DNA of 64,000 bases from Rubrivivax sp. (GTDB lineage Bacteria > Pseudomonadota > Gammaproteobacteria > Burkholderiales > Burkholderiaceae): assembly GCA_016790225.1 (NCBI GenBank), contig JAEUOZ010000061.1, positions 1-64,000 on the forward strand, in the 5' to 3' direction. A program made the position numbers and the translations under genes. Positions 1-64,000 of the stretch are shown piece by piece. Each line of letters begins with the position of its first letter. The stretch's first letter is position 1. Below the pieces are notes generated by a model. It was not told the DNA's origin. It saw only the letters and a list, made by a program, of their open reading frames with translations, and made no database searches.

Positions 1-365
1 GCGAACAGCTCCGACAGCTCCTTGAGGTGGAACGCGCGGAAGTCGCAGATCGTGCGATGGCGCGGGAAGTTGCCCGCAGCCAGCATCCGAAACGCCAGGT
101 CCTCGTGCAGCCGGCGCTCGATCTTGCGTGAGCTGAACACGGCCGTGGCGTAGGCGTAGACCAGCACCTTGACCATCATGGCCGGGTGAAACGGCTGCTT
201 GCGTGAGCCGCCGCCTTCGTAGCGTGCATAGAACGCCTTGAGATCCAGCGCGTCGACCGTGTCGTTGATGAAGTGGGCCAAGTGGCCCGCCGGCAGCCAG
301 TCTTGCGGCGCCGCCGGCAGCAACATCACTTGGTCAGGTTCGTAGGGGCGATAGCTTCCAGGCAT
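1..365 (-). CDS. IS1182-type transposase, N-terminal part (cut by window edge)
   Basis: Read on the minus strand from the ATG at 363-365, the translation begins MPGSYRPYEPDQVMLL and continues open to base 1. It includes HPAMMVKVLVYAYATAVFSS and an RTICDFRAFH-like stretch. This is the DUF772-type N-terminal region of IS1182/IS5-like transposases, which catalyse DNA cleavage and strand transfer at the element's ends. About 121 codons are visible; the DDE catalytic part lies outside the window. No frameshift is seen in the visible part. I could not identify the terminal inverted repeat in the 230 bases between its start and vapB, so the element boundary is unknown. The family call rests on the recognisable N-terminal pattern. 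Confidence 0.85.
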   Translation of the reverse strand, partial: MPGSYRPYEPDQVMLLPAAPQDWLPAGHLAHFINDTVDALDLKAFYARYEGGGSRKQPFHPAMMVKVLVYAYATAVFSSRKIERRLHEDLAFRMLAAGNFPRHRTICDFRAFHLKELSELF

Positions 366-596
366 GCCCCTTCAACGCATGCCGCATGCCACTGGGCATC
401 AGGATCTACCCGGTTCTGCCGCGCAGACTCCTAGCGGACAAGCCCTTGGTCGAGGGCGAAGGCCTGTCGCCGCGCGCGCGGCGCGAGCTGCTGGGCGACA
501 GCCAGCTCTTGCTGCCGTGTGCGCTGCCGCCATGGACGCCGGCATTCGCGGTAGCTAGCATTGGTAGGCATCATCCACGCCGGAGGCCCCATCGTC

Positions 597-881
597 ATGG
601 ACACCGCCCGATTGTTCCAGTCCGGCCGCAGCCAGGCCGTCCGGCTGCCCAAGCAGTTCCGCTTCGCGGGCACCGAAGTGGCTGTGCGGCACTTCGGCAA
701 CGGCGTGCTGCTGCTGCCGCTGGACGACCCCTGGCAGACGCTCGAAGACGGCCTGGCCGCCTTCGAGCCCGGCTTCACGCTGCAGCGCGAACAGCCTGCC
801 GTACAGGCCCGCCCGGCCATCGCCGCCGCACCCGGGCCGGCGCGCAAGGCGGCAAAGCCCGCCAAGGCGCGGCGACCATGA
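597..881 (+). CDS. vapB: VapB-type antitoxin (AbrB/MazE fold)
   Basis: 94-residue protein beginning MDTARLFQSGRSQAVRLP, the swapped-hairpin AbrB DNA-binding pattern of VapB antitoxins. Antitoxins of this kind bind and neutralise the PIN-domain toxin and repress their own operon. The ATG at 597 is preceded by GGAGG at 582-586; an upstream in-frame TTG at 561 is less likely. It overlaps vapC by the four bases ATGA (878-881), so the two are translationally coupled. Odd point: residues after about 60 form an Ala/Pro/Lys-rich tail, making the protein longer than the roughly 75-80 residues I would expect. The 230 bases upstream hold no gene that I can support. Confidence 0.85.
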   Translation: MDTARLFQSGRSQAVRLPKQFRFAGTEVAVRHFGNGVLLLPLDDPWQTLEDGLAAFEPGFTLQREQPAVQARPAIAAAPGPARKAAKPAKARRP

Positions 882-1279
882 TGCTGCTGGACACCAGCAT
901 CTGCATCTACGTCATCAATGCCCGGCCGCCCGAGGTTCTGGCGCGCTTCCGGCAGCACCGGCTGGGTGAGATCGGCCTGAGCAGCGTGGTGGTGGCCGAA
1001 CTGGCCTGGGGCGTGGCCAAGAGCGGCTCGGCGCGCAACCGGCAGGCGCTGGAGATGTTCCTGGCGCCACTGGAGGTGCTGCCCTTCGACGAGGCTGCTG
1101 GCTGGACTTACGGGGCGTTGCGCGCCGAACTGGAGCGCCGTGGCACCCCCATCGGCGCGATGGCCATGATGATCGCCGCCCACGCGCTGAGCCTGAACGC
1201 CCCGCTCGTCACGCACAACACGCGCGAGTTCGCGCAGGTGCCCGGCCTGCACCTGGCCGACTGGGCCGCTGCGCCCTGA
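878..1279 (+). CDS. vapC: VapC-type PIN-domain toxin with a substituted active-site residue
   Basis: 133-residue PIN-domain protein. In this family four acidic or polar residues hold metal for RNA cleavage, often of initiator tRNA. Visible here are D5 (LLDTS), E41 (VVAELAWG) and N114/E117 (THNTREF). At the third acidic position, where relatives read G-x-x-D-x-M-I-A-x-H-A, this protein reads GAMAMMIAAHA with Ala96 (codon GCC, 1163-1165). A single base change from GAC would explain it. The toxin may therefore be inactive or weakened, while the antitoxin gene is intact. Start chosen at 878 because it overlaps the vapB stop; a second ATG follows at 881. Confidence 0.85.
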   Translation: MMLLDTSICIYVINARPPEVLARFRQHRLGEIGLSSVVVAELAWGVAKSGSARNRQALEMFLAPLEVLPFDEAAGWTYGALRAELERRGTPIGAMAMMIAAHALSLNAPLVTHNTREFAQVPGLHLADWAAAP

Positions 1280-1307
1280 AGCCGTTGCCGGTCGCCAGCG
1301 CCCGCCC

Positions 1308-2090
1308 TCAGGTGATCACCGACTGCTGCGCGATCCCTGCATCCACCAGCACGTGCTGGCCGGTCATGCCGTCGGAATCGTCGGCGGCCAGGAAGAGCGT
1401 GGGGCGGGCGACGTGGCCGGGGTCGAGCCGGATCTTCAGGCACTGCGCATCCAGGAACTGCTGATCGGCCACTGGGTCGCGGTGCAGCGTGGTCTGGCGG
1501 TCGGTGACGATGGCGCCGGGCACCAGCGCATTCACGCGGATGTTGCGCGGGCCCAGCTCGCGCGCCAGCGTGCGCGTGAGGCCCAGGATGCCAGCCTTGG
1601 CCGTGGTGTAGCCCGCCAGCAGCGGGCGCCCGCGCATCCAGCTGACTGAGCCCATGTTGACAACCGAGCCGCCGCCCGCGGCAGCCATGCCGGGCGCGAC
1701 GGCCTGGATGGCGAAGAAGTAGTGCTTCAGGTTCAGCGCCAGGCGGTCGTCCCAGAACTCGGGCGTCACGTCTTCCATCGCGTGCCGATCATCGCGTCCG
1801 GCGTTATTCACCAGCACGCGGATGGCACCCAGCTCGTCGATGGCGCGGCGCAGCAGCTCCTGGTAGGCGGTCGCATCGCGCACATCGACCGCGCCGTACC
1901 AGGGGCGTGGCTGGCCAGCCGCCACGATCTCGTCGATCAGCGCCTGGCCGCCATCGGGCCGGGTGCCGCAGAAGGCCACGCGCGAGCCCTGTGCCGCGAA
2001 GGCGCGCACCAGCTCGGCGCCAATGCCGGAAGAGCCGCCGCTGATGAAGACGACACGGTCCTTCAAGGACGGGTAGACAGCCTGCTGCAT
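1308..2090 (-). CDS. SDR-family oxidoreductase (probable sugar dehydrogenase)
   Basis: 260-residue classical short-chain dehydrogenase, a normal length for the family. It shows the nucleotide-binding loop GGSSGIG near residue 18, NNAG, and the catalytic set N (LNLKH), S (MGSVSW), Y and K (GYTTAKAG). The C-terminal VNALVPGAIVTD and VLVDAG segments are typical. SDRs of this type oxidise sugars or polyols with NAD(P). It starts 10 bases after the Gfo/Idh/MocA gene, at the 3' end of the sugar operon, so a role in oxidising the imported sugar or an intermediate is likely. The substrate cannot be read from the sequence. Confidence 0.85.
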   Translation of the reverse strand: MQQAVYPSLKDRVVFISGGSSGIGAELVRAFAAQGSRVAFCGTRPDGGQALIDEIVAAGQPRPWYGAVDVRDATAYQELLRRAIDELGAIRVLVNNAGRDDRHAMEDVTPEFWDDRLALNLKHYFFAIQAVAPGMAAAGGGSVVNMGSVSWMRGRPLLAGYTTAKAGILGLTRTLARELGPRNIRVNALVPGAIVTDRQTTLHRDPVADQQFLDAQCLKIRLDPGHVARPTLFLAADDSDGMTGQHVLVDAGIAQQSVIT

Positions 2091-2100
2091 GGTCTGCTCC

Positions 2101-3219
2101 TCACCAGCCCGCGGGCAGGATCTCGTTCATCGCGACCACGCGGCCGAGCTCGATGCTGCGGTGCGCTGCCAGCCCCGTGGCCACGGCACGCAGGCCCTCT
2201 TCCAGCGGGATCTCCGCCGGCAGCCCTTCGCGGACCGCACGCGCAAAGCGCTCGTGTTCGACGTAGCTGGCGCCGAAGTGCTGGCCGAGATACTTGATGT
2301 TGGTGTCGCGCACCTGGCGCACGGCCACGCCGCGGCCGGTGCCGGAAGGCTGGCCCCAGGTCTCGCGCTTGCCCCAGTCCTCGCGGCGGCCCACGCGCAG
2401 CACGCCCGAAGGCAGCAGCGATTCGATCTTGCCTTCGCTGCCGACGATGGTGACGTGTTCGTTGTCCAGCGAGTTCTCGGCATACATGCACAGATCCAGC
2501 AGCGCACGCGCGCCGCTGGGATATTCGACGACGACGTAGGCGCTGTCCAGGATGTCGGGGCGGCGGCCGTCGTAGCTTTCGTCGAGGTGGTTGACGCGCT
2601 GCCCGCCGCTGGCAAAGACGCGCAGCGGCTGCTCCTTCAGGATCAGGTCCATGAGGTTGAAGTAGTGGCAGCACTTCTCGACCAGGGTGCCGCCGGTGTT
2701 GGCGCTGAAGCGGTTCCAGTCGCCCACCTTGGGATAGAAGGGCTCGCGGTGCTCGCGGATGGCCACCTGGTGCACGGTCCCCAGTGCGCCTTCGTGCGTG
2801 AGGCGTATGGCCTCGGCCACGGGCGGCATGTAGCGGTATTCCTGCGCCACCCAGACGATCCTGCCCTTCGCGTTTCGCGCCTTCTCTCGCTCGACCAGAT
2901 CGATGCCATCCTCGATGCGGGTGACCAGCGGCTTCTCGACGAGGATGTGCAGATCGGTGGCCAGCGCATCGCGCATGATGGCCACGTGCGTGAAGTTGGG
3001 CGAGGCGATGATGACGGCGTCGCACAGGCCGCTGCCCAGCAGATCCTGGTGCTGCTCGAAGAGGCGGGGCTTCCAGCCATCGACCAGGGCCGCCGCCGCC
3101 GCGCGGCTGGGCTCGTGCGGATCAGCGATGGCGGTCACGACCGCTCCGCCCATCGCATAGAGGTTGAGCATGTGTTCGCGGCCCATGCTGCCGCAGCCGA
3201 TGATGCCGTAGCGGATCAT
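2101..3219 (-). CDS. Gfo/Idh/MocA-family oxidoreductase
   Basis: 372 residues. The N-terminal Rossmann motif is GIIGCGSMGREH, followed by the diagnostic EKPLV (in LVEKPLVTRIED) and a C-terminal alpha/beta domain with a KCCHYFNLMDLI segment. Family members are NAD(P)-dependent sugar or inositol dehydrogenases. A strong AGGAGA site lies just upstream of the ATG at 3219. It sits between the ABC importer genes and the SDR, all on the minus strand, so it probably acts on the same sugar. Its 5' flank is occupied by two structured repeat elements, which separate it from the permease gene by about 400 bases. Substrate unknown. Confidence 0.88.
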   Translation of the reverse strand: MIRYGIIGCGSMGREHMLNLYAMGGAVVTAIADPHEPSRAAAAALVDGWKPRLFEQHQDLLGSGLCDAVIIASPNFTHVAIMRDALATDLHILVEKPLVTRIEDGIDLVEREKARNAKGRIVWVAQEYRYMPPVAEAIRLTHEGALGTVHQVAIREHREPFYPKVGDWNRFSANTGGTLVEKCCHYFNLMDLILKEQPLRVFASGGQRVNHLDESYDGRRPDILDSAYVVVEYPSGARALLDLCMYAENSLDNEHVTIVGSEGKIESLLPSGVLRVGRREDWGKRETWGQPSGTGRGVAVRQVRDTNIKYLGQHFGASYVEHERFARAVREGLPAEIPLEEGLRAVATGLAAHRSIELGRVVAMNEILPAGW

Positions 3220-3281
3220 TAGTCTCTCCTTTTCAATGCCCTGAGTCGCCTGGCTGGAGACCCACTCCAGCTCTTGCGCAA

Positions 3282-3391
3282 GCGGCGGCCAAACGGGTAG
3301 GGGGTTCCGCTCATGTCCTCCTTGTTACCGCCTTCGGCCGTAACAATTCCCCCCTTTACTTCGCTACACCCCCTACCCGTTTGGCCGCCGC
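3282..3391 (-). repeat. Structured inverted-repeat element, copy 1 (minus orientation)
   Basis: Perfect 24-bp inverted repeat (3282-3305 with 3368-3391) enclosing 62 bases. On the minus strand the interior reads AGCGAAGTAAAGG, a G run, then an inner hairpin (TGTTAC at 3323-3328 with GTAACA at 3340-3345), then AGGAGGACATGAGCG. The same unpaired core flanks a different inner hairpin in copy 2. It lies in the 407-base gap between the permease and Gfo/Idh/MocA genes and is read in its own sense orientation by that operon's transcript. I do not recognise a named family. It could be a structured RNA or a mobile hairpin element of MITE or REP type. Confidence 0.8.
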
Positions 3392-3461
3392 CGGAACCGG
3401 CACGGCGCTCGAAGAGAGGGAACACAGTGACTTCAAGTGTTCGACTGCTACTCCGTTGCCA

Positions 3462-3566
3462 GGCCGCGGACATGGGGTGACCCTCGCAGCGAAGTAAAGG
3501 GGGAATGGCCGGCCGCAGGCCGGACAGGAGGACATGAGCGAAGAGGGTCACCCCGTGGCCGCGGCC
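3462..3566 (+). repeat. Structured inverted-repeat element, copy 2 (plus orientation)
   Basis: Inverted repeat of 24 bp (3462-3485 with 3543-3566) with one A-G mismatch and one T-G wobble, enclosing 57 bases. The interior on the plus strand carries the copy 1 core, AGCGAAGTAAAGGGGGAAT and AGGAGGACATGAGCG. Between them is an inner hairpin of unrelated sequence (GGCC-rich, about 3506-3526). Outer stem length is identical to copy 1 although the stem sequences differ. The two copies point away from each other, separated by 70 bases (3392-3461) in which I see no gene. Together they fill most of the 3220-3626 intergenic gap. Confidence 0.8.
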
Positions 3567-3626
3567 CCGCGAGGCGCAGATCAGAGACGCCACACAAGCC
3601 AAGCCGCATCACTGACGAGGAACAAC

Positions 3627-4502
3627 TCACCCCTTCAACCCACCCTGCGTCAGCCCCCCCACCACACGCTCCTGGAACACCGCGATCAACACCGCAATCG
3701 GCACGATCGCGACGATCAGCGCTGCCGAGATGATGGGCCACGGAAACGTGAACTCGCCTTGATACAGCGTGATCCCCACCGGCACCGTGCGCATCGAGGC
3801 CGAGGAATTCAGTGACAGCGCCAGCAGAAACTCATCCCATGCGTTCACGAAGGCCAGGATGCCGGCCGTGAAGACACCTGGCGCCGCCAGCGGCACCACC
3901 ACGCGCCACAGCGCGCCCAGCCGCGTGCAGCCGTCGATCATGGCCGCGTTCTCCAGGTCCTTGGGGATGCTCTGGAAGAAGCTCACCAGCACCAGCGTGC
4001 ACACCGGCAGATTCAGCACCGTGTAGGGCAGCACCAGCGCCGTGTAGGTGTTCAGCAGCCCCAGCGCGCGCATGGTCTCGAAGATCGGCACCAGCAGCGT
4101 CACCAGCGGGAACATGCTGGAGGCCACGATGCAGGTCAGGATCAGCTGGCGGCGCTTCAGGTTCAGGCGCGCGATGGCATAGGCGGCCAGCGCCGCGACG
4201 AAGAGCGACACGATCGTGGAGACCACGGCCACCATGAAGCTGTTGCCCAGATACAGCAGCAGCGGCTGATCCTGGAAGGCCTGCACATAGTTGGCCATCG
4301 TCGGGTTGTGCGGCAGGTAGGTGATGGGCTTGCTCACCAGCTCGGCCTCGGTCTTCAGCGAGGTCAGCAGGATCCACACGGCCGGAAAGAAGCCGTTGAC
4401 CACCACGATGGCGGCGGCGATGAAGATCAGCACCCGGCCTTGCAGGCCCGGAGCGCCCGGGATGGCAGGCGCGGGGGCCTGGGTGGTGGCGGTTGCGGTC
4501 AT
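3627..4502 (-). CDS. ABC sugar transporter permease, MalG-like (CUT1)
   Basis: 291-residue inner-membrane protein with about six hydrophobic segments. The EAA loop near the C-terminal third reads ENAAMIDGCTRLGALWRVVVPLAAPG and contacts the ATPase. The sequence ends RVVGGLTQGGLKG, typical of MalG/UgpE-type carbohydrate permeases. The start at 4500-4502 overlaps the stop of the upstream permease by ATGA (4499-4502), indicating coupled translation. It partners the other permease, the receptor at 5481-6746 and the ATPase at 6778-7857. The N-terminal 20 residues are Ala/Pro/Thr-rich, as is common in this group. Confidence 0.9.
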   Translation of the reverse strand: MTATATTQAPAPAIPGAPGLQGRVLIFIAAAIVVVNGFFPAVWILLTSLKTEAELVSKPITYLPHNPTMANYVQAFQDQPLLLYLGNSFMVAVVSTIVSLFVAALAAYAIARLNLKRRQLILTCIVASSMFPLVTLLVPIFETMRALGLLNTYTALVLPYTVLNLPVCTLVLVSFFQSIPKDLENAAMIDGCTRLGALWRVVVPLAAPGVFTAGILAFVNAWDEFLLALSLNSSASMRTVPVGITLYQGEFTFPWPIISAALIVAIVPIAVLIAVFQERVVGGLTQGGLKG

Positions 4503-5392
4503 GCGTTCCTCCCGATGCGCTTCAGGTAGAAGCCGGTGACAAACAGCGAGAGCACGAACATGCAGACCGCCAGCGTGGAGCCGTAGCCCACGTCCAGGTA
4601 GTCGATGGTCGTCTTGTGGATCAGCATGGCCAGGGTCTCGGTGCTGTTGCCCGGGCCGCCCTTGGTCATGGTGTAGGGGATGTCGAAGGTCTGCAGCGCG
4701 GTGATGGTGCGGAAGATCAGCGCCACGATGATGCTGGGCATGAGCATCGGGATGGTGATCTGCCAGAACTGCTGCCACTTGCTGGCGCCGTCCACTTCCG
4801 CAGCCTCGTACAGGGACTTGGGAATCATCTGCAGACCCGCCAGCAGGATCAGCGCCATGAAGGAGCTGGTCTTCCAGATGATGGTCAGGCAGATCGCCGT
4901 GAAGGCCCAGGTGGGGCTGAGCAGCCACATGGTCTGCTCGTCCTTGCCGAAGATGCGCAGCACATCGTTGACCACGCCGTATTCGGTGTGGAAGAACCAC
5001 GCGAAGATCAGGCCGGCAAAGGACAAGGGCAGCGCCCAGGGCAGCAGCAGCGCCAGGCGCACGGGCCACTTGCGCTTGAAGGGCAGGTTGGCCAGCATCG
5101 CCAGGCCCATGCCGACCACCAGCGCGCCCGGCACCGTGATCAGCGTGATCAGCACCGTATTCTTCGTGGCGTTCCAGAAGTCCTTGTCCGTCAGGGCGAG
5201 CTGGTAGTTCTCCAGGCCGACGAACTTGAGGCCGCTGCCGCCGCCCGACAGGCGCAGATCGAAGAAGCTGTTGAAGATCAGCTTGCCGATCGGATACACA
5301 ACGATCAGCACCAGCAGCAGGAAGGCCGGCGCCAGCAGCATGACACCGAGCGTCTTCTCGCTCGGGTCACGCAGTCGGTCGAGGGTGCTCAT
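4499..5392 (-). CDS. ABC sugar transporter permease, MalF-like (CUT1)
   Basis: 297-residue inner-membrane protein with six predicted membrane spans. The EAA motif is EAAEVDGASKWQQFWQITIP, followed by the conserved FDIPYTMTKGGPGNSTETL segment of MalF/UgpA-type permeases. It forms the channel heterodimer with the product of the overlapping downstream gene. The gene follows the receptor gene after 88 bases that contain a strong hairpin (5438-5466). The specific sugar is not evident; gene context suggests an aldose or sugar acid handled by the dehydratase-aldolase route. Confidence 0.9.
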   Translation of the reverse strand: MSTLDRLRDPSEKTLGVMLLAPAFLLLVLIVVYPIGKLIFNSFFDLRLSGGGSGLKFVGLENYQLALTDKDFWNATKNTVLITLITVPGALVVGMGLAMLANLPFKRKWPVRLALLLPWALPLSFAGLIFAWFFHTEYGVVNDVLRIFGKDEQTMWLLSPTWAFTAICLTIIWKTSSFMALILLAGLQMIPKSLYEAAEVDGASKWQQFWQITIPMLMPSIIVALIFRTITALQTFDIPYTMTKGGPGNSTETLAMLIHKTTIDYLDVGYGSTLAVCMFVLSLFVTGFYLKRIGRNA

Positions 5393-5437
5393 GGGTTTGA
5401 CTCCTCGTCGTTCGGTCTGCGCCTTCTCTGGGCGCTG

Positions 5438-5466
5438 GCCACCCTCCCGTGGACCGGGAAGGTGGC
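5438..5466 (-). other. Intercistronic hairpin between receptor and permease genes
   Basis: On the minus strand GCCACCTTCCCG pairs with CGGGAGGGTGGC, a 12-bp stem with one G-U pair and a five-base loop. It lies just after the stop of the solute receptor gene and before the first permease gene. In other sugar ABC operons, such as malE-malF, structures in this position stabilise or partly terminate the message so that the receptor is made in excess. No T-run follows, so full termination is unlikely. The functional reading is inference. Confidence 0.5.
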
Positions 5467-5480
5467 TTCGGGCTCGCCGT

Positions 5481-6746
5481 TCAGCGCATCACGCGGCGCA
5501 GGCGGTTCTCGATCTCGTCCACGCCTTCCTGCGGCGTCTTGGTCCGGGCCAGGATCGCGCTGGTGGTCGTGCGGATGGTGTCGCTGACCTCGCCATAGCG
5601 CTCGCTCATCGGGCGGCTGCGTCCGGCAGTCACCACCGAAGCGGCATCCTTGAACCAGGGCACGGCCCTCACCACGTCAGCGTCGGTGTAGACGTTGGGG
5701 TAGGTCGGCAGCAGTGAACCTTCCACCGCCAGGAACTTGCTGGCCGCCGGGCTGCTCATGAAGCGCACCAGCTTGGCCGATTCGGCCTTGCTCTTGCTGA
5801 AGGCGCTGACCGCCCACTGCCAGCCGCCCACGCAGGTGGCGCTGCGGCCACCCGGCATGGCCGGCAGCGGCATCACGCCGACCTTGCCCTGCACCGTGGA
5901 ATCCTTGTCATCCTTGAAGCGGTCCCAGGCGAAGCCCCAGTTGATCGCGAAGACCACCTGCCCGGCCTTGAACTCGTTCACGGTATCGGGCGTGCGGACC
6001 TCGGCCACGTTGCGCTTGATCACGCCCTGATCGACCATCGTCAGCCAGGTCTGCAGGCCGCGCACCGCCGCCGGCTTGTCCAGCGTCATCTTGCCCGCGG
6101 CATCGTTGAAGTCCTTGCCCTGGCCCCAGTAGGGCAGCAGGAAGGTGCAGACCGCGCCTTCGATTGGCGCGCCCTGGATGCTCAGGCCCTGCAGGTTGGG
6201 GTTGCCCTCGGCCTGCTGGATCCTGCGCGCCGCGGCGGCGAGTTCGTCCCAGGTCTTGGGCTCGGCGACCTTGTGCTTCTCCAGCAGGTCCTTGCGGTAG
6301 TACATGAACATCGCATCGGCAAAGGCCGGCATCGCGGCGATCTTGCCGTCGATCACGTTGGCCTGGCCGTAGACCGGCAGGAAGGGCTTCTTGATGTCCG
6401 CCGGGTTCATGTTGTAGTACGCGTTCAGCGGCTCGATCCAGCCGGCCGAGAGGTACTGGGCCGGGTTCACGATGTCAATCATGAACACGTCGATGGCCGA
6501 ATCCTTGGCGTTCAGCACCGTGCTCAGGTACTGGCGCTGAAGTTCGCTGGTGGCGCCGCCGGTCTCGATGTCGATCTTCACGCCGGGGTTGGCGGCCTGG
6601 TACTGATCGAACAGCTTGCGCATCAGATCCGGGCGCTGGTTGGCGCCGCCCGAGAACACGCGCAGCGTGGTCGTCTGGGCGATGGCACTGGTACCCACCA
6701 GGCCGGCCAGCAGCGCGATCGTGGGAATGAGGTGGCGTCGTTGCAT
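5481..6746 (-). CDS. ABC sugar transporter periplasmic solute-binding protein (CUT1)
   Basis: 421-residue secreted receptor. The signal peptide is MQRRHLIPTIALLAGLVGTSAIAQ, cleaved after about residue 23. The mature protein begins TTLRVFSGGANQRPDLMRKL, and the GQVVFAINWGFAWDRFK and GGWQWAVSAFSKS segments match extracellular sugar-binding proteins of family 1. The start at 6744-6746 was preferred to a more upstream ATG because it begins a clean signal peptide and has a GGAGAG site. It delivers sugar to the two permeases encoded next. The ATPase gene ends 31 bases upstream. Confidence 0.9.
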   Translation of the reverse strand: MQRRHLIPTIALLAGLVGTSAIAQTTTLRVFSGGANQRPDLMRKLFDQYQAANPGVKIDIETGGATSELQRQYLSTVLNAKDSAIDVFMIDIVNPAQYLSAGWIEPLNAYYNMNPADIKKPFLPVYGQANVIDGKIAAMPAFADAMFMYYRKDLLEKHKVAEPKTWDELAAAARRIQQAEGNPNLQGLSIQGAPIEGAVCTFLLPYWGQGKDFNDAAGKMTLDKPAAVRGLQTWLTMVDQGVIKRNVAEVRTPDTVNEFKAGQVVFAINWGFAWDRFKDDKDSTVQGKVGVMPLPAMPGGRSATCVGGWQWAVSAFSKSKAESAKLVRFMSSPAASKFLAVEGSLLPTYPNVYTDADVVRAVPWFKDAASVVTAGRSRPMSERYGEVSDTIRTTTSAILARTKTPQEGVDEIENRLRRVMR

Positions 6747-6777
6747 CTGGGTCTCTCCTTCTTGACGGACTCGGGGT

Positions 6778-7857
<1,080 letters not shown>

Positions 7858-7858
7858 G

Positions 7859-8677
7859 TCAGTAGCCTCCTTCGGTTTTGGTGCCTTCCTGCAGCGTGTG
7901 GACGTGCGTGTCGCCTTCCGCCGTGCGCAGCGCCTGCACGACGGCCTGCGCGCCACGCATCAGCAGGCCGAGATCGGAGGCCACGGCCACGAAGTCGTAG
8001 CCCATCGCCCGATAGCGCGTCACCACGTCGGGCGTGCCACCCACCGTGCCGATCGGCTTGCCCAGCTTCTGTGCGCGATGCGCCAGGTCGGCCATCAGCG
8101 CCATCACCTCCGGGTGCGTCAGCTGACCGGGGTAGCCCATCGCACCCGACAGATCGCCGGGCCCGACGAAGAGGCCATCCACGCCCGGGACCTCGGCCAT
8201 GCGTTCCAGCTCCGCCGCGGCCTGCGGCGTCTCGATCTGCACGATCACGCCGATGGTCCTGTTGGCGGTCTTGAAGAAGTCCGGCACGGTGCCGAAACGC
8301 GAGGCGCGGCTCATGCCGGCCATGCCGCGCGAACCTTCCGGGGGATAACGGGTGGATTGCACGGCGGCGCGCGCTTCCTCGGCCGACTGCACGAAGGGGA
8401 ACAGCAGCGTCTGCGCGCCGGCATCCAGCACGCGCTTGACGGTCACCGGGTTGTTCCAGGGCACACGCACCACCGGCACCATCTTCGTGTTGCCCACGGC
8501 CTGCAGCAGGTGCACCAACTCCATCATGTCCAGCGGTGTGTGCTCCATGTCCAGCACGCCCCAGTCGAAGCCGGCCATGCCCACGGCTTCGGCCACGATG
8601 GGGCTGGCCGACATCACCCAGGTACCCACCGGGGCCTTGGCGCCGCGTGCGCGCAGCAGTTGTCGGAAGGGGTTCAT
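7859..8677 (-). CDS. HpcH/HpaI-family 2-keto-3-deoxy sugar-acid aldolase
   Basis: 272 residues. Family marks are [30 protein letters not shown], the metal ligands E in [12 protein letters not shown] and D in [12 protein letters not shown], and the closing [14 protein letters not shown]. These class II aldolases split 2-keto-3-deoxy acids into pyruvate and an aldehyde; relatives act on 2-keto-3-deoxy-rhamnonate and related acids. It is encoded between the sugar-acid dehydratase and the transporter ATPase, so its likely substrate is the 2-keto-3-deoxy acid produced by that dehydratase. The exact sugar is undetermined. Confidence 0.88.
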
Positions 8678-8730
8678 CGCGGGCTCCTGTGGTGGATCGT
8701 CAGGGTTCGGGGCGCGGCGCAGCGGATGCG

Positions 8731-10452
8731 TCAGAAGATGCCCGGCTCGGGCGTCTCGCCTTCGCCGTCAAGGAAATCGAGATCGGCGCCTTCATGCGCC
8801 TGGCGCACGTGCTGCTGGTACAGGCGCGTCCAGCCGCGGGTGAAGGGCTGCACCGGCGGCTGCCAGCTCGCGCGGCGCCGCGCGAGCTCGGCCTCGTCGA
8901 CCTGCATGTCGAGCCGGCGGCCAGCCACGTCGAGCTCGATCAAGTCGCCGGTCTGCACCAGCGCCAGCGGCCCGCCGACGGCGCTCTCGGGGCTGACGTG
9001 CAGCACGCAGCTGCCGTAGTGCGTGCCGCTCATGCGCGCGTCCGAGATGCGCACCAGGTCTCGCACGCCACGGTTCAGCAGCTTGCGGGGGATCGGCAGG
9101 CCACCCCATTCGGGCATGCCCGGCGCCCCCACGGGGCCGGCGTTGCGCAGCACCAGCACGGTGTTCTCGTCGCAGTCCAGCTGCTCGTCGGCCATGGCGG
9201 CCAGCATCTGCGGCTGGCTGTCGAAGACCAGCGCCCGGCCGCTGTGCTGCATCAGGCGCGGATCGGCGGCGCTGGGCTTGATGACCGCGCCGTGCGGCGC
9301 CAGATTGCCGCGCAGCACAGCCAGTGCCGGGCGGTCGCTGATGGGGCGATCCAGCGGCCGGATGGTCTCTTCGTCCAGCACCTCGGCCGCGTCCACGGCG
9401 GCGCGCAAGGGCTGGCCGGTACAGGTCAGCTCATCCAGGTGCAGCTGCTCGCGGATGCGGCTCATCAGCGCCGGCAGGCCACCCGCGTAGTAGAAGTCTT
9501 CCATCAGCCCCGCGCCGCTGGGGAAGAGGTTGGCCAGCACCGGCACACGACGCGCCACGGCATCCAGATCGTCCAGCGACAGCGCCACGCGCGCGCGCCG
9601 CGCCATCGCGATGATGTGCACGGCGGCGTTGGTGCTGCCGCCCAGGGCCATCTGCACGGCGGCGCCATTCAGGAAGGATGCCCGCGTGAGCATGCGCTGC
9701 GGCGTGAGGTCTTCCCAGATCATCTGCACGATGCGCTCGCCGCAGCGCGCGGCCATGCGCGGGTGGGAGGCGTCCATCGCCGGAATGCTGGTGCTGCCGG
9801 GCAGGCAGAAGCCCAGCGCCTCGGCGATGCCGGTCATGGTGCTGGCCGTGCCCATGGTGTTGCAGGTGCCGGGGCTGCGCGTCATGCGCGCTTCCAGCTG
9901 CACCCACTCGTCGCCGCTGATGCGGCCGGCCTGGCGCTCGTCCCAGAACATGCGGGTATGCGTGCCGGCGCCCACCTGGCGGCCGCGGTAGCGATCGTTG
10001 AGCATCGGCCCGGCCGGGCAGTAGATGGCCGGGATGCCCATGCTGATGGCGCCCATCAGCAGGCCCGGGGTGGTCTTGTCGCAGCCACCCATCAGCACGA
10101 CCCCGTCGATCGGGTGCGAGCGCAGCAGCTCTTCGCATTCCATCGCGAGGAAGTTGCGATAGAGCATGGTGGTGGGCTTGACCATCACCTCGCCCAGGCT
10201 CATGGCCGGCAGTTCGAAGGGCATGCCCCCGGCCAGCAGCACACCGCGACGCACGGCCTCTGCCCGCTCGCGCAGGTGCGCATGGCAGGGCGACAGATCG
10301 CTCCAGGTGTTGATGATGCCGATGATGGGGCGCTCGAGAACGTCCTCGCGCCGCAGGCCCATCTGCTGCATGCGCTGCCGGTGCGCAAATCCGCGCATGC
10401 CTTGATCGGCATACCAGCGACGGCTGCGCAGTTCGTCCAGCTTGCGGGTCAT
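8731..10452 (-). CDS. IlvD/Edd-family sugar-acid dehydratase (arabinonate dehydratase-like)
   Basis: 573 residues. Cluster-binding cysteines are in SPCHAHL, GGCDKTTPG and GTCNTMGTAST; also visible are GPMLNDRYRG, GGSTNAAVH, NLAPHGAVIKPSA and RISDARMSGTHYG. The family binds an Fe-S cluster and Mg2+ and dehydrates 2,3-dihydroxy acids. The opening RSRRWYADQG and the closing GADLDFL pattern resemble L-arabinonate and related pentonate/hexonate dehydratases more than IlvD. It is the first gene of the operon and faces the regulator gene across a 139-base control region. Substrate assignment is by resemblance and context. Confidence 0.87.
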   Translation of the reverse strand: MTRKLDELRSRRWYADQGMRGFAHRQRMQQMGLRREDVLERPIIGIINTWSDLSPCHAHLRERAEAVRRGVLLAGGMPFELPAMSLGEVMVKPTTMLYRNFLAMECEELLRSHPIDGVVLMGGCDKTTPGLLMGAISMGIPAIYCPAGPMLNDRYRGRQVGAGTHTRMFWDERQAGRISGDEWVQLEARMTRSPGTCNTMGTASTMTGIAEALGFCLPGSTSIPAMDASHPRMAARCGERIVQMIWEDLTPQRMLTRASFLNGAAVQMALGGSTNAAVHIIAMARRARVALSLDDLDAVARRVPVLANLFPSGAGLMEDFYYAGGLPALMSRIREQLHLDELTCTGQPLRAAVDAAEVLDEETIRPLDRPISDRPALAVLRGNLAPHGAVIKPSAADPRLMQHSGRALVFDSQPQMLAAMADEQLDCDENTVLVLRNAGPVGAPGMPEWGGLPIPRKLLNRGVRDLVRISDARMSGTHYGSCVLHVSPESAVGGPLALVQTGDLIELDVAGRRLDMQVDEAELARRRASWQPPVQPFTRGWTRLYQQHVRQAHEGADLDFLDGEGETPEPGIF

Positions 10453-10528
10453 GGCTTGCGTCGGTCCTCAGGCTTGTCTCGGGCCTGCCGCGGCGCCCTG
10501 CAAGGGTTAGTCCGCGGCTGCTGTTTTC

Positions 10529-10544
10529 GTGTTACCGCTAACAT
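10529..10544. promoter_or_regulatory. GntR-like (LacI-family) operator between dehydratase and regulator genes
   Basis: The sequence GTGTTACCGCTAACAT contains the inverted repeat TGTTA-N4-TAACA (10530-10543). It is close to the ATGTTA-N4-TAACAT operator of the E. coli gluconate repressor GntR, a LacI-family protein similar to the regulator encoded next. It sits midway between the divergent start codons (10452 and 10592). A wider pair, GGGTTAG at 10504-10510 and CTAACCC at 10576-10582, flanks it and may hold further half-sites. It is probably the operator of the divergent regulator. Confidence 0.65.
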
Positions 10545-10591
10545 TGCCTGAAGCTGACAAGTTCGTCCATGCTCGCTAACCCTGGTGTCTG

Positions 10592-11743
10592 ATGGCTGAG
10601 CACCCGTTGCCCCCTCTGGATCCGATCGCGCCGGACGCGGATGCCGCGCTGCCGGCCCCTGGCGCGCGGCAGAGCCGGCGCGGGCACGGACGTGTCACGC
10701 TGCGGGATGTGGCGCGCGCGGCAGGCGTCACCTCGATCACGGTCTCGCGCTTCCTGCGCGAGCCGCAGCTGGTGGCCGGCGAGACCGCCGACCGCATCCG
10801 CCTGGCGCTGGCCGGCACCGGCTATGTGCCCAATCGCCAGGCCGGGCTGCTGGCCAGCGGCGTCTCCAACATCGTCGCGACGCTGCTGCCCAACCTGGCC
10901 AACTCGATCTTTGCCGAAACCGCGCAGGGCCTCTCAGACACGCTGCAGGCGGCCGGCTACGAGCAACTGATCGCCGCCACGGGCTACTCGCTGGAGCGTG
11001 AGGAAGAACAGTTGCGCGCCTTGCTGGGCTGGCGGCCGGCGGCGGTGGTGGTCACCGGACGGCGTCACTCGGTCGGCGCCCACGCGCTGCTGGAAGCCGC
11101 GCAGGCCGCCGGCACGCCGGTGATCGAAGTCTGGGACCATCCCTGGGCCGACGAGCCCGCGGCCGCGCCGCGCTACACGCAGGTGGGCTTCAGCCACGAT
11201 GCCATCGGCCGCGCGATGGCCGAGCACCTGCTGGCAGCCGGCCATCGCCAGCTGGTCTACGTGGACAGCGGGGTGCTGGAAGACTACCGCGCGCATGAAC
11301 GCGGCCTGGCCTTTGTCGAGCGTGCGCGGGAAGCAGGCGCGCAGGCGCGGGTCCGGGTTGCGCCCGCGGGCGACCCCTTCGATGCCGGCCGGCAGGTGCT
11401 GCGGGCCCTGTGGCCCGAGGCCGCGCAAGCCTCCGCACGGCGCGTGGCGCGCCCTTCGGCGGCCGCCTTTGCCAACGACCACCTCGCGTGCGGCGCCCTG
11501 CTCGAGGCCCAGGAGCGCGGCATCGAGGTACCGGGGCAGCTCGCCTTGCTGGGCTTTGGCGACTTCGCGCTGGCGCGGCAGCTGCAACCGGCCCTTTCCA
11601 GTGTCTCGCTGCCGCGCTATGAGATCGGCGTGAAGGCCGCACAGGCCTTGCTGCACCCCTTGACGGGGCGAGGCCGCGCGCCGTCTTTCGAGCTGCCTTG
11701 GCGCATCGTCCCGCGTCGCAGCACGGGCGCGTTGCCGCGATAG
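10592..11743 (+). CDS. LacI/GntR-type transcriptional regulator of the sugar operon
   Basis: 383 residues. The helix-turn-helix reads VTLRDVARAAGVTSITVSRF at about residues 36-55, followed by the hinge helix region VPNRQAGLLASG and a periplasmic-binding-protein-like effector domain ending LPRYEIGVKAAQALL. The helix-turn-helix and operator resemble the gluconate repressor branch of the LacI family. The first 35 residues are an unusual Asp/Pro/Ala-rich extension, so a later start is possible. It is divergent from the dehydratase-aldolase-ABC operon and is its most likely repressor, with the sugar acid or its keto-deoxy product as inducer. Confidence 0.88.
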   Translation: MAEHPLPPLDPIAPDADAALPAPGARQSRRGHGRVTLRDVARAAGVTSITVSRFLREPQLVAGETADRIRLALAGTGYVPNRQAGLLASGVSNIVATLLPNLANSIFAETAQGLSDTLQAAGYEQLIAATGYSLEREEEQLRALLGWRPAAVVVTGRRHSVGAHALLEAAQAAGTPVIEVWDHPWADEPAAAPRYTQVGFSHDAIGRAMAEHLLAAGHRQLVYVDSGVLEDYRAHERGLAFVERAREAGAQARVRVAPAGDPFDAGRQVLRALWPEAAQASARRVARPSAAAFANDHLACGALLEAQERGIEVPGQLALLGFGDFALARQLQPALSSVSLPRYEIGVKAAQALLHPLTGRGRAPSFELPWRIVPRRSTGALPR

Positions 11744-11787
11744 GCGCACCCCCGCTTGGGGGGTGATGATCGTGATAGCGTGCCGTG

Positions 11788-11806
11788 ATCCAGGTCACAC
11801 CTGGAT
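11788..11806. promoter_or_regulatory. Perfect palindrome upstream of the glycosyltransferase cluster
   Basis: ATCCAGGT-CAC-ACCTGGAT forms an 8-bp perfect inverted repeat. A second, longer potential hairpin follows, pairing TTCTGGGG at about 11832-11839 with CCCCAGAA at about 11866-11873. Both lie in the 174-base gap between the LacI-type regulator and the glycosyltransferase gene. They may be an operator and a leader structure; no T-run marks a terminator. No regulator can be assigned. Confidence 0.35.
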
Positions 11807-11917
11807 ACGGTCTGGTGCCACGCAGCACCAGTGTTCTGGGGGTCGGTCGGCCACGCCGGGCACCCCAGAATACCGACCCTCGCATCCCCCGAAATTACGA
11901 CTCGAGGTCCCTGCTCC

Positions 11918-12871
11918 GTGAATTCCGTCTCTACCAACGCCCCGAAGGTCATCGCCCTGGTGCTCACCTGGAACGACACCGAGATGACGGCGCGCTGTCT
12001 GGAGTCCGTTCTTGCACTGGACTATCCCAATCTCGGCGTGATCCTGGTCGACAACGGCACGGTGCCTCCGGCCTGCCCGATCCTGAAGGCGCGATTTCCC
12101 TCGATCGAAACCATCCAGCTGCCCGAGAACACCGGGTTCACCGGCGGCAACAACCGCGGGCTGACCCGGGCGCTGGAGATGGGCGCCGACTACATCTTCC
12201 TGCTCAACAACGACACCATCGTTCACCGCGACTCGGCGCGCGAACTCGTGCGCGTGATGGAAGAGCGCCGGGACATCGGCCAGGCCAGCGCCATCCTGCT
12301 CGATCCGGGCGAAGCGCAGACCATCGGCTTCACCACCATCCACCTGAACCGCACGCTCACCTGGCAGACACGCGAAGGCGAAGGCGAAAAGCTCGGCCCC
12401 CAGCACCGCCGCAACTACGACACGGATTTTGTGCCCGCCTGCGCCGTGATGCTGCGCCCGGCCGCGCTGCGCCAGATCGGCCTGTTCGACGAGACGCTGT
12501 TCACCAACTGGGAAGACTACGACTTCTGCTGCCGCCTGGCCGATGGCGGCTGGAAGACCGTCATGGTCGGCACCGCGGAAGTGATCCACGCCCACGGCGC
12601 CACCACGGGCCGCATCTCCCCCTTCATCACCTACCTGGGCACGCGCAACCGCCTGATCTGCCTGTTCCGCTACGGCAAGCCCTGGGCCATCCTGCTGCGA
12701 TCACCCCGCATCCTGCGCCAGTTCTACTGGCAGATGAAGGGCTACGGCCTCACCAACTGGCCGGCTCACCGGGCTTTCCTGCGCGGGGTGGTCGATTTCC
12801 TCACCGGCGTGCGTGGCAAGGGCAACGTGCCGACCGAGCGCCGCGACCGCATCAAGACCGAAGCGGCCTGA
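11918..12871 (+). CDS. Family 2 glycosyltransferase
   Basis: 317 residues from the GTG at 11918, chosen because it opens directly into VIALVLTWNDTEMTARCLES, the first strand of the GT-A fold. The nucleotide-sugar and metal region reads FLLNNDTIVH, and further marks are FVPACAVMLRPAAL, FDETLFTNWEDYDFCCRLAD and a C-terminal amphipathic or membrane-associated segment. The pattern fits rhamnosyltransferase-like GT2 enzymes that build cell-surface polysaccharide. It is followed by sugar-nucleotide epimerase and reductase genes, which probably supply its donor. An upstream ATG at 11831 would add a poorly conserved 29-residue leader. Confidence 0.85.
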   Translation: MNSVSTNAPKVIALVLTWNDTEMTARCLESVLALDYPNLGVILVDNGTVPPACPILKARFPSIETIQLPENTGFTGGNNRGLTRALEMGADYIFLLNNDTIVHRDSARELVRVMEERRDIGQASAILLDPGEAQTIGFTTIHLNRTLTWQTREGEGEKLGPQHRRNYDTDFVPACAVMLRPAALRQIGLFDETLFTNWEDYDFCCRLADGGWKTVMVGTAEVIHAHGATTGRISPFITYLGTRNRLICLFRYGKPWAILLRSPRILRQFYWQMKGYGLTNWPAHRAFLRGVVDFLTGVRGKGNVPTERRDRIKTEAA

Positions 12872-12962
12872 CCGCCTCACTCGCCCAAGCGGCCCGATCG
12901 CCGCGCCGGGCCAGCCCCCGAACACCGTCTTCATCCTTCATCTTCAGCACCTGCAGGCTCCC

Positions 12963-13532
12963 ATGAAAGTCACGATCCAGGAAACCCCGATCCGCGATGT
13001 ACTCGTCGTCTCACCGCAAGTCTTCCAGGACGAGCGCGGCTTCTTCATGGAGGTCTTCCGCCAGGACGAATACGCCAGCGTCGGCCAGGTGCCGACCCAG
13101 TTTGTGCAGTTCAACCATTCGGGCTCGGTCAAGAACACCGTGCGCGGCCTGCACTTCCAGTGGGAGCCGCCGATGGGCAAGCTGATGCGCGTGGCCAAGG
13201 GCACCGCCTTCCTGGTGGCCGTGGACATCCGCAAGGGCTCGCCCACGCTGGGCCAGCACTTCGCCATCACGCTGTCCGAATCCGATCGCAAGCTGGTCTG
13301 GGCCCCGGCCGGCTTTGCCCGCGGTTTCGCGGTGCTCAGCGACTTCGCCGAGATCGAGTACCTGACGACCGGCACCTACAGCAACAAGGCCGAATCCGGC
13401 GTGCTCTGGAACGACCCCGAGATCGGTATCGACTGGCCGGTGAAGGAGCCCATCCTGTCCGGCAAGGACGCCGTGGCACAGCCGCTGTCCCAGTGGCTGG
13501 CCAATCCCGATTCCAACCACTTCACCTACTGA
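12963..13532 (+). CDS. dTDP-4-dehydrorhamnose 3,5-epimerase-like protein
   Basis: 189 residues of the RmlC cupin fold: FQDERGFFMEVFRQDEY, the catalytic-His segment VRGLHFQWEPPMGKL, VAVDIRKGSPT, WAPAGFARGFAVLSD and YLTTGTYSNKAESGVLWNDP. RmlC epimerises C3 and C5 of a dTDP-4-keto-6-deoxyhexose. The cluster also has an RmlD-like reductase but no visible RmlA or RmlB, so either these are elsewhere or the sugar differs from rhamnose. It follows the glycosyltransferase by 91 bases in the same direction. Confidence 0.85.
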   Translation: MKVTIQETPIRDVLVVSPQVFQDERGFFMEVFRQDEYASVGQVPTQFVQFNHSGSVKNTVRGLHFQWEPPMGKLMRVAKGTAFLVAVDIRKGSPTLGQHFAITLSESDRKLVWAPAGFARGFAVLSDFAEIEYLTTGTYSNKAESGVLWNDPEIGIDWPVKEPILSGKDAVAQPLSQWLANPDSNHFTY

Positions 13533-13569
13533 TCGCCGCCCCGCTGCGCACCTCCACGGAAACTGCACC

Positions 13570-14544
13570 ATGAAGATCTTCATTGCCGGCGGCGCCGGCT
13601 ACATCGGCTCTGTTCTGACCCCCAAGCTGCTGGCCCGCGGCTACGACGTGGACGTGATGGATCTGCTGTGGTTCGGCAACCATCTGCCGGCTGCCGCGAA
13701 GCTGCGCAAGGGCGACGTGATGGATCTCAAGGAAGACGATCTCAAGGGCTACGACTGCGTGATCTTCCTGGCCGGCCTGTCCAACGACCCGATGGCCGAG
13801 TACTCGCCGGCGCGCAACTTCGTCGAAAACGCCTCGGCGCCGGCCTACCTGGCCTACATCGCCAAGCGTGCCGGCGTGAAGCGCTTCATCCACGGCGGCT
13901 CCTGCTCGGTCTATGGCTACACGGTCAACGAGCTGTACGACGAGACCGCGCCGACCACCTGCGCCTACCCCTACGGCATTTCCAAGCTTCAAGGTGAGTA
14001 CGGTGCCCTGCAGATGGCCGACGAGAGCTTTTCCGTCATCGGCTTCCGCCAGGGTACGGTGAGCGGCTTTTCGCCTCGCATGCGCCTGGATCTGGTGATC
14101 AACACGATGTTCAAGTCCGCCATCCAGGACAAGGTCATCACCGTCAACAACCCGGCCATCTGGCGCCCGGTGCTGGCCATCCGCGATGCGGCCGACGCCT
14201 ATGTGCGTGCGATCGAGTCCACGCAGGAAGTGTCCGGCGTGTTCAACATCGCTTCGGGCAACTACACCATCGGCGAGATCGCCGACCTGGTGAACGAAGG
14301 CGTGCGCGAGTACCTGGGCGTCGATTCCAAGATCATCGTGAAAAACATCCAGGACTTCCGCAACTACAAGGTCTCGGCAGAAAAGGCCAAGCGCATCCTC
14401 AGCTTCAACCCGCGCTTCGACGCCAAGGACATCGTGAAGGACCTGGTCGACAACCTCGATCAGTTCAAGGACTTCACGCGCCCCGAGTACTACAACATCC
14501 GCACCTTCAAGGAACTCGACGCCTCGGCGCCGGGCAAGGCCTGA
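13570..14544 (+). CDS. NAD-dependent sugar-nucleotide epimerase/dehydratase
   Basis: 324-residue extended SDR. Visible are the Rossmann motif GGAGYIGSVL at the N-terminus, catalytic S (GGSCSVYGY) and the YxxxK pair in YPYGISKLQGEY, and a GVFNIASGNYTIGEIADLV substrate region. It resembles epimerases found with surface-polysaccharide genes rather than canonical RmlB. It probably acts on a nucleotide-linked sugar between the RmlC-like and RmlD-like enzymes encoded on either side. The downstream gene starts three bases after its stop, so the two are co-translated. The exact reaction cannot be read from sequence. Confidence 0.82.
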   Translation: MKIFIAGGAGYIGSVLTPKLLARGYDVDVMDLLWFGNHLPAAAKLRKGDVMDLKEDDLKGYDCVIFLAGLSNDPMAEYSPARNFVENASAPAYLAYIAKRAGVKRFIHGGSCSVYGYTVNELYDETAPTTCAYPYGISKLQGEYGALQMADESFSVIGFRQGTVSGFSPRMRLDLVINTMFKSAIQDKVITVNNPAIWRPVLAIRDAADAYVRAIESTQEVSGVFNIASGNYTIGEIADLVNEGVREYLGVDSKIIVKNIQDFRNYKVSAEKAKRILSFNPRFDAKDIVKDLVDNLDQFKDFTRPEYYNIRTFKELDASAPGKA

Positions 14545-14547
14545 ACG

Positions 14548-15411
14548 ATGAAAGTCGCCATCCTGGGAGCCAACGGCCAGCTCGGCAGCGACATCGCGGC
14601 CGCCTACACGCAGGCCGGCCATGAGGTCCTGCCGCTCACGCACGAGACGATCGAGGTGGCCGATCTGGCCTCGGTGCGCGCGGCGCTGGAAGGCGCGCGG
14701 CCCGATGCCGTGATCAACACCTCGGCAATGCACAACGTCGAGGCCTGCGAGGCCGATCCGGCGAAGTCCTTCGCCGTCAACGGCATCGGCGCGCGCAACC
14801 TGGCGGTGGTGACGCGTGAACTCGGCAGTTATCTGATCCACTTCAGCACCGACTACGTGGTCGATGGCCTGAAGGGGGAGCCGTATGTCGAGACCGATCT
14901 CGCGCGGCCCTTGAATGTCTACGGCAATACCAAGCTGGCCGGAGAGCACTTCGTGCTGGCCGAGAACCCCGAGCGCGGCGCCGTGGTGCGCATCTCCGGC
15001 GTCTACGGCATGAATCCCTGCCGCGCCAAGGGCGGCATGAACTTCATCCGCCTGATGCTCAAGCTCGCCAAGGAGCGCGACGAGATCCGCGTGGTGGACG
15101 ACGAGGTGCTGACCCCCACCTTCACTGAAGACATCGCCCGGCAAACGCTTGAGCTCACGGGCGTGCGCCCGGCCGGGCTCTTCCACGCCACCTCTCAGGG
15201 TGCCTGCTCCTGGCACGCCTTTGCCAGCCGCATCTTCGATCGCGTGGGCATGGGCCACAAGCTGCACAAGGCGCGGCCCGGCGAGTTTCCGGCCAAGGTC
15301 AAGCGCCCCAGCTACTCCGTGCTGGACAACGCCGCGCTGCGCACGCTGGGCATCGATGTCATGCCCAGCTGGCAGGACGCGCAGGATCGCTACCTGAACC
15401 GCCTGCTCTGA
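14548..15411 (+). CDS. dTDP-4-dehydrorhamnose reductase-like (RmlD family)
   Basis: 287 residues. The N-terminus MKVAILGANGQLGSDIA binds NAD(P)H. VINTSAMHNVEACEADP, the active-site region STDYVVDG, VYGNTKLAGEHFV and the C-terminal RPSYSVLDNAALR are hallmarks of RmlD. RmlD reduces the 4-keto group in the last step of dTDP-L-rhamnose synthesis. In the canonical RmlD motif the third position of N-T-A-A-Y/H-x-V is Ala; here it is Ser followed by Ala-Met-His, a mild variation. It ends the four-gene sugar cluster and is convergent with the Bug receptor gene, which ends 16 bases away. Confidence 0.87.
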   Translation: MKVAILGANGQLGSDIAAAYTQAGHEVLPLTHETIEVADLASVRAALEGARPDAVINTSAMHNVEACEADPAKSFAVNGIGARNLAVVTRELGSYLIHFSTDYVVDGLKGEPYVETDLARPLNVYGNTKLAGEHFVLAENPERGAVVRISGVYGMNPCRAKGGMNFIRLMLKLAKERDEIRVVDDEVLTPTFTEDIARQTLELTGVRPAGLFHATSQGACSWHAFASRIFDRVGMGHKLHKARPGEFPAKVKRPSYSVLDNAALRTLGIDVMPSWQDAQDRYLNRLL

Positions 15412-15427
15412 GCGGCGGCGGCCGGCC

Positions 15428-16408
15428 TCAATCCAGCTGGAGCTTTCGCTGGCGGATCACGCCGGACCATTTGTCGCTCTCGGCCTTGATGAAGGCGGCG
15501 AACTCCGGCGCGCCGCGCGGCATCACCTCGGATCCCGCTTCGGCGAAGCGCGACTTCACCTCGGCGCGTGCGAGGACCTTGCCCAGCTCGGCGGCCAGGC
15601 GATCGACGATGTCGCGCGGCATGCCGGCCGGTCCGACCAGCCCCTGAAATCCCGCCGCCTCCATGCCGGCAAAGCCTTGCTCGCGCACGGTGAGCACATC
15701 CGGCAGGTTGACATCGCGGCGCGCGCCGGTGACGGCCAGGGCCTTGAGGCGCCCGCCCTTGACCTGCGGCAGCAGCACCGTGCCGGCATCGATCAGCAGA
15801 TGAGTCTGTCCGCCGATGAGATCCTGCACCGCCGGAGCGCTGCCCTTGTAGGGCACGTGCAGCAGTTCCAGACCCGCCACTGAATTCAAGAGTTCGCCAT
15901 TGAGGTGCGTGGACGAGCCGATGCCGCCGCTGGCGAAATTGGCCTTGCCGGCCTGGGCCTTGGCCCATTCGACAAAGCCCTTGAGATCGCGCGCGGGGTG
16001 ATCGGCACGCGTGGCGGCGATGTAGCCAGATTCGGCGATCTGGCCGATGAAGCTGAAGGCCTTGAGCGGATCGTAGGGCTGGCGGGCCTGCAGATAGGGC
16101 GCAATGGCGAAGGGCCCGGTGTTGGCGATCAGCAGCGTGTAGCCATCTGGCGCCGCGCGCGCGAGCTCTGTGGCAGCCAGCACACCCCCGGCGCCGGGCT
16201 TGTACTCGATGACCACCGGCTGGCCCAGGGCGGCCTCCAGCCCGGGCTGGATGGCGCGGGCGGTGAAGTCGATGCCGCCGCCCGGCGGAAAACCCACGAT
16301 CAGCTTGATGGGACGGGCCGGCCAGCCCGCCTGTGCCCAGCTGCGTGAGCCGGCCCAGCTGCCCAGCAGCGAGGCTGCCACGAGGCTCAATCCTTGTCGA
16401 CGCCGCAT
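15428..16408 (-). CDS. Bug-family tripartite tricarboxylate transporter receptor (orphan)
   Basis: 326-residue periplasmic receptor. The signal peptide is MRRRQGLSLVAASLLGSWAGSRSWAQA. The signature VGFPPGGGIDFTARAIQPGL is followed by VVIEYKPGAGGVLAATELA, HVPYKGSAPAVQDLIGGQ and MPRDIVDRLAAELGKVL. Bug proteins bind carboxylates for TctAB-type transporters, and in Burkholderiales most are encoded without membrane partners, as here. The start at 16406-16408 opens the signal peptide directly. Ligand unknown. A methyltransferase gene in the same orientation ends 56 bases upstream, with no obvious functional link. Confidence 0.88.
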   Translation of the reverse strand: MRRRQGLSLVAASLLGSWAGSRSWAQAGWPARPIKLIVGFPPGGGIDFTARAIQPGLEAALGQPVVIEYKPGAGGVLAATELARAAPDGYTLLIANTGPFAIAPYLQARQPYDPLKAFSFIGQIAESGYIAATRADHPARDLKGFVEWAKAQAGKANFASGGIGSSTHLNGELLNSVAGLELLHVPYKGSAPAVQDLIGGQTHLLIDAGTVLLPQVKGGRLKALAVTGARRDVNLPDVLTVREQGFAGMEAAGFQGLVGPAGMPRDIVDRLAAELGKVLARAEVKSRFAEAGSEVMPRGAPEFAAFIKAESDKWSGVIRQRKLQLD

Positions 16409-16464
16409 GTCTGTCTCCTTATGGTGTGGAAGCTGACTGGCGGCATCAGCATGGGGCTGGGCCG

Positions 16465-17235
16465 TCAGACCGGCTTGATCAGATAGTCCCAGCGCGAGAG
16501 CGAGGTGCCGGTCACCTCTTCGGTCGGGAAACCCCGCGCCTGCAGGCCATTCTTGCGGCACATCTCGACAAAGACCACGTCGGGAAAAACCAGGCTGTGC
16601 TCGGACGGGATGATGATGGGCTCGATCTCCAGCATCACGCGCAGGCGCTGCAGGCCGTAGCGCAGCAGGCTGGACGGCAGCTGCACGATGCCGTCCTGCT
16701 GAAAGCGCCGGCGCAGACGGCCCCAGGTGCTCAGCGGCGGGGGCACGAGGCTCCATTCCTCGACGATCGCGATGTCGCTGATGAAGATGGTCGCGCCAGG
16801 CTTGGCCACGCGCCGGATCTCGGCCAGCGACTGCAGGCATTCCTCCACCGTCTCCTGCAGCAGGAAGGCGCCGGTCATGGTGATCTTGTCGAAGGACGCG
16901 TCCTCGAAGGGCAGCTTGCAGGCCATCGCGCAGACAAAGCGCACGTTGGGCCGATCGGCAAAGCGGCTGGCCACGCGCTCGACCAGGGCGGGCGAGACAT
17001 CGGTGCCCACGCATTCACGCACGCGGGCGTGGATGCGGTCGAACAGCAGGCCCTTGCCGGCGCTGATGTCCAGCACGCGATCGCCGGGCTGGAAATCGAC
17101 CAGCCGCAGCACCTTGTCGATGCGAAACGCTGTCGAACGGGGGCCGTCACCGGCCAGCTGGTAATCGTCCTTCAGGTGCTTGGCACGCAGCTCGTACTCG
17201 TGGGCGCGCGTCGTCGCCTTGATGATCCTGACCAA
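16465..17235 (-). CDS. Class I SAM-dependent methyltransferase
   Basis: 256 residues. Motif I reads DRVLDISAGKGLLFDRI (the usual glycine-rich D-x-G-x-G is DISAGKG), then VGTDVSP, PFEDASFDKITMTGAFLLQETVEECL (motifs II-III) and AKPGATIFISDIAIVEEW. These match Methyltransf_11/UbiE-like small-molecule methyltransferases. The C-terminal 90 residues carry no recognisable substrate-specific motif. The start at 17233-17235 gives MVRIIKATTRAHEYELRAK. The neighbours are a Bug receptor and the GntR regulator of the sulfolactate cluster; neither explains its substrate. Confidence 0.8.
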   Translation of the reverse strand: MVRIIKATTRAHEYELRAKHLKDDYQLAGDGPRSTAFRIDKVLRLVDFQPGDRVLDISAGKGLLFDRIHARVRECVGTDVSPALVERVASRFADRPNVRFVCAMACKLPFEDASFDKITMTGAFLLQETVEECLQSLAEIRRVAKPGATIFISDIAIVEEWSLVPPPLSTWGRLRRRFQQDGIVQLPSSLLRYGLQRLRVMLEIEPIIIPSEHSLVFPDVVFVEMCRKNGLQARGFPTEEVTGTSLSRWDYLIKPV

Positions 17236-17388
17236 GGGGTTCCTCCGGGTGTCGTGTGTGTCTGGCGGGCGCGGGCCGGGCGCGCAGGCGGACAGATCCG
17301 CTGCCAGGATCGTAGCCGCTGGACATGACGGCCATCAGGTCGGGCAAGCCCTGCAGCACCCCCTGTGGGGTTGGGGGTGGCGGGCGGC

Positions 17389-18213
17389 TCAGGGGCGCGA
17401 CAGCAGGTGCACGTAGTCGTGGCGCGCCGTGTGGATCACCGAGACCCGGTACTCCACCGGCTTGTCCCCGAAGCTCAAGGCCGTGCGGCGAACCTGCATC
17501 ACCGGCACGCCCGGCGCGATGCCCAGCACACGCGCCGCTGCGCGGTCTGCAGCGACGGCCCTTGCGCGCTCGGCGGCGCGCAGCACCGTGATGCCGAACT
17601 CGCTCTGGTACATCTGGTAGATGGTGCCCGGGCGCTCGGCCAGCCGCTTCTCGCTCAGGCCGCGGAACAGCCCGGCCGGCAGCGCAATCCGGTCGTGGAC
17701 CACCGGTCGCCCCTGCAGCTTCAGGCGGTTCTCGATCAGCCACAGCGCCTCGCCTTCCTTCAGGCGCAGCGCTTCGGCGGCCTCGGCATCGGCGCGCTCC
17801 CGCGTGAGCGACAGCAGCTCGACCTCAGGCGGCTCGCGCAGGCCATCGGCGCGCTCGACGTGGAAGAACTGGAAGAGAAAGCGCTGCTGGTCGTGCGTGG
17901 CGACGAAGGTGCCGCGCCCCTGATGCCGCACCAGGATGTGATCGGCCACCAGCTCGTCCACCGCCCGGCGCACCGTGCCGATGGACACCCCCAGCGCGCT
18001 GGCCAGCTGGCTTTCGCTGGGCAGGGCGGCGCCCAGCGGGCAATCGCCGCCTTCCACGGCCTGCAGCAGGGCACGCTTGGCCTGGCGGTACAGCGGCATC
18101 GCGGTGGAGGCCCGCGGCGCGTTGCCCGGCCCGGGCCGCAGCGTACCCCCGCCCGGGCCCAGGCCCCCGGGCACGATGGCACTGAGCTGGACGGCGGCGC
18201 GGCTGGCAGGCAT
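17389..18213 (-). CDS. GntR-family regulator (HutC/UTRA type) of the sulfolactate cluster
   Basis: 274 residues from the ATG at 18211-18213. The winged helix reads MPLYRQAKRALLQAV and SQLASALGVSIGTVRRAVDEL, with HQGRGTFV as the wing; a UTRA effector domain follows (ALWLIENRLKLQGRPVVHDRI, ending HTARHDYVHLLSRP). An earlier ATG would run through the operator-like repeats, and a later one at 18099 begins exactly at the helix-turn-helix, so the true start is uncertain. It is divergent from suyA and is probably its repressor or activator, sensing sulfolactate or a related acid. Confidence 0.85.
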   Translation of the reverse strand: MPASRAAVQLSAIVPGGLGPGGGTLRPGPGNAPRASTAMPLYRQAKRALLQAVEGGDCPLGAALPSESQLASALGVSIGTVRRAVDELVADHILVRHQGRGTFVATHDQQRFLFQFFHVERADGLREPPEVELLSLTRERADAEAAEALRLKEGEALWLIENRLKLQGRPVVHDRIALPAGLFRGLSEKRLAERPGTIYQMYQSEFGITVLRAAERARAVAADRAAARVLGIAPGVPVMQVRRTALSFGDKPVEYRVSVIHTARHDYVHLLSRP

Positions 18214-18241
18214 GCGGCCACTGTACGCAGCCCGCGGGATG

Positions 18242-18266
18242 ATGTCATCCATGTCATCCATATGAC
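18242..18266. promoter_or_regulatory. Operator-like repeats between GntR regulator and suyA
   Basis: Direct repeat ATGTCATCC at 18242-18250 and 18251-18259, with the second copy continuing into the inverted repeat GTCAT-CCAT-ATGAC (18253-18266). GntR-family proteins bind short inverted repeats of this kind in divergent promoter regions. The position, 77-100 bases before the suyA start and immediately upstream of the regulator start, is suitable for controlling both genes. Assignment to the adjacent regulator is inference. Confidence 0.55.
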
Positions 18267-18342
18267 CTGTTTGACTTCCGATTTTCACTGCCTACCATGC
18301 GCAGCTTGCGCGAACTCTCTGCGCGTTGCCAAGGAGACACCG

Positions 18343-18624
18343 ATGATTCATTTCGTACTGCACGACAGCCACGATTCCGTGGCGGTGGTCGTGGTGGAGG
18401 GCGTCAAGGCCGGCATGGAACTCAAGGGCTGGATCATGGACGAGGACAAGATGACCTCGGTGGAAGCCCGCCAGGACATCCCCATCGGCCACAAGGTCGC
18501 GCTGCGCGACATGGCCGTGGGCGACACGGTCATCAAGTACGGCATCGACATGGGCAAGGTCGTCAAGCCGATCACGGCCGGCGAGCACGCCCACGTGCAC
18601 AACATCAAGACCAAGCGCTGGTAG
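18343..18624 (+). CDS. suyA: (2R)-sulfolactate sulfo-lyase, small (alpha) subunit
   Basis: 93-residue SAF-domain protein of the UxaA N-terminal type: DSVAVVVVEGVKAGMELKGW, IPIGHKVALRDMAVGDTVIK, YGIDMGKVVKPITAGEHAHV and HNIKTKRW. In the split enzyme SuyAB this subunit pairs with the large subunit encoded 41 bases downstream to release sulfite from (R)-sulfolactate, leaving pyruvate (EC 4.4.1.24). An AAGGAG site precedes the ATG at 18343. The homologous split altronate dehydratase is the main alternative. The large-subunit sequence and the two sulfolactate dehydrogenase-type neighbours favour SuyA. Confidence 0.85.
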   Translation: MIHFVLHDSHDSVAVVVVEGVKAGMELKGWIMDEDKMTSVEARQDIPIGHKVALRDMAVGDTVIKYGIDMGKVVKPITAGEHAHVHNIKTKRW

Positions 18625-18665
18625 GCCATAGCCCCTTCGTGACCGACTGAATCAAGGAACCCTCC

Positions 18666-19841
18666 ATGTCCATCATCAGCAAAGACACCAGCTTCCTCGG
18701 CTACCGGCGTGAGAACGGCCGCGTGGGTGTGCGCAACCACGTGATCATCCTGCCGCTGGACGATCTGTCCAACGCCGCCGCCGAGGCCGTGGCGCACAAC
18801 ATCAAGGGCACGCTGGCCATTCCGCACCCCTACGGCCGCCTGCAGTTCGGGGCCGATCTGGAGCTGCACTTCCGCACGCTCATCGGCACCGGCTGCAACC
18901 CCAACGTCGCGGCGGTGGTGGTGATCGGCATCGAGGACGGCTGGACCAAGAAGGTGGTCGACGGCATCGCCGCCACCGGCAAGCCGGTCAGCGGCTTCGG
19001 CATCGAAGGCCATGGCGACCACGCCACCATCATGAAGGCCAGCAAGGTGGCCCGCGAGTATGTGCAGTGGGCCACCGAGAAGCAGCGCGAGGCCTGCCCG
19101 ATCCACGAGCTGTGGGTCAGCACCAAGTGCGGCGAGAGCGACACCACCAGCGGCTGCGGCGCCAACCCCACGGTGGGCAATGCCTTCGACAAGCTGCACC
19201 CGCTGGGCAACTACCTGTGCTTCGGTGAAACGTCTGAAATCACCGGCGGCGAGAAGATCGTCGCGGCGCGCTGCAAGACGCCGGAAGTGGCAGACCGCTT
19301 CATGTTCATGTTCAACCGCTACCAGGACATGATCAACCGTCACAAGACCACCGATCTGTCCGAGAGCCAGCCCACCAAGGGCAACATCGCCGGCGGCCTG
19401 ACGACGATCGAGGAAAAGGCCCTGGGCAATATCCAGAAGATCGGCAAGAAGTGCACCGTCGACGGCGTCATCGACAAGGCCGAGATGCCCACGTACCCGG
19501 GCCTGTGGTTCATGGATTCCTCGTCCGCCGCGGCGGAGATGGTGACGCTGTGCGCAGCCTCCGGCTATGCCGTGCACTTCTTCCCCACCGGCCAGGGCAA
19601 CGTGATCGGCAACCCCATCCTGCCGGTGATCAAGATCTGCGCCAATCCGCGCACCGTGCGCCTGATGAGCGAGCACATCGACGTGGACAGCTCGGGCCTG
19701 CTGCAGCGCGAGATCACGCTGGACCAGGCGGGCGACAAGCTGCTGGAGTGCATGCTGCGCACGGCCAACGGGCGCTTCACCGCGGCCGAGGCGCTGGGGC
19801 ACCGCGAATTCGTGCTGACCCGTCTGTACGAAAGCGCCTGA
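18666..19841 (+). CDS. suyB: (2R)-sulfolactate sulfo-lyase, large (beta) subunit
   Basis: 391 residues of the UxaA C-terminal family. Marks include [93 protein letters not shown] and [18 protein letters not shown]. From memory these follow characterised SuyB proteins closely, more so than altronate dehydratase. With SuyA it carries out desulfonation in the cytoplasm, giving pyruvate and sulfite. The stop at 19841 is four bases before the slcC start, so the genes are in one operon. No sulfite exporter or sulfite dehydrogenase gene is visible in the window. Confidence 0.87.
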
Positions 19842-19845
19842 CACC

Positions 19846-20784
19846 GTGGCCCGCATCGTCATCACGGAGTTCATGGACGAGCGCGCAGTCGCCCAGCTGC
19901 GCACCCGTCACGAAGTGCTCTACGACGCGGCCCTGGTGGACGACGCCACGCGGCTGCACCACGAGGCCGCGGCCTGCGATGCCCTGGTGGTGCGCAACCG
20001 CACGCAGGTGCGCGGCGAACTGCTGGCCGGCCTGCCCGCGCACTGCCGCGTGATCGGCCGCCTGGGCGTGGGCCTGGACAACATCGACGTGCCGGCCTGC
20101 GAGGCGCGCGGGCTGCAGGTGATCCCGGCCACCGGCGCCAATGCGCTGTCGGTGGCGGAGTACGTGATCGGCACCGCGATGATGCTGCTGCGCGGGGCCT
20201 ACCAGTCCACCGCAGCGGTGTCGGCCGGCCGCTGGCCGCGCGGGCCGCTGTCCAACGGGCGCGAGATCGCCGGCAAGACGCTGGGCCTGGTCGGCTTCGG
20301 CTCGATCGGGCAGCTCACGGCACAGCTGGCGCGGGCGCTGGGCATGCAGGTCATCGCCTTCGATGCCCTGATGGAGCCCGACCATCCCGCCTACGCGCAG
20401 CAGCGCGTGCGCGGCACCGGTCTGGAAGAAGTGATGACCACCAGCGACGTGCTCAGCCTGCACGTGCCGCTGGTGGAAAGCACCCGCGGCCTGCTCAGCG
20501 CGGAGCGCATCGCCGCGATGAAGCGCGGGGCGGTGCTGGTGAACACCGCGCGCGGCGGCATCGTCGATGAGGTGGCGCTGGCCGCGGCCCTGAAGAGCGG
20601 TCACCTGGGTGGCGCGGCCATCGACGTCTTCCAGCAGGAGCCGCTGCCGGCGGCGCCGCACTTCGACGGCTGCCCGAACCTGGTCCTCACGCCGCACATC
20701 GCCGGTGTGACGGCCGAGGCCAACGAGCGCGTGAGCTTCCTCATCGCCGACAAGCTGATGCAGGCGCTGGAGGCGGCACGATGA
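19846..20784 (+). CDS. slcC: D-2-hydroxyacid dehydrogenase, probable (S)-sulfolactate dehydrogenase
   Basis: 312 residues from the GTG at 19846. Family features are GRLGVGLDNIDVPAC, the NAD-binding GLVGFGSIGQLTAQLARALG, the catalytic Arg in VNTARGGIVDEVAL, Glu in DVFQQEPLP and His in LTPHIAGVTAEAN. This is the phosphoglycerate-dehydrogenase-like fold. SlcC of sulfolactate degraders belongs to it and oxidises (S)-sulfolactate to sulfopyruvate (EC 1.1.1.310). It lies between suyB and a ComC-like gene and overlaps the latter by ATGA (20781-20784). The specific name rests on this context rather than on a unique motif. Confidence 0.78.
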   Translation: MARIVITEFMDERAVAQLRTRHEVLYDAALVDDATRLHHEAAACDALVVRNRTQVRGELLAGLPAHCRVIGRLGVGLDNIDVPACEARGLQVIPATGANALSVAEYVIGTAMMLLRGAYQSTAAVSAGRWPRGPLSNGREIAGKTLGLVGFGSIGQLTAQLARALGMQVIAFDALMEPDHPAYAQQRVRGTGLEEVMTTSDVLSLHVPLVESTRGLLSAERIAAMKRGAVLVNTARGGIVDEVALAAALKSGHLGGAAIDVFQQEPLPAAPHFDGCPNLVLTPHIAGVTAEANERVSFLIADKLMQALEAAR

Positions 20785-21779
20785 AGATGGATCTCGCGCA
20801 GGCCCGCGAGGCCGTGGCGGCCGCGCTGATGCGCGCCGGCGCCAGCGAGGCGATGGCGCAGAGCACGGCGCGTGCGCTGGTGCTCGCGGAAGCACAGGGA
20901 CTGGGCTCGCACGGGCTCTCGCGCGTGGTGCAGTACGCGACGCACCTGCGCAACGGCCGCGTCGATGGCGCGGCGCAGGCGCGGGTGCTGCGCAGCCAGG
21001 GCGCCGCGGTGGTGGTCGATGCCGCGGAAGGTCTGGCCTTCCCGGCCTGCGATCTGGCCGTGCGCGAGGCCATCGTGCGCGCCCGCGACGTGGGCGTGTG
21101 CCTGGCCGGCGTCGTACGCAGCCATCACTGCGGGGTGGTGGTGGATCACCTGCGTGCGGTGGCCGAGGCCGGCCTGGTCGGCCTGGGGTTTGCCAACTCG
21201 CCCGCCGCGATGCCGGCGGCCGACGGCAAGCATGCGATCTTCGGCACCGATCCCGTGGCGGCCGTCTTCCCGCGCCGCGCCGCCGACGCGCTGATGATCG
21301 ACCTGAGCCTCTCGGAAGTGGCGCGCGGCAAGGTGATGGTGGCCGCCAAACAGGGCAAGCCGATCCCGCTGGGCTGGGCGCTGGACGCTCAGGGCCAGCC
21401 GACCACCGATGCCCAGGCGGCGCTCGCCGGATCGATGTTGCCGCTGGGCGCGGCCACCTCACCCAAAGGCGCGATGCTGGCGCTGATCGTCGAGCTGCTG
21501 GTCACCGCCGTGATCGGGGCGCGCTTCGGCTTCGAAGCCTCCAGCTTTTTCGTCGACGAGGGCAACCGCCCGGGCATCGGCCAGGCCTTCCTCGTCATCG
21601 ACCCGGGCGCGCTGGCGGGCAGCGACAGCTACCTGGACCGCATCGAGGTGCTGGTGACCGAGATGCTGCGCGACGAAGGGGTGCGCCTGCCTGGCGCGCG
21701 CCGCGAGGCGCTGCATCGCGCGGCGCAGGCCCAGGGCATCGAGGTGCCGGACGCCCTGCTGGCGCAGTGGAACGCCTGA
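20781..21779 (+). CDS. comC: LDH2/MDH2-family dehydrogenase, probable (R)-sulfolactate dehydrogenase
   Basis: 332 residues of the malate/L-lactate dehydrogenase-2 fold: GLGSHGLSRVVQYATHLRNG, VGVCLAGVVRSHHCGVVVDH (active-site His region), GLGFANSPAAMPAADGKHA, FGTDPVAAVFPR and KGAMLALIVELLVTAVIG. ComC enzymes interconvert sulfopyruvate and (R)-sulfolactate (EC 1.1.1.338). Paired with SlcC it would convert (S)-sulfolactate to the (R)-form that SuyAB cleaves, a two-enzyme racemisation described for sulfolactate-degrading bacteria. It overlaps slcC by four bases. The alternative is a general L-2-hydroxyacid dehydrogenase. Confidence 0.8.
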   Translation: MKMDLAQAREAVAAALMRAGASEAMAQSTARALVLAEAQGLGSHGLSRVVQYATHLRNGRVDGAAQARVLRSQGAAVVVDAAEGLAFPACDLAVREAIVRARDVGVCLAGVVRSHHCGVVVDHLRAVAEAGLVGLGFANSPAAMPAADGKHAIFGTDPVAAVFPRRAADALMIDLSLSEVARGKVMVAAKQGKPIPLGWALDAQGQPTTDAQAALAGSMLPLGAATSPKGAMLALIVELLVTAVIGARFGFEASSFFVDEGNRPGIGQAFLVIDPGALAGSDSYLDRIEVLVTEMLRDEGVRLPGARREALHRAAQAQGIEVPDALLAQWNA

Positions 21780-21949
21780 CAGCCTGTGAGGCGCCAGCAC
21801 CGCCCGTGATCGGGGTCGCCGGCGCCGGCGGCACCCGATGTCAGCCGTGCAGCATGAGCTCATGACCAAGGCTTCGTAGACAGACCGGGCGGGCCGGTGC
21901 ACGATGCCGGGCCTTTCCCGAAGTGAAGACAAGACCTGAGGAGACACGG

Positions 21950-22933
21950 ATGCAACGCCGAAGCCTGATCGCCACCGCCGCAGCGACGCTGCTCAGCACG
22001 ACGGCCCTGCCCGCTGCCTGGGCGCAGGCGACGGACTATCCGAAGGCGGGCGCGACCTTGCGCTACGTGGTGCCTTTCCCACCCGGTGGGCTGACGGACG
22101 TGATGGCCCGCCTGGTCGGCCAGCAGCTCGGGGAGCGCTGGAAGCTCACGGTCGCCGTGGACAACAAGCCCGGCAGTGGCGGCCAGATCGGCGCCGCCGA
22201 GGTGGCCAAGGCGGCCGGTGATGGGCAGACGCTGCTGGCGATCACCATGACCCACGCGGCCAACGCCACGCTGTTCAAGGGCAAGGCCCCGTTCGACTTC
22301 GGCAAGGACCTGAAACCCGTGGCGCTGCTGGCCGGCAGCCCGATGCTGATCGTCGTGCCTGCCGCGTCGCCCATCAAGGACTACAAGGATCTCCAGGCCG
22401 CTGCCAAGGGCGGCAAGCTGAATGCCGGCTCCAGCGGCAACGGCACCCCACCCCACCTGACGCTGGCGCTCTTCAATGACCTGAACAAGGCCGACATCCA
22501 GCATGTGCCCTACAAGGGCGGCGCGCCTTCGATGACCGATCTCATCGGCGGACAGCTGGACGTCATCTTCTCCAACATGCCCGAGAGCATCGCCCACGTG
22601 AAGAGCGGCAAGCTGCGGGCGCTGGCCATCGCCAGTGCGCAGCGCCATCCGCTGGTGCCGGATGTGCCGACCACGGCCGAAGCGGGGCAGCCGCAACTGG
22701 CGGTGGAAAACTGGACGGCCGTGATGGTGCCGGGCACGACGCCGGATGCGATCGTCAACAAGCTCTCGGCCGAGATCGTCTCCATCATGGGCACGCCCGA
22801 TCTGCAGGAGCGCGCCCGGACCCAGGGTTTTCGCATCGATGCGCGCCCTGCCGCGCCGTTTGCGGCCTTCGTGAGGGATGAAGTGGATCGTTGGGCACGC
22901 ATCATCGCGGCGGCCCGCATCACGGCGGATTGA
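21950..22933 (+). CDS. Bug-family receptor, probable sulfolactate-binding protein
   Basis: 327 residues. The signal peptide is MQRRSLIATAAATLLSTTALP and continues to an AWAQA cleavage site. The Bug signature is YVVPFPPGGLTDVMARLVGQ, with VDNKPGSGGQIGAAEVAKAA, HVPYKGGAPSMTDLIGGQ and LRALAIASAQRHPLVPDVPT. The start at 21950 lies after a GAGGAGACAC site. Sulfolactate clusters elsewhere include the SlcHFG tripartite tricarboxylate transporter; this protein would be the SlcH-like receptor, but membrane components SlcF and SlcG are absent here. It follows comC by 170 bases in the same direction, a gap holding only weak hairpins. Ligand inferred from context. Confidence 0.8.
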   Translation: MQRRSLIATAAATLLSTTALPAAWAQATDYPKAGATLRYVVPFPPGGLTDVMARLVGQQLGERWKLTVAVDNKPGSGGQIGAAEVAKAAGDGQTLLAITMTHAANATLFKGKAPFDFGKDLKPVALLAGSPMLIVVPAASPIKDYKDLQAAAKGGKLNAGSSGNGTPPHLTLALFNDLNKADIQHVPYKGGAPSMTDLIGGQLDVIFSNMPESIAHVKSGKLRALAIASAQRHPLVPDVPTTAEAGQPQLAVENWTAVMVPGTTPDAIVNKLSAEIVSIMGTPDLQERARTQGFRIDARPAAPFAAFVRDEVDRWARIIAAARITAD

Positions 22934-23014
22934 GTCGAGCCGGGCTTGAGGCCCGGGTTCGGGGCCGCTGGCCGCGTGACATCGGCGCTACCGGGTTTTT
23001 CCTGATCCGCAGGG

Positions 23015-23041
23015 TGTCAAGCCAGGGGACCGTCACGCGTC
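23015..23041 (+). promoter_or_regulatory. Candidate ECF sigma promoter before the DGPF/ECF42 pair
   Basis: TGTCAA (23015-23020), a 17-base spacer and CGTC (23038-23041) match the general -35/-10 layout of ECF sigma promoters, where ECF42 targets carry a TGTC-type -35. It lies about 58 bases before the start of the DGPF protein gene. ECF42 sigma factors are reported to drive their DGPF genes, so autoregulation is plausible. The match is short and could be chance. Confidence 0.4.
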
Positions 23042-23098
23042 TTCCTGGCAGGCGTCCACATGCCGTGGCGCCGCCCGACTTGCAACCAGGAACCCCTC

Positions 23099-23455
23099 AT
23101 GCACGCCTACCTTCTTCTCCTGCACGAAAAGCCCGGCAGCTTCGCCGCCGCCGGACCAGCCGAAATGGCCGAGATCGTCCAGCGGTATCAGCAATGGGCC
23201 GCAAACCTCGCCCAGCAAGGCCAGCTGAGCGGTGGCGAAAAGCTCACCGACAGTGGCGGGCGGCAGCTGCACTGGCGGGCAGGCCAGACCCTGGCCACCG
23301 ACGGCCCCTATGCCGAAGCCCATGACGTGATCGGCGGCTACTTCGTCATCCAGGCGGCCGACGACGCCGCCGCCGAAGCGCTGGCCGCGAGCTGCCCGCA
23401 CCTGGGGCCTGACCGCTGGATCGAGATCCGGCGCATCGAGCCGATTCCGGCTTGA
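23099..23455 (+). CDS. DGPF/YCII-family protein, partner of ECF42 sigma factor
   Basis: 118 residues with the YCII fold: MHAYLLLLHEKPGSF, YQQWAANLAQQGQLSGGEKL, then the family motif as LATDGPYAEAHDVIGGYFVI (DGPY in place of the common DGPF), and a C-terminal ELR-like EIRRIEPI. DGPF proteins are small, of unknown chemistry, and are typically encoded beside ECF42 sigma factors. The sigma gene overlaps this stop codon (TTGA at 23452-23455). The ATG at 23099 was chosen because it begins the conserved first strand. Its function may be a binding or enzymatic output of the stress response. Confidence 0.85.
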   Translation: MHAYLLLLHEKPGSFAAAGPAEMAEIVQRYQQWAANLAQQGQLSGGEKLTDSGGRQLHWRAGQTLATDGPYAEAHDVIGGYFVIQAADDAAAEALAASCPHLGPDRWIEIRRIEPIPA

Positions 23456-24783
23456 ACGCGGGGGGCCCGCCCGGCGTGCTGGCGTGCTGGACGGCGCGCG
23501 AGCACCGGCGCGTGCTGGCTCACCTGGTGGCTTCGCTCGGCCTGCAGCATCTGGCCGTGGCCGAAGACGCGCTGCAGATCGCGCTGCTGCGTGCGCTGCA
23601 GCGCTGGCCGCTGGACGGTGAACCGGCGCATCCCGCGGGCTGGCTGTACGTGGTGGCCCGGCGCGCGGCGCTGGATCAGCTGCGCGCCCAGGCGCCCCTG
23701 CAGCCCTGGCCCGAGAACGAGCAGGGTGAGCCGCTGGAGCCCGTGCGGGAGGCCAGTCTGGCTGCGACCGTCGCGACGCCGGCTGACGCAGGGCGCTTCG
23801 ACGGCGAGCTGCACGATGAGGAGCTGGCCCTGCTCTTCGCCGCCTGCCACCCCGCGCTGCCGCAGGCCACGCAGGTGGCGCTGGCCTTGCGCACGATGGC
23901 GGCCTTCCAGCTCCCGGAGCTGGCCAGCGCCCTGCTCAGCACACCGGCGGCCGTGGCGCAGCGCCTCTCGCGCGCCCGGGCGCAGCTGGCCGGCCTGAGC
24001 CTGGACGTGCCGGCAGGGCCCGAGCTGCCGCCGCGGCGCGACAGCGTGCTGACCGTGCTCTCGCTGATGTTCCTGTGCGGCCAGCGTGGCAGCGGGCCGG
24101 CCACCTCGCCTTCGACAGCGGCAGCGCCCGCGCCGGCCGTGACCGCAGAGCCCGCCGATGCCGCCCGGCCCGCTTGCTGGGAGGCCATCCGGCTCGCGCG
24201 GGCCCTGGCAGCACACGCGGCCACCGCCCACCCCGACGCCGACGCGCTGGCCGCGATGCTGCTGCTGCATGGCGCACGGCTCACCGGGCGCCTGGACGAG
24301 GCGGGCGACATCGTGCCGCTGCCCGGCCAGCCCCGTGACCGATGGGACCGCGGCATGATTGCCATGGGGCTGCGCCACCTGCAGGCCTCGCAGCGTGCAC
24401 AGCAGCTGTCGCGCTGGCATCTGCAGGCGGGCATCGCCGCCGAGCTTGCGGCGGCACCCTGTTACGAGGCCACCGACTGGAAAGCGATCGCGCGCTACTA
24501 CGCGCTGCTGGTGCAGGCCGATCCCTCCGCTGCGCCCCGCCTGGCCCAGGCCATCGCCCAGGTTGAAAGCGGCGAGGCGGCATCCGGCCTGGAACGGCTG
24601 CAGGCCCTGCTGCCCGGTGTGCCCGACGCCTTGCGCGCCCATACGCTGGCTGCCATGGCACGCGCGCTGGAGCAGCTGCAACGCCTGCCCGAGGCCCGCG
24701 CGCGCCTGCAGGACGCGCTGGCCGCCGCCCCGCGCGAGGCGGATCGCCGCCTGTTGCAAAGGCGCCTGGACAGCCTGCGCTGA
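23452..24783 (+). CDS. ECF42-type RNA polymerase sigma factor with TPR-like extension
   Basis: 443 residues. Region 2 covers about residues 15-80 (EDALQIALLRALQRWP, GWLYVVARRAALDQLRA) and region 4 about 120-180 (LLFAACHPALPQATQVALAL, STPAAVAQRLSRARAQL). A long helical C-terminal extension contains HGARLTGRLDEAGDIVPLPG, WDRGMIAMG and AIARYYALLVQADPSAAPRL, resembling tetratricopeptide-type repeats. Length and DGPF neighbour are the marks of ECF42. No anti-sigma gene is present, so the extension may control activity. The start is a TTG overlapping the upstream stop; a GTG at 23476 is an alternative. An Ala/Pro-rich insert lies at about residues 220-245. Confidence 0.85.
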   Translation: MNAGGPPGVLACWTAREHRRVLAHLVASLGLQHLAVAEDALQIALLRALQRWPLDGEPAHPAGWLYVVARRAALDQLRAQAPLQPWPENEQGEPLEPVREASLAATVATPADAGRFDGELHDEELALLFAACHPALPQATQVALALRTMAAFQLPELASALLSTPAAVAQRLSRARAQLAGLSLDVPAGPELPPRRDSVLTVLSLMFLCGQRGSGPATSPSTAAAPAPAVTAEPADAARPACWEAIRLARALAAHAATAHPDADALAAMLLLHGARLTGRLDEAGDIVPLPGQPRDRWDRGMIAMGLRHLQASQRAQQLSRWHLQAGIAAELAAAPCYEATDWKAIARYYALLVQADPSAAPRLAQAIAQVESGEAASGLERLQALLPGVPDALRAHTLAAMARALEQLQRLPEARARLQDALAAAPREADRRLLQRRLDSLR

Positions 24784-24810
24784 ACGCGGGCCCGGCGGGC
24801 GGATGGCAGC

Positions 24811-26562
24811 TCAGCCGCCTTCGGTCTGGCGGGCCCGGGCGTGCTCCTGCTCCTGCAGCAGCCGCCACATCACCTTGCCGCTGCCGCTCTTGGGCAAGGC
24901 ATCGACAAACTCCACCACGCGAGGCACCTTGTAGGCGGCCATGTGGTCGCGTGCCCAGGCGGTGATGTCCTCGGCTTGCACGCGCTGGCGGTGCTCATCG
25001 CGCAGCACGATCACGGCCTTCACGGTTTCGCCGCGGTAGGCATCCAGCGCTGCGATGACGCAAGCCTCCTGCACCAGCGGGCACTTGAAGAGCAGCAGTT
25101 CGACCTCGCTGGGCCAGACCTTGAAGCCGCTGGCATTGATCATGCGCTTGAGCCGATCGGTGAGGAAGAAATAGCCTTCTTCGTCCATGCGCCCGAGATC
25201 GCCGGTGCGGAAGAAACGCTTGCCGTCGATCTCGACAAAAGCCGCGGCGGTGGCTTCGGCGTGGCCCCAGTAGCCCCGGAAGACCATCGGGCCGTGGGTC
25301 ACGATCTCGCCCGTCTCGCCCACCGGCCGTTCCTGCAGCGTGTCCGGATCCACCACGCGCGAATCGACACCGAAGATGGGCATGCCCAGGCACTGCAGCT
25401 TGGCCCGTTCGGGCGGGTTGGCGTGGCTCGGGGCCGCGGTCTCGGTCAGGCCATAGCCTTCGGCAAAGGTGATCCCGTAGGCCTGCTGCAGGCGCTCGGC
25501 CACGGCGTGCGGCATGGCTGCGCCGCCGCCGGAGAGGTAACGCAGGCTGCTCAGGTCAAACGTTGGATAATTCGGGCTGCCGAAGAGATCGATGATCATC
25601 GTCGGGATGCAGGTCCAGTGTGTCACGCGGTGGCGGGCGATCAGCCGGCCGGCCAGTTCACGGTCCCAGCGAGGCAGCAGGACGCTGGTGCTCCCGAGGT
25701 AGACATTGGCCAGCACGCCGTACATGAAGCCGGTCACATGGAACATCGGCACCACCGCGAGGCCGACCGATTCGGCGCTGGACTGGGCCCACAGGGCACC
25801 GCCCACCACATTCGGCATCAGCGTGCGGTGCGTGTGCATGCAACCCTTGGGCAGGCCCGTGGTGCCGCTGGTATAGGGCAGTACCGCCAGGTCGTCGGGT
25901 TCGGCGCGGTGAGGGCCTGGCGCATGGGCCGCACCGAGCACCTCCGCCCAGCGCACGAATCGCGCGTCGGGCAGCGGATGCTCGGTCTGCAGCCAGGCCA
26001 TCACGGCGGGCGCCGGGGCTTCTTCGGGCAGCACGGCCTGGCCCAGCCCCTGGGGCCCACCTTCGCTGAGCCGCGTGACCACCACCCCGCGCAGGCGCTG
26101 CGCCGGCGGCAGCCGGGCATCGGCTTCGGCCACGATGCCCGCCAGATCGTGCGAGGTGATGGCGAAGCGGGCCTGCGGATCGGTGATGTAGTGGCCGAAC
26201 TCGTCCGCCTTGTTCATCGGGTTGACCGGCACGACCACGGCATCGGCGCGCAGGATGCCGTAGACCGCCGCGGCAAACTGCGGGCAGTTCTGCAGGAAGA
26301 CGATGACGCGCTCGCCGCGCTGCAGGCCCTGCGCCTGCAGCCAGCCGGCGATGCGCGTCGCCTGCTCATGCAGTTCAGCGTAAGAGGTGCTGCGGCCGAG
26401 AAAGCGGTAGGCTGCCTTGTCCGGGTGGCGCCGCGCGCTGACCTCGAGGTTGAACCACAGCGAGGTCTGCGGCACGGCCAGCTCGCGCGGCAGGCGGGCC
26501 GGCCAGTGCGCCAGATGCGGCGGACGGCGGGTTTCGGACGGAGCAGGGAGGTTCGCTGTCAT
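24811..26562 (-). CDS. AMP-forming acyl-CoA synthetase (fatty-acid ligase type)
   Basis: 583 residues. The ATP-binding P-loop reads LPYTSGTTGLPKGCMHTHRT, followed by EGYGLTETAAPSHANPP, the adenylate-binding YFFLTDRLKRMINASGFKVW, and the catalytic Lys near the end in PKSGSGKVMWRLL. This is the ANL superfamily, which activates carboxylic acids as acyl-adenylates and transfers them to CoA. The opening and central regions resemble long-chain or aromatic acyl-CoA ligases. It is encoded alone on the minus strand, convergent with the sigma gene. The acyl-CoA dehydrogenase pair 5 kb away may be metabolically related. Substrate not assignable. Confidence 0.88.
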   Translation of the reverse strand: MTANLPAPSETRRPPHLAHWPARLPRELAVPQTSLWFNLEVSARRHPDKAAYRFLGRSTSYAELHEQATRIAGWLQAQGLQRGERVIVFLQNCPQFAAAVYGILRADAVVVPVNPMNKADEFGHYITDPQARFAITSHDLAGIVAEADARLPPAQRLRGVVVTRLSEGGPQGLGQAVLPEEAPAPAVMAWLQTEHPLPDARFVRWAEVLGAAHAPGPHRAEPDDLAVLPYTSGTTGLPKGCMHTHRTLMPNVVGGALWAQSSAESVGLAVVPMFHVTGFMYGVLANVYLGSTSVLLPRWDRELAGRLIARHRVTHWTCIPTMIIDLFGSPNYPTFDLSSLRYLSGGGAAMPHAVAERLQQAYGITFAEGYGLTETAAPSHANPPERAKLQCLGMPIFGVDSRVVDPDTLQERPVGETGEIVTHGPMVFRGYWGHAEATAAAFVEIDGKRFFRTGDLGRMDEEGYFFLTDRLKRMINASGFKVWPSEVELLLFKCPLVQEACVIAALDAYRGETVKAVIVLRDEHRQRVQAEDITAWARDHMAAYKVPRVVEFVDALPKSGSGKVMWRLLQEQEHARARQTEGG

Positions 26563-26734
26563 GGCAACTCACACACGCAGGAGGCCGGTGTACCGCGCAT
26601 CCCGCCGCGCCGCCATCCCTGCTGACCCGGCCGAAGGGCCCGCATGCCCTCACCTGGGCCGGCCAGGCACCTGCCCCGGGATTTCCATGACGCCTGGGGC
26701 CTGGACTGTCACAGGCGCTTCACGACCCTTGCGC

Positions 26735-27991
26735 ATGCTGGCCCGCATGAGCTTCCCCGCATCCCGAGCATCGGCTCTTGCCGGCCGCTTGCGACCTGGC
26801 ATCCAAGGCTTGCGCGGGCTGGCGGTACTGCTTGCGACGGCCGCGCTGGCCGGCCCGGCCGCCGCGCAGACAGCGCCGCCTGAGCTGCAGCCCGCCGCCG
26901 CGGCCGGGCGGCTGCTGTTTCACGATGCGCCGCTCTGGCGCGGTTCACCCCAGGCCTGCGTGCAGTGCCACCTGCAGCCCACGGCACAGCGCCGGGGCAT
27001 CACGCTGGATGACCAGACCGATCACATCCGCTGCGCCATCCAGGGAGGCTGCGGCGGCGCGCAGATGGCCGTCTACCCGCTGGGTGCGATGGCGCAGTTC
27101 CAGACCTTGCTGAGCGGCGAGGACATGCGCAGCCTGGCCACCTACATCCGATTTCCCGAGGTGGCGGCTTCGTGGCCTCGCCTGGAACCCGCGCGCCCGA
27201 CAGTGGCGGCCACCACGCTCGGCACGCGCAGCGCCACGACCTGGCAGCTGCGCAACCTCGGCGAGCTGCCGCTGCCGGTGAGCGCCGTGCGCATCACGGG
27301 CACCGCTGCGTCCGAATACCGCGTCGACAGCGTGTCCTGCGCGGCTGCCGGCACGGTCGATCCGCGTGGGAGCTGCGCGCTGTCGATCAGCTTCGCCCCG
27401 CGCTGCGCATCACCGCGCCGCGCGACGCTGGAGATCGAGCCCGGCGGGCCGCTGGGGCCGCTGCGGGTGCCCTTGTCGGCTGCCGGCCTGGGCCAGGCCG
27501 TGCCGGAGCTGGCCGCCAGCGCGGAGCGCCTGCAGCTCGGCACCGCCGCCGGCCTCGCGGAAACGGTGTCCCTGCAATTGGGCAATGCCTGCGCCGGCTC
27601 GCTGCGCATCACCGAAGCCGTGCTGGAAGGCCCCTTCACCTGGGCGGAAGACCCCGCTGCCTGCACCTCAGCGCCGCTGGAGCCGGAGCAATCCTGCACC
27701 TTGAAGCTGCGGCGCACCGCAGCAGCGGCACCCGTGCCGGCGCAGAGCGGGCTGCTGCGGATCCGGCACCTGGGCATGGGCAGCGAGCTGGCCGTGCCGA
27801 TCGACGCGCTGGCCTTGGCCGGCACGGCACCACCGCCGCCACCACCGCCGGCTCCGCCGCCCGCCGTGCCGACCAGCCCGCCCACACCGTCACCGGCGCC
27901 GGCATCCTCCGGTGGAGGCGCGGCTGCACCGGCCTTTGGCCTGGGCTTGCTGCTGGCGGCGATCGCACTGGGGCGCGTGCGGCGCGGCTGA
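26735..27991 (+). CDS. Secreted haem-binding/choice-of-anchor-D protein with C-terminal sorting-like tail
   Basis: 418 residues. A signal peptide ends near PAAAQT. A short cytochrome-c-like domain carries one haem motif CVQCH at residues 75-79 and a closing SGEDMRSLATYIRF helix. Then come two or three choice-of-anchor-D style beta domains (TWQLRNLGELPLPVSAVRIT, DPRGSCALSISFAP, AETVSLQLGNACAGSLRITE), a proline-rich linker, and a tail of Gly run, hydrophobic stretch and RVRRG. That tail resembles protein-sorting signals of the GlyGly-CTERM kind. The start is uncertain between 26735 and 26747. It is probably an exported, membrane-anchored redox or surface protein of unknown role, encoded divergently from the acyl-CoA ligase. 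Confidence 0.75.
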   Translation: MLARMSFPASRASALAGRLRPGIQGLRGLAVLLATAALAGPAAAQTAPPELQPAAAAGRLLFHDAPLWRGSPQACVQCHLQPTAQRRGITLDDQTDHIRCAIQGGCGGAQMAVYPLGAMAQFQTLLSGEDMRSLATYIRFPEVAASWPRLEPARPTVAATTLGTRSATTWQLRNLGELPLPVSAVRITGTAASEYRVDSVSCAAAGTVDPRGSCALSISFAPRCASPRRATLEIEPGGPLGPLRVPLSAAGLGQAVPELAASAERLQLGTAAGLAETVSLQLGNACAGSLRITEAVLEGPFTWAEDPAACTSAPLEPEQSCTLKLRRTAAAAPVPAQSGLLRIRHLGMGSELAVPIDALALAGTAPPPPPPPAPPPAVPTSPPTPSPAPASSGGGAAAPAFGLGLLLAAIALGRVRRG

Positions 27992-28003
27992 CGCGTCGCC
28001 GCG

Positions 28004-29056
28004 TCAGATCACCACAGGCTCGGCTTCCAGCCGGATGCCGAAGCGGCCGTAGACGCTTTCCTGGATGGCCTTGGCCAGGGTCACCACTTCGCCGCCGGTG
28101 GCGCCGCCGCGGTTGACCAGCACGAGCGCCTGCTTCTCGTAGACGCCCGCGCCGCCGATGCTCTTGCCCTTCCAGCCGCAGGCATCGATCAACCAGCCGG
28201 CCGCGAGCTTCACGCTGCCATCGGGCAAGGGATAGTGCACGACCTCGGGATCGCGGCCGATGATGTCGCGGCACTGCTCGGGCGTGACGACCGGGTTCTT
28301 GAAGAAGCTGCCCACGTTGCCGATCAGCGCGGGATCGGGCAGCTTGGCGCGCCGGATCGCACAGACCCAGTCGAAGATCGTGCGCGCATCGGGTGAGGTG
28401 TTGCCGGTCTCGGCGATCTTGCGCTCCAGATCCAGATAACCCAGCACCGGCTGCCAGGGCCTGGGGCAGCGCAGCCGCACCCGCGTGATCACCGCCTTGC
28501 CCAGCAGGTGGCGCTTGAAGACGCTGTCGCGGTAGCCGAAGGCGCAGGCCACGCTGTCCAGCGTGACCGTGCGGCCAGTGACCAGATCCACCACATCGAG
28601 CGAGTCGAAGCGGTCCTTCAGCTCCACGCCGTAGGCGCCGATGTTCTGCACCGGCGATGCACCCACGGTGCCGGGGATCAGCGCCAGGTTCTCCAGCCCC
28701 GGGATGCCCTGATCGATCGCCCAGGCAACCAGCCCGTGCCAGCTCTCGCCCGCGCCGGCCTCGATCACCCAGCCCTGCGCATCCACGCGCAGCAGGCGCA
28801 AGCCGCGGACTTCGACCTTCAGGACCAGATCTTCCACATCCCGCGTGAAGACCAGGTTGCTGCCACCGCCCAGCACCAGCTTTCGGGCGCGCCCCCAGCG
28901 CGGGTGATCGACGACGCGGCGCACGTCTGCCTCGCTGTGCACACGCACCAGGTGCTGGGCCAGCGCCGGCAGACCGAAGCTGTTCAACTGACGCAGGTTG
29001 ACGCGCGACTCCACCGCCACGGGGTCGGGAACCGGCTCGAGGGCGCTGGGGGTCAC
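28004..29056 (-). CDS. murB: UDP-N-acetylenolpyruvoylglucosamine reductase
   Basis: 350 residues from a GTG at 29054-29056. FAD-binding motifs are [20 protein letters not shown] and [20 protein letters not shown]; catalytic features are the Ser in [11 protein letters not shown] and [19 protein letters not shown], with EAEPVVI at the C-terminus. MurB reduces the enolpyruvyl group to make UDP-N-acetylmuramate in peptidoglycan synthesis. The length fits the E. coli-type (type I) enzyme. No ATG exists at a suitable place, so the GTG is the best start, though about 15 residues could be trimmed. It is divergent from yajQ across 103 bases. Confidence 0.92.
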
Positions 29057-29159
29057 GGCGGGCTCGTCACTGAGGGCATGGCAGAATTTTCGCCGCTTTG
29101 TCGAGCCACCCCGCCGGCAGCCGTTTCTCCCTTCGAAACCGCCCCGCAAGACGCCCACC

Positions 29160-29663
29160 ATGCCCAGCTTCGATACCGTTCTTGAACCCAACCTCGTGGA
29201 GCTGAAGAATGCCGTCGACCAGACGAGCAAGGAGATCGGCACACGCTTCGATTTCAAGGGCTCCAGCGCGCGCGTCGAGCTCAGCGAGAAGAGCAGCAAG
29301 GAACGTGAGCTCACGCTGCACGCCGACAGCGACTTCCAGATCGCGCAGGTGATCGACATCCTCATGGCCAAGCTCAGCAAGCGCGGCGTGGACGTGCGCT
29401 TCCTGGATCTCACGGCCAAGATCGAAAAGGCCGGCGGCGACAAGGTGCGCCAGCCGGTGGCGGTGAAGACCGGCATCGACAGCGACAGCGCGCGCAAGAT
29501 CCAGAACAGCGTCAAGCAGAGCAAGCTCAAGGTGCAGGCGCAGATCCAGGGCGATGTGGTGCGGGTCACCGGCAACAAGCGTGACGATCTGCAAGCGGCC
29601 ATCCAGCTGCTGAAGAAGGCGCTGCCCGAACTGCCGCTGAGCTTCACCAACTTCCGCGACTGA
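29160..29663 (+). CDS. yajQ: YajQ-family nucleotide-binding protein
   Basis: 167 residues, full length for the family. It opens [20 protein letters not shown], continues [13 protein letters not shown] and [18 protein letters not shown], and ends [20 protein letters not shown]. YajQ proteins have two small alpha/beta domains and bind nucleotides; some bind cyclic di-GMP and co-regulate virulence and stress genes. It is divergent from murB, and the two probably share a control region in 29057-29159. No ribosome site stronger than AGACGCCCACC is seen before the ATG. Confidence 0.93.
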
Positions 29664-29805
29664 CGGAAGGCGCAGCGACGGCGCGGTGCAAGACCGCGCG
29701 GCACCGGCTGCGGCTGCAGATGGCCGCCGAAGGCCGCCGGTGCAGGCCGATGCCCACCGGCATCCGGGCCTGAAACCTCTGGAAACGGCTGAAGGGTCCA
29801 CCCCT

Positions 29806-30276
29806 ATGCCGCACGGGGTCTTTCATGCTTACATTGAACTGACGGCAGAGGGGCAGCCTTTTCCGGGGCTCCACGCAGACCCCGGCTTCCATACTGATCG
29901 CCTGGCGATCCGGCACCCGAACGGCCGCCTGTGGACTGACAGCCGGAGTGATCAGATGGGACTGTTTTCAAGTGAACCGATCATCGCCAACCGGGCCGAG
30001 TTTGCCGAGGCGCTGCACCGCATGCTGCGCGGCCATGTGCTGGTGCGCACCGGCGACAGCGCGCATGGCTGCGTGATCGACGGCGCACCCGTGTATCACT
30101 CCTTCGATGTGCTGAGCAGCTACGGGCTGATCCACCGCTTCCACAACCCGGCGGGTTTTCCGGGTGTCGAGTACTACCGACTCAGCGACGCTGGGCGGCA
30201 GTTTGCCGACCGCATCTGGCGCACCTGGCGCTCGCGCCGCACGCTGGAGCGCCTGGTGGTGCGTTTCACCGGCTGA
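29806..30276 (+). CDS. Uncharacterised protein with a winged-helix-like C-terminus
   Basis: 156 residues from the ATG at 29806, preceded by a GAAGGG site; an ATG at 29956 would give a shorter form. I do not recognise the family. The N-terminal half is MPHGVFHAYIELTAEGQPFP with LHADPGFHTDRLAIRHPNGR. The second half begins MGLFSSEPIIANRAEFAEAL and ends SSYGLIHRFHNPAGFPGVEY and YRLSDAGRQFADRIWRTW, where a helix followed by a YRLS-type strand recalls winged-helix wings. It contains no membrane segments or signal peptide. It follows yajQ on the same strand after 142 bases and is convergent with an MFS gene. Function unknown. Confidence 0.6.
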   Translation: MPHGVFHAYIELTAEGQPFPGLHADPGFHTDRLAIRHPNGRLWTDSRSDQMGLFSSEPIIANRAEFAEALHRMLRGHVLVRTGDSAHGCVIDGAPVYHSFDVLSSYGLIHRFHNPAGFPGVEYYRLSDAGRQFADRIWRTWRSRRTLERLVVRFTG

Positions 30277-30306
30277 GCGCCCGCCTGCCGTCTGGCTGCC
30301 CGGAGC

Positions 30307-31521
30307 CTAACGCGCCGGACGACCGGCGCCGACAAAGGCCAGGGCCGACACCGCGCCCAGTGCCGCGAGCGCCCACAGCGCCCCGTCATACCCGGGCCGC
30401 CAGAGCAGCCACCAAGCCACCGCGAGCGGACCGATGGCGCGCGAGACCAGGCCGATGGCCGACATCGCGCCGCCGATGCGCCCGATGTGGGCACGCCCGA
30501 AGTACTCCGGCATCAGGGCACCGCGCACGATGGTGACCAGGCCGTTGCAGACGCCGTAGACGCAGCCTGAGAGGATCAGGGCCCAGGCCTGCTGTGACAC
30601 GGCCAGCAAGGCCATCGACAGTGGCACACCCAGCAGCACGACCACGCCCAGCCCCCACAGCGAGAGCCCGCCACCCCAGCGCGCGAAGACCCAGCGGCCG
30701 GCCACCTGCGCCGGCCCGACCCACACCAGCACCGCCAGGGCCTGCGCTTCGCTCAGACCCTTGGACGCCAGCAGCGGCATCGCGTGCGCCCAGAACGCCG
30801 CCATGACCAGGCTGTAGCCGGTGAAGCACAGGCTGAGCAGCCAGAACACCGGCATGCGCAGGGCCTCGCCCAGCGTGGCCGTCCGTTCGCGCCCATGCGA
30901 GGCGCCGGCCGCCATCACCACGCCGCCCGCGCCCTTCAGTGACCACAGGTGCAGCGGCACCAGCAGCAGGCTCATCAGCGCGGCCAGACAGGCGAGCGCT
31001 CCGCGCCAGCCGAAGGCCTGGATCAGCAGCGCCACGGCCGGAAAGGACAGGGTGCTGGCAAAGCCCGCCACCAGCGTCAGCGCCGTGATGCCCTGGCGGT
31101 AGCGCTCTGGGAATCGCCGCGTCAGGACATTGAACGCCGGTTCGTACAGCGTTGCGGCGCAGGCCAGCCCCAGCAGCACCCAGGCGCCGTAGAGCTCCCA
31201 GGGCTGCTGCGCGACTGCCCACCAGCCGAAGCCCGCCGCGCCGCAGGCGCAGCCGGCGCTCATCAGCGCGCGCGCATGGCCACGGTCCACCGCTGCTCCG
31301 GCCCCGTAGGTCGCCAGGCCCCACACCAGCAGGCCCAGGGTGTTGGCGCCCATCACCGTGGCCTTGCTCCACCCGAGCTCGCTCAGCATCGGCAGCACGA
31401 AGGACGAGAAGCCGTAGTACAGCGCGGCCCAACAGAGGATCTGGCCCAGCGAGAGCGCCGACACCAGTTGTTGGTAGTCGCGAGGGTCCTGGGGGTCGCG
31501 CGGGGCGCGCTCGGGGTTCAC
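30307..31521 (-). CDS. MFS transporter
   Basis: 404 residues from a GTG at 31519-31521. About twelve hydrophobic segments are visible, in two halves separated by a charged loop near residues 200-225 (SHGRERTATLGEALRMPVF). The loop between helices 2 and 3 carries YGAGAAVDRGHARALMSAG, the place of the MFS motif A, and ALYEPAFNVLTRRFPERYRQ follows helix 4. The family moves small solutes across the inner membrane with protons or other ions. The substrate is not evident. It is divergent from the acyl-CoA dehydrogenase genes, with 139 bases between starts. Confidence 0.85.
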   Translation of the reverse strand: MNPERAPRDPQDPRDYQQLVSALSLGQILCWAALYYGFSSFVLPMLSELGWSKATVMGANTLGLLVWGLATYGAGAAVDRGHARALMSAGCACGAAGFGWWAVAQQPWELYGAWVLLGLACAATLYEPAFNVLTRRFPERYRQGITALTLVAGFASTLSFPAVALLIQAFGWRGALACLAALMSLLLVPLHLWSLKGAGGVVMAAGASHGRERTATLGEALRMPVFWLLSLCFTGYSLVMAAFWAHAMPLLASKGLSEAQALAVLVWVGPAQVAGRWVFARWGGGLSLWGLGVVVLLGVPLSMALLAVSQQAWALILSGCVYGVCNGLVTIVRGALMPEYFGRAHIGRIGGAMSAIGLVSRAIGPLAVAWWLLWRPGYDGALWALAALGAVSALAFVGAGRPAR

Positions 31522-31660
31522 CGCGGGATTATTGAAGGGCCGCCCGGGGGTCCGGGTGTCGCTGCACGGACAGCCGGCCAGCGCACGATCGTGCTAGAAC
31601 CCAGGTCGCAGCAACGAACTGCCGCGCACCGTGCCGGAACCTTGCCGCTGGAGACATCGG

Positions 31661-32839
31661 ATGGACCTGAACTTCACGCCCGAAGAGCTGGAATTCCGCG
31701 CCATGGTGCGGCAGTGGGTGGCGGACAGCCTGCCCGCGGAGATCAGCCACAAGGTGCACAACGCGCTGCGCCTGAGCCGCGACGATCTGCAGCGCTGGGC
31801 GCGCATCCTCGGCGCCAAGGGCTGGCTCGGCTGGGGCTGGCCGCAGGCCTTCGGCGGCCCGGGCTGGACTGCCATCCAGAAGCACCTCTTCGAGGAAGAG
31901 TGCGCGCTGGCCGGGGCGCCACGGGTGGTTCCGTTCGGCCCCATCATGGTGGCGCCGGTGATCATGTCTTTCGGCAATCGCGAGCAGCAGCAGCGCTTCC
32001 TGCCCGGCATCGCCAGCGGCGAGGTCTGGTGGAGCCAGGGCTACAGCGAGCCCGGCTCAGGCTCCGATCTGGCCTCCCTGAAGACACGCGCCGAGCGCCA
32101 GGGCGACCATTACGTGGTGAACGGCCAGAAGACCTGGACCACGCTCGGCCAGTATGGCGAGTGGATCTTCTGCCTCGTGCGCACCAGCAGCGACGGCAAG
32201 CCGCAGACCGGCATCAGCTTCCTGCTCATCGACATGAAGAGCCCGGGCGTCACTGTCCGGCCGATCGTGCTGCTCGATGGCGAGCCCGAGGTCAACGAGG
32301 TCTTCTTCGACAACGTGAAGGTACCCGTCGAAAACCTGATCGGCGAAGAGAACAAGGGCTGGACCTACGCCAAGCACCTGCTCAGCCACGAACGCACCAA
32401 CATCGCCGATGTCAACCGCGCCAAACGCGAGCTGGAACGGCTCAAGCGCATCGCCAAGGCTGAAGGCGTCTACGAAGAACCGCGCTTCCGCGACCAGATC
32501 GCCTTGCTGGAAGTGGACATCGTGGCGCTGGAGATGATGGTGCTGCGCGTGCTCAGCGCGGAAAAGTCCGGCAAGCAGAGCCTGGACGTGGCCGGCCTGC
32601 TGAAGATCCGCGGCAGCGAGATCCAGCAGCGCTACACCGAGCTGATGATGCTCGCGGCCGGCCCCTTTGCGCTGCCCTTCGTGCACGAGGCCATGGAAGC
32701 CGGCTGGCAGGGCGATCACGTCGGCGCGGCGCACTGCGCGCCGCTGGCCGGCACTTACTTCAACTACCGCAAGACCACCATCTACGGTGGATCCAACGAA
32801 GTGCAGCGCAACATCGTCGCGCAGACGGTGCTGGGCTGA
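31661..32839 (+). CDS. Acyl-CoA dehydrogenase, first of a pair
   Basis: 392 residues. Visible are the N-terminal helical domain MDLNFTPEELEFRAMVRQW, the FAD segment WWSQGYSEPGSGSDLASLKT, NGQKTWTTLGQYGEWIF, and the C-terminal TTIYGGSNEVQRNIVAQTVL. This last form (YGGS rather than YEGT) is common in acyl-CoA dehydrogenases encoded in pairs and acting on steroid side chains or branched acids. It catalyses FAD-linked alpha,beta-desaturation of an acyl-CoA. The second dehydrogenase gene starts 40 bases downstream, and the two products may form one hetero-oligomer. Confidence 0.88.
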   Translation: MDLNFTPEELEFRAMVRQWVADSLPAEISHKVHNALRLSRDDLQRWARILGAKGWLGWGWPQAFGGPGWTAIQKHLFEEECALAGAPRVVPFGPIMVAPVIMSFGNREQQQRFLPGIASGEVWWSQGYSEPGSGSDLASLKTRAERQGDHYVVNGQKTWTTLGQYGEWIFCLVRTSSDGKPQTGISFLLIDMKSPGVTVRPIVLLDGEPEVNEVFFDNVKVPVENLIGEENKGWTYAKHLLSHERTNIADVNRAKRELERLKRIAKAEGVYEEPRFRDQIALLEVDIVALEMMVLRVLSAEKSGKQSLDVAGLLKIRGSEIQQRYTELMMLAAGPFALPFVHEAMEAGWQGDHVGAAHCAPLAGTYFNYRKTTIYGGSNEVQRNIVAQTVLG

Positions 32840-32879
32840 GGCCCGGCGCGCGCAGACCCTCATCCCCAAGGTTGCCATC

Positions 32880-33989
32880 ATGGATTTCGATTTCAGCGAA
32901 GACCAGATCTCCCTGCGCGACGCCGTCGCCCGCTGGGTGGAGAAAGGGTTCGGCTTCGAACGCCGCCACGCGCTGGCCAAGGCCGGCGGGCACACCCGCT
33001 CGGTCTACTCGGAGCTGTCCGAGCTCGGCCTCACAGGGCTGGTCATCTCCCCCGATCACGGCGGCCTGGGCATGGGCGCGATCGAGGCGATGGTGGTGAT
33101 GGAAGAGCTCGGTCGCGGCCTGGTGCCGGCGCCGTTTGCGGCCGGCGCGCTGGTGGCCCCGTCGATCCTGGCCACCGCGCCGCCTGCACTGCAGCAACGC
33201 TGGCTGCCGCGCATGGCCAGCGGCGAGGCGCTGGTCGTGCTGGCGCACCAGGAGCGCGCCGCGCGCTATCGGCTGGATCAGGTGGCCACGCGCGCCGCGG
33301 AAACACCCGAAGGCTGGCGCCTGGATGGCCACAAGAGCGTGGTCCCAGCCGGCGACGAAGCCGATGCCTTCATCGTGCCCGCCCACAGCGCGCATGGCAT
33401 CCGGCTCTTTCTGGTCGAGCGCGCTCAGGCCCAGGTGCGTGGCTACCCCACGCAGGATGGAGCCCGCGCAGCGGAGCTTTCGCTCACTTCGGCGCCCGCT
33501 GAGCTGATCACCGCCGATGGCCTGCTGGTGCTGGAGCGGGCCGTGGATACCGGCATCGCGGCCGTCTGCGCCGAAGCCGTGGGCCTGATGGATCAGCTGG
33601 TGGAGATGACCGCGAGCTACCTGAATACACGCAAGCAGTTCGGCGTGACGATCTCCAGCTTCCAGGCACTGCGGCATCGCATGGCCGACGTGAAGATGCA
33701 GCTGGAACTGGCGCGCTCGATGAGCTACTTCGCCAGCATGAAGCTGGGCGAGCCGGCCAGCTCGCGCCGACGTGCGCTGTCGCAGGCCAAGGTGCAGCTG
33801 GGCCAGAGCATGCGTCATGTCGGCCAGCAGTGCGTGCAGCTGCACGGCGGCATCGGCGTCACCGACGAATACGCGGGCAGCCACTTCTTCAAGCGCCTCA
33901 CGATGCTGGAGATGGCCTTTGGCGATACGCATCATCATCTGGGCGAGGTCAGCGCCCGCATGCAGGACACGGCAGGCGTCTTCGCCTGA
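32880..33989 (+). CDS. Acyl-CoA dehydrogenase, second of a pair
   Basis: 369 residues. It begins MDFDFSEDQISLRDAVARWV and retains the domain order of acyl-CoA dehydrogenases, with a C-terminal QCVQLHGGIGVTDEYAGSHF flavin-contact segment and RLTMLEMAFGDTHHHLGEV. The middle beta domain is shortened and lacks the GSG-type FAD motif seen in its partner, as in the degenerate halves of heteromeric FadE pairs. It may therefore be structural or contribute only part of the active site. It is co-directional with the first dehydrogenase. Pathway unknown. Confidence 0.82.
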   Translation: MDFDFSEDQISLRDAVARWVEKGFGFERRHALAKAGGHTRSVYSELSELGLTGLVISPDHGGLGMGAIEAMVVMEELGRGLVPAPFAAGALVAPSILATAPPALQQRWLPRMASGEALVVLAHQERAARYRLDQVATRAAETPEGWRLDGHKSVVPAGDEADAFIVPAHSAHGIRLFLVERAQAQVRGYPTQDGARAAELSLTSAPAELITADGLLVLERAVDTGIAAVCAEAVGLMDQLVEMTASYLNTRKQFGVTISSFQALRHRMADVKMQLELARSMSYFASMKLGEPASSRRRALSQAKVQLGQSMRHVGQQCVQLHGGIGVTDEYAGSHFFKRLTMLEMAFGDTHHHLGEVSARMQDTAGVFA

Positions 33990-34103
33990 ACCCCTTCGCG
34001 GCGGGGCCGCGCCGTCCAGCGCTGGCAACAACGATTCGCCGTACTCCGTTCCGTGAATGCCTGATGAACCTTCAGCAATCTGGGGGGTTTGCGTGGCGCG
34101 CCG

Positions 34104-34117
34104 CCCCTGAATAGGGG
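34104..34117. promoter_or_regulatory. Palindrome CCCCT-GAAT-AGGGG before the GNAT gene
   Basis: Perfect 5-bp inverted repeat about 145 bases upstream of the ATG at 34260. Downstream of it TTGGTC and, after 16 bases, ATAGCC could form a weak sigma-70-type promoter, so the palindrome would be placed as an activator or repressor site. The surrounding 270 bases between the dehydrogenase and GNAT genes contain no other gene that I can support. The regulator is unknown. Confidence 0.35.
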
Positions 34118-34259
34118 ATACACGTATTGGTCGTGAAATCCGGCGCGCATAGCCTCACAATTGTTTGCAAATGGAAGCGGCGCAGACACATGCGCGGCGC
34201 GGTGCGCAAGGCCCGCGGTTCCAGACTTTGTCCGAGGCGAGGGCGGCACGGCCGCATTC

Positions 34260-36104
34260 ATGGGTGCATCTTCAGCTGGCAGGCGGTCTTCGCCGTCCGC
34301 CGTCCCGGGTGGGCGGCGGCAGCGCTCTGCCGATTTGCTGAAGTGGTTTGCCTTCGGTCGGACAGCGCACACCCCGCATGAACAAGGTCTGTCGGATGCC
34401 ACGGGTGCGGGCCTTCCGCAAGCCGAGTCAAGTCTTCAAGGCGGCGCAGCCACCTCGGACGCCTGGGACGCACAGCCCATCCTGCTGAGCCAGGGCTTCA
34501 CACGCTCCGACTGGACGCCCTGGATCGGCCCGCAGACGCTTGCGGAACTGAAGTTCCGAACCGGCGCCGCCGTGCGCAGCTACCAGGGACCGGCACTGGA
34601 CCTGCTCATCGGCCGGAAGGCCTGGGTGCTCGACAGCCAGCCGCGGGATGCGCTGCTGGCCGCCATCGAAGCCTGCCCGGAGACCCATCAGCAGACCCTG
34701 GCCGAGGCCTGGCAAGTCGTCCGCATGAACGATCAGAGCCAGGTGGCGCCTTCCTCGCGCAGTTGGCCCAACCAGTCCTTCTCCCAGCGTTTGTCTGCTG
34801 CCACCCACCCGGTGTGGCAGCCGCTGTCAGTCTCTGCCGCCTCGGGCGACATCACCGCGATCGCCGTCTCGTGGCCCACGCCAGAGACCTGGGCTGCAGC
34901 ACATGGCAGCGGCGGGCCGATCAACGAATCCGCCTGGGCTGCATCCGAAGCCGACGCGCATCCGCCCTCGTCGCCCTTGCCGCTGCTGGCGGAAACGCGG
35001 ATCGAGGCCATGTGGGCCTGGCGCACGCGCTGGGAATCGCTGCGCGAGCACCACGGCCATGGTGTCGATTTCGATGAGCTGATGCGGCTGATGCGGCAGC
35101 CCAACGAAGGCTGCGTGCTGCTCTGCGCCGGCGCGCCCTACCGGCCTCAGGCCTTGCTGGCTGTGGTCTGCCAGCGCATCCGCAAAGGTTTCACCCTGGG
35201 TGAGCGGCGCATCGGCACGGCCAGCGTGCGGCAGGCCGCGCTGCTGGGCGGCCACGCCGCCGGCGAGATCGACGCCGAGCTGCTGCGGCGCCTGCTGGAG
35301 ATGGCGCGCTCGATGTTCCGCCCCGATCTGTTCAGCATCCGCGAAATCCCGATCGCCTCGCCCACCTACCAGGCGGCACGCGCACTGCCCGCGGGCTGGC
35401 TGGTGACCAGCCCTTCGCGGGTGGACCAGCTGCACTGGACACTCGAGCTGCCCGCAAGCTTCGACGAATATCTGGAGCATCTTGGCAGCAAGTCGCGTCA
35501 ATCGGTGCGCTATGTCATGCGCCGCTGCCGCAAGGAGCTGAGCGTCGGCTTCGAGCTCATCACCCGCGCCGATCAGGTCGACGCTTTCCTGCAGGCGGCC
35601 GAATCGATCAACCGCCGCACCTACCAGTGGCAGGTCGGCGAGCGCGTGCTGCACGATGAGCCCACGCGTGCCGAATACCTGCGCCGCGCGCAGGCGGGCA
35701 CCCTGCGCTGCTATCTGATGACGATCGACGGCCTGCCCGCGGCCTTTGCCCGCGGCCAGTTGCGCGCCGGCGTCTACGAGTACGAAACCCCGGGCTACCT
35801 GCCCGAATACGGCAAGTGGTCGATCGGCACGGTGCTGCTGATGCACAGCATCGAAGACCTGATCCACAGCGGCGCCTGCCGCGTCTTCGATTTTGGCGAA
35901 GGCGGCGATGCGCATGGCTACAAGTCGCGCTTCGGCAACCGCAGCACGCCGGTGCGGGCCCTGGATGTGGCCTGCATCGGGCAGTGGCATGGCCAGGCCG
36001 TCCTGCTCGCACAGGGCGCGCTGGGCCTGCTGAAGAACACGGCACAGGCTATCCTCGGCGAATCCGAGACCAAACGGCGCATCAAGGCTTGGCTGCGCCG
36101 CTGA
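34260..36104 (+). CDS. Large protein with C-terminal GNAT (Acetyltransf_6/CelD-like) domain
   Basis: 614 residues from the ATG at 34260, the most sensible of several possible starts. The last 230 residues are a FemAB/GNAT-like acetyltransferase: EYLEHLGSKSRQSVRYVMRR, AAESINRRTYQWQVGERVLH, LRCYLMTIDGLPAAFARGQL, YETPGYLPEYGKWSIGTVLL and FDFGEGGDAHGYKSRFGNRS. Such domains transfer acyl groups and often sit in polysaccharide or exosortase-related loci. The first 350 residues are unusual: no recognisable domain, Ser/Ala/Pro-rich parts at about 25-60 and 190-250, and ETRIEAMWAWRTRWESLREH leading into a degenerate first half. The palindrome at 34104 may control it. Confidence 0.7.
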   Translation: MGASSAGRRSSPSAVPGGRRQRSADLLKWFAFGRTAHTPHEQGLSDATGAGLPQAESSLQGGAATSDAWDAQPILLSQGFTRSDWTPWIGPQTLAELKFRTGAAVRSYQGPALDLLIGRKAWVLDSQPRDALLAAIEACPETHQQTLAEAWQVVRMNDQSQVAPSSRSWPNQSFSQRLSAATHPVWQPLSVSAASGDITAIAVSWPTPETWAAAHGSGGPINESAWAASEADAHPPSSPLPLLAETRIEAMWAWRTRWESLREHHGHGVDFDELMRLMRQPNEGCVLLCAGAPYRPQALLAVVCQRIRKGFTLGERRIGTASVRQAALLGGHAAGEIDAELLRRLLEMARSMFRPDLFSIREIPIASPTYQAARALPAGWLVTSPSRVDQLHWTLELPASFDEYLEHLGSKSRQSVRYVMRRCRKELSVGFELITRADQVDAFLQAAESINRRTYQWQVGERVLHDEPTRAEYLRRAQAGTLRCYLMTIDGLPAAFARGQLRAGVYEYETPGYLPEYGKWSIGTVLLMHSIEDLIHSGACRVFDFGEGGDAHGYKSRFGNRSTPVRALDVACIGQWHGQAVLLAQGALGLLKNTAQAILGESETKRRIKAWLRR

Positions 36105-36112
36105 CGCGGCCC

Positions 36113-37216
36113 ATGCACGACGTTCCCGAGGCCCCCGCGGCCGCTGCCTTCACCGCCTCTGGCGCCCCAGCCCTGCTCGATGGCCTGACCGACGTGCCGG
36201 GCCTGCTGGTCGGCCACTACACCGAACCGCGTCGACCCACCGGCTGCACCGTGGTGCTGTGCGAACCGCAGGGCGCCGTGTGCGGGGTGGCCCAGCGCGG
36301 AGGCGCCCCCGGCACGCGCGAAACCGATCTCCTGCGTCCGGAGAACGTCGTCGAGCGCGTGCACGCCGTGCTGCTGAGCGGCGGCAGTGCCTTCGGCCTG
36401 GACGCAGCCACGGGCGTGATGCGCTGGCTGGAAGAGCAAGGCCGCGGCCTGCCGGTGGGCCTGGCAAACCGGGCAAGGCCCATCCGCGTGCCCATCGTGC
36501 CCGCAGCCGTGATCTTTGATCTGTGGGTGGGCGACAGCGCCATCCGCCCGGGTGCAGCGGCGGGCCACGCGGCCTGCTGCGCGGCGCAAGGCGGCCGCAT
36601 CGCTCAAGGCTCGGTGGGCGCCGGCACCGGCGCCACGGTCGGCAAACTCTTCGGCTGGGCCCGCGCGATGCGCGGCGGCATCGGCAGCGCCTCGGCGCGG
36701 GTGGGGGAAGTGACCGTCGCCGCGCTGATCGTGGCCAACCCGATCGGCGATGTGCGGGCCGCCGATGGCTCGCTGCTGGCCGGCGCGCGATGCCATCCGG
36801 ACACGCTGGACCTGGTCGACACCGAGGCCAGCCTGCTGCGCGGCAACGCGCCCTCCGAAGCGCTGCGGGCCATGCAGGCCAGCGCCACCACCATCGGCGT
36901 CATCGCCACCGACGCGCGCTTGAACAAGGCCGAGGCCACGCAGCTGGCCTCGCTGGCGCATGCCGGCCTCGCACGTGCCGTCAGCCCGCTGACACCTCAC
37001 GATGGCGACACCTTCTTTGCGCTGGCCACCGGCGGCGCCGGCGTGCCAGGCGACCTGTCGCTGCTGGGCGCGCTGGCTGCGGACTGCGTGAGCCGCGCGA
37101 TCCGACACGCCGTGCTGGCCGCAGACAGCCTGGCCGACCCCGGCGTGCCGTCCGCGCGCGCGCGGCAAGATCGTGCGGCCTCGGCCTCGGGCGCGGGCGC
37201 GGGCGCGGGCGCATGA
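36113..37216 (+). CDS. P1-family (DmpA/NylC-like) self-processing peptidase or amidohydrolase
   Basis: 367 residues. Features are LTDVPGLLVGHYTEPRRPTG, LSGGSAFGLDAATGVMRWLE, GSVGAGTGATVGKLFGWARA, VAALIVANPIGDVRAADGSL and the nucleophile region ATTIGVIATDARLNKAEATQ. Proenzymes of this fold cleave themselves before a Thr or Ser that becomes the N-terminal nucleophile; in relatives an Asn often precedes it, here an Ala. They hydrolyse N-terminal residues or cyclic amides. The C-terminus is an Ala/Gly/Ser tail from four GGGCGC units that run into the next gene's start codon. The stop overlaps rsuA by ATGA (37213-37216). Confidence 0.85.
   Translation: MHDVPEAPAAAAFTASGAPALLDGLTDVPGLLVGHYTEPRRPTGCTVVLCEPQGAVCGVAQRGGAPGTRETDLLRPENVVERVHAVLLSGGSAFGLDAATGVMRWLEEQGRGLPVGLANRARPIRVPIVPAAVIFDLWVGDSAIRPGAAAGHAACCAAQGGRIAQGSVGAGTGATVGKLFGWARAMRGGIGSASARVGEVTVAALIVANPIGDVRAADGSLLAGARCHPDTLDLVDTEASLLRGNAPSEALRAMQASATTIGVIATDARLNKAEATQLASLAHAGLARAVSPLTPHDGDTFFALATGGAGVPGDLSLLGALAADCVSRAIRHAVLAADSLADPGVPSARARQDRAASASGAGAGAGA
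37189..37212 (+). repeat. Four tandem GGGCGC units abutting the rsuA start codon
   Basis: The hexamer GGGCGC occurs four times without change and ends at the base before the rsuA ATG. It encodes the Gly-Ala tail of the P1 peptidase. Because the unit is six bases, slippage would change the tail by two residues without shifting frame, but it would also alter the distance from any ribosome site to the rsuA start. No standard Shine-Dalgarno sequence is visible there. Confidence 0.85.
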
Positions 37217-37983
37217 GACTGGCGCAGATCCTCTTCAGCCAGGGGTTCGGTTCGCGCCGGGAGTGCATCGGCCGCATCCTGGACGGGCAGGTGCGCATCG
37301 CCGGTGCCGTCTGCGAAGACCCCGATGAAGAGTTCGACCTGACCGGGCTGGTCTTCGACGTCCAGGGCCGTACCTGGCCCTACACCGAACGGGCGCTGGT
37401 GATGCTGCACAAGCCGGCCGGCTACGAGTGCTCGATGAAGCCGCGCCATCACCCCAGCGTGATGAGCCTGCTGCCGCTGCCGCTGCGTGTGCGCGGCCTG
37501 CAGCCGGTCGGGCGGCTGGACGAAGACACCACCGGGCTGCTGCTGCTCACCGACGACGGGCCCTTGATCCACAGGCTCACCTCGCCGCGCCACCACGTGC
37601 CCAAGGTCTACGACGTGCGCTGCCGGCACACGGTGAGCGCCGCGCAGCTGCAGGCGCTGCGGTCCGGCGTGGTGCTGGACGATGACCCCAAGCCGGTTCG
37701 TGCAGCTGCCGCCGAGGCCGAGGAGGGCTCGCAGAACCTGCGACTCACGCTGACCGAAGGCAAGTACCACCAGGTCAAGCGCATGCTGGCCGCCGTGGGC
37801 AACCGGGTCGATGCCCTGCACCGCAGCCGCATCGGCGGCCTGGCCCTGCCGCAGGACCTGCGGGCAGGCGACTGGGCCTGGGTGCCCGATGCGGCGCTGG
37901 TCTTGCCGCCCGCGGCGGGCAGCAACGAAGCCGTTTCGGCCGCCCCGCAGCGCCGGCCTGCGGGCTTCAGCCCGTCGTCATAA
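37213..37983 (+). CDS. rsuA: 16S rRNA pseudouridine synthase, RsuA family
   Basis: 256 residues. The N-terminal S4 RNA-binding domain is MRLAQILFSQGFGSRRECIG and VRIAGAV. The catalytic loop is LQPVGRLDEDTTGLLLLTDD with the nucleophilic Asp after GRL, followed by SPRHHVPKVYDVRC and LTEGKYHQVKRMLAAVGNRV. RsuA makes pseudouridine 516 of 16S rRNA. The tail PPAAGSNEAVSAAPQRRPAG is an extension beyond the usual end. Translation is probably coupled to the upstream peptidase through the ATGA overlap. The ribF start lies seven bases after its stop. Confidence 0.88.
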   Translation: MRLAQILFSQGFGSRRECIGRILDGQVRIAGAVCEDPDEEFDLTGLVFDVQGRTWPYTERALVMLHKPAGYECSMKPRHHPSVMSLLPLPLRVRGLQPVGRLDEDTTGLLLLTDDGPLIHRLTSPRHHVPKVYDVRCRHTVSAAQLQALRSGVVLDDDPKPVRAAAAEAEEGSQNLRLTLTEGKYHQVKRMLAAVGNRVDALHRSRIGGLALPQDLRAGDWAWVPDAALVLPPAAGSNEAVSAAPQRRPAGFSPSS

Positions 37984-37990
37984 TCCGGCG

Positions 37991-38953
37991 ATGCAGGTTC
38001 TTCGCGGGCTGCCGGATCCTTCGCAGGCCGGATGCGCCCTCACCATCGGCAACTTCGACGGCGTGCATCGTGGCCACCAGGCGATGCTGGCGCTGCTGAC
38101 GCACGAGGCACGCCAGCGCGGCCTGCCGGCCTGCGTGCTGACCTTCGAGCCGCACCCGCGCGACTTCTTCTCCCAGCGTCTGGGCAAGCCCGAACTCGCG
38201 CCCGCCCGTGTCTCGACGCTGCGCGATTCGATGATCGAGCTGGCCCGCTGCGGCGTGGATCGCGTGGTGGTGCTGCGTTTCGACGAGCGGCTGGCTTCGC
38301 TCACGCCACAGGCTTTCATCGACGACATCCTGCTGCGCGGCCTGGGCGCGCGCTACGTGCTGGTGGGTGATGATTTCCGCTTCGGGGCCCGGCGCGCGGG
38401 CGACTATGCGCTGCTGGACGCCGCAGGCGGCGCCGCGGGTTTTGACGTCGCCCGCATGCTCAGCTATGAAGTGCATGGTCTGCGCGTCTCCAGCTCTGCC
38501 GTGCGGGACGCACTGGCGGCCGGCGACATGCCACGCGCCAGGCAGCTGCTGGGGCGCCACTACGCCGTCAGCGGCCATGTGCTGCACGGGCGCCGGCTCG
38601 GCCGCAGCCTGGGCTTTCGCACCCTCAATCAACGCTTCGGGCACCCGAGGCCTGCGGCCATGGGCATCTTCGTCTCGCGCGTGCGGGGCCTGAGCGATGA
38701 ACCGCTGGCCGCCGTCTCCAGCCTGGGCGTGCGCCCGACCATCGAAGACGCCGGCCGTGTGCTGCTGGAAACCCACGTGCTGCAATGGCCGGGCACCCTG
38801 GCCACGGATGCCGGCTACGGCCGCTGCATCAGCGTGGAGCTGCTGCACCGCTTGCATGAAGAGCGGCGTTATCCCTCGCTGGAGGTGCTGCAGGCCGCCA
38901 TTGCGCAGGACACGGCCGACGCGCGGGTCTGGCACGCGGCCACAGCAGGGTGA
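37991..38953 (+). CDS. ribF: Bifunctional riboflavin kinase/FMN adenylyltransferase
   Basis: 320 residues. The N-terminal adenylyltransferase domain has LTIGNFDGVHRGHQAMLALL, TFEPHPRDFF and LVGDDFRFGARRAGDY; SSSAVRDALAAGDMPRARQL links to the C-terminal kinase domain. That domain has GRSLGFRTLN where most relatives read G-R-x-x-G-x-P-T-A-N: the Thr and Asn that contact Mg-ATP are kept but Pro and Ala are replaced. The enzyme makes FMN and FAD from riboflavin. The length is standard. In many proteobacteria ribF precedes ileS and lspA, as here, but a mipA gene on the opposite strand has been inserted between them. Confidence 0.92.
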   Translation: MQVLRGLPDPSQAGCALTIGNFDGVHRGHQAMLALLTHEARQRGLPACVLTFEPHPRDFFSQRLGKPELAPARVSTLRDSMIELARCGVDRVVVLRFDERLASLTPQAFIDDILLRGLGARYVLVGDDFRFGARRAGDYALLDAAGGAAGFDVARMLSYEVHGLRVSSSAVRDALAAGDMPRARQLLGRHYAVSGHVLHGRRLGRSLGFRTLNQRFGHPRPAAMGIFVSRVRGLSDEPLAAVSSLGVRPTIEDAGRVLLETHVLQWPGTLATDAGYGRCISVELLHRLHEERRYPSLEVLQAAIAQDTADARVWHAATAG

Positions 38954-39016
38954 TCGACCCCGGGCGCGCAGTCCTCGCTGCGCCGACCCGACCCAGCGTC
39001 ACGACCGCGTCGCGCT

Positions 39017-39952
39017 TCAGAACCGCCAGACCAGCCCGCTGCTCAGCGTCACCCCGCCGCGCTGCTGCGTCAGCGGGCTGCGGGCCGCCGGGCCCAGCAG
39101 CTGGGTGGCGGTGACGCCGGCAAAGCCCGCCCAGCGATCGGAGAGTTCGGCGCGCCAGGTGGCCGACAGGCGCGCATCGCGCAAGCCGGCGCCTGCCCGA
39201 TAGACCGGATAGCCGGAGCGTTGCGACTGTTCGGGCGTGATGCCATGCCAGGCCTGCATCTGGCTCTCGGTCGCGGCTGTCAGACCCGCGGCGACGGCAA
39301 AGCTGCTGTCGGCATCCAGGGCCCAGCTGCGCGTGAGCGACAGATCGAAGAGCGTGCCGCCGACGCGTCGGCTGAGGTCGAAGGCCAGGCCTGCGCGCAG
39401 CTGCCACTGCGGCTGCGGGGTCCAGCGCAGCGACACCCGGCCTTGCACGGTGCGCGGGATCTCGCCCAGGCCGGCCAGCGTCGGGCTGTCGTACTCGTTG
39501 CGCCCGCCCTCGCGGCGCAAGCCCAGGCTGAATCGCAGCGTCTGCCCGCGGTGCACCAGCGCGCCCAGCCCGCCATCGACGTTGTCGCGGCGCTTCGTCG
39601 TGAAACCCCCGGCGCCAGAGAGCGACCAGCGGCCCCAGCGGATGAATCCTGCCGGGCGCAAGCCCGTGCTGCGACCCTCGGCACCGGGGTAGTCAGGGCC
39701 ATCGGCCACGAAGAGGCCGAGCGCGCCTTCGATGTCGCGCTCCCGCGGCTTGGGCTCTGAGGGCCTCGCCGTGGCGCTCGGCTGCGCCGCTGCAGCGTCG
39801 GCCGCCCGGGCATCGGCCGCCTGGGCATCTGCCATCCGCAGATCGGCCGCCTGGGCGGGATTCGAGCCCGACCAAGCGCAGAACAGCCCGAAGAGTCCCG
39901 CCGTCCACGCGGCCTGCCGCCGGCGTGGCCGGCTAAAATGAGGGGATGTCAT
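39017..39952 (-). CDS. mipA: MipA/OmpV-family outer-membrane protein
   Basis: 311 residues. After a signal peptide (to about NPAQA) there is a low-complexity stretch of Ala-Asp repeats (RMADAQAADARAADAAAAQ) before the beta-barrel. Barrel features are GLFVADGPDYPGAEGRSTGL, RPAGFIRWGRWSLSGAGGFT, FSLGLRREGGRNEYDSPTLA and the terminal SSGLVWRF with C-terminal Phe, the outer-membrane insertion signal. MipA proteins link the outer membrane to murein-remodelling enzymes. The 214 bases between its start (39952) and ileS hold the divergent promoters. Convergent with ribF. Confidence 0.85.
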   Translation of the reverse strand: MTSPHFSRPRRRQAAWTAGLFGLFCAWSGSNPAQAADLRMADAQAADARAADAAAAQPSATARPSEPKPRERDIEGALGLFVADGPDYPGAEGRSTGLRPAGFIRWGRWSLSGAGGFTTKRRDNVDGGLGALVHRGQTLRFSLGLRREGGRNEYDSPTLAGLGEIPRTVQGRVSLRWTPQPQWQLRAGLAFDLSRRVGGTLFDLSLTRSWALDADSSFAVAAGLTAATESQMQAWHGITPEQSQRSGYPVYRAGAGLRDARLSATWRAELSDRWAGFAGVTATQLLGPAARSPLTQQRGGVTLSSGLVWRF

Positions 39953-40166
39953 CGTCTGGTGATTCCTGTCCCTGGCACCCGGGCGGCCTGCAAGCCACCG
40001 GGCGCCGGTTTCATGCGGCCACGCGCAGGCAATCCACGCGCGATCGAATTTCCCGCTGCGCCGGTTGATCCCGCACGCACCTGGCCGGCCCGCCCGGGCT
40101 TCCTGGCAGCAGGTGCCCCGTTGACCCCCATTCGATGCGCGTCGCTGCCGCGGCGCCCCACCTGAC

Positions 40167-43043
40167 ATGACCAGCCCAGACCACAGCAAGACCCTCAACC
40201 TGCCCGATACCGCCTTTCCCATGCGTGGGGATCTCGCCCGGCGCGAGCCCGCCTGGGTGAAGGCCTGGAACGAGCAGGGCCTGTACAAACGCCTGCGCGA
40301 TGCCCGCCGCGGCGCGCCGCTCTTCGTCCTGCACGACGGGCCACCTTACGCGAACGGGCAGATCCACATCGGGCATGCGGTCAACAAGGTGCTCAAGGAC
40401 ATGGTCGTCAAGGCGCGCCAACTCGCCGGTTTCGACGCGCACTACGTGCCCGGCTGGGATTGCCACGGGCTGCCGATCGAGAACGCCATCGAAAGGCAGT
40501 TCGGCCGCAAGCTCACGCGCGACGAGATGCAGGCCAGGAGCCGCGCCTATGCCACGGACCAGATCGGCCAGCAGATGGCCGATTTCCAGCGCCTGGGCGT
40601 GCTGGGCGACTGGGGCAGCCGCTACGCCACGATGGACAAGGCCAACGAGGCCGGAGAGATCCGCGCCTTCAAGCGCGTGATCGAGCGCGGCTTCGTCTAC
40701 CGCGGCCTCAAGCCGGTGTACTGGTGCTTCGATTGCGGCTCTTCGCTGGCGGAGTTCGAGATCGAGTATGCCGACAAGAAGAGCCAGTCGGTCGATGTCG
40801 CCTTCCTGTGCGCCGAGCCGCAGAAGCTGGCGCAGGCCTTCGGCCTGGCCGCGCTGCACAAGGACGCCTATGCCGTGATCTGGACGACCACCGCGTGGAC
40901 GCTGCCGGCCAACCAGGCGCTCAACCTGAACCCGGCGCTGGACTATGCGCTGGTGGACACGCCGCGCGGCCTGCTGGTGCTGGCGGCTTCGCTGGTGGAA
41001 GCCTGCCTCGCGCGCTACAAGCTGGACGGCCAGGTGCTGGTGACGACCCGCGGCGAGAAGCTCGGCGGGATCAACTTCCACCATCCGCTGTCTCATGTGG
41101 ATGCGGGTTATGCACGCTTGAGCCCGGTGTACCTGGCCGACTACGCCACGGCCGATGACGGCACCGGCATCGTGCACTCCGCACCGGCCTACGGCGTGGA
41201 GGATTTCAACTCCTGCGTCGCGCATGGCCTGCAGCTGAACGACATCATCAACCCCGTGCAGGGCCAGGGCAGCTACGCGGCCGATTTCCCGCTCTTTGGC
41301 GGCCAGAACATCTGGAAGGCCGTGCCGGTGATCATTGATGCGCTGGAGGCCGCCGGGCGCCTGCTGGCCACGCAGAGCTTTGCCCACAGCTACCCGCACT
41401 GCTGGCGCCACAAGACACCGGTGATCTACCGCGCCGCGGCGCAGTGGTTCGTGCGCATGGACGAAGAGACCCCCGGCACACGCGGCATCTTCACAAGCGA
41501 CAAGGCGCCGCGCACGCTGCGCCAGCTGGCGCTGGACGCGATCGACCGCACGGGCTTCTACCCCGAGAACGGCCGGGCGCGGCTGCGCGACATGATTGCC
41601 AACCGTCCGGACTGGTGCATCAGCCGCCAGCGCAGCTGGGGCGTGCCGCTGCCCTTTTTCCTGCACAAGGACACGGGCGAACCGCATCCGCGCACGATGG
41701 AGATCCTGGATCGTGCCGCCGACATCGTGGAAGCCGGTGGCATCGAAGCCTGGAGCCGCGCCACGGCTGAAGAGATCCTGGGCGCCGAAGATGCGGCGCA
41801 CTACAGCAAGAGCAGCGACATCCTGGAGGTCTGGTTCGATTCCGGCAGCACCTTCTGGCACGTGCTGCGCGGCACGCATGCCGGGCTGCACCATGGCACG
41901 GGCTTCCACGAGACTGGCCCCGAAGCCGATCTCTACCTCGAAGGCCATGACCAGCACCGCGGCTGGTTCCACAGCTCCCTGCTGCTGGGCTGCGCGCTCT
42001 TCGATCGCGCGCCCTACCGCGGCCTGCTCACCCATGGCTTCACCGTGGATGGCCAGGGCCGCAAGATGAGCAAGAGCCTGGGCAACACGGTGGTCCCGCA
42101 GGAGGTGAGCGGCAAGCTGGGCGCCGAGATCATCCGGCTGTGGGTGGCCGCCACCGATTACTCGGGCGATCTGGCCATCGACGACAAGATCCTGGCGCGT
42201 GTGGTGGATGCCTACCGGCGCATCCGCAACACCCTGCGCTTCATGCTGGCCAATACCAGCGACTTCGATCCCGCGGCCGACCGGCTGCCCACGGAACGTC
42301 TGCTGGAGATCGATCGCTGGATGCTCTCGCGCGCGGCGCAGTTCCAGGCCGAGGTGCTGCAGCACTACGAGGTCTACGAGTTCCACCCCGTGGTCTCCAA
42401 GCTGCAGGTCTTCTGCAGCGAGGACCTGGGCGCCTTCTACCTGGACGTGTTGAAGGACCGCCTCTACACCAGCCCGCCGCGCTCGCGCGCGCGGCGCTCG
42501 GCACAGACAGCACTGTGGACGCTGACGCACGCGATGCTGCGCTGGATGGCACCTTTCCTGAGCTTCACGGCCGAAGAAGCCTGGCCGGTGCTGGCGCCAG
42601 GTGAATCGCCCTCGGTGTTCACCGAGACCTACTGGCGCTTCGATGCGCCCGATGAGGCCTTGCTGGCGCGCTGGTCGCGCATCCGCGAGATCCGCGAGGC
42701 GGTCAACAAGGAGATCGAGACCGTGCGCACGGCCGGCGGCGTCGGCTCGTCGCTGCAGGCCAACGTCCGTGTCGAGGTGAGCGCCACCGACCACGCCTTG
42801 CTGGCCTCGCTGGGCGAAGACCTGAAGTTCGTCTTCATCACCTCGGTGGCCGAGCTCGCCCAGGTGACCGATGCCGGGGGAGGCGAGACGCTGAAGATCA
42901 CGGTCACGCCGTCTGCCGCCCGCAAGTGCGGACGCTGCTGGCACTGGCGCGACGACGTGGGCCACGACGCGGCGCACCCGGATCTGTGCGGGCGCTGCAC
43001 CAGCAACCTCTTCGGCAGCGGTGAAGCGCGGGAGATCGCCTGA
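40167..43043 (+). CDS. ileS: Isoleucyl-tRNA synthetase
   Basis: 958 residues, full length. The HIGH motif is at residues 67-70 in [22 protein letters not shown] follows, editing-domain segments [17 protein letters not shown] and YGVEDFNSC are present, and KMSKS lies at 633-637. A C-terminal zinc module [11 protein letters not shown] with [11 protein letters not shown] completes the bacterial type. It charges tRNA-Ile in the cytoplasm. The gene is immediately followed by lspA, with the lspA ATG adjoining the ileS stop. A 1148-codon open frame on the opposite strand is a GC-rich shadow. Confidence 0.97.
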
Positions 43044-43559
43044 ATGAGCCGCTCCTCCGGCGCCGCACCCGGCATGACCCTGTGGCTGGGCCTGGCCGTG
43101 ATCGTGATCCTGGCGGATCAGGTCACGAAGATGATGATCCTCGGCGCCTTCCAGCTGGGTGACACGCTGCCGGTGACGAGCTTCTTCAATCTCGTGCGGG
43201 TGCACAACACCGGCGCGGCCTTCTCCTTCCTGGCCGGTGCGTCGGGCTGGCAACGCTGGTTCTTCATCACGCTGGGTTTCGTGGCCTCGGCCTTCATCAT
43301 CTGGATGATCCGCAGCCACCCGACGCAGAAGCTCTTCTGCTTCGCGGTGAGCATGATCATGGGTGGTGCGCTGGGCAACGTGGTGGACCGCATGCTGCAC
43401 GGCTACGTGGTCGATTTCCTGCAGTTCCGCTTCAGCGTCCTGGAGCCCATCTTCCACGGCGGCTACTTCCCCAGCTTCAACGTGGCCGACAGCGCCATCA
43501 CCCTGGGCGCCATCTGCCTGATCCTGGACGAGATCCTGCGCGTCCGGCGGGGCCGTTAG
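43044..43559 (+). CDS. lspA: Lipoprotein signal peptidase (signal peptidase II)
   Basis: 171 residues with four membrane spans. Catalytic Asp residues lie in [19 protein letters not shown] and [17 protein letters not shown], with the conserved [15 protein letters not shown] loop. LspA cleaves lipoprotein signal peptides after diacylglyceryl modification in the inner membrane. It starts directly after the ileS stop, the common proteobacterial arrangement. One client encoded in this window is probably the Ig/RCC1 lipoprotein at 53949. Convergent with the metallopeptidase gene. Confidence 0.96.
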
Positions 43560-43600
43560 CCCGGGCTGTCTTCGACGCGCCCCGCAGGCCGCCCAGCCTG

Positions 43601-44695
43601 CTACACCCCCACCACCACCCGATGCACCAGGTGCAGCTTGGCCACGGCGGCCCGGCTCAGCACGAAGGGATAGAAGTCGGGCTGGCCCATGCTGCGCGAC
43701 AGCTCGTTCAGCACCGCGGTGAGTTCCAGCCAGCCGTTGAGCAGCCGCAGAAACCGCGGCGCATCGGCCTCGTTGTCCAGCGCGTCGCGGCCGAAGGGCT
43801 GGATCGCCATGTCCACGTCATCGGCCGACAGCCCGTAGCTCAAGGCGGTATCCACCGTGTCGATCAGGTGCAGGTAGTGCGCGAAGCTCTCGGCCCAGTC
43901 TTCCCACGGGTGGGTGCTGGCGTAGGCGCTGATGAAGGACTGGCTCCAGTCGGCGCGCGGCCCATGCTGGTAGTGGCGCTGCAGCGCCGCCGCGTAGCTT
44001 TCCCGCTCGTCGCCGAAGCGCTGGCGAAACAGCGGCAACCAGCCGCTGCCGGCCACCAGCCGATCCCAGTAGTAGTGGCCGATCTCATGGCGCAGATGGC
44101 CCAGCAGCGTGCGGTAGGGCTCGCGCAGCGCCCGGCGGATCTGCTCGCGCCGTGCATCGTCGGCCTCCTCCACGTTCAGCGTGATCAGGCCGCCCGCGTG
44201 GCCCGTGAGCACCGCTGCGCCCGGCAGCGGCCGCAGGAAATCGAACATCAGGCCGCGGGCCGGGTCTTCGGTGAGGCGCGAATGGACCGGCAGGCCCAGC
44301 GCCAGCAGCTGCGACACCAGCCTTCGCTTGGCGGTCTCGATCGCTCGCCAGGCCTCGCGGTTGTCGTCCTGCGCCAGATCCGGCAACGTGCGGTTGAGCC
44401 GGCAGGCGCGGCACAGGCCGCCCTGGCGCGCCGCCTCGCGGGCCGGCAGCAGCCAGTTGCAGCCCACGGCCGTGAAGTTGACGCAGCGCTGCTGCGGTGC
44501 ACCGTCAGGCCCGGGCAGCGGCAAGGGGCGCAGCGCCAGACTTGCGGGGTCGAAGCCCAGCGGCGTTCCGCAGGCCAGGCACTGCGAGTTGCCGAAGAAG
44601 ACCTGCGCGCCGCAACGGCAGCGCCAGCTGCGTGCCGCCTGCGGGCGGGCCAGCGCCACCTGAAGGCGCTCGAAGAGGGTATCCAGCCATCCCAT
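43601..44695 (-). CDS. Putative zinc-binding metallopeptidase with N-terminal zinc ribbon
   Basis: 364 residues. The N-terminal ribbon has cysteines at 26, 28, 39 and 42 (CRCGAQVFFGNSQCLACG), and a second Cys-rich loop lies around RCVNFTAVGCNWL and GGLCRACRLN. The catalytic HEIGH is at residues 203-207 (LRHEIGHYYWDRL), with DWAESFAHYLHLIDTVDTAL downstream, where the Glu or His may be the third ligand. This matches a family of uncharacterised bacterial metallopeptidases (Peptidase_Mx type). No signal peptide, so probably cytoplasmic. It is divergent from the cobalamin riboswitch. Its physiological substrate is unknown. Confidence 0.82.
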   Translation of the reverse strand: MGWLDTLFERLQVALARPQAARSWRCRCGAQVFFGNSQCLACGTPLGFDPASLALRPLPLPGPDGAPQQRCVNFTAVGCNWLLPAREAARQGGLCRACRLNRTLPDLAQDDNREAWRAIETAKRRLVSQLLALGLPVHSRLTEDPARGLMFDFLRPLPGAAVLTGHAGGLITLNVEEADDARREQIRRALREPYRTLLGHLRHEIGHYYWDRLVAGSGWLPLFRQRFGDERESYAAALQRHYQHGPRADWSQSFISAYASTHPWEDWAESFAHYLHLIDTVDTALSYGLSADDVDMAIQPFGRDALDNEADAPRFLRLLNGWLELTAVLNELSRSMGQPDFYPFVLSRAAVAKLHLVHRVVVGV

Positions 44696-44785
44696 CTGCG
44701 CAGTGTGCAGCAGCTCGGCGGGCTACTGCAGCCGGCTGCACAGCGGCCCCGCGGGCGGTGTCAGATCCACGCAGTACCATGCGCC

Positions 44786-45018
44786 TCGTTGGTGCTGTCG
44801 CCGGCCGCTCAGGGCGGCACAGTTCAACGGGAATCAGGACGCGCAGGCCCGCCCGCGCCAACCTGAGCTGCCCCCGCAACGGTAAGCGGACGGGAGCGCA
44901 TCGGCCCACAGAGCCCTGCCCTCCCCGCTCGTGTCGAACATCCACTGGAAGCCGGTGCCCTGCACCGGTTTCTGGGAAGGACACACGGGTCGTCTCCGTC
45001 AGCCCGGATACCGGCCAA
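44786..45018 (+). ncRNA. Cobalamin (AdoCbl) riboswitch
   Basis: Conserved blocks of the B12 riboswitch appear in order: TTGGTGCTG (about 44789), GGGAATCAGG (about 44830), the core CTGAGCTGCCCCCGCAACGG (44863-44882) with GTAAGCG, then TCTGGGAAGGAC (about 44971) and the B12 box AGCCCGGATACCGGCC (45001-45016). It lies 98 bases upstream of the btuB start within a 420-base leader that has no other gene. Binding of adenosylcobalamin would lower translation or transcription of the btuBFCD operon. The expression platform probably lies between 45019 and 45115. Confidence 0.95.
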
Positions 45019-45115
45019 CACGGCGCCGCCGCTTGCCCTTGTCGGGCAGGCGGTCGGCAAGAGGTGCTGGCCTGCGGGGAAGCAGGTCCGGCACGCGCAA
45101 CCGGTCCCCTTCGTC

Positions 45116-47089
45116 ATGTTCTCCCCCTGCCCCCGCCTTCCGCGTGCTGCGGATGCCTCTCGTCGGCCGTCCCTGTGCGGCCTGGCTGCCTTGCTGACGG
45201 CCATCCTGCCGATCCAGGCGCTGTCACAGACCCCGCCCCGCCCAGCCGCACCCGCCGGCAACCCGCCGATCAGCTTGCCCGTGGCGGCGCCGGCCAGCAC
45301 CGAAGGCCGATCGCTCGCCGATCTGCTGCAGGCGCCCGCCACCAGCACGGTGGTGGTCACCGCCACCCGCACACCGCAGCGCATCGACCAGGCGCTGGCG
45401 GACGTGAGCGTCATCGACCGCGCCCAGATCGAGGCCGCCGGCGGCCGCACGCTGGCCGATCTGCTGTCGCGCCAGGCCGGCGTGCAATCCTGGGCCAACG
45501 GCGGGCTCGGCGCACCGGCCTCCGTCTCGCTGCGCGGCATGGAGAGCCGCCACACGCTGCTGCTGATCGACGGCGTTCGCTATGGCTCGGCCACGCTGGG
45601 CACGCCGATCTGGGACAACCTGCCGCTGGACCTGATCGAGCGCATCGAGATCGTGCGCGGGCCGATGTCCGCCCTCTACGGCAGCGATGCCGTGGGTGGC
45701 GTGGTGCAGATCTTCACGCGCAGCGGCAGCGAAGGCCTGCGGCCCGATGCCTCGTTGACAGCCGGCAGCCGCGGCTATGGGGAAGCGGCCGCCGGCCTGC
45801 GCCTGGGCAGCGGGCCGCTGGATGCCCAGCTGCGGCTGCAGCACCTGCGCACCCGGGGCGCATCGGCCACCAACGAGCGGGTGCCCTTTGGCCAGTTCAA
45901 TGCCGATGACGACGGCTTCCGGCAGAGCAGCGCGCAGGCACGCCTGGGTCTGCGCCTGGGCACCTGGCGCGCCGAGGCACTGCTGCTGGCCGCGGACGGC
46001 CAGGTGGCCTACGACGATGGTCCAGGTGCCGATGCGCGGGCCGATGTGCGCACGGCCCTGCAGTCGCTCAGCTTGAGCGGCACACTGGCCAGCGGCTGGA
46101 AGACCACGCTGCGTGCGGCGCGCTCGGAAGACATCAACGAGGTGCTGGCCAGCGCCTCGCCCTGGGCGCAGCTGGGCGCCACCGGCACGGTGCAACGCCA
46201 GTTGAGCTGGGAAAACCAGATCGATACGCCCTGGGGCCAGGCCTTCGTGCTGGCCGAGGGGCTGACGCAGACCGTGCGCCGGCCGGGCACGCCCTACGAC
46301 GTGTCAAGGCGCAGCATCAACGGCCTGGCGCTGGGCCTGAACGGCTCGTCCGGGCGGCAGCACTGGCAGGGCCAGCTGCGGCGCGATCGCAACTCGCAGT
46401 TCGGCAGCCCGACCACGGGCACGCTGGCCTACGGGTTGGATCTGCTGCCGGGCGTGCGCCTGGGTTTTTCCACCGGCAAGAGCTTTGTCGCGCCGAGCTT
46501 CAACCAGCTGTACTTCCCTGGCTTCGGCAACCCGGCCCTGCTGCCCGAAGAAGGCCTGCAGAACGAGCTGAGCCTGCGCTGGCAGGGCGCGGGCAGCAGC
46601 GTGCGCATGGCCTGGTTCGATCACCGCATCCGCGGCTACATCAGCAGCGGCGCACAGCCCACCAACATCCCCCGCACGCGGGTCGACGGCCTCAGCGCGA
46701 GCGCCGAAACGCTGATCGGGCCCTGGAGCCTGTCGGTGGCGCTGGACCTGCTGAACCCGCGCAACGATACGGCCGGCAGCGCCAACGCCGGCAAGCGCCT
46801 GCCGCGCCGCGCCGCGGAGAGCCTGCGCCTCGCAGCCGACTGGCAGGGTCGCGCCTTGCGCCTGGGCGGCTCGTTCGTCGCACAAGGTGAACGGTTTGAC
46901 GATGCCGCCAACACCCGCAGGCTGCCCGGCCATGCGCTGCTGGATCTGCGCGCCGACTGGACGCTGGCAGCCGCCTGGACCCTGGGCCTGAAGCTCAACA
47001 ACGCCCTGGGCCAGCGCTACGAGACCACGTACGGCTACAACGCCCCCGGGCGCGAGGCCTTCGTGACGCTGCGCTGGGCCCAGCGCTGA
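45116..47089 (+). CDS. btuB: TonB-dependent vitamin B12 outer-membrane receptor
   Basis: 657 residues. A signal peptide ends near ALSQ; the TonB-box-like TVVVTATRTPQRIDQALADV is followed by the plug domain (LLSRQAGVQSWANGGLGAPA, SLRGMESRHTLLLIDGVRYG, IERIEIVRGPMSALYGSDAV) and a 22-strand barrel ending EAFVTLRWAQR. The riboswitch upstream and the btuFCD genes downstream identify the substrate as a corrinoid. It moves B12 across the outer membrane with TonB energy. The N-terminal region before the plug is Pro-rich. The btuF gene starts eight bases after its stop. Confidence 0.92.
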   Translation: MFSPCPRLPRAADASRRPSLCGLAALLTAILPIQALSQTPPRPAAPAGNPPISLPVAAPASTEGRSLADLLQAPATSTVVVTATRTPQRIDQALADVSVIDRAQIEAAGGRTLADLLSRQAGVQSWANGGLGAPASVSLRGMESRHTLLLIDGVRYGSATLGTPIWDNLPLDLIERIEIVRGPMSALYGSDAVGGVVQIFTRSGSEGLRPDASLTAGSRGYGEAAAGLRLGSGPLDAQLRLQHLRTRGASATNERVPFGQFNADDDGFRQSSAQARLGLRLGTWRAEALLLAADGQVAYDDGPGADARADVRTALQSLSLSGTLASGWKTTLRAARSEDINEVLASASPWAQLGATGTVQRQLSWENQIDTPWGQAFVLAEGLTQTVRRPGTPYDVSRRSINGLALGLNGSSGRQHWQGQLRRDRNSQFGSPTTGTLAYGLDLLPGVRLGFSTGKSFVAPSFNQLYFPGFGNPALLPEEGLQNELSLRWQGAGSSVRMAWFDHRIRGYISSGAQPTNIPRTRVDGLSASAETLIGPWSLSVALDLLNPRNDTAGSANAGKRLPRRAAESLRLAADWQGRALRLGGSFVAQGERFDDAANTRRLPGHALLDLRADWTLAAAWTLGLKLNNALGQRYETTYGYNAPGREAFVTLRWAQR

Positions 47090-47097
47090 CGGCCCGG

Positions 47098-48045
47098 ATG
47101 AGGCGCTGGATGATCGCGCTGGAACGTCCCGGGGCTGGCCACGGGCCCAGATCGCCGGGCTGGCGCGCCAGGGCCCGGGTCTGGCTGCTGGCTGCTGCGC
47201 TGGCCTGGGTCGCAGGGCCCGCGCTGGCGCAGGGCCCCGTGCGCATCGTGGATGACCGCGGCGTCGCCCTGGAATTCGGCCGGCCCCCGCAGCGCATCGT
47301 CAGCCTGCTGCCTTCGTTGACCGAGATGCTGTGCGCGTTGCAGGCCTGCGACCGGCTGGTGGGTGTGGACCGCTGGTCCGACTGGCCGGACGCGGTGCGC
47401 GGCCTGCCAAGGCTGGGCGGCATCGACGATGTGGCGCTCGAAGCGCTGGTGCGCCTGAAGCCGGACGTGGTGCTGGCAGCCCGCTCGCAGCGCCTGCTGG
47501 AGCGGCTGGAAGCCCTGGGGCTGAAGGTGGTGGCGCTGGAATCCGACCGGCATGCCGATGTGCAGCGCAGCTTGCAGGTGCTGTCGGCCCTGCTGGGACG
47601 CCCTGACGAAGGCACACGGGTCTGGGCCCGGCTGCAGGCCGAGCTGGATGCCGCGGCCGCGCGGGTGCCGCCCCAGTTGCGCGGGCGCAGCGTCTATGTG
47701 GAGATCGGCTCCGGCGGCTACGCGGCGGGGCCTGCGTCCTTCGTCGGTGAGACGCTCACGCGGCTGGGGCTGGCCAATGCGGCGCCCAGCGACGCAGGGC
47801 CCTTTCCGCGCCTGAACCCGGAATTCGTGCTGCGCGCGCAGCCCGAGCTGGTGATCGGCAGCGCACGCGTTGTGCGGGGCATGCCCTCGCGGCCCGGCTG
47901 GCAGGGGCTGGCCGCGCTGCGCGAAGGGCGTGTCTGCGCGCTGGAAACCCCGGCCTGGAACGCGCTGGTCCGCCCCGGGCCGCGGCTGGGCGAAGCGGCC
48001 GGCTTGATCGCCGATTGCCTTTCGCGCCTGCCGGCCCGGCCCTGA
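47098..48045 (+). CDS. btuF: Periplasmic vitamin B12-binding protein
   Basis: 315 residues of the PeriplasBP_2 fold: DRGVALEFGRPPQRIVSLLP, SLTEMLCALQACDRLVGVDR, WSDWPDAVRGLPRLGGIDDV, ALVRLKPDVVLAARSQRLLE and YVEIGSGGYAAGPASFVGET. The signal region ends near GPALAQ, preceded by a long, Arg-rich N-terminus of about 25 residues, so a start further downstream is possible. It carries corrinoid from BtuB to BtuCD. No lipobox Cys, hence soluble in the periplasm. It lies between btuB and btuC under the riboswitch. Confidence 0.9.
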   Translation: MRRWMIALERPGAGHGPRSPGWRARARVWLLAAALAWVAGPALAQGPVRIVDDRGVALEFGRPPQRIVSLLPSLTEMLCALQACDRLVGVDRWSDWPDAVRGLPRLGGIDDVALEALVRLKPDVVLAARSQRLLERLEALGLKVVALESDRHADVQRSLQVLSALLGRPDEGTRVWARLQAELDAAAARVPPQLRGRSVYVEIGSGGYAAGPASFVGETLTRLGLANAAPSDAGPFPRLNPEFVLRAQPELVIGSARVVRGMPSRPGWQGLAALREGRVCALETPAWNALVRPGPRLGEAAGLIADCLSRLPARP

Positions 48046-48076
48046 GCATCGGCGCGCCTCACGGACACGCGGCACC

Positions 48077-49105
48077 ATGGAACGGCCTCTCGATGCCGCA
48101 CGGGCGCGCCAGCGGCTGCTGCTGATGCTGGCCCTGGGAGGCCTGGCGGGCCTGCTGCTGGGCCTGATGGCCGGCAGCGAGGGGCTGTCCTGGGCCAGCT
48201 TGCGCTCGGACGCCACGGGCCCGCAAGCTGCTGTGCTGATCGGCGAGATCCGCGCGCCGCGCACGCTGGGCGCGGCCCTGGTGGGCGCGCTGCTGGGCCT
48301 GGGCGGCGCGCTGGCCCAGGGCGTCTTTCGCAACCCGCTGGCCGATCCCTACCTTCTGGGTTCAGCGGCCGGTGCGTCGCTGGGCGTGGTGATGGTGCTG
48401 GCCCTGGGCGCGGGCCTGGGCGGCCTGGCCGGCGCCGAAGGCTGGCTGCCGGGCCTGCAGCGGCTGGGCGTGGTCGGCGCGGCCTTTCTGGGGGCGCTGG
48501 CGGGCGTGGGACTCACGCTGCTGCTCTCGCGCGGCGCGCAGCAGACGCTGCGCCTGCTGCTGGCCGGCATCGTGGTCGGCGTGCTGCTGACAGCCGTCAA
48601 CGAGCTGCTGACGACCCTCTCGCTGGACGCCTTGCGCGGTCGCCAGCAGTTTCTGCTGGGCAGCACCGCGCTGCTGGGCTGGGGCGCGGTGGGCTGGATG
48701 GCCGCCGGGCTGGCCATCGCCCTGCCCCTGGCGCTGCGCGCCTCGCGTGTGCTGGACGCGCTGACGCTGGGCGAAGACAGCGCCGCCAGCCTGGGGCTGA
48801 ATCTGGCGCGCTGGCGGCTGGGCCTGCTGGCCCTGATGGCGCTGTGCACCGGCCTGGCCGTGGCGCACGCCGGCCTGATCGCCTTTGTCGGCCTGGTGGC
48901 GCCGCATGTGGTGCGGCGCCTCGCCCCCTCGGCGCACGGCTTCCTGCTCGTGGCCAGTGCTGCCACGGGCGCGGTGCTGCTGCTGATCGCCGATGTGCTG
49001 GCGCGCGCGCTGATGGCGCCGCAGGAGCTGCCGGTGGGCCTGATCACGGCGGTGCTGGGCGGGCTGTACCTGGTGTGGCTGCTGCAGTCGCAGGAGCGCC
49101 GATGA
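48077..49105 (+). CDS. btuC: Vitamin B12 ABC transporter permease
   Basis: 342 residues, about ten membrane spans of the FecCD type. Conserved segments include GEIRAPRTLGAALVGALLGL, GGALAQGVFRNPLADPYLLG, SAAGASLGV and the cytoplasmic coupling region GEDSAASLGLNL, followed by GLIAFVGLVAPHVVRRLAPS. It forms the inner-membrane channel with BtuD. The stop overlaps the btuD start by ATGA (49102-49105). Fourth component order after btuB and btuF makes the uptake system complete. Confidence 0.93.
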   Translation: MERPLDAARARQRLLLMLALGGLAGLLLGLMAGSEGLSWASLRSDATGPQAAVLIGEIRAPRTLGAALVGALLGLGGALAQGVFRNPLADPYLLGSAAGASLGVVMVLALGAGLGGLAGAEGWLPGLQRLGVVGAAFLGALAGVGLTLLLSRGAQQTLRLLLAGIVVGVLLTAVNELLTTLSLDALRGRQQFLLGSTALLGWGAVGWMAAGLAIALPLALRASRVLDALTLGEDSAASLGLNLARWRLGLLALMALCTGLAVAHAGLIAFVGLVAPHVVRRLAPSAHGFLLVASAATGAVLLLIADVLARALMAPQELPVGLITAVLGGLYLVWLLQSQERR

Positions 49106-49908
49106 GCGCCGCCCCGCACCCGCTTGCAGGCGCTGCCGCCACGGGCCGGCTGGAGCTGGACAGCGTCGTGTGGGCCTATGGCTCGCGCACCGTGCTGCAG
49201 GGCGTGAGCACGGCGTTTGCGCACGGCTGGACGGCCCTGGTCGGCCCCAACGGTGCCGGCAAGAGCAGCCTGCTGCGCGTGGCGGCCGGCCTGTTGACAC
49301 CGCAGGCTGGCACGGTGCGGCTGGACGGCCAGGCGCTGCACGGCCCGGCCGCGTTGTCCGGCCTGGCGCGCGGACGGCGCATCGCGTGGCTCTCGCAAGG
49401 CGGCGAGATCACCGGCGAGCTCACGCTGCGCGAAACCGTCGCGCTGGGCCGTCTGCCGCACCTGGGGCTGCTGGGCGCGGCCGGGCCGGCAGACGAAGCG
49501 GCGATCGAGCGCGCCATGGCCATCACCGAGTGCCAGGCCTGGCAGCACCGCCGGCTGTCGGAGCTCTCCGGCGGTGAGCGCCAGCGCGGCCTGCTGGCCC
49601 GCGCACTGGCCAGCGAGGCCGATGTGCTGCTGCTGGACGAGCCCACCACGCACCTGGATCCGCCGCACCAGATCGCCCTGGCGCGCCTGGCGCGCCAGCT
49701 GGCCGCCACGCACACCGTGGTGACGGTGATGCACGACCTGAGCCTGGCACTGGCGGCCGATCGCGTGCTGCTGCTGGAGGACGGCCGCATCCGCGCGGAT
49801 GCACCCGCGCACGAGCCCGCCCTGCACGAGGCCTTGTGCCAGAGCTTCGGCCAGGCCATCCGCATCCGCTGGGAAGACGGGCGCGCCTGGGTGCAGCCGC
49901 AGTGGTGA
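49102..49908 (+). CDS. btuD: Vitamin B12 ABC transporter ATPase
   Basis: 268 residues. Walker A is LVGPNGAGKSSLLRVAAGLL, the signature LSGGERQRGLLARAL, Walker B VLLLDEPTTHLDP and switch His MHDLSLALAAD. This is the FecE/BtuD type of ATPase. It starts within the btuC stop (ATGA). It powers corrinoid import by BtuC. The operon ends here; the 134 bases to galE contain no clear terminator. Confidence 0.92.
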   Translation: MSAAPHPLAGAAATGRLELDSVVWAYGSRTVLQGVSTAFAHGWTALVGPNGAGKSSLLRVAAGLLTPQAGTVRLDGQALHGPAALSGLARGRRIAWLSQGGEITGELTLRETVALGRLPHLGLLGAAGPADEAAIERAMAITECQAWQHRRLSELSGGERQRGLLARALASEADVLLLDEPTTHLDPPHQIALARLARQLAATHTVVTVMHDLSLALAADRVLLLEDGRIRADAPAHEPALHEALCQSFGQAIRIRWEDGRAWVQPQW

Positions 49909-50042
49909 GGCGTGCCGCCTGGGCCAGAGCGCCGGCCGGCACAAAGTCCCTGAACTAGGGGCAGCGCGACGCGGTGACAGGCTGGCCGGTACGCGGCCGC
50001 CGCACCACAATCCCGGGCTGTTGCGGCACGTCACCCCCATCC

Positions 50043-51056
50043 ATGCAGATCCTCGTCACCGGCGGCGCCGGATACATCGCCAGCCACACCGCCCTGTCCC
50101 TGATCGAGCAAGGCCATGTGCCGGTCTTGCTGGACAACTTCGTCAACAGCAAGCCGGCGGTGATCGACCGCCTGGAAGCGCTGGCCGGTCAGCGCCCGGT
50201 GCTGCTGCGCGCTGACGTGCGTGACGCGGCCTTCGTGGCGCAGGCGCTGCGCGAGCACCGCATCGAGGCCGTGATCCACTTCGCGGCGCTCAAGGCGGTG
50301 GGCGAATCCGTGGAACAGCCGCTGGCCTACTACGACAACAACATCAACGGCACGCTCGCGCTGCTGGCGGCGATGCGCCAGACGGGCGTGAAGACGCTGG
50401 TCTTCAGCTCCTCGGCAACCGTATACAGCGCCAGCCAGCCCATGCCGCTGAGCGAAGACGGCGCGCTGGGCGCCGTCAATCCTTACGGGCGCACCAAGCT
50501 GATGGTCGAGCAGATCCTCGCGGACGTGGCGGCAGCGGACCCGACACTGTCCTTCACCTCGCTGCGCTACTTCAACCCGGTGGGCGCGCACCCCAGCGGC
50601 ACCATCGGCGAAGACCCGCGCGGCACGCCCAACAACCTGATGCCCTACGTGGCGCAGGTGGCCGTGGGCCGGCTGCCGCGACTGCGCGTCTTCGGCAACG
50701 ACTACCCCACGCCGGACGGCACTGGCGTGCGCGACTACATCCACGTCTGCGATCTGGCCGAGGGCCACGTCGCCGCCATCGACCACGGCCATGGCCGCGC
50801 CGGCTACCACGTGTTCAATCTGGGCACCGGCAAGGGCTCCAGCGTGATGGACGTGCTGGAAGCCTTCAGCCGCGCCTGCGGCAAGACCCTGCCCTATGAG
50901 GTGGTGCCGCGCCGCGCAGGCGATGTGGCCGCCTGCTGGGCGGACCCCGCCACCGCGCAGCGCGTGCTGGGCTGGACCGCAAGCCGAACGCTGGAGATGA
51001 TGTGCGACGACGCCTGGCGCTGGCAGAGCCGCAACCCGCTGGGCTTTCCGGACTGA
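50043..51056 (+). CDS. galE: UDP-glucose 4-epimerase
   Basis: 337 residues, the usual length. The NAD motif reads TGGAGYIASHTALSL (third glycine of GxxGxxG replaced by Ala), with HFAALKAVGESVEQPLAYYD, catalytic Ser/Thr in FSSSATVYS, Tyr-Lys in NPYGRTKLMVEQI, and the substrate loop RYFNPVGAHPSGTIGEDPRG. The C-terminus ends WQSRNPLGF, a GalE trait. It interconverts UDP-glucose and UDP-galactose for surface polysaccharide. The start at 50043 begins at the Rossmann strand. It follows the btu operon but is probably independently transcribed. Confidence 0.93.
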   Translation: MQILVTGGAGYIASHTALSLIEQGHVPVLLDNFVNSKPAVIDRLEALAGQRPVLLRADVRDAAFVAQALREHRIEAVIHFAALKAVGESVEQPLAYYDNNINGTLALLAAMRQTGVKTLVFSSSATVYSASQPMPLSEDGALGAVNPYGRTKLMVEQILADVAAADPTLSFTSLRYFNPVGAHPSGTIGEDPRGTPNNLMPYVAQVAVGRLPRLRVFGNDYPTPDGTGVRDYIHVCDLAEGHVAAIDHGHGRAGYHVFNLGTGKGSSVMDVLEAFSRACGKTLPYEVVPRRAGDVAACWADPATAQRVLGWTASRTLEMMCDDAWRWQSRNPLGFPD

Positions 51057-51181
51057 AACCGCGGCGGCGGATCGGGCCGCACCGGCTTGCCAGAGACTGG
51101 CCACCCGCGCCGAAGCGAGGCCTGGCGACAGCCCCACGGTAAGCTTGGCCGCCTGATGCGCCGCACGTCGCCCCCCGCTTC

Positions 51182-52285
51182 ATGCTCACCGGCCTGATCC
51201 TCACCCCTTCGGGTTTTGTCGAGGGCCGGCTGCGCGTGGCCGAGGGCCGCATCCTCGCCATCGACGGCGAGCCACGCGATGAGGGGCGGGCCCGCGCCCA
51301 GCCGCTGCCGCTGCTGCTGCCCGGCTTCATCGATCTGCACGTCCATGGCGGCGCCGGCGCCGACGTGATGGATGCCGGCGAGGCCGTGCACACGCTGGCG
51401 CGGCTGCATGCGCAGCACGGCACCACCGCGCTGCTGGCCACCACGATGACGGCGCCGCTGCCCGAGATCGAGGCCGCACTGCGCGCACTGGCGCCCGCTT
51501 GCTCGGCCCAGCGGCCAGGCCAGGCCCGCGTGCTGGGCGTGCACCTGGAAGGGCCCTACATCCATCCTCAGCGGCTGGGCGCGCAGCCGCCCTTTGCACG
51601 CTTGCCGCTGCTGCAGGAGATCCTTCACCTGCATCGGCTCGCGCCCATCCGCGTGCTCACCCTGGCACCTGAGGTCGAGGGCGCGCTGCCGCTCATTCCG
51701 GCCCTGGTGCAGGCCGGCTTGCGCGTGCAGATCGGCCACAGCCAGGCCAGCTACGAGCAGGCCGTGGCCGCGCTGCAGGCCGGGGCCAGCGGCTTCACGC
51801 ACCTGTATAACGCGATGAGTGCGTTGCAGCACCGTGCGCCCGGCGTGGTGGGCGCCGCACTGGCTCACGCCCGGCATGCCGAGCTGATTGCCGATGGCGT
51901 GCACGTGCACCCGGGCGCGATGCAGGTGGCACTGCGTGCCGTGCCGGGGCTGTTTGCCGTCTCCGACGCCACCGCGGCCACCGGCATGCCCGATGGCGAA
52001 TACCGGCTGGGCCGCCACACAGTGACACGCTGCCGCGATGCCGTGCGCCTGCCGGACGGCACGCTCGCCGGCAGCGTGCTCACACTCGATCAAGCCCTGC
52101 GCAACCTGGTGCAGATGGGCCTTTCCGTCGCGCAGGCCTCACGCTGCACCAGCACCCACGCGGCCGATTACCTGGGCGAAGGCGAGCTGGGCCGCCTGAC
52201 GCCCGGCGCGCAGGCCGATGTCGTGGCCTTGCACCCGCAGACCCTGGCGGTGCAGGGCGTGTGGGTGGCCGGCGAGGCGGTCTAG
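51182..52285 (+). CDS. nagA: N-acetylglucosamine-6-phosphate deacetylase
   Basis: 367 residues. Metal and catalytic motifs are PGFIDLHVHGGAGADVMD, GVHLEGPYIHPQRLGA, QIGHSQASYEQ, THLYNAMSALQHR, LIADGVHVHPGAM and the catalytic Asp in AVSDATAATGMPDG. It removes acetate from GlcNAc-6-phosphate in the cytoplasm during amino-sugar recycling. The gene stands without nagB, nagE or nagR neighbours in this window. It lies after galE by 125 bases and is convergent with the dienelactone hydrolase gene. Confidence 0.93.
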   Translation: MLTGLILTPSGFVEGRLRVAEGRILAIDGEPRDEGRARAQPLPLLLPGFIDLHVHGGAGADVMDAGEAVHTLARLHAQHGTTALLATTMTAPLPEIEAALRALAPACSAQRPGQARVLGVHLEGPYIHPQRLGAQPPFARLPLLQEILHLHRLAPIRVLTLAPEVEGALPLIPALVQAGLRVQIGHSQASYEQAVAALQAGASGFTHLYNAMSALQHRAPGVVGAALAHARHAELIADGVHVHPGAMQVALRAVPGLFAVSDATAATGMPDGEYRLGRHTVTRCRDAVRLPDGTLAGSVLTLDQALRNLVQMGLSVAQASRCTSTHAADYLGEGELGRLTPGAQADVVALHPQTLAVQGVWVAGEAV

Positions 52286-52302
52286 GAGCGGGAGCGGCGC
52301 GC

Positions 52303-52989
52303 TCAGCCCAGGTGGCGCCCGAAGAAGCGCAGCGTGCGATCCCAGGCGATGCGCGCCCAGGCCTCGTCGTACTGCGTGATGGGCAAGCGCTGCGGGCCCT
52401 GCGCGGTCTCGTTGGCGAAGCCGTGCTGCGCCAGGTAGCGGTGCCCTTCGTAGGCCACGCCGGCGGCGGCCAGTTTCTCTTCCAGCGTATCCACCGTGGC
52501 GATCGGAAACGGGTTGTCCTGCGTGGCCCAGTGGGCCATCACCGGCACGCGGATGGCCTCCGCGTTCACGTAGTCCAGCGGCGGGTAGCCGTACCAGATG
52601 ACGCCGGCATCGGCCTCAGGCGCCATCTGCAGGCTCAGCACGGTGAGCGCGCCGCCCATGCAGAAGCCGGTGACGCCGACCTTGCCGCCGCGCGCCTTGA
52701 GAAACTGAGCCGCGCCGCGGATGTCCTGCGAGGCCGCGTCGCCAAAGTCCAGACCGGTCATCAGGTGATGCGCCTCCTCGGCCTCCACCGTGCTTTTGCC
52801 TCGGTAGAGATCGGGCACCAGCGCGGTAAAGCCCGCCTGGGCCACGCGCTGCGCCACGCCGCGGATCTGATCGTTGAGGCCCCACCACTCCTGGATCACC
52901 ACCACGGAGCCGACCGGCCGTTCGGCCGGGGCAAGGTAGCCGCTGACGGTCTTGCCGTCCGGGCGCTGGAACTGGATCGTCTCGGGCAT
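52303..52989 (-). CDS. Dienelactone hydrolase-family protein
   Basis: 228 residues of the alpha/beta-hydrolase fold. The nucleophile is Cys in VGVTGFCMGGALTV, the acid Asp in HWATQDNPFP and the His in AQHGFANETA, a Cys-His-Asp triad as in dienelactone hydrolase. Near the N-terminus VVVIQEWWGLNDQIRGVAQR is a strong family mark. The enzyme hydrolyses cyclic or activated esters; the true substrate is unknown in the absence of aromatic-degradation genes. It is divergent from the esterase at 53162, with 172 bases between starts. Confidence 0.88.
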   Translation of the reverse strand: MPETIQFQRPDGKTVSGYLAPAERPVGSVVVIQEWWGLNDQIRGVAQRVAQAGFTALVPDLYRGKSTVEAEEAHHLMTGLDFGDAASQDIRGAAQFLKARGGKVGVTGFCMGGALTVLSLQMAPEADAGVIWYGYPPLDYVNAEAIRVPVMAHWATQDNPFPIATVDTLEEKLAAAGVAYEGHRYLAQHGFANETAQGPQRLPITQYDEAWARIAWDRTLRFFGRHLG

Positions 52990-53161
52990 GCGGGTCTCCT
53001 GGGGCTGTGCCGCGCGCAGGCTAACGCGCGCGGGCGCCGCTGCCATCAGGGTCAGCGCGGAGGCCGGGCCTGCGCAGCCCGGGGCCGGTGGCGGCCGGCG
53101 CGCGCCGTTCTGCTCCAATCACTCGGCCGGGCGCACCGTCCTTCGCGCTGCGGCCCTTCCG

Positions 53162-53848
53162 ATGCCAGCCTTGCAGACTCTCGAACTCAACCCCGGCCCG
53201 CCGCCTGTGGCCAGCGTCATCATCCTGCACGGCCTGGGCGCCGACGGCACGGACTTCCTGCCCCTGGCCGACGCGCTGGATCTGCGCGCCGTGGGCCCGG
53301 TGCGCTTTGTCTTTCCCCGCGCGCCGGAACGCCCCGTCACCGCCAACGGCGGCCACCGCATGCGCGCCTGGTACGACATCGTGGCCTTCGGCGGCGCGGC
53401 CCGCGAAGACGAGGCCGGGCTGCGCGAGACCTTCGCCCAGGTCCATGCCCTGCTGGATGCCGAGCGCGCCCGCGGCCTGCCCGCGCAACGCATCGTGCTG
53501 GGCGGCTTTTCGCAGGGCTGCGCGATCACGCTGGGCGCCGGGCTGCGCTACGGCCACACCCTGGCGGGGCTGATCGGCCTGTCCGGCTATCTGCCGCTGG
53601 CCACCACCACCGCCGCCGAGCGGCAGCCCGCCAGCCAGGCCACGCCGATCTTCCTGGGCCACGGCAGCCGCGACGATCTGGTCCCCCTGAGCCGCGGACA
53701 AGCCGCCCGCGAAAGCCTCGCCGCCCTCGGCCACACCGTGCAATGGCAGGACTACCCGATCGAGCACACGGTGTCGATGGAGGAGGTGCGCGACGTGGAG
53801 CGGTTTCTGGTGAAGGTGCTGGGGCGGGCGCCAGGGCCGGGACTTTAG
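53162..53848 (+). CDS. Carboxylesterase/phospholipase-type serine hydrolase
   Basis: 228 residues, the Abhydrolase_2 family. The oxyanion region is VIILHGLGADGTDFLPLADA, the nucleophile Ser in VLGGFSQGCAITLGAGL, Asp in GHGSRDDLVPL and His in YPIEHTVSMEEV. HRMRAWYDIVAFGG is characteristic of bacterial EstB-like esterases. Cytoplasmic, no signal peptide. It probably hydrolyses short-chain esters. Divergent from the dienelactone hydrolase gene; the next gene to the right belongs to a compositionally different block. Confidence 0.9.
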   Translation: MPALQTLELNPGPPPVASVIILHGLGADGTDFLPLADALDLRAVGPVRFVFPRAPERPVTANGGHRMRAWYDIVAFGGAAREDEAGLRETFAQVHALLDAERARGLPAQRIVLGGFSQGCAITLGAGLRYGHTLAGLIGLSGYLPLATTTAAERQPASQATPIFLGHGSRDDLVPLSRGQAARESLAALGHTVQWQDYPIEHTVSMEEVRDVERFLVKVLGRAPGPGL

Positions 53849-53896
53849 CCGCTCGGTAACCCGCCAGTAACGCAGCTCTTCCTAGGCTGCAGTTGC

Positions 53897-53914
53897 GCCC
53901 GATCGACATCGGGC
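53897..53914. promoter_or_regulatory. Palindrome before the Ig/RCC1 lipoprotein gene
   Basis: GCCCGAT-CGAC-ATCGGGC, a perfect 7-bp inverted repeat centred about 44 bases before the ATG at 53949. It could be an operator, for instance for the SARP-type regulator encoded downstream, or a leader hairpin that limits translation. Nothing in the sequence decides between these. Confidence 0.35.
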
Positions 53915-53948
53915 CGCGAACTGTCATCACTCAGGAAGGGTACGAAGC

Positions 53949-55901
53949 ATGGCACTCAGGGATGGATGGAAGCGCGCGATTGCGGGCTTGGCGGTCGGTC
54001 TTGCCCTCGCGGGTTGCGGAGGAGGAGGTGGTGGTGGCGGCGACGTGCCGCCCCCTGTCGCGGCGACGACCATCGTGACGCAGCCGGCCAGTGTTGCGGT
54101 CAATGACGGCCAGACCGCAGCGTTCAGTGTGGCCGCCAGCGGGGCGGGCTTGAGCTACCAGTGGCGCCGCAACGGCACTGCCATCGACGGCGCGACCGGC
54201 GCGAGCTGGGTGACCGGCGCATTGGCGCCGGCCGACAGCGGTGCCCGCTTCTCGGTGGTGGTCAGCGGTACGGCCGGCAGTGTCACGAGCAGTGATGCCG
54301 TGCTGACCGTGAATGCCTTGGCGCCTGTGATCAGCGTGGCACCGGCAGCTGTCTCCGTGACGGCTGGGCAAGCCGCCAGCTTCAGCGTCAGCGCGGCGGG
54401 GTCGGCACCCCTGAGCTACCAGTGGTTGCGTGCCGGCGTGGCCATCGCCGGCGCGACATCTTCGAGCTACACCACCGGCTTGCTGTCGACGGCGGACAAC
54501 GGCGCGCAGATCAGCGTGCGCGTCAGCAATGCGGCCGGCAGCGTCACCAGCGCTGCTGCCGGCCTCAGCGTGACTGCTGCGGCGCTGGCACCCGTCATCG
54601 CCACCCAGCCTGCCAATGTGACCGTGGCGGCAGGCACTTCGGCCACTTTCTCGGTAGCCATAGGCGCAGGGACTGCGCCGTTCAGCTACCAGTGGTTGCG
54701 CAATGGCACGGACATCCCGGGCGCCAATGCTTCGAGCTACACCACCGGCACACTGTCGGCCAGCGACACCGGGGCAAGTTTCCAGGTGCGCGTCAGCAAC
54801 GCTGCCGGACCGGTGTCCAGCAACAGCGCCTTACTGACCGTGTCCGTCCCGCCCACGCCGAGCGCATCTACCCAGCGCCTGGCCATCGGGGGTTACCGTG
54901 TCATTGCGATCCGGGCTGACGGCAGCGTTCTGAACTGGGGCGTGAACACCGCCGGTCAGCTTGGTGGCGGCGCTGCAATCGCGGGCACATCGGCGCGACA
55001 GGTGGCGGGGACCGCGACAGCCGCCGCAGCAGGCCAGTGGGAGTCTCTGGTTCTCGGGACCGATGGTGTGGTCCGCGGCTGGGGCAGGAGCTTTGGCCCG
55101 ACATCCATCATCGGCGGCGCGGTGGCCCAGATGGGCACGGATCGCCCGGATCCAGTGGCCTCCGCCTTTCCCAGCGGCATCACTCAGGTCTCGACGGCTT
55201 GGGGAGGCCTGGCAGTGGCCCTGCGCAACGATGGCACGGTCTGGCACTTGCCCGGTACGGCCACGGCGGCAGCTGGCATGTCATTCACGCAGGTGGCGCT
55301 GCAGGTGCCGGGGCTTGGCAATGTCGTACGCCTGGGTCGTGACCCCGAGAGCGAGCCATTCGCAATCACCACCGACGGCACCTTGTTCGAGATCCAGGTG
55401 CTGGCCAGCGGCCCGACGAGCCGGCAAGCCACTGCCGTCCGTCAGACCGCGGTGACAAACGTCGCTTCGGCCACCTGCATGCTGGGCGTCATTCCGGGCC
55501 CCAACTACGGCTGCATCGCCCTGCTGCGCGACGGAACGGTGCGCGGTTTCTCTCGCAACAGTGCCGCCTCGACGGCCATCACCGGAATCAGCGACGTGGT
55601 CGCGATCACCGGCACCTCCGGTTCCTTCCACGCCATCACGCGCGACGGCAGGCTGTGGAGCTGGGGTAGCGGCGAGCAGAGCGGTATTGCGGGCCCCGAG
55701 AACAACCGCTACGAGATGCCCACGGTCGTACCGGGGCTGACAGGCGTGCAGGAGGTCGTGGCCAACCTCGGCACCGTGATCGTCCGTCTGGCTGACGGCA
55801 GCGTGTGGGCCTTTGGCTCCAACGACTTTGGCGTCTTCGGTGACGCTACGCAGACGCGGTCTCGCACTCCGGTACGGGTCCCCGGGGTGAACCTGAACTG
55901 A
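53949..55901 (+). CDS. Lipoprotein with three Ig-like domains and a seven-blade RCC1-type propeller
   Basis: 650 residues. The lipobox LAGC ends at Cys23 and is followed by eight glycines and a short Pro linker. Three Ig-like repeats follow, each with a Y-Q-W core (SYQWRRNGTAIDG, SYQWLRAGVAIAG, SYQWLRNGTDIPG), at about 35-305. From about 320 to the end there are seven RCC1-like units, each with a DG[ST]V or DGxL turn: ADGSVLNWG, TDGVVRGWG, NDGTVWHLP, TDGTLFEIQ, RDGTVRGFS, RDGRLWSWG and ADGSVWAFG. It is probably an outer-membrane or periplasmic lipoprotein that binds a protein or ligand. A large regulator is encoded just downstream. Confidence 0.82.
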   Translation: MALRDGWKRAIAGLAVGLALAGCGGGGGGGGDVPPPVAATTIVTQPASVAVNDGQTAAFSVAASGAGLSYQWRRNGTAIDGATGASWVTGALAPADSGARFSVVVSGTAGSVTSSDAVLTVNALAPVISVAPAAVSVTAGQAASFSVSAAGSAPLSYQWLRAGVAIAGATSSSYTTGLLSTADNGAQISVRVSNAAGSVTSAAAGLSVTAAALAPVIATQPANVTVAAGTSATFSVAIGAGTAPFSYQWLRNGTDIPGANASSYTTGTLSASDTGASFQVRVSNAAGPVSSNSALLTVSVPPTPSASTQRLAIGGYRVIAIRADGSVLNWGVNTAGQLGGGAAIAGTSARQVAGTATAAAAGQWESLVLGTDGVVRGWGRSFGPTSIIGGAVAQMGTDRPDPVASAFPSGITQVSTAWGGLAVALRNDGTVWHLPGTATAAAGMSFTQVALQVPGLGNVVRLGRDPESEPFAITTDGTLFEIQVLASGPTSRQATAVRQTAVTNVASATCMLGVIPGPNYGCIALLRDGTVRGFSRNSAASTAITGISDVVAITGTSGSFHAITRDGRLWSWGSGEQSGIAGPENNRYEMPTVVPGLTGVQEVVANLGTVIVRLADGSVWAFGSNDFGVFGDATQTRSRTPVRVPGVNLN

Positions 55902-56128
55902 CTCAAGTCCCGCGCCGGTGACAGCTGCCGGCAAGGGCTGAGAGGCTTCTGGCAACGCAGCCGTCGGAAGGCTGGACCGGTCTTCTGATGGCTGCAGTGA
56001 TGCGCCGCACCGGCCTGCGTCGGCCGAAGCGCTGCGAACTGTGGGGGTCGGCGCGGCCTGCTAGGCTCTCGATCGGAGATGGCCCGTGCGAGGCCAAAGG
56101 GGGAGGGGCCGCGGGCCACCGAATCGAC

Positions 56129-59100
56129 ATGCTGACTCTTCAATTGCTGGGCGTGCCGCAGCTGGCACGAAAGGACGGCACGGCCGCCGTGGCCCTTGAG
56201 CGCAAAGACGCGGCATGGCTGGCAATGCTGGCGTTCGACGGCCCCTCGCCACGCGATCGACTGGCGACCTGGCTGTGGCCCGCCGTGGCTCAGAAGACCG
56301 CCAACGGGAGCCTGCGCCAGCGCATATTTCGCCTGCGCCGCAAGTTGGGCCACGAGATCGTGGATGCCGGCGAGCGTATACAGCTCCTCCCCGAAGTCAG
56401 CTACTCGTGCTTCGAGGATGACCCCTTGTTGATGCAGGGCGCAGCGCTGTTGTCGGGCATGGACTACACCGAGTGTGCCGACTTTGCCCAGTGGCTGGCC
56501 CACCAGCAGCAGCGGCGACAGCATGCCTACCGCAAGGGCCTGGAGGCCCTTGCCCAGCGGCATGAGTCGCAAGGCAGGTTGCGCGAGGCCGTGGCGGCGT
56601 GTCGTCGCTGGTGCGATGACGATCCGCTGTCCGAGCAGGCAGCCTGCCGCTTGATGGAGTTGCTGTATCTGTCCGGTGACCGTGCAGCAGCGATTGCCGA
56701 GTTCGAACGCCTGGAGCGCTTTCTCAAGGACGAGCTCAGTGCCAGGCCACAGGCTTCGACACTGCGCCTGCTGGACCTCTTGGAGGCCGGTCGCCATCCG
56801 GACCTGCCCCGGCCGGCTGGCGTTCCCTTGGCATTGAAGCGGCCGCCACGGCTCATTGGCCGTGAGCAGCAGATGGCCGCACTGTCGCAGGCATGGGCTC
56901 TAGGGCATGTCGCATGGATTCAGGCGCCTCCGGGTGCCGGCAAGACCAGGCTGATCGAGGAGTTTGCGCGCACCCATGCTGAATCAGGATGGTTCGTTCA
57001 GGCGCGTCCTGGCGACCAGGGAGTACCTTATGCAGTGCTCTTGCGCTGGGTCGAGTGCCTCCACAAACGTGTGCCCCTGCCCGACACCGGTCGCCCGCTG
57101 GCCCTCTGGCTGAAGAGTGAACGCAGTGACCAGCCTGCACCAAGCCCTGCGGCGCTTCACCCCGTGAGCTTGCGCCAGGAAATGGAGACCTGGCTGGAGG
57201 CCGCACAGCCCATCGCTTCGAGCACTGTCCTTGACGATCTCCAGTGGGCCGATCCTGCCAGCCTTGATCTGCTGTCGGCGCTGATCTTCAGTGATCGGAC
57301 GCAAGCCATGCGTTGGGCCTGCTCGATGCGCAATGATGAGCCGGACAGTGCCCCGGTATCTGCGCTCAAGGCCCGGCTGAGCCAGGCCTGCCTGCTGCAG
57401 AACATCGAGTTGACAGCCTGGACGCCAGCCGAGATGAGCCAGCTGCTCGACTCCTTGGCGCTGCCCGGCCTGAGTGGCGAGCCATTGGCCACGCGCCTGC
57501 ACCGACACGTCGGGGGCGAGCCCCTGTTCGCGCTCGAAACGCTCAAGTCACTGTCCGTGCAAGCCCTCCCGTACAGGCCCTGCGATGGCCCGCTGCCCGT
57601 ACCTTCGACTGTCAGGTCCATGATCGAGTCCCGGCTGTCGGCCTTGAGCCCGCCTGCTTTGGCACTGGCGCAGGCGGCAGCCGTGGCAGCGGCCGACTTC
57701 TCGATCGATCTCGCCACCCATGCGCTGTCCACGAGCGCCATCGCGCTGTCTGCGCCCTGGCGCGAGCTCGAAGCGGCCCAGATCTTTGCCGGCGGCGGTT
57801 TCGCCCATGATGTCCTGCGCGAAGTCACGCGGGCCGAGATTCCGGAGCCGATTGCACGGCATGCGCACGGGATGGTGGCCACCTGGCTTGCAGCGCGCGG
57901 CGCGCAGCCCGCGCGCGTGGCCCCACATTGGCAGGCGGCCGGCTGCCCGGAAGCCGCAGCCCTGTCCTGGTCTGCCGCAGCCAAGCGAGCGCGCGCGGGT
58001 GGGCGCAGTGCCGAGTGTCTGCAGTTCACCGAAGCCGGCGCGCGCGCATTCTCAGAGATCGGTGACGAGCGGCGTGCTGTCCAGCTGAAGCTGGACAACG
58101 AGGCTGTCTTCGTCAGGAGCCTGGACGCGGCGCAGCTGCGGGTGTGGGCGGACGACCTGGTCGGCAGCAGCGTGGACGACGCCCAACGGTGCTGGGCCTG
58201 CATCATCCGGGGCGATATCGAAGCACAACTGGGCCTGGGGCCGCAGGCGATGGCGTGGGCGGGCCGCGCCGAGGCGCTGTTGCCGCCCGATGACGCCGAT
58301 CTCTTTCTGTCCGCCAGATGGGCACAACTGAAGGGCACGGCCTGGATACACATGGGCGAACTGAAGAAGGCGGTCTCGCTGCTCGAAGAGTGGGCGCTCA
58401 AGACCCGGCAGACGCCACTGGAGAGCCGGCTGATCGAGTTGCCGTCGACACTCGCTTACGCTCTTGACGCTGCCGGCCGAACCGAGGAAGCCTTGGCCCA
58501 ATACGTTCGCTTCGGCAACCTGGCGCGGCAGCAGGGTGAACACCTCTGGGAGCAGGACAGCTATTCCGGCCGAGCAGTCGCACAAGTACTTCTCGGTGAC
58601 CTGCAGGGCGCCGTGGAGTCGCAAGAAAAGGCCATCGAACTGGCGCGGCGCCACGAGTTGTCCGGCCTTGCGCTGGCCATCGATGAACAGTCCCTGGCCG
58701 CCATGTACATGGAGCAGGGGCGCTTCGGCGAAGCCCTGAACCTGCTGATGCCCGCACAGGAGGCGCTGGATCGAACCAGCGCCGAAACGTGGGCGAACTT
58801 CGCCGTCGATCACCTGCGTCTGCTGTGGACGCTGCTGGGGCAACGTAGCCGTGCGCGGCAGCTCCTGACGCCTCGCGAAGCAGACGGGGGATCAGAGTTG
58901 GACTTGGGACAGCTGCATACGCTCTTGCGATCGGCCCTGGACTTCGGGGACGACGTGGGGCTGCTGGCTGCGCGCGTGGGCGAGCATGGCACGCAGCGCT
59001 TGCGAGCGCGGGGCCAGGTAGCCCTGGCAATCACCCTCGCTCGCTGCGAGCCGCCGAAGGCCGCCGCGCAGAGCTACCGCCGCATCGCGCTTCAGGCACG

Positions 59101-59431
59101 GGAGTGGCAGCTGCCGGCGTACGAGTTGAATGCTCAGGCCCGATGCGTACAGGCCCTGTTGGACAGCGGACAGCGTGACCAGGCTGCAGAACTGGCTGCA
59201 GAGGTTGCGCGTGACGCGCGACAGGTTCACCCTTATGACCTCTATGTGCCGCAGCTTTGGCTGAGCGTGGCTGATGCCTTTCGCGCAACAGCCGATCTGG
59301 CCTCTGCCCAGAAAGCTGAAGAATCTGGCCGCAGCTGGGTTCAGCGGGCATCGGCCAGTCTTCCCCAGAGCTATCGCGAGGCTTTCGAACAGTTCAACCC
59401 CATCAACCGAGCGCTGCTGACGCGCGCCTGA
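56129..59431 (+). CDS. SARP/BTAD-type transcriptional regulator with STAND-like ATPase and TPR-like repeats
   Basis: 1100 residues. The N-terminal winged-helix DNA-binding domain (NGSLRQRIFRLRRKLGHEIV) is followed by a bacterial transcriptional-activation domain at about 100-230 (WCDDDPLSEQAACRLMELLY, ARPQASTLRLLDLLEAG). The ATPase has Walker A APPGAGKT at 266-273 and Walker B VLDDLQWADP from 367. A long helical repeat region (LAYALDAAGRTEEALAQYVR, AMYMEQGRFGEALNLLM) follows to the end. The architecture resembles large regulators of the AfsR/MalT kind that sense a ligand and hydrolyse ATP. The start at 56129 begins the domain; an upstream ATG at 55988 is possible. Confidence 0.82.
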   Translation: MLTLQLLGVPQLARKDGTAAVALERKDAAWLAMLAFDGPSPRDRLATWLWPAVAQKTANGSLRQRIFRLRRKLGHEIVDAGERIQLLPEVSYSCFEDDPLLMQGAALLSGMDYTECADFAQWLAHQQQRRQHAYRKGLEALAQRHESQGRLREAVAACRRWCDDDPLSEQAACRLMELLYLSGDRAAAIAEFERLERFLKDELSARPQASTLRLLDLLEAGRHPDLPRPAGVPLALKRPPRLIGREQQMAALSQAWALGHVAWIQAPPGAGKTRLIEEFARTHAESGWFVQARPGDQGVPYAVLLRWVECLHKRVPLPDTGRPLALWLKSERSDQPAPSPAALHPVSLRQEMETWLEAAQPIASSTVLDDLQWADPASLDLLSALIFSDRTQAMRWACSMRNDEPDSAPVSALKARLSQACLLQNIELTAWTPAEMSQLLDSLALPGLSGEPLATRLHRHVGGEPLFALETLKSLSVQALPYRPCDGPLPVPSTVRSMIESRLSALSPPALALAQAAAVAAADFSIDLATHALSTSAIALSAPWRELEAAQIFAGGGFAHDVLREVTRAEIPEPIARHAHGMVATWLAARGAQPARVAPHWQAAGCPEAAALSWSAAAKRARAGGRSAECLQFTEAGARAFSEIGDERRAVQLKLDNEAVFVRSLDAAQLRVWADDLVGSSVDDAQRCWACIIRGDIEAQLGLGPQAMAWAGRAEALLPPDDADLFLSARWAQLKGTAWIHMGELKKAVSLLEEWALKTRQTPLESRLIELPSTLAYALDAAGRTEEALAQYVRFGNLARQQGEHLWEQDSYSGRAVAQVLLGDLQGAVESQEKAIELARRHELSGLALAIDEQSLAAMYMEQGRFGEALNLLMPAQEALDRTSAETWANFAVDHLRLLWTLLGQRSRARQLLTPREADGGSELDLGQLHTLLRSALDFGDDVGLLAARVGEHGTQRLRARGQVALAITLARCEPPKAAAQSYRRIALQAREWQLPAYELNAQARCVQALLDSGQRDQAAELAAEVARDARQVHPYDLYVPQLWLSVADAFRATADLASAQKAEESGRSWVQRASASLPQSYREAFEQFNPINRALLTRA

Positions 59432-59495
59432 ACGAACCTGCTGCCGGCAAGAACTCTTACGACCCACCCATTCGCGGTCAGACCGAACGAGTCGT

Positions 59496-59572
59496 TGGTA
59501 GGCCGTGCTGGACTTGAACCAGCGACCAAAGGATTATGAGTCCTCTGCTCTGACCAACTGAGCTAACGGCCC
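59496..59572 (-). tRNA. tRNA with anticodon CAU, probably tRNA-Ile2
   Basis: On the minus strand the cloverleaf opens GGGCCGTTAGCTCAG, has anticodon loop CTCATAA within a stem AGGA/TCCT, TGGTTCAAGTCCAGC in the T arm, and closes ACGGCCTA followed by an encoded CCA (59496-59498). The acceptor stem has a G-U first pair. CAU anticodons occur in initiator Met, elongator Met and the lysidine-modified tRNA-Ile2. The TTAGCTCAG, GTCGCTGG and loop sequences are closest to tRNA-Ile2. The identity cannot be settled without a model comparison. Confidence 0.88.
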
Positions 59573-59588
59573 GCTTGCGCAAATGCAA

Positions 59589-59612
59589 ACCCCGCCAGTG
59601 TAGTGGCGGGGT
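59589..59612 (-). terminator. Hairpin after the PotF-like gene, probable Rho-independent terminator
   Basis: ACCCCGCCA pairs perfectly with TGGCGGGGT across a six-base loop. In the direction of the PotF-like gene it lies 26 bases after the stop and is followed by TTTGCATTT, an imperfect T-tract. It is only 16 bases from the 5' end of the tRNA on the same strand. The tRNA -10 element may lie inside the loop (TACACT on the minus strand). Confidence 0.6.
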
Positions 59613-59637
59613 CGGGCAAGGTGCAGCAGCGGCGGGC

Positions 59638-60738
59638 CTACTTGCCCACCTTGAAGGTCTGGAAGGTGCGGGTCTGCAGGCGGCGTGCCTCGTTGTTCAG
59701 CGCCTCGGGCACTGCCAGGCGGTCGATGTCCGCGTTGCTGGGAAAGACCACCGGGTTGCTGGCGATCTCGGGCTTCACAAAAGCCTTGGAGGCCGCGTTG
59801 GGGTTGCCGTAGAACACCGTGTTGGTCAGCGAGGCATGCACCTCGGGGCGCAGGATGTAGTCGATGAACTTGTGGGCGTTGTCCACGTTCTTGGCGTCCT
59901 TGGGGATGGCCATCGTGTCCAGGAACATCGTGGCACCCCGCGGCGGGATGAGCGCCTGGATCTTCTGGCCGGTCTTGTTCTCGGCGGCGCGCTGGTTGGC
60001 GATCAGGAAGTCGCCGGAATAGCCGAGCGAGACGCAGATCTTGCCGTTGGCCAGATCGTTGATCGGGCCGGGCGAATTGATGCGCGTGATGTGGGGACGC
60101 GCCTTCATCAGCAGTTCGCGGGCGGCGTTGTAGTCCTTTGCATCACGGCTCCAGCCGGGCTTGCCGGCGTGCAGCAGCGCCACGGGAATCACCTCGGAGG
60201 CGGAGTCCAGCAGGTGCGTGCCGCACTTCTTCAGCTTGGATACGTACTGCGGATCGAACAGCAGGTCCAGCGGATTGGCCGGCATCGGCATGTCGCCGAG
60301 GGCTGCCTTGACCTTGTCCGGGTTGATGCCCACGGTCACGAAGCCCCAGAGCCAGGTCACCAGGTGCCGGTTGCCGGGGTCGACGCCTTCGAGCTTCTTC
60401 AGCAGCGTCGGATCGAGGTTCTTCCAGTTGGGCAGCTTGCTGCGGTCCAGCGGCAGCAGCAGATTGCCGTCGATCTGCATCTTGGCGAAATGCGCACCCG
60501 GCACGACGATGTCATAGCCGGTCTTGCCCGCCACCAGGCGCGCATGCAGTGTCTCGTTTGCGTCGAAGTTGTCGTAGCGGACCTTGATGCCGGTTTCCTT
60601 CTCGAAATTCTTGATCGTCTCGGGCGCGATGTAGTCGGCCCAGTTCAGGATGTTCAGGACTTTCGAATCGGCCTGGGCGGGCGTGGCAAAGCTCAAGGCA
60701 CCCAATAAGGCGAAGGCGGTGGCGGCGGCTCGGATCAT
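59638..60738 (-). CDS. Polyamine-type ABC transporter periplasmic receptor (PotF-like)
   Basis: 366 residues. A signal peptide ends ATPAQA; the mature protein begins DSKVLNILNWADYIAPETIK, the hallmark opening of PotD/PotF. FEKETGIKVRYDNFDANETL, TGYDIVVPGAHFAKMQI, LVTWLWGFVTVGIN and YSGDFLIANQRAAE follow, and aromatic/acidic pocket residues are placed as in putrescine or spermidine receptors. No permease or ATPase genes adjoin it, so the membrane part must be elsewhere. Transcribed towards the tRNA. Confidence 0.9.
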   Translation of the reverse strand: MIRAAATAFALLGALSFATPAQADSKVLNILNWADYIAPETIKNFEKETGIKVRYDNFDANETLHARLVAGKTGYDIVVPGAHFAKMQIDGNLLLPLDRSKLPNWKNLDPTLLKKLEGVDPGNRHLVTWLWGFVTVGINPDKVKAALGDMPMPANPLDLLFDPQYVSKLKKCGTHLLDSASEVIPVALLHAGKPGWSRDAKDYNAARELLMKARPHITRINSPGPINDLANGKICVSLGYSGDFLIANQRAAENKTGQKIQALIPPRGATMFLDTMAIPKDAKNVDNAHKFIDYILRPEVHASLTNTVFYGNPNAASKAFVKPEIASNPVVFPSNADIDRLAVPEALNNEARRLQTRTFQTFKVGK

Positions 60739-60909
60739 GGTGCGGGCTCTTCTGCAGCGGTGGCACCGTCAAGCGACGGCGTCGGCAGTGTGCGAGGGCG
60801 CCGAAACCCGCGGCGGCAGCGGGGCAAAACAGGCCCACCCGGCATACACACATAAGCCCTGGGGGCAAGCCTAAGATCCGTGTCCTGTTATTCGCACGAG
60901 GGCGCCGCT

Positions 60910-61887
60910 GTGGATCTCCGCATCCCCTTGCTGAATCTGGCCGCGCAACACGGCCTGGCGCGGGCAGACTTCAACCGGCTGCTGGCGCTGGCCGGCTTGT
61001 CCGCAGAGCCGCCCGCGCTGGCGAGGCGCCTCGCGGCCGTGCTGGGCATCGCCGGTGCAGCCCTGCTGGGCCTGGGGCTCATCTTCCTGGTGGCTGCGCA
61101 GTGGGGCGATCTGGGGCGCCCGGCACGCGTGGCGCTGCTGCAGGCCGCCGTTCTGCTGCCGCTGCTGGCGGCCTGGCTGGGGCCGCGGGCGGCGCGCGCG
61201 CCCCTGGCGCTGCTGGGCTTTCTGGCCTGCGGCGGGCTGCTGGCCTACATCGGCCAGACCTACCAGACCGGGGCGGATCCCTGGCAACTGTTTGCGCTGT
61301 GGGCTCTCATCGGCCTGCCGCTGGCCTGCGCGGTGCGGCACGATGTGCTGTGGGCCCCCTGGTCCCTGGTGGCCCTGACCGGCATCTCCCTGTGGATGCA
61401 GGCCCACAGCGAGCACAGCTGGACCGTGCAGTCCCGGCATCTGACGCCTCACCTCATGGGCTGGTTGATGACGGCTGCGGTGGCCGGGCTGCTGTCGGGC
61501 CCGCTGCGGCCGATCACCGGCGCTGGGCTGTGGTCGCTGCGCACGGCGCTCACGCTGGCTTCGTTCATCGTGGCGATCACGGCGCTGGTGGGCCTCTTCA
61601 GCGCTGAGGTCCGGCCGCAATATCCACTGGGACTGCTGGTGGTGCTGCTGGGCCTGGCCCTGCTGGCCAGCCGCCGCGGTTTCGATGTCTTCGGGCTCAG
61701 CGCACTGGCGCTGGCGCTGAACGGGCTGCTCGTGGCTGGCCTGGCGCGTGCGCTGTTCTCGATGCAAGGCGGCCCGGACCCCTTCGGTCGGATCCTGCTG
61801 ATCGCGCTGATCTCAGCGGGCCTGCTGGCCTTCAGCGTCAGCGCCATCCTGGCGCGCACCCGTCGCGTGCAGGGAGAGGCTGCATGA
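60910..61887 (+). CDS. DUF2157 membrane protein
   Basis: 325 residues from the GTG at 60910, which follows GAGGG by seven bases; a GTG at 60880 is the alternative. After a short helical N-terminus (LLNLAAQHGLARADFNRLLA) and an initial pair of spans (RRLAAVLGIAGAALLGLGLI, FLVAAQWGDLGRPARVALLQ) come about nine more hydrophobic segments, with AYIGQTYQTGADPWQLF as the conserved DUF2157 loop. Function unknown. The next gene starts inside its stop (ATGA, 61884-61887), and the pair is a common bacterial arrangement. Confidence 0.82.
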   Translation: MDLRIPLLNLAAQHGLARADFNRLLALAGLSAEPPALARRLAAVLGIAGAALLGLGLIFLVAAQWGDLGRPARVALLQAAVLLPLLAAWLGPRAARAPLALLGFLACGGLLAYIGQTYQTGADPWQLFALWALIGLPLACAVRHDVLWAPWSLVALTGISLWMQAHSEHSWTVQSRHLTPHLMGWLMTAAVAGLLSGPLRPITGAGLWSLRTALTLASFIVAITALVGLFSAEVRPQYPLGLLVVLLGLALLASRRGFDVFGLSALALALNGLLVAGLARALFSMQGGPDPFGRILLIALISAGLLAFSVSAILARTRRVQGEAA

Positions 61888-63545
61888 CCGCCGCTGCCCG
61901 CACCCGGCTGGCGCAGGTGCTGGCACAGGCCGTCGAACAGGGTTTGCTGCCCGCCGGCACGCAGGCCCATCCGGAGCCCGTGCGGCCCTGGCCGGTGGTC
62001 CTGCTCACGGCCTTGGGCGCCTGGCTGGCCGCCATCCCGCTGCTGCTGTTCATGGCGATGGTCTTCGGCCCGTTCTTCAACCAGGGCGCCGGCCCCTACC
62101 TGATCGCGGGGCTGAGCGGGGCCGCCGCGGTGGCTGCACTGCGCAGCACACGCCTGCCGCTGTTTGCGGAACAGCTGGCCGTGCCTGCCCTGGTGGCGGG
62201 GCTGGGTTCGCTGGCCGTGGGCCTGATGCGCGATCTCACGGCCGACCTGGCTGCCTGGCTGCTGGCGCTGGTCTGCCTGGGGCTGGCGGCCGCGCTGCGG
62301 CCCCTGTGGCTGCGCCTGTTGCTGGGGGCAGCGGCGGCAGGTCTGCTGATGGTCACGGTGCTGGGTGACACGGTGCTGAGCTTCCAGAGGCCTGGCCGCA
62401 CCTGGCTGGCCGTGCACCTGGCCGGCGCCCTGGTACTGGCCCTGCACGCCGCGCAGTCCCTGGCCTTCGGTCGCCGCCAGGCCGAGCTCTTCCTGGGCTG
62501 GAGCGAGGCCGTGGCCTGCGGCGCGGGGCTCGCCGTGCTGATGGGGCTGGCGGCGGTCTCCGGCATGAGCTTCCTCGTGCACGGCGCCACCGGGCTGCCC
62601 GCAGGGGGTGCTGCACCGGCCGAGCTGCTGCCGCGCGGCGCTTCCGCGCTGCTGGCGCTGGCTGCCACCGCCCTGGCTGCAAGAGCCTGGCCCAGCCTGC
62701 GGCGCGCGCCGACGGTGGCACTGGGCCTGCTGCTGGCGGTGCTCGCGGCCTTCATGGCCTCACTGGGCGCGGTCCTGCTGGCACTGGCGCTGGCGGCCAC
62801 CACCGGCCGCCATCGTCGCGCAGCCGCCGCAGCCTTGGCTGCGGTCTGGATCATCGGCGCCTTCTACTACGCGCTGCAGTGGCCGCTGGCGCAGAAATCG
62901 GCCCTGCTGGCCGGCGCCGGTCTGCTGGCCTTGGCGCTGGCCGGCTGGTGGCGCAGCGTCGCCAACCTGTCGGCGGCGAGGGGCAGTGCCGGGCCCGCTG
63001 CCGTGGCCGATGAAGGCGGTAGCGCAGTGTCGCCCCTGCAGGGTCATCCGCGGCTCGCCTGGCTGCTGCCGGCCACCGCCGTCGCCGCTGTCGCGCTGAC
63101 GGCCACGGCGGTCTGGCAGAAGGAGCAGCTGATTTCCAAGGGCAGACCTTCGCTGGTGGAACTGGCGCCGGTGGACCCGAGATCCCTGATGCAGGGCGAC
63201 TACATGGCCCTGGCCTACCGGTTGCCGAAGGAACTGGCCACCGAGCTCGCCCGGGTGGACAGCTCGCAGCGCCCTTGGCTGGTGGTCCGCCGTGACGAGC
63301 GCAACGTGCTGCTGCCGCAGCGAAAGCTGATGCCGCCCGCCGGCGCCGGTGCGCTGCAGCCGGGCGAGGAACTCATCGAGCTCAGCCCCAAGGATGGGCG
63401 CTGGGTCATCGTGACCGACGCCTGGTTCTTCAAGGAAGGCGAGATGGATCGGTGGCTGCCGGCGCGATATGCCGAATTCCGCCTGCTGCCGGACGGCCGC
63501 GCGCTGATGGTCGGCCTGCGGGATGCGGACTTGAAGCCGCTGTGA
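61884..63545 (+). CDS. DUF4401/GDYXXLXY-domain membrane protein
   Basis: 553 residues. About eleven membrane spans from residue 35 to 370 are followed by a soluble domain bearing LMQGDYMALAYRL, the GDYxxLxY motif, and a C-terminal WFFKEGEMDRWLPARYAEFR and LPDGRALMVGLRD. In other bacteria these are often separate genes; here the membrane and GDYXXLXY parts form one protein. With the overlapping DUF2157 gene it may form a single complex. Function unknown. Convergent with hrcA, which ends 31 bases away; a GGCGCCCGGGCGCC palindrome at 63546-63559 lies between them. Confidence 0.82.
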   Translation: MTAAARTRLAQVLAQAVEQGLLPAGTQAHPEPVRPWPVVLLTALGAWLAAIPLLLFMAMVFGPFFNQGAGPYLIAGLSGAAAVAALRSTRLPLFAEQLAVPALVAGLGSLAVGLMRDLTADLAAWLLALVCLGLAAALRPLWLRLLLGAAAAGLLMVTVLGDTVLSFQRPGRTWLAVHLAGALVLALHAAQSLAFGRRQAELFLGWSEAVACGAGLAVLMGLAAVSGMSFLVHGATGLPAGGAAPAELLPRGASALLALAATALAARAWPSLRRAPTVALGLLLAVLAAFMASLGAVLLALALAATTGRHRRAAAAALAAVWIIGAFYYALQWPLAQKSALLAGAGLLALALAGWWRSVANLSAARGSAGPAAVADEGGSAVSPLQGHPRLAWLLPATAVAAVALTATAVWQKEQLISKGRPSLVELAPVDPRSLMQGDYMALAYRLPKELATELARVDSSQRPWLVVRRDERNVLLPQRKLMPPAGAGALQPGEELIELSPKDGRWVIVTDAWFFKEGEMDRWLPARYAEFRLLPDGRALMVGLRDADLKPL

Positions 63546-63576
63546 GGCGCCCGGGCGCCCGCTGCGCTGGCGCCGG

Positions 63577-64000
63577 CTACTTCTGGCTCAGCGCATTGCC
63601 CACCAGGCGCGCCGTGATGTCCACGATCTGGATCATGCGGCCGTAGGGCATGCGTGTGGGCCCGATCACGCCCAGGGTGCCGACGACGCGGCCATCGACC
63701 TCATAAGGCGCGGTCACCACCGACAGCTCCTCGAAGGGCACAACCCGGCTCTCTCCGCCGATATAGATGCGCACACCCTCGGCGCGGCTGGAGACATCGA
63801 GCAGCCGCATGAGCTCGGTCTTCTGCTCGAAGACATCGAACAGCTTGCGCAGGGCACCCATGTCATGGCCAAGATCCTGCACGCCCAGCAGGTTGCGCTC
63901 GCCCGAGACCACCACCTGCTCGCTCTCGGCCATGGCCTCGGTGCCGGCCTGCACGGCCGCCTGCATCAGCGTGGCGATCTCGCCGCGCAGCGCATCCACC
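63577..64000 (-). CDS. hrcA: Heat-inducible transcription repressor HrcA, C-terminal part (cut by window edge)
   Basis: The last 140 codons are visible, ending in TAG at 63577. Marks are [20 protein letters not shown], the GGES segment [20 protein letters not shown], and [20 protein letters not shown], followed by [20 protein letters not shown], the conserved closing segment of HrcA. HrcA binds CIRCE operators to repress groESL and dnaK. The N-terminal DNA-binding domain lies beyond the window. Gene order on the far side is not visible. Confidence 0.93.

Follow-up and report, generated by a model that had tools for sequence, protein, structure and literature searches.

RESULTS

Two facing units in a sugar transport operon

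The window, by which we mean the whole 64-kb stretch of DNA analyzed, carries two units, facing each other, of a palindromic repeat scattered between genes, which we read as a REP/BIME-like miniature element acting as folded single-stranded DNA, with a probability of roughly 0.57. Comparison of the copies established the architecture, the stem covariation, the choice of strand, and the site polymorphism described below. The hairpins look like unusually large ones of the single-stranded-DNA kind, either parasitic or regulatory.

The first unit lies on the minus strand at positions 3281 to 3392 (80.7 bits with covariance model R1). Its outer stem comprises 24 bp with 100% complementarity between positions 3368 to 3391, the 5' arm on the unit's own strand, and positions 3282 to 3305, the 3' arm. 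Within this stem are the 5' core segment AGCGAAGTAAAGGGGG (3350 to 3365, minus strand), an inner hairpin seen in the RNA fold (3322 to 3346, minus strand; GAA triloop at 3333 to 3335), and the 3' core segment AGGAGGACATGAGCG (3308 to 3322, minus strand). The second unit lies on the plus strand at positions 3461 to 3567 (92.7 bits). The arms of its 24-bp outer stem, 3462 to 3485 on the 5' side and 3543 to 3566 on the 3' side, are 92% complementary, and they enclose the 5' core segment (3488 to 3504, plus strand), an inner hairpin with a GCA triloop at 3515 to 3517 in both DNA and RNA folds (3506 to 3526, plus strand), and the 3' core segment (3526 to 3540, plus strand). The two variable core letters that we call X and Y are G3501 and A3529 in this copy. 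A linker of 68 nt (3393 to 3460), measured between the model matches, separates the two units.

Both units folded better than any of 200 shuffled sequences, the plus copy as DNA (z = -7.42) and as RNA (z = -7.12) and the minus copy as RNA (z = -9.79). The segments AGCGAAGTAAAGG and AGGAGGACATGAGCG co-occurred exactly twice in the window, compared with a mean of 0.00 in 100 shuffles. At E <= 1, the covariance model, which was built from 86 copies including the plus copy of the window, matched exactly these two units. The preliminary description had proposed two facing structured elements with common cores and unrelated stem sequences, placed within a sugar operon with one sense and one antisense to it. 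All of this was borne out, the operon by reading frames and Pfam matches; the location was right as well, and the limits first given were slightly short of those reported here.

The operon is a sugar transport operon on the minus strand, with a solute-binding protein and permeases upstream of the units and an oxidoreductase downstream. The downstream flank is a GFO/IDH/MocA oxidoreductase gene (2101 to 3219, minus strand; reading frame and Pfam). The upstream flank is a predicted second transporter permease, called from its reading frame (3627 to 4500, minus strand; stop at 3627, with an approximate start near 4500). Elsewhere in the window, we noted a cobalamin riboswitch (Rfam RF00174; 44773 to 45033, plus strand; 46.9 bits), a tRNA (59499 to 59572, minus strand), and a likely toxin-antitoxin pair (561 to 1279, plus strand) composed of a MazE-type antitoxin (Pfam) followed by a PIN-like toxin frame recognized by eye.

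A patchy family in Burkholderiales

A pattern scan in which each species was represented by one genome found at least 120 loci, mostly in Variovorax, Hydrogenophaga, Rhodoferax, Rubrivivax, and other Burkholderiales or Rhodocyclales. Among the matches listed, a few were labeled only "Pseudomonadota" or "beta proteobacterium," one came from a Stagnimonas metagenome-assembled genome (MAG), and one came from a Clostridia MAG. The covariance model at E <= 0.001 matched 119 of the 120 listed loci, a figure that is not independent since many of these loci trained the model. The Clostridia locus (L039) had no covariance-model match and was set aside as a chance pattern match. In the family of Variovorax paradoxus NBRC 15149, the strict pattern occurred in 34 of 150 genomes (this strain counted) with up to 37 copies, and the reversed pattern, used as a control, gave 1 match. 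The strict pattern undercounts, as one genome (G125) had no copies by pattern and four by model. At the class level, 4 of 369 genomes, V. paradoxus NBRC 15149 included, had model matches at E <= 1e-5 when the best 10 candidates per genome were scored. The copies form a patchy family of dispersed repeats in Burkholderiales.

By a crude home-made gene finder, 126 of 129 sites did not lie within a predicted gene. With the same gene finder, 34 of 126 sites were flanked by convergent genes and 17 by divergent genes, versus 61 and 63 of 295 in the background, a difference that is suggestive only. Among neighbors within 260 nt of each other (280 units), 90 of 94 were head to head, 2 were tail to tail, and 2 were in tandem. 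Facing pairs accounted for 180 of the 280 units; further partners were found solely by the model or lay past contig ends. The linker measured 40 to 57 nt in 80 of 90 facing pairs, by a foot definition that differs slightly from the one that gives 68 nt in the window. Partners in Variovorax belong, as judged by eye, to two different stem types per pair.

The element had no match in Rfam at the gathering score, in agreement with the preliminary description, which had recognized no family. Seven sub-threshold matches at relaxed Rfam thresholds and two weak BLAST matches of the core to phages were taken as chance, and a match to a Streptomyces plasmid had hairpin-like sequence alone in common. The exact G-type core pattern gave 0 matches in viral contigs. 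No known insertion sequence, which had been raised as the possible sole setting of the core, was seen around it in an unsystematic look. The titles and abstracts in our limited literature listing held no description of the element.

Architecture and covariation

Each unit consists of an outer stem of about 25 bp of free sequence, a purine-rich core, and a capped inner hairpin, which together span 106 model positions. The outer stem is narrow in length, with 97 of 120 stems ending at index 24 to 27. Inside it follow a G.A mismatch (109 of 120), a covarying C-G/G-C pair, an A.G mismatch (116 of 120), and then a short helix. The strands of this helix vary in concert: GCGAA/TTCGC, GCGAA/TGAGC with tandem G.A, GTGAA/..GAAC, GCGAC/GTCGC, and GCGGC/GCCGC. 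In a sister lineage, GCGAA faces TTCGC instead of TGAGC, and these plain pairs back the earlier suggestion that AGCGAA opposite TGAGCG forms tandem G.A beside G-C pairs. A short form that lacks the GCGAA/TTCGC helix and has an intact purine core was observed at L064 (1393 to 1480), L088 (933 to 1020), and L099 (6589 to 6676), in each case head to head with a full-length unit.

The core reads RTMAAGGXGGA on the 5' side and GGYGGACA on the 3' side, a constancy that is due in part to searches that demand the core. In line with the tandem G.A suggestion, the R and the two 3' letters are associated in 166 of 169 units. For X/Y, the 280 units held A/G in 222, G/A in 42, A/A in 9, C/G in 4, and A/C, G/T, and A/T in 1 each. 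G/G was found in 0 of the 280 units, with about 35 expected for independent letters, which indicates that X and Y probably pair. The four GG runs around the hairpin would also allow a two-layer quadruplex.

Removal of near-identical arms reduced 169 units to 120, of which 86 were used for alignment. Standard pairs made up 90.6% of the 2666 pair cells in these copies, compared with 62.3% after shuffling. The covariation score was 0.739, versus 0.186 in shuffles and at most 0.157 when slid. Two-sided changes (732 versus 215.5) and pair types (108 versus 85.9) were likewise in excess, and for all four measures 0 of 500 shuffles reached the observed value. Counted by pairs, 25 of 31 had a two-sided change, which was not above the shuffles (mean, 23.6; 68 of 500). 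The strong covariation across 86 copies supports selection on the fold, which had initially been proposed from the two copies of the window.

The strand that folds

We counted mismatch types on the core-bearing strand, leaving out units in which fewer than 17 of 23 cells were paired, a filter that favors paired stems. On this strand, G.T outnumbered A.C by 600 to 36 (280 units), and purine-purine mismatches exceeded pyrimidine ones by 188 to 42. The G.T:A.C counts were 133:3 in sense units (66 units), 184:11 in antisense units (78 units), and 167:14 in other contexts (79 units), as assigned by the crude gene finder, with 57 of the 280 units omitted for lack of usable flanking genes. Folding appears to be required of the core-bearing strand, whatever the reading direction of its neighbors. 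If read-through RNA were under selection, antisense copies would become rich in A.C; they are rich in G.T instead, which favors single-stranded DNA. This comparison excludes read-through transcripts, and transcripts from promoters in the linker lie outside its reach. G.T pairs make up 9% of stem cells, and such pairs are better tolerated by RNA than by DNA. Together with conceivable linker promoters, this share calls for caution on the DNA reading.

Among 158 distinct inner-hairpin loops, 88 were GNA triloops, 15 were GNNA (5 of these GNRA), and 1 was TTCG. GNA and GNNA caps are described in PMC4686876 as forming extraordinarily stable DNA minihairpins, and the converse argument, from UUCG loops to RNA, was applied to the STAXI motif in PMC2864571. 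The GNA-rich caps and the strand test together favor single-stranded DNA over read-through RNA. The folded molecule first put forward as "RNA or single-stranded DNA" is thus supported, with the balance on the side of DNA.

Filled, partly deleted, and empty sites

At one Variovorax site, 7 of 23 loci were filled, including one (L224) in which the second unit has decayed. In fifteen loci the same next gene followed after only a short gap of about 10 to 80 nt; L241 has a different gene in that place. On the tree of the flanks, from which L242 (short contig) and L243 (diverged match) were left out, occupancy required four changes on the best tree, two of them forced by well-supported branches. Occupancy was somewhat clustered on this tree, with 21 of 500 shuffles as low. 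A second Variovorax site, which from the protein names we take to be the sucC-sucD gap, was full in 5 of 19 loci, partly deleted in 3, and empty in 11. No clean target duplication was seen at the filled Variovorax sites, which carry extra, poorly conserved flanks; by eye, the pairs there end in TTCAGGGCG/CGCCCTGAA.

The gap between permease and oxidoreductase genes was compared in the 16 of 25 loci with both flanking genes; the permease was not found in the other 9. The C terminus of the permease is 89 to 97% identical across these 16 orthologous loci. The gap is 407 nt in the window and 11 to 48 nt (stop codon counted) in 9 of the 16, and in four it exceeds 1200 nt and, by eye, has another gene inside. 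The remaining three gaps are 133 to 181 nt long; by eye, L318, L320, and L329 hold other, unrelated palindromic repeats. It is as if this gap were a preferred landing place. The element opens up operons, presumably sucCD and here a sugar transporter, so the expression of downstream genes may change.

At four orthologous sites, 373 pair cells had changed, of which 278 still pair (127 by two-sided change) and 95 are unpaired, and inner hairpins differed in 54 of 71 comparisons; these counts are pairwise and not independent. Other copies keep pairing in their stems. Copies with paired stems have been retained at orthologous sites, so the unit may be ancient and maintained, as opposed to actively mobile. 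Deletion derivatives were also observed. L254 and L065 (about 3300 to 3350) retain element ends alone or a core-less stem closed on itself, like remnants of slippage on a palindrome.

Search for a mobilizing partner

PF01797 was present in 10 of 14 element-bearing genomes and in 9 of 14 genomes free of the strict pattern, in which diverged copies may be present. The surroundings of 38 Y1_Tnp loci, out to about 1.5 kb, contained no unit. By these genome counts and loci, RAYT/Y1_Tnp genes have no association with the units and were rejected as the mobilizer. An all-against-all comparison of open reading frames (ORFs) within 500 bp of units yielded no recurrent transposase-like partner in the 25 largest clusters. 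The biggest cluster (84 loci) seems to consist of spuriously translated repeats, and the next (10 loci) resembles ABC-transporter ATPases.

DISCUSSION

The element resembles REP/BIME/REPIN sequences in being a scattered extragenic palindrome that occurs in head-to-head dimers, a group thought to act as folded single-stranded DNA. According to the sections of PMC3733652 and PMC2817692 on these repeats, most REP/BIME dimers are head to head and many combine unlike units, and a REP is a palindrome of 20 to 40 bp with a stem of 5 to 13 bp and an unpaired GTAG/CGTC tag (PMC3733652). The element shares the dispersed, intergenic, and mainly head-to-head arrangement. Instead of a hairpin of 20 to 40 nt, it has a structure of about 106 nt in which a 25-bp stem encloses an invariant purine internal loop, and its copies are fewer. 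No strongly conserved tetranucleotide, such as GTAG or CGTC, was present at either foot of 120 units; the best foot motif was a weak TGCC, at 41 to 42% per position in all units and 44 to 53% in G-type units. Regarding the possibility raised at the outset that an Rfam or REP/MITE entry might already cover the element, the Rfam part is answered by the lack of a match, and the REP part is qualified, since the element likely lives as REPs do and lacks their sequence features.

TIRtrons offer another likeness, in that their TIRs flank RAYT-like genes and are longer, inverted, partly self-complementary, and also dimeric, as outlined in the part of PMC3733652 that treats them. They differ in their consensus GGGGWSAS and in their linkage to such genes, no unit being near the 38 Y1_Tnp genes. 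A likeness of GGGGGACA to this consensus was dropped, as in L182 the consensus fits a separate GGGGTCAGGTC repeat. This locus carries a separate GGGTCAGGTCT repeat (about 1410, 2369, and 2556) near a Y1_Tnp gene, which we take to fit GGGGWSAS. Judged by its row in Table 1 of PMC2864571 alone, the Burkholderiales-1 candidate motif of 2010 (Burkholderiales; RNA rating "?"; no Rfam accession in that table) could be identical to the element.

The possibility that the copies are structured RNA was considered rather unlikely. In that case the linker would hold divergent promoters, and two outward transcripts would each fold one unit that binds protein or stabilizes mRNA. The strand-specific fold with its many G.U-type pairs, an invariant internal loop that resembles the binding pocket of an RNA, and 5' ends that both face the linker are consistent with this explanation. 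A scan of positions 3200 to 3650 for promoters and terminators found none, the promoters sought being of the sigma-70-like type; linkers compared by eye across genera had no common sequence; the caps are GNA rather than GNRA or UUCG; and antisense copies have the same strand preference, all of which argue against RNA. A classical REPIN family moved by a RAYT (Y1) transposase would account for the facing pairs of unlike units, the intergenic scatter, and the empty sites, it agrees with the REP features in the cited parts of PMC3733652 and PMC2817692, and Y1_Tnp genes were found in 8 of 12 and 10 of 14 host genomes. In REPIN systems the repeat flanks its cognate Y1 transposase gene, whereas the Y1_Tnp loci here had no adjacent unit. 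Genomes with 14 and 9 pattern copies lacked a Y1_Tnp match, and the foot tag and unit size differ as described above. We think this explanation improbable.

Template-switch correction of quasi-palindromes during replication could keep the arms complementary with no selection on the fold. Inner hairpins and stems do change in concert at orthologous sites, and partial deletions are typical of palindromes. By itself, this process does not account for the strand asymmetry of 600:36, the constancy of the core, the X/Y rule, the set length of the stem, or the GNA caps, and we consider it very improbable as the full account. The strand asymmetry argues against template switching as the sole cause; template switching may still help to spread changes between arms. 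Integron attC sites also keep their structure while the sequence drifts, with one strand that folds. The element shares the drifting sequence under a kept structure and the single folding strand, and it differs in its facing pairs and conserved internal loop and in that no cassette arrays were seen, attC boxes having been sought by eye.

Under the preferred reading of a REP/BIME-like element acting as folded single-stranded DNA, a strand that has turned single, during replication or repair or as a transposition intermediate, would fold, and an enzyme or host protein would read the invariant purine core rather than the stem sequence. The facing pair would give each strand one properly oriented hairpin, as in REP doublets, and the pair might be copied or moved as a unit into intergenic gaps. 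A more specific version, which we put forward tentatively, is a distinct mobile or maintained single-stranded-DNA element handled by a non-Y1 enzyme. Its signal would be a three-dimensional purine loop, set in stems whose sequence changes freely, in which GGXGG faces GGYGG with X.Y paired, possibly as a two-layer G-quadruplex between two duplexes. To our knowledge, few natural single-stranded-DNA folds have a conserved nonhelical core. With many covarying copies, much of the element's pairing can be read from sequence, and it makes a clear case for asking what moves or keeps extragenic palindromes without a linked RAYT and why such palindromes occur as two unlike units facing each other.

Genes that lie between facing units set far apart were considered as possible autonomous copies and rejected, as the contents of L053 and L055 were each seen once. 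L055 has, by eye, a small membrane-protein-like frame between its units. In L053, a TumE toxin/HVO_A0114-type antitoxin pair (6754 to 7397; Pfam) lies between facing units about 790 nt apart and adjoins an apparent truncated core (about 6729 to 6740). This toxin-antitoxin pair could be cargo or a later insertion.
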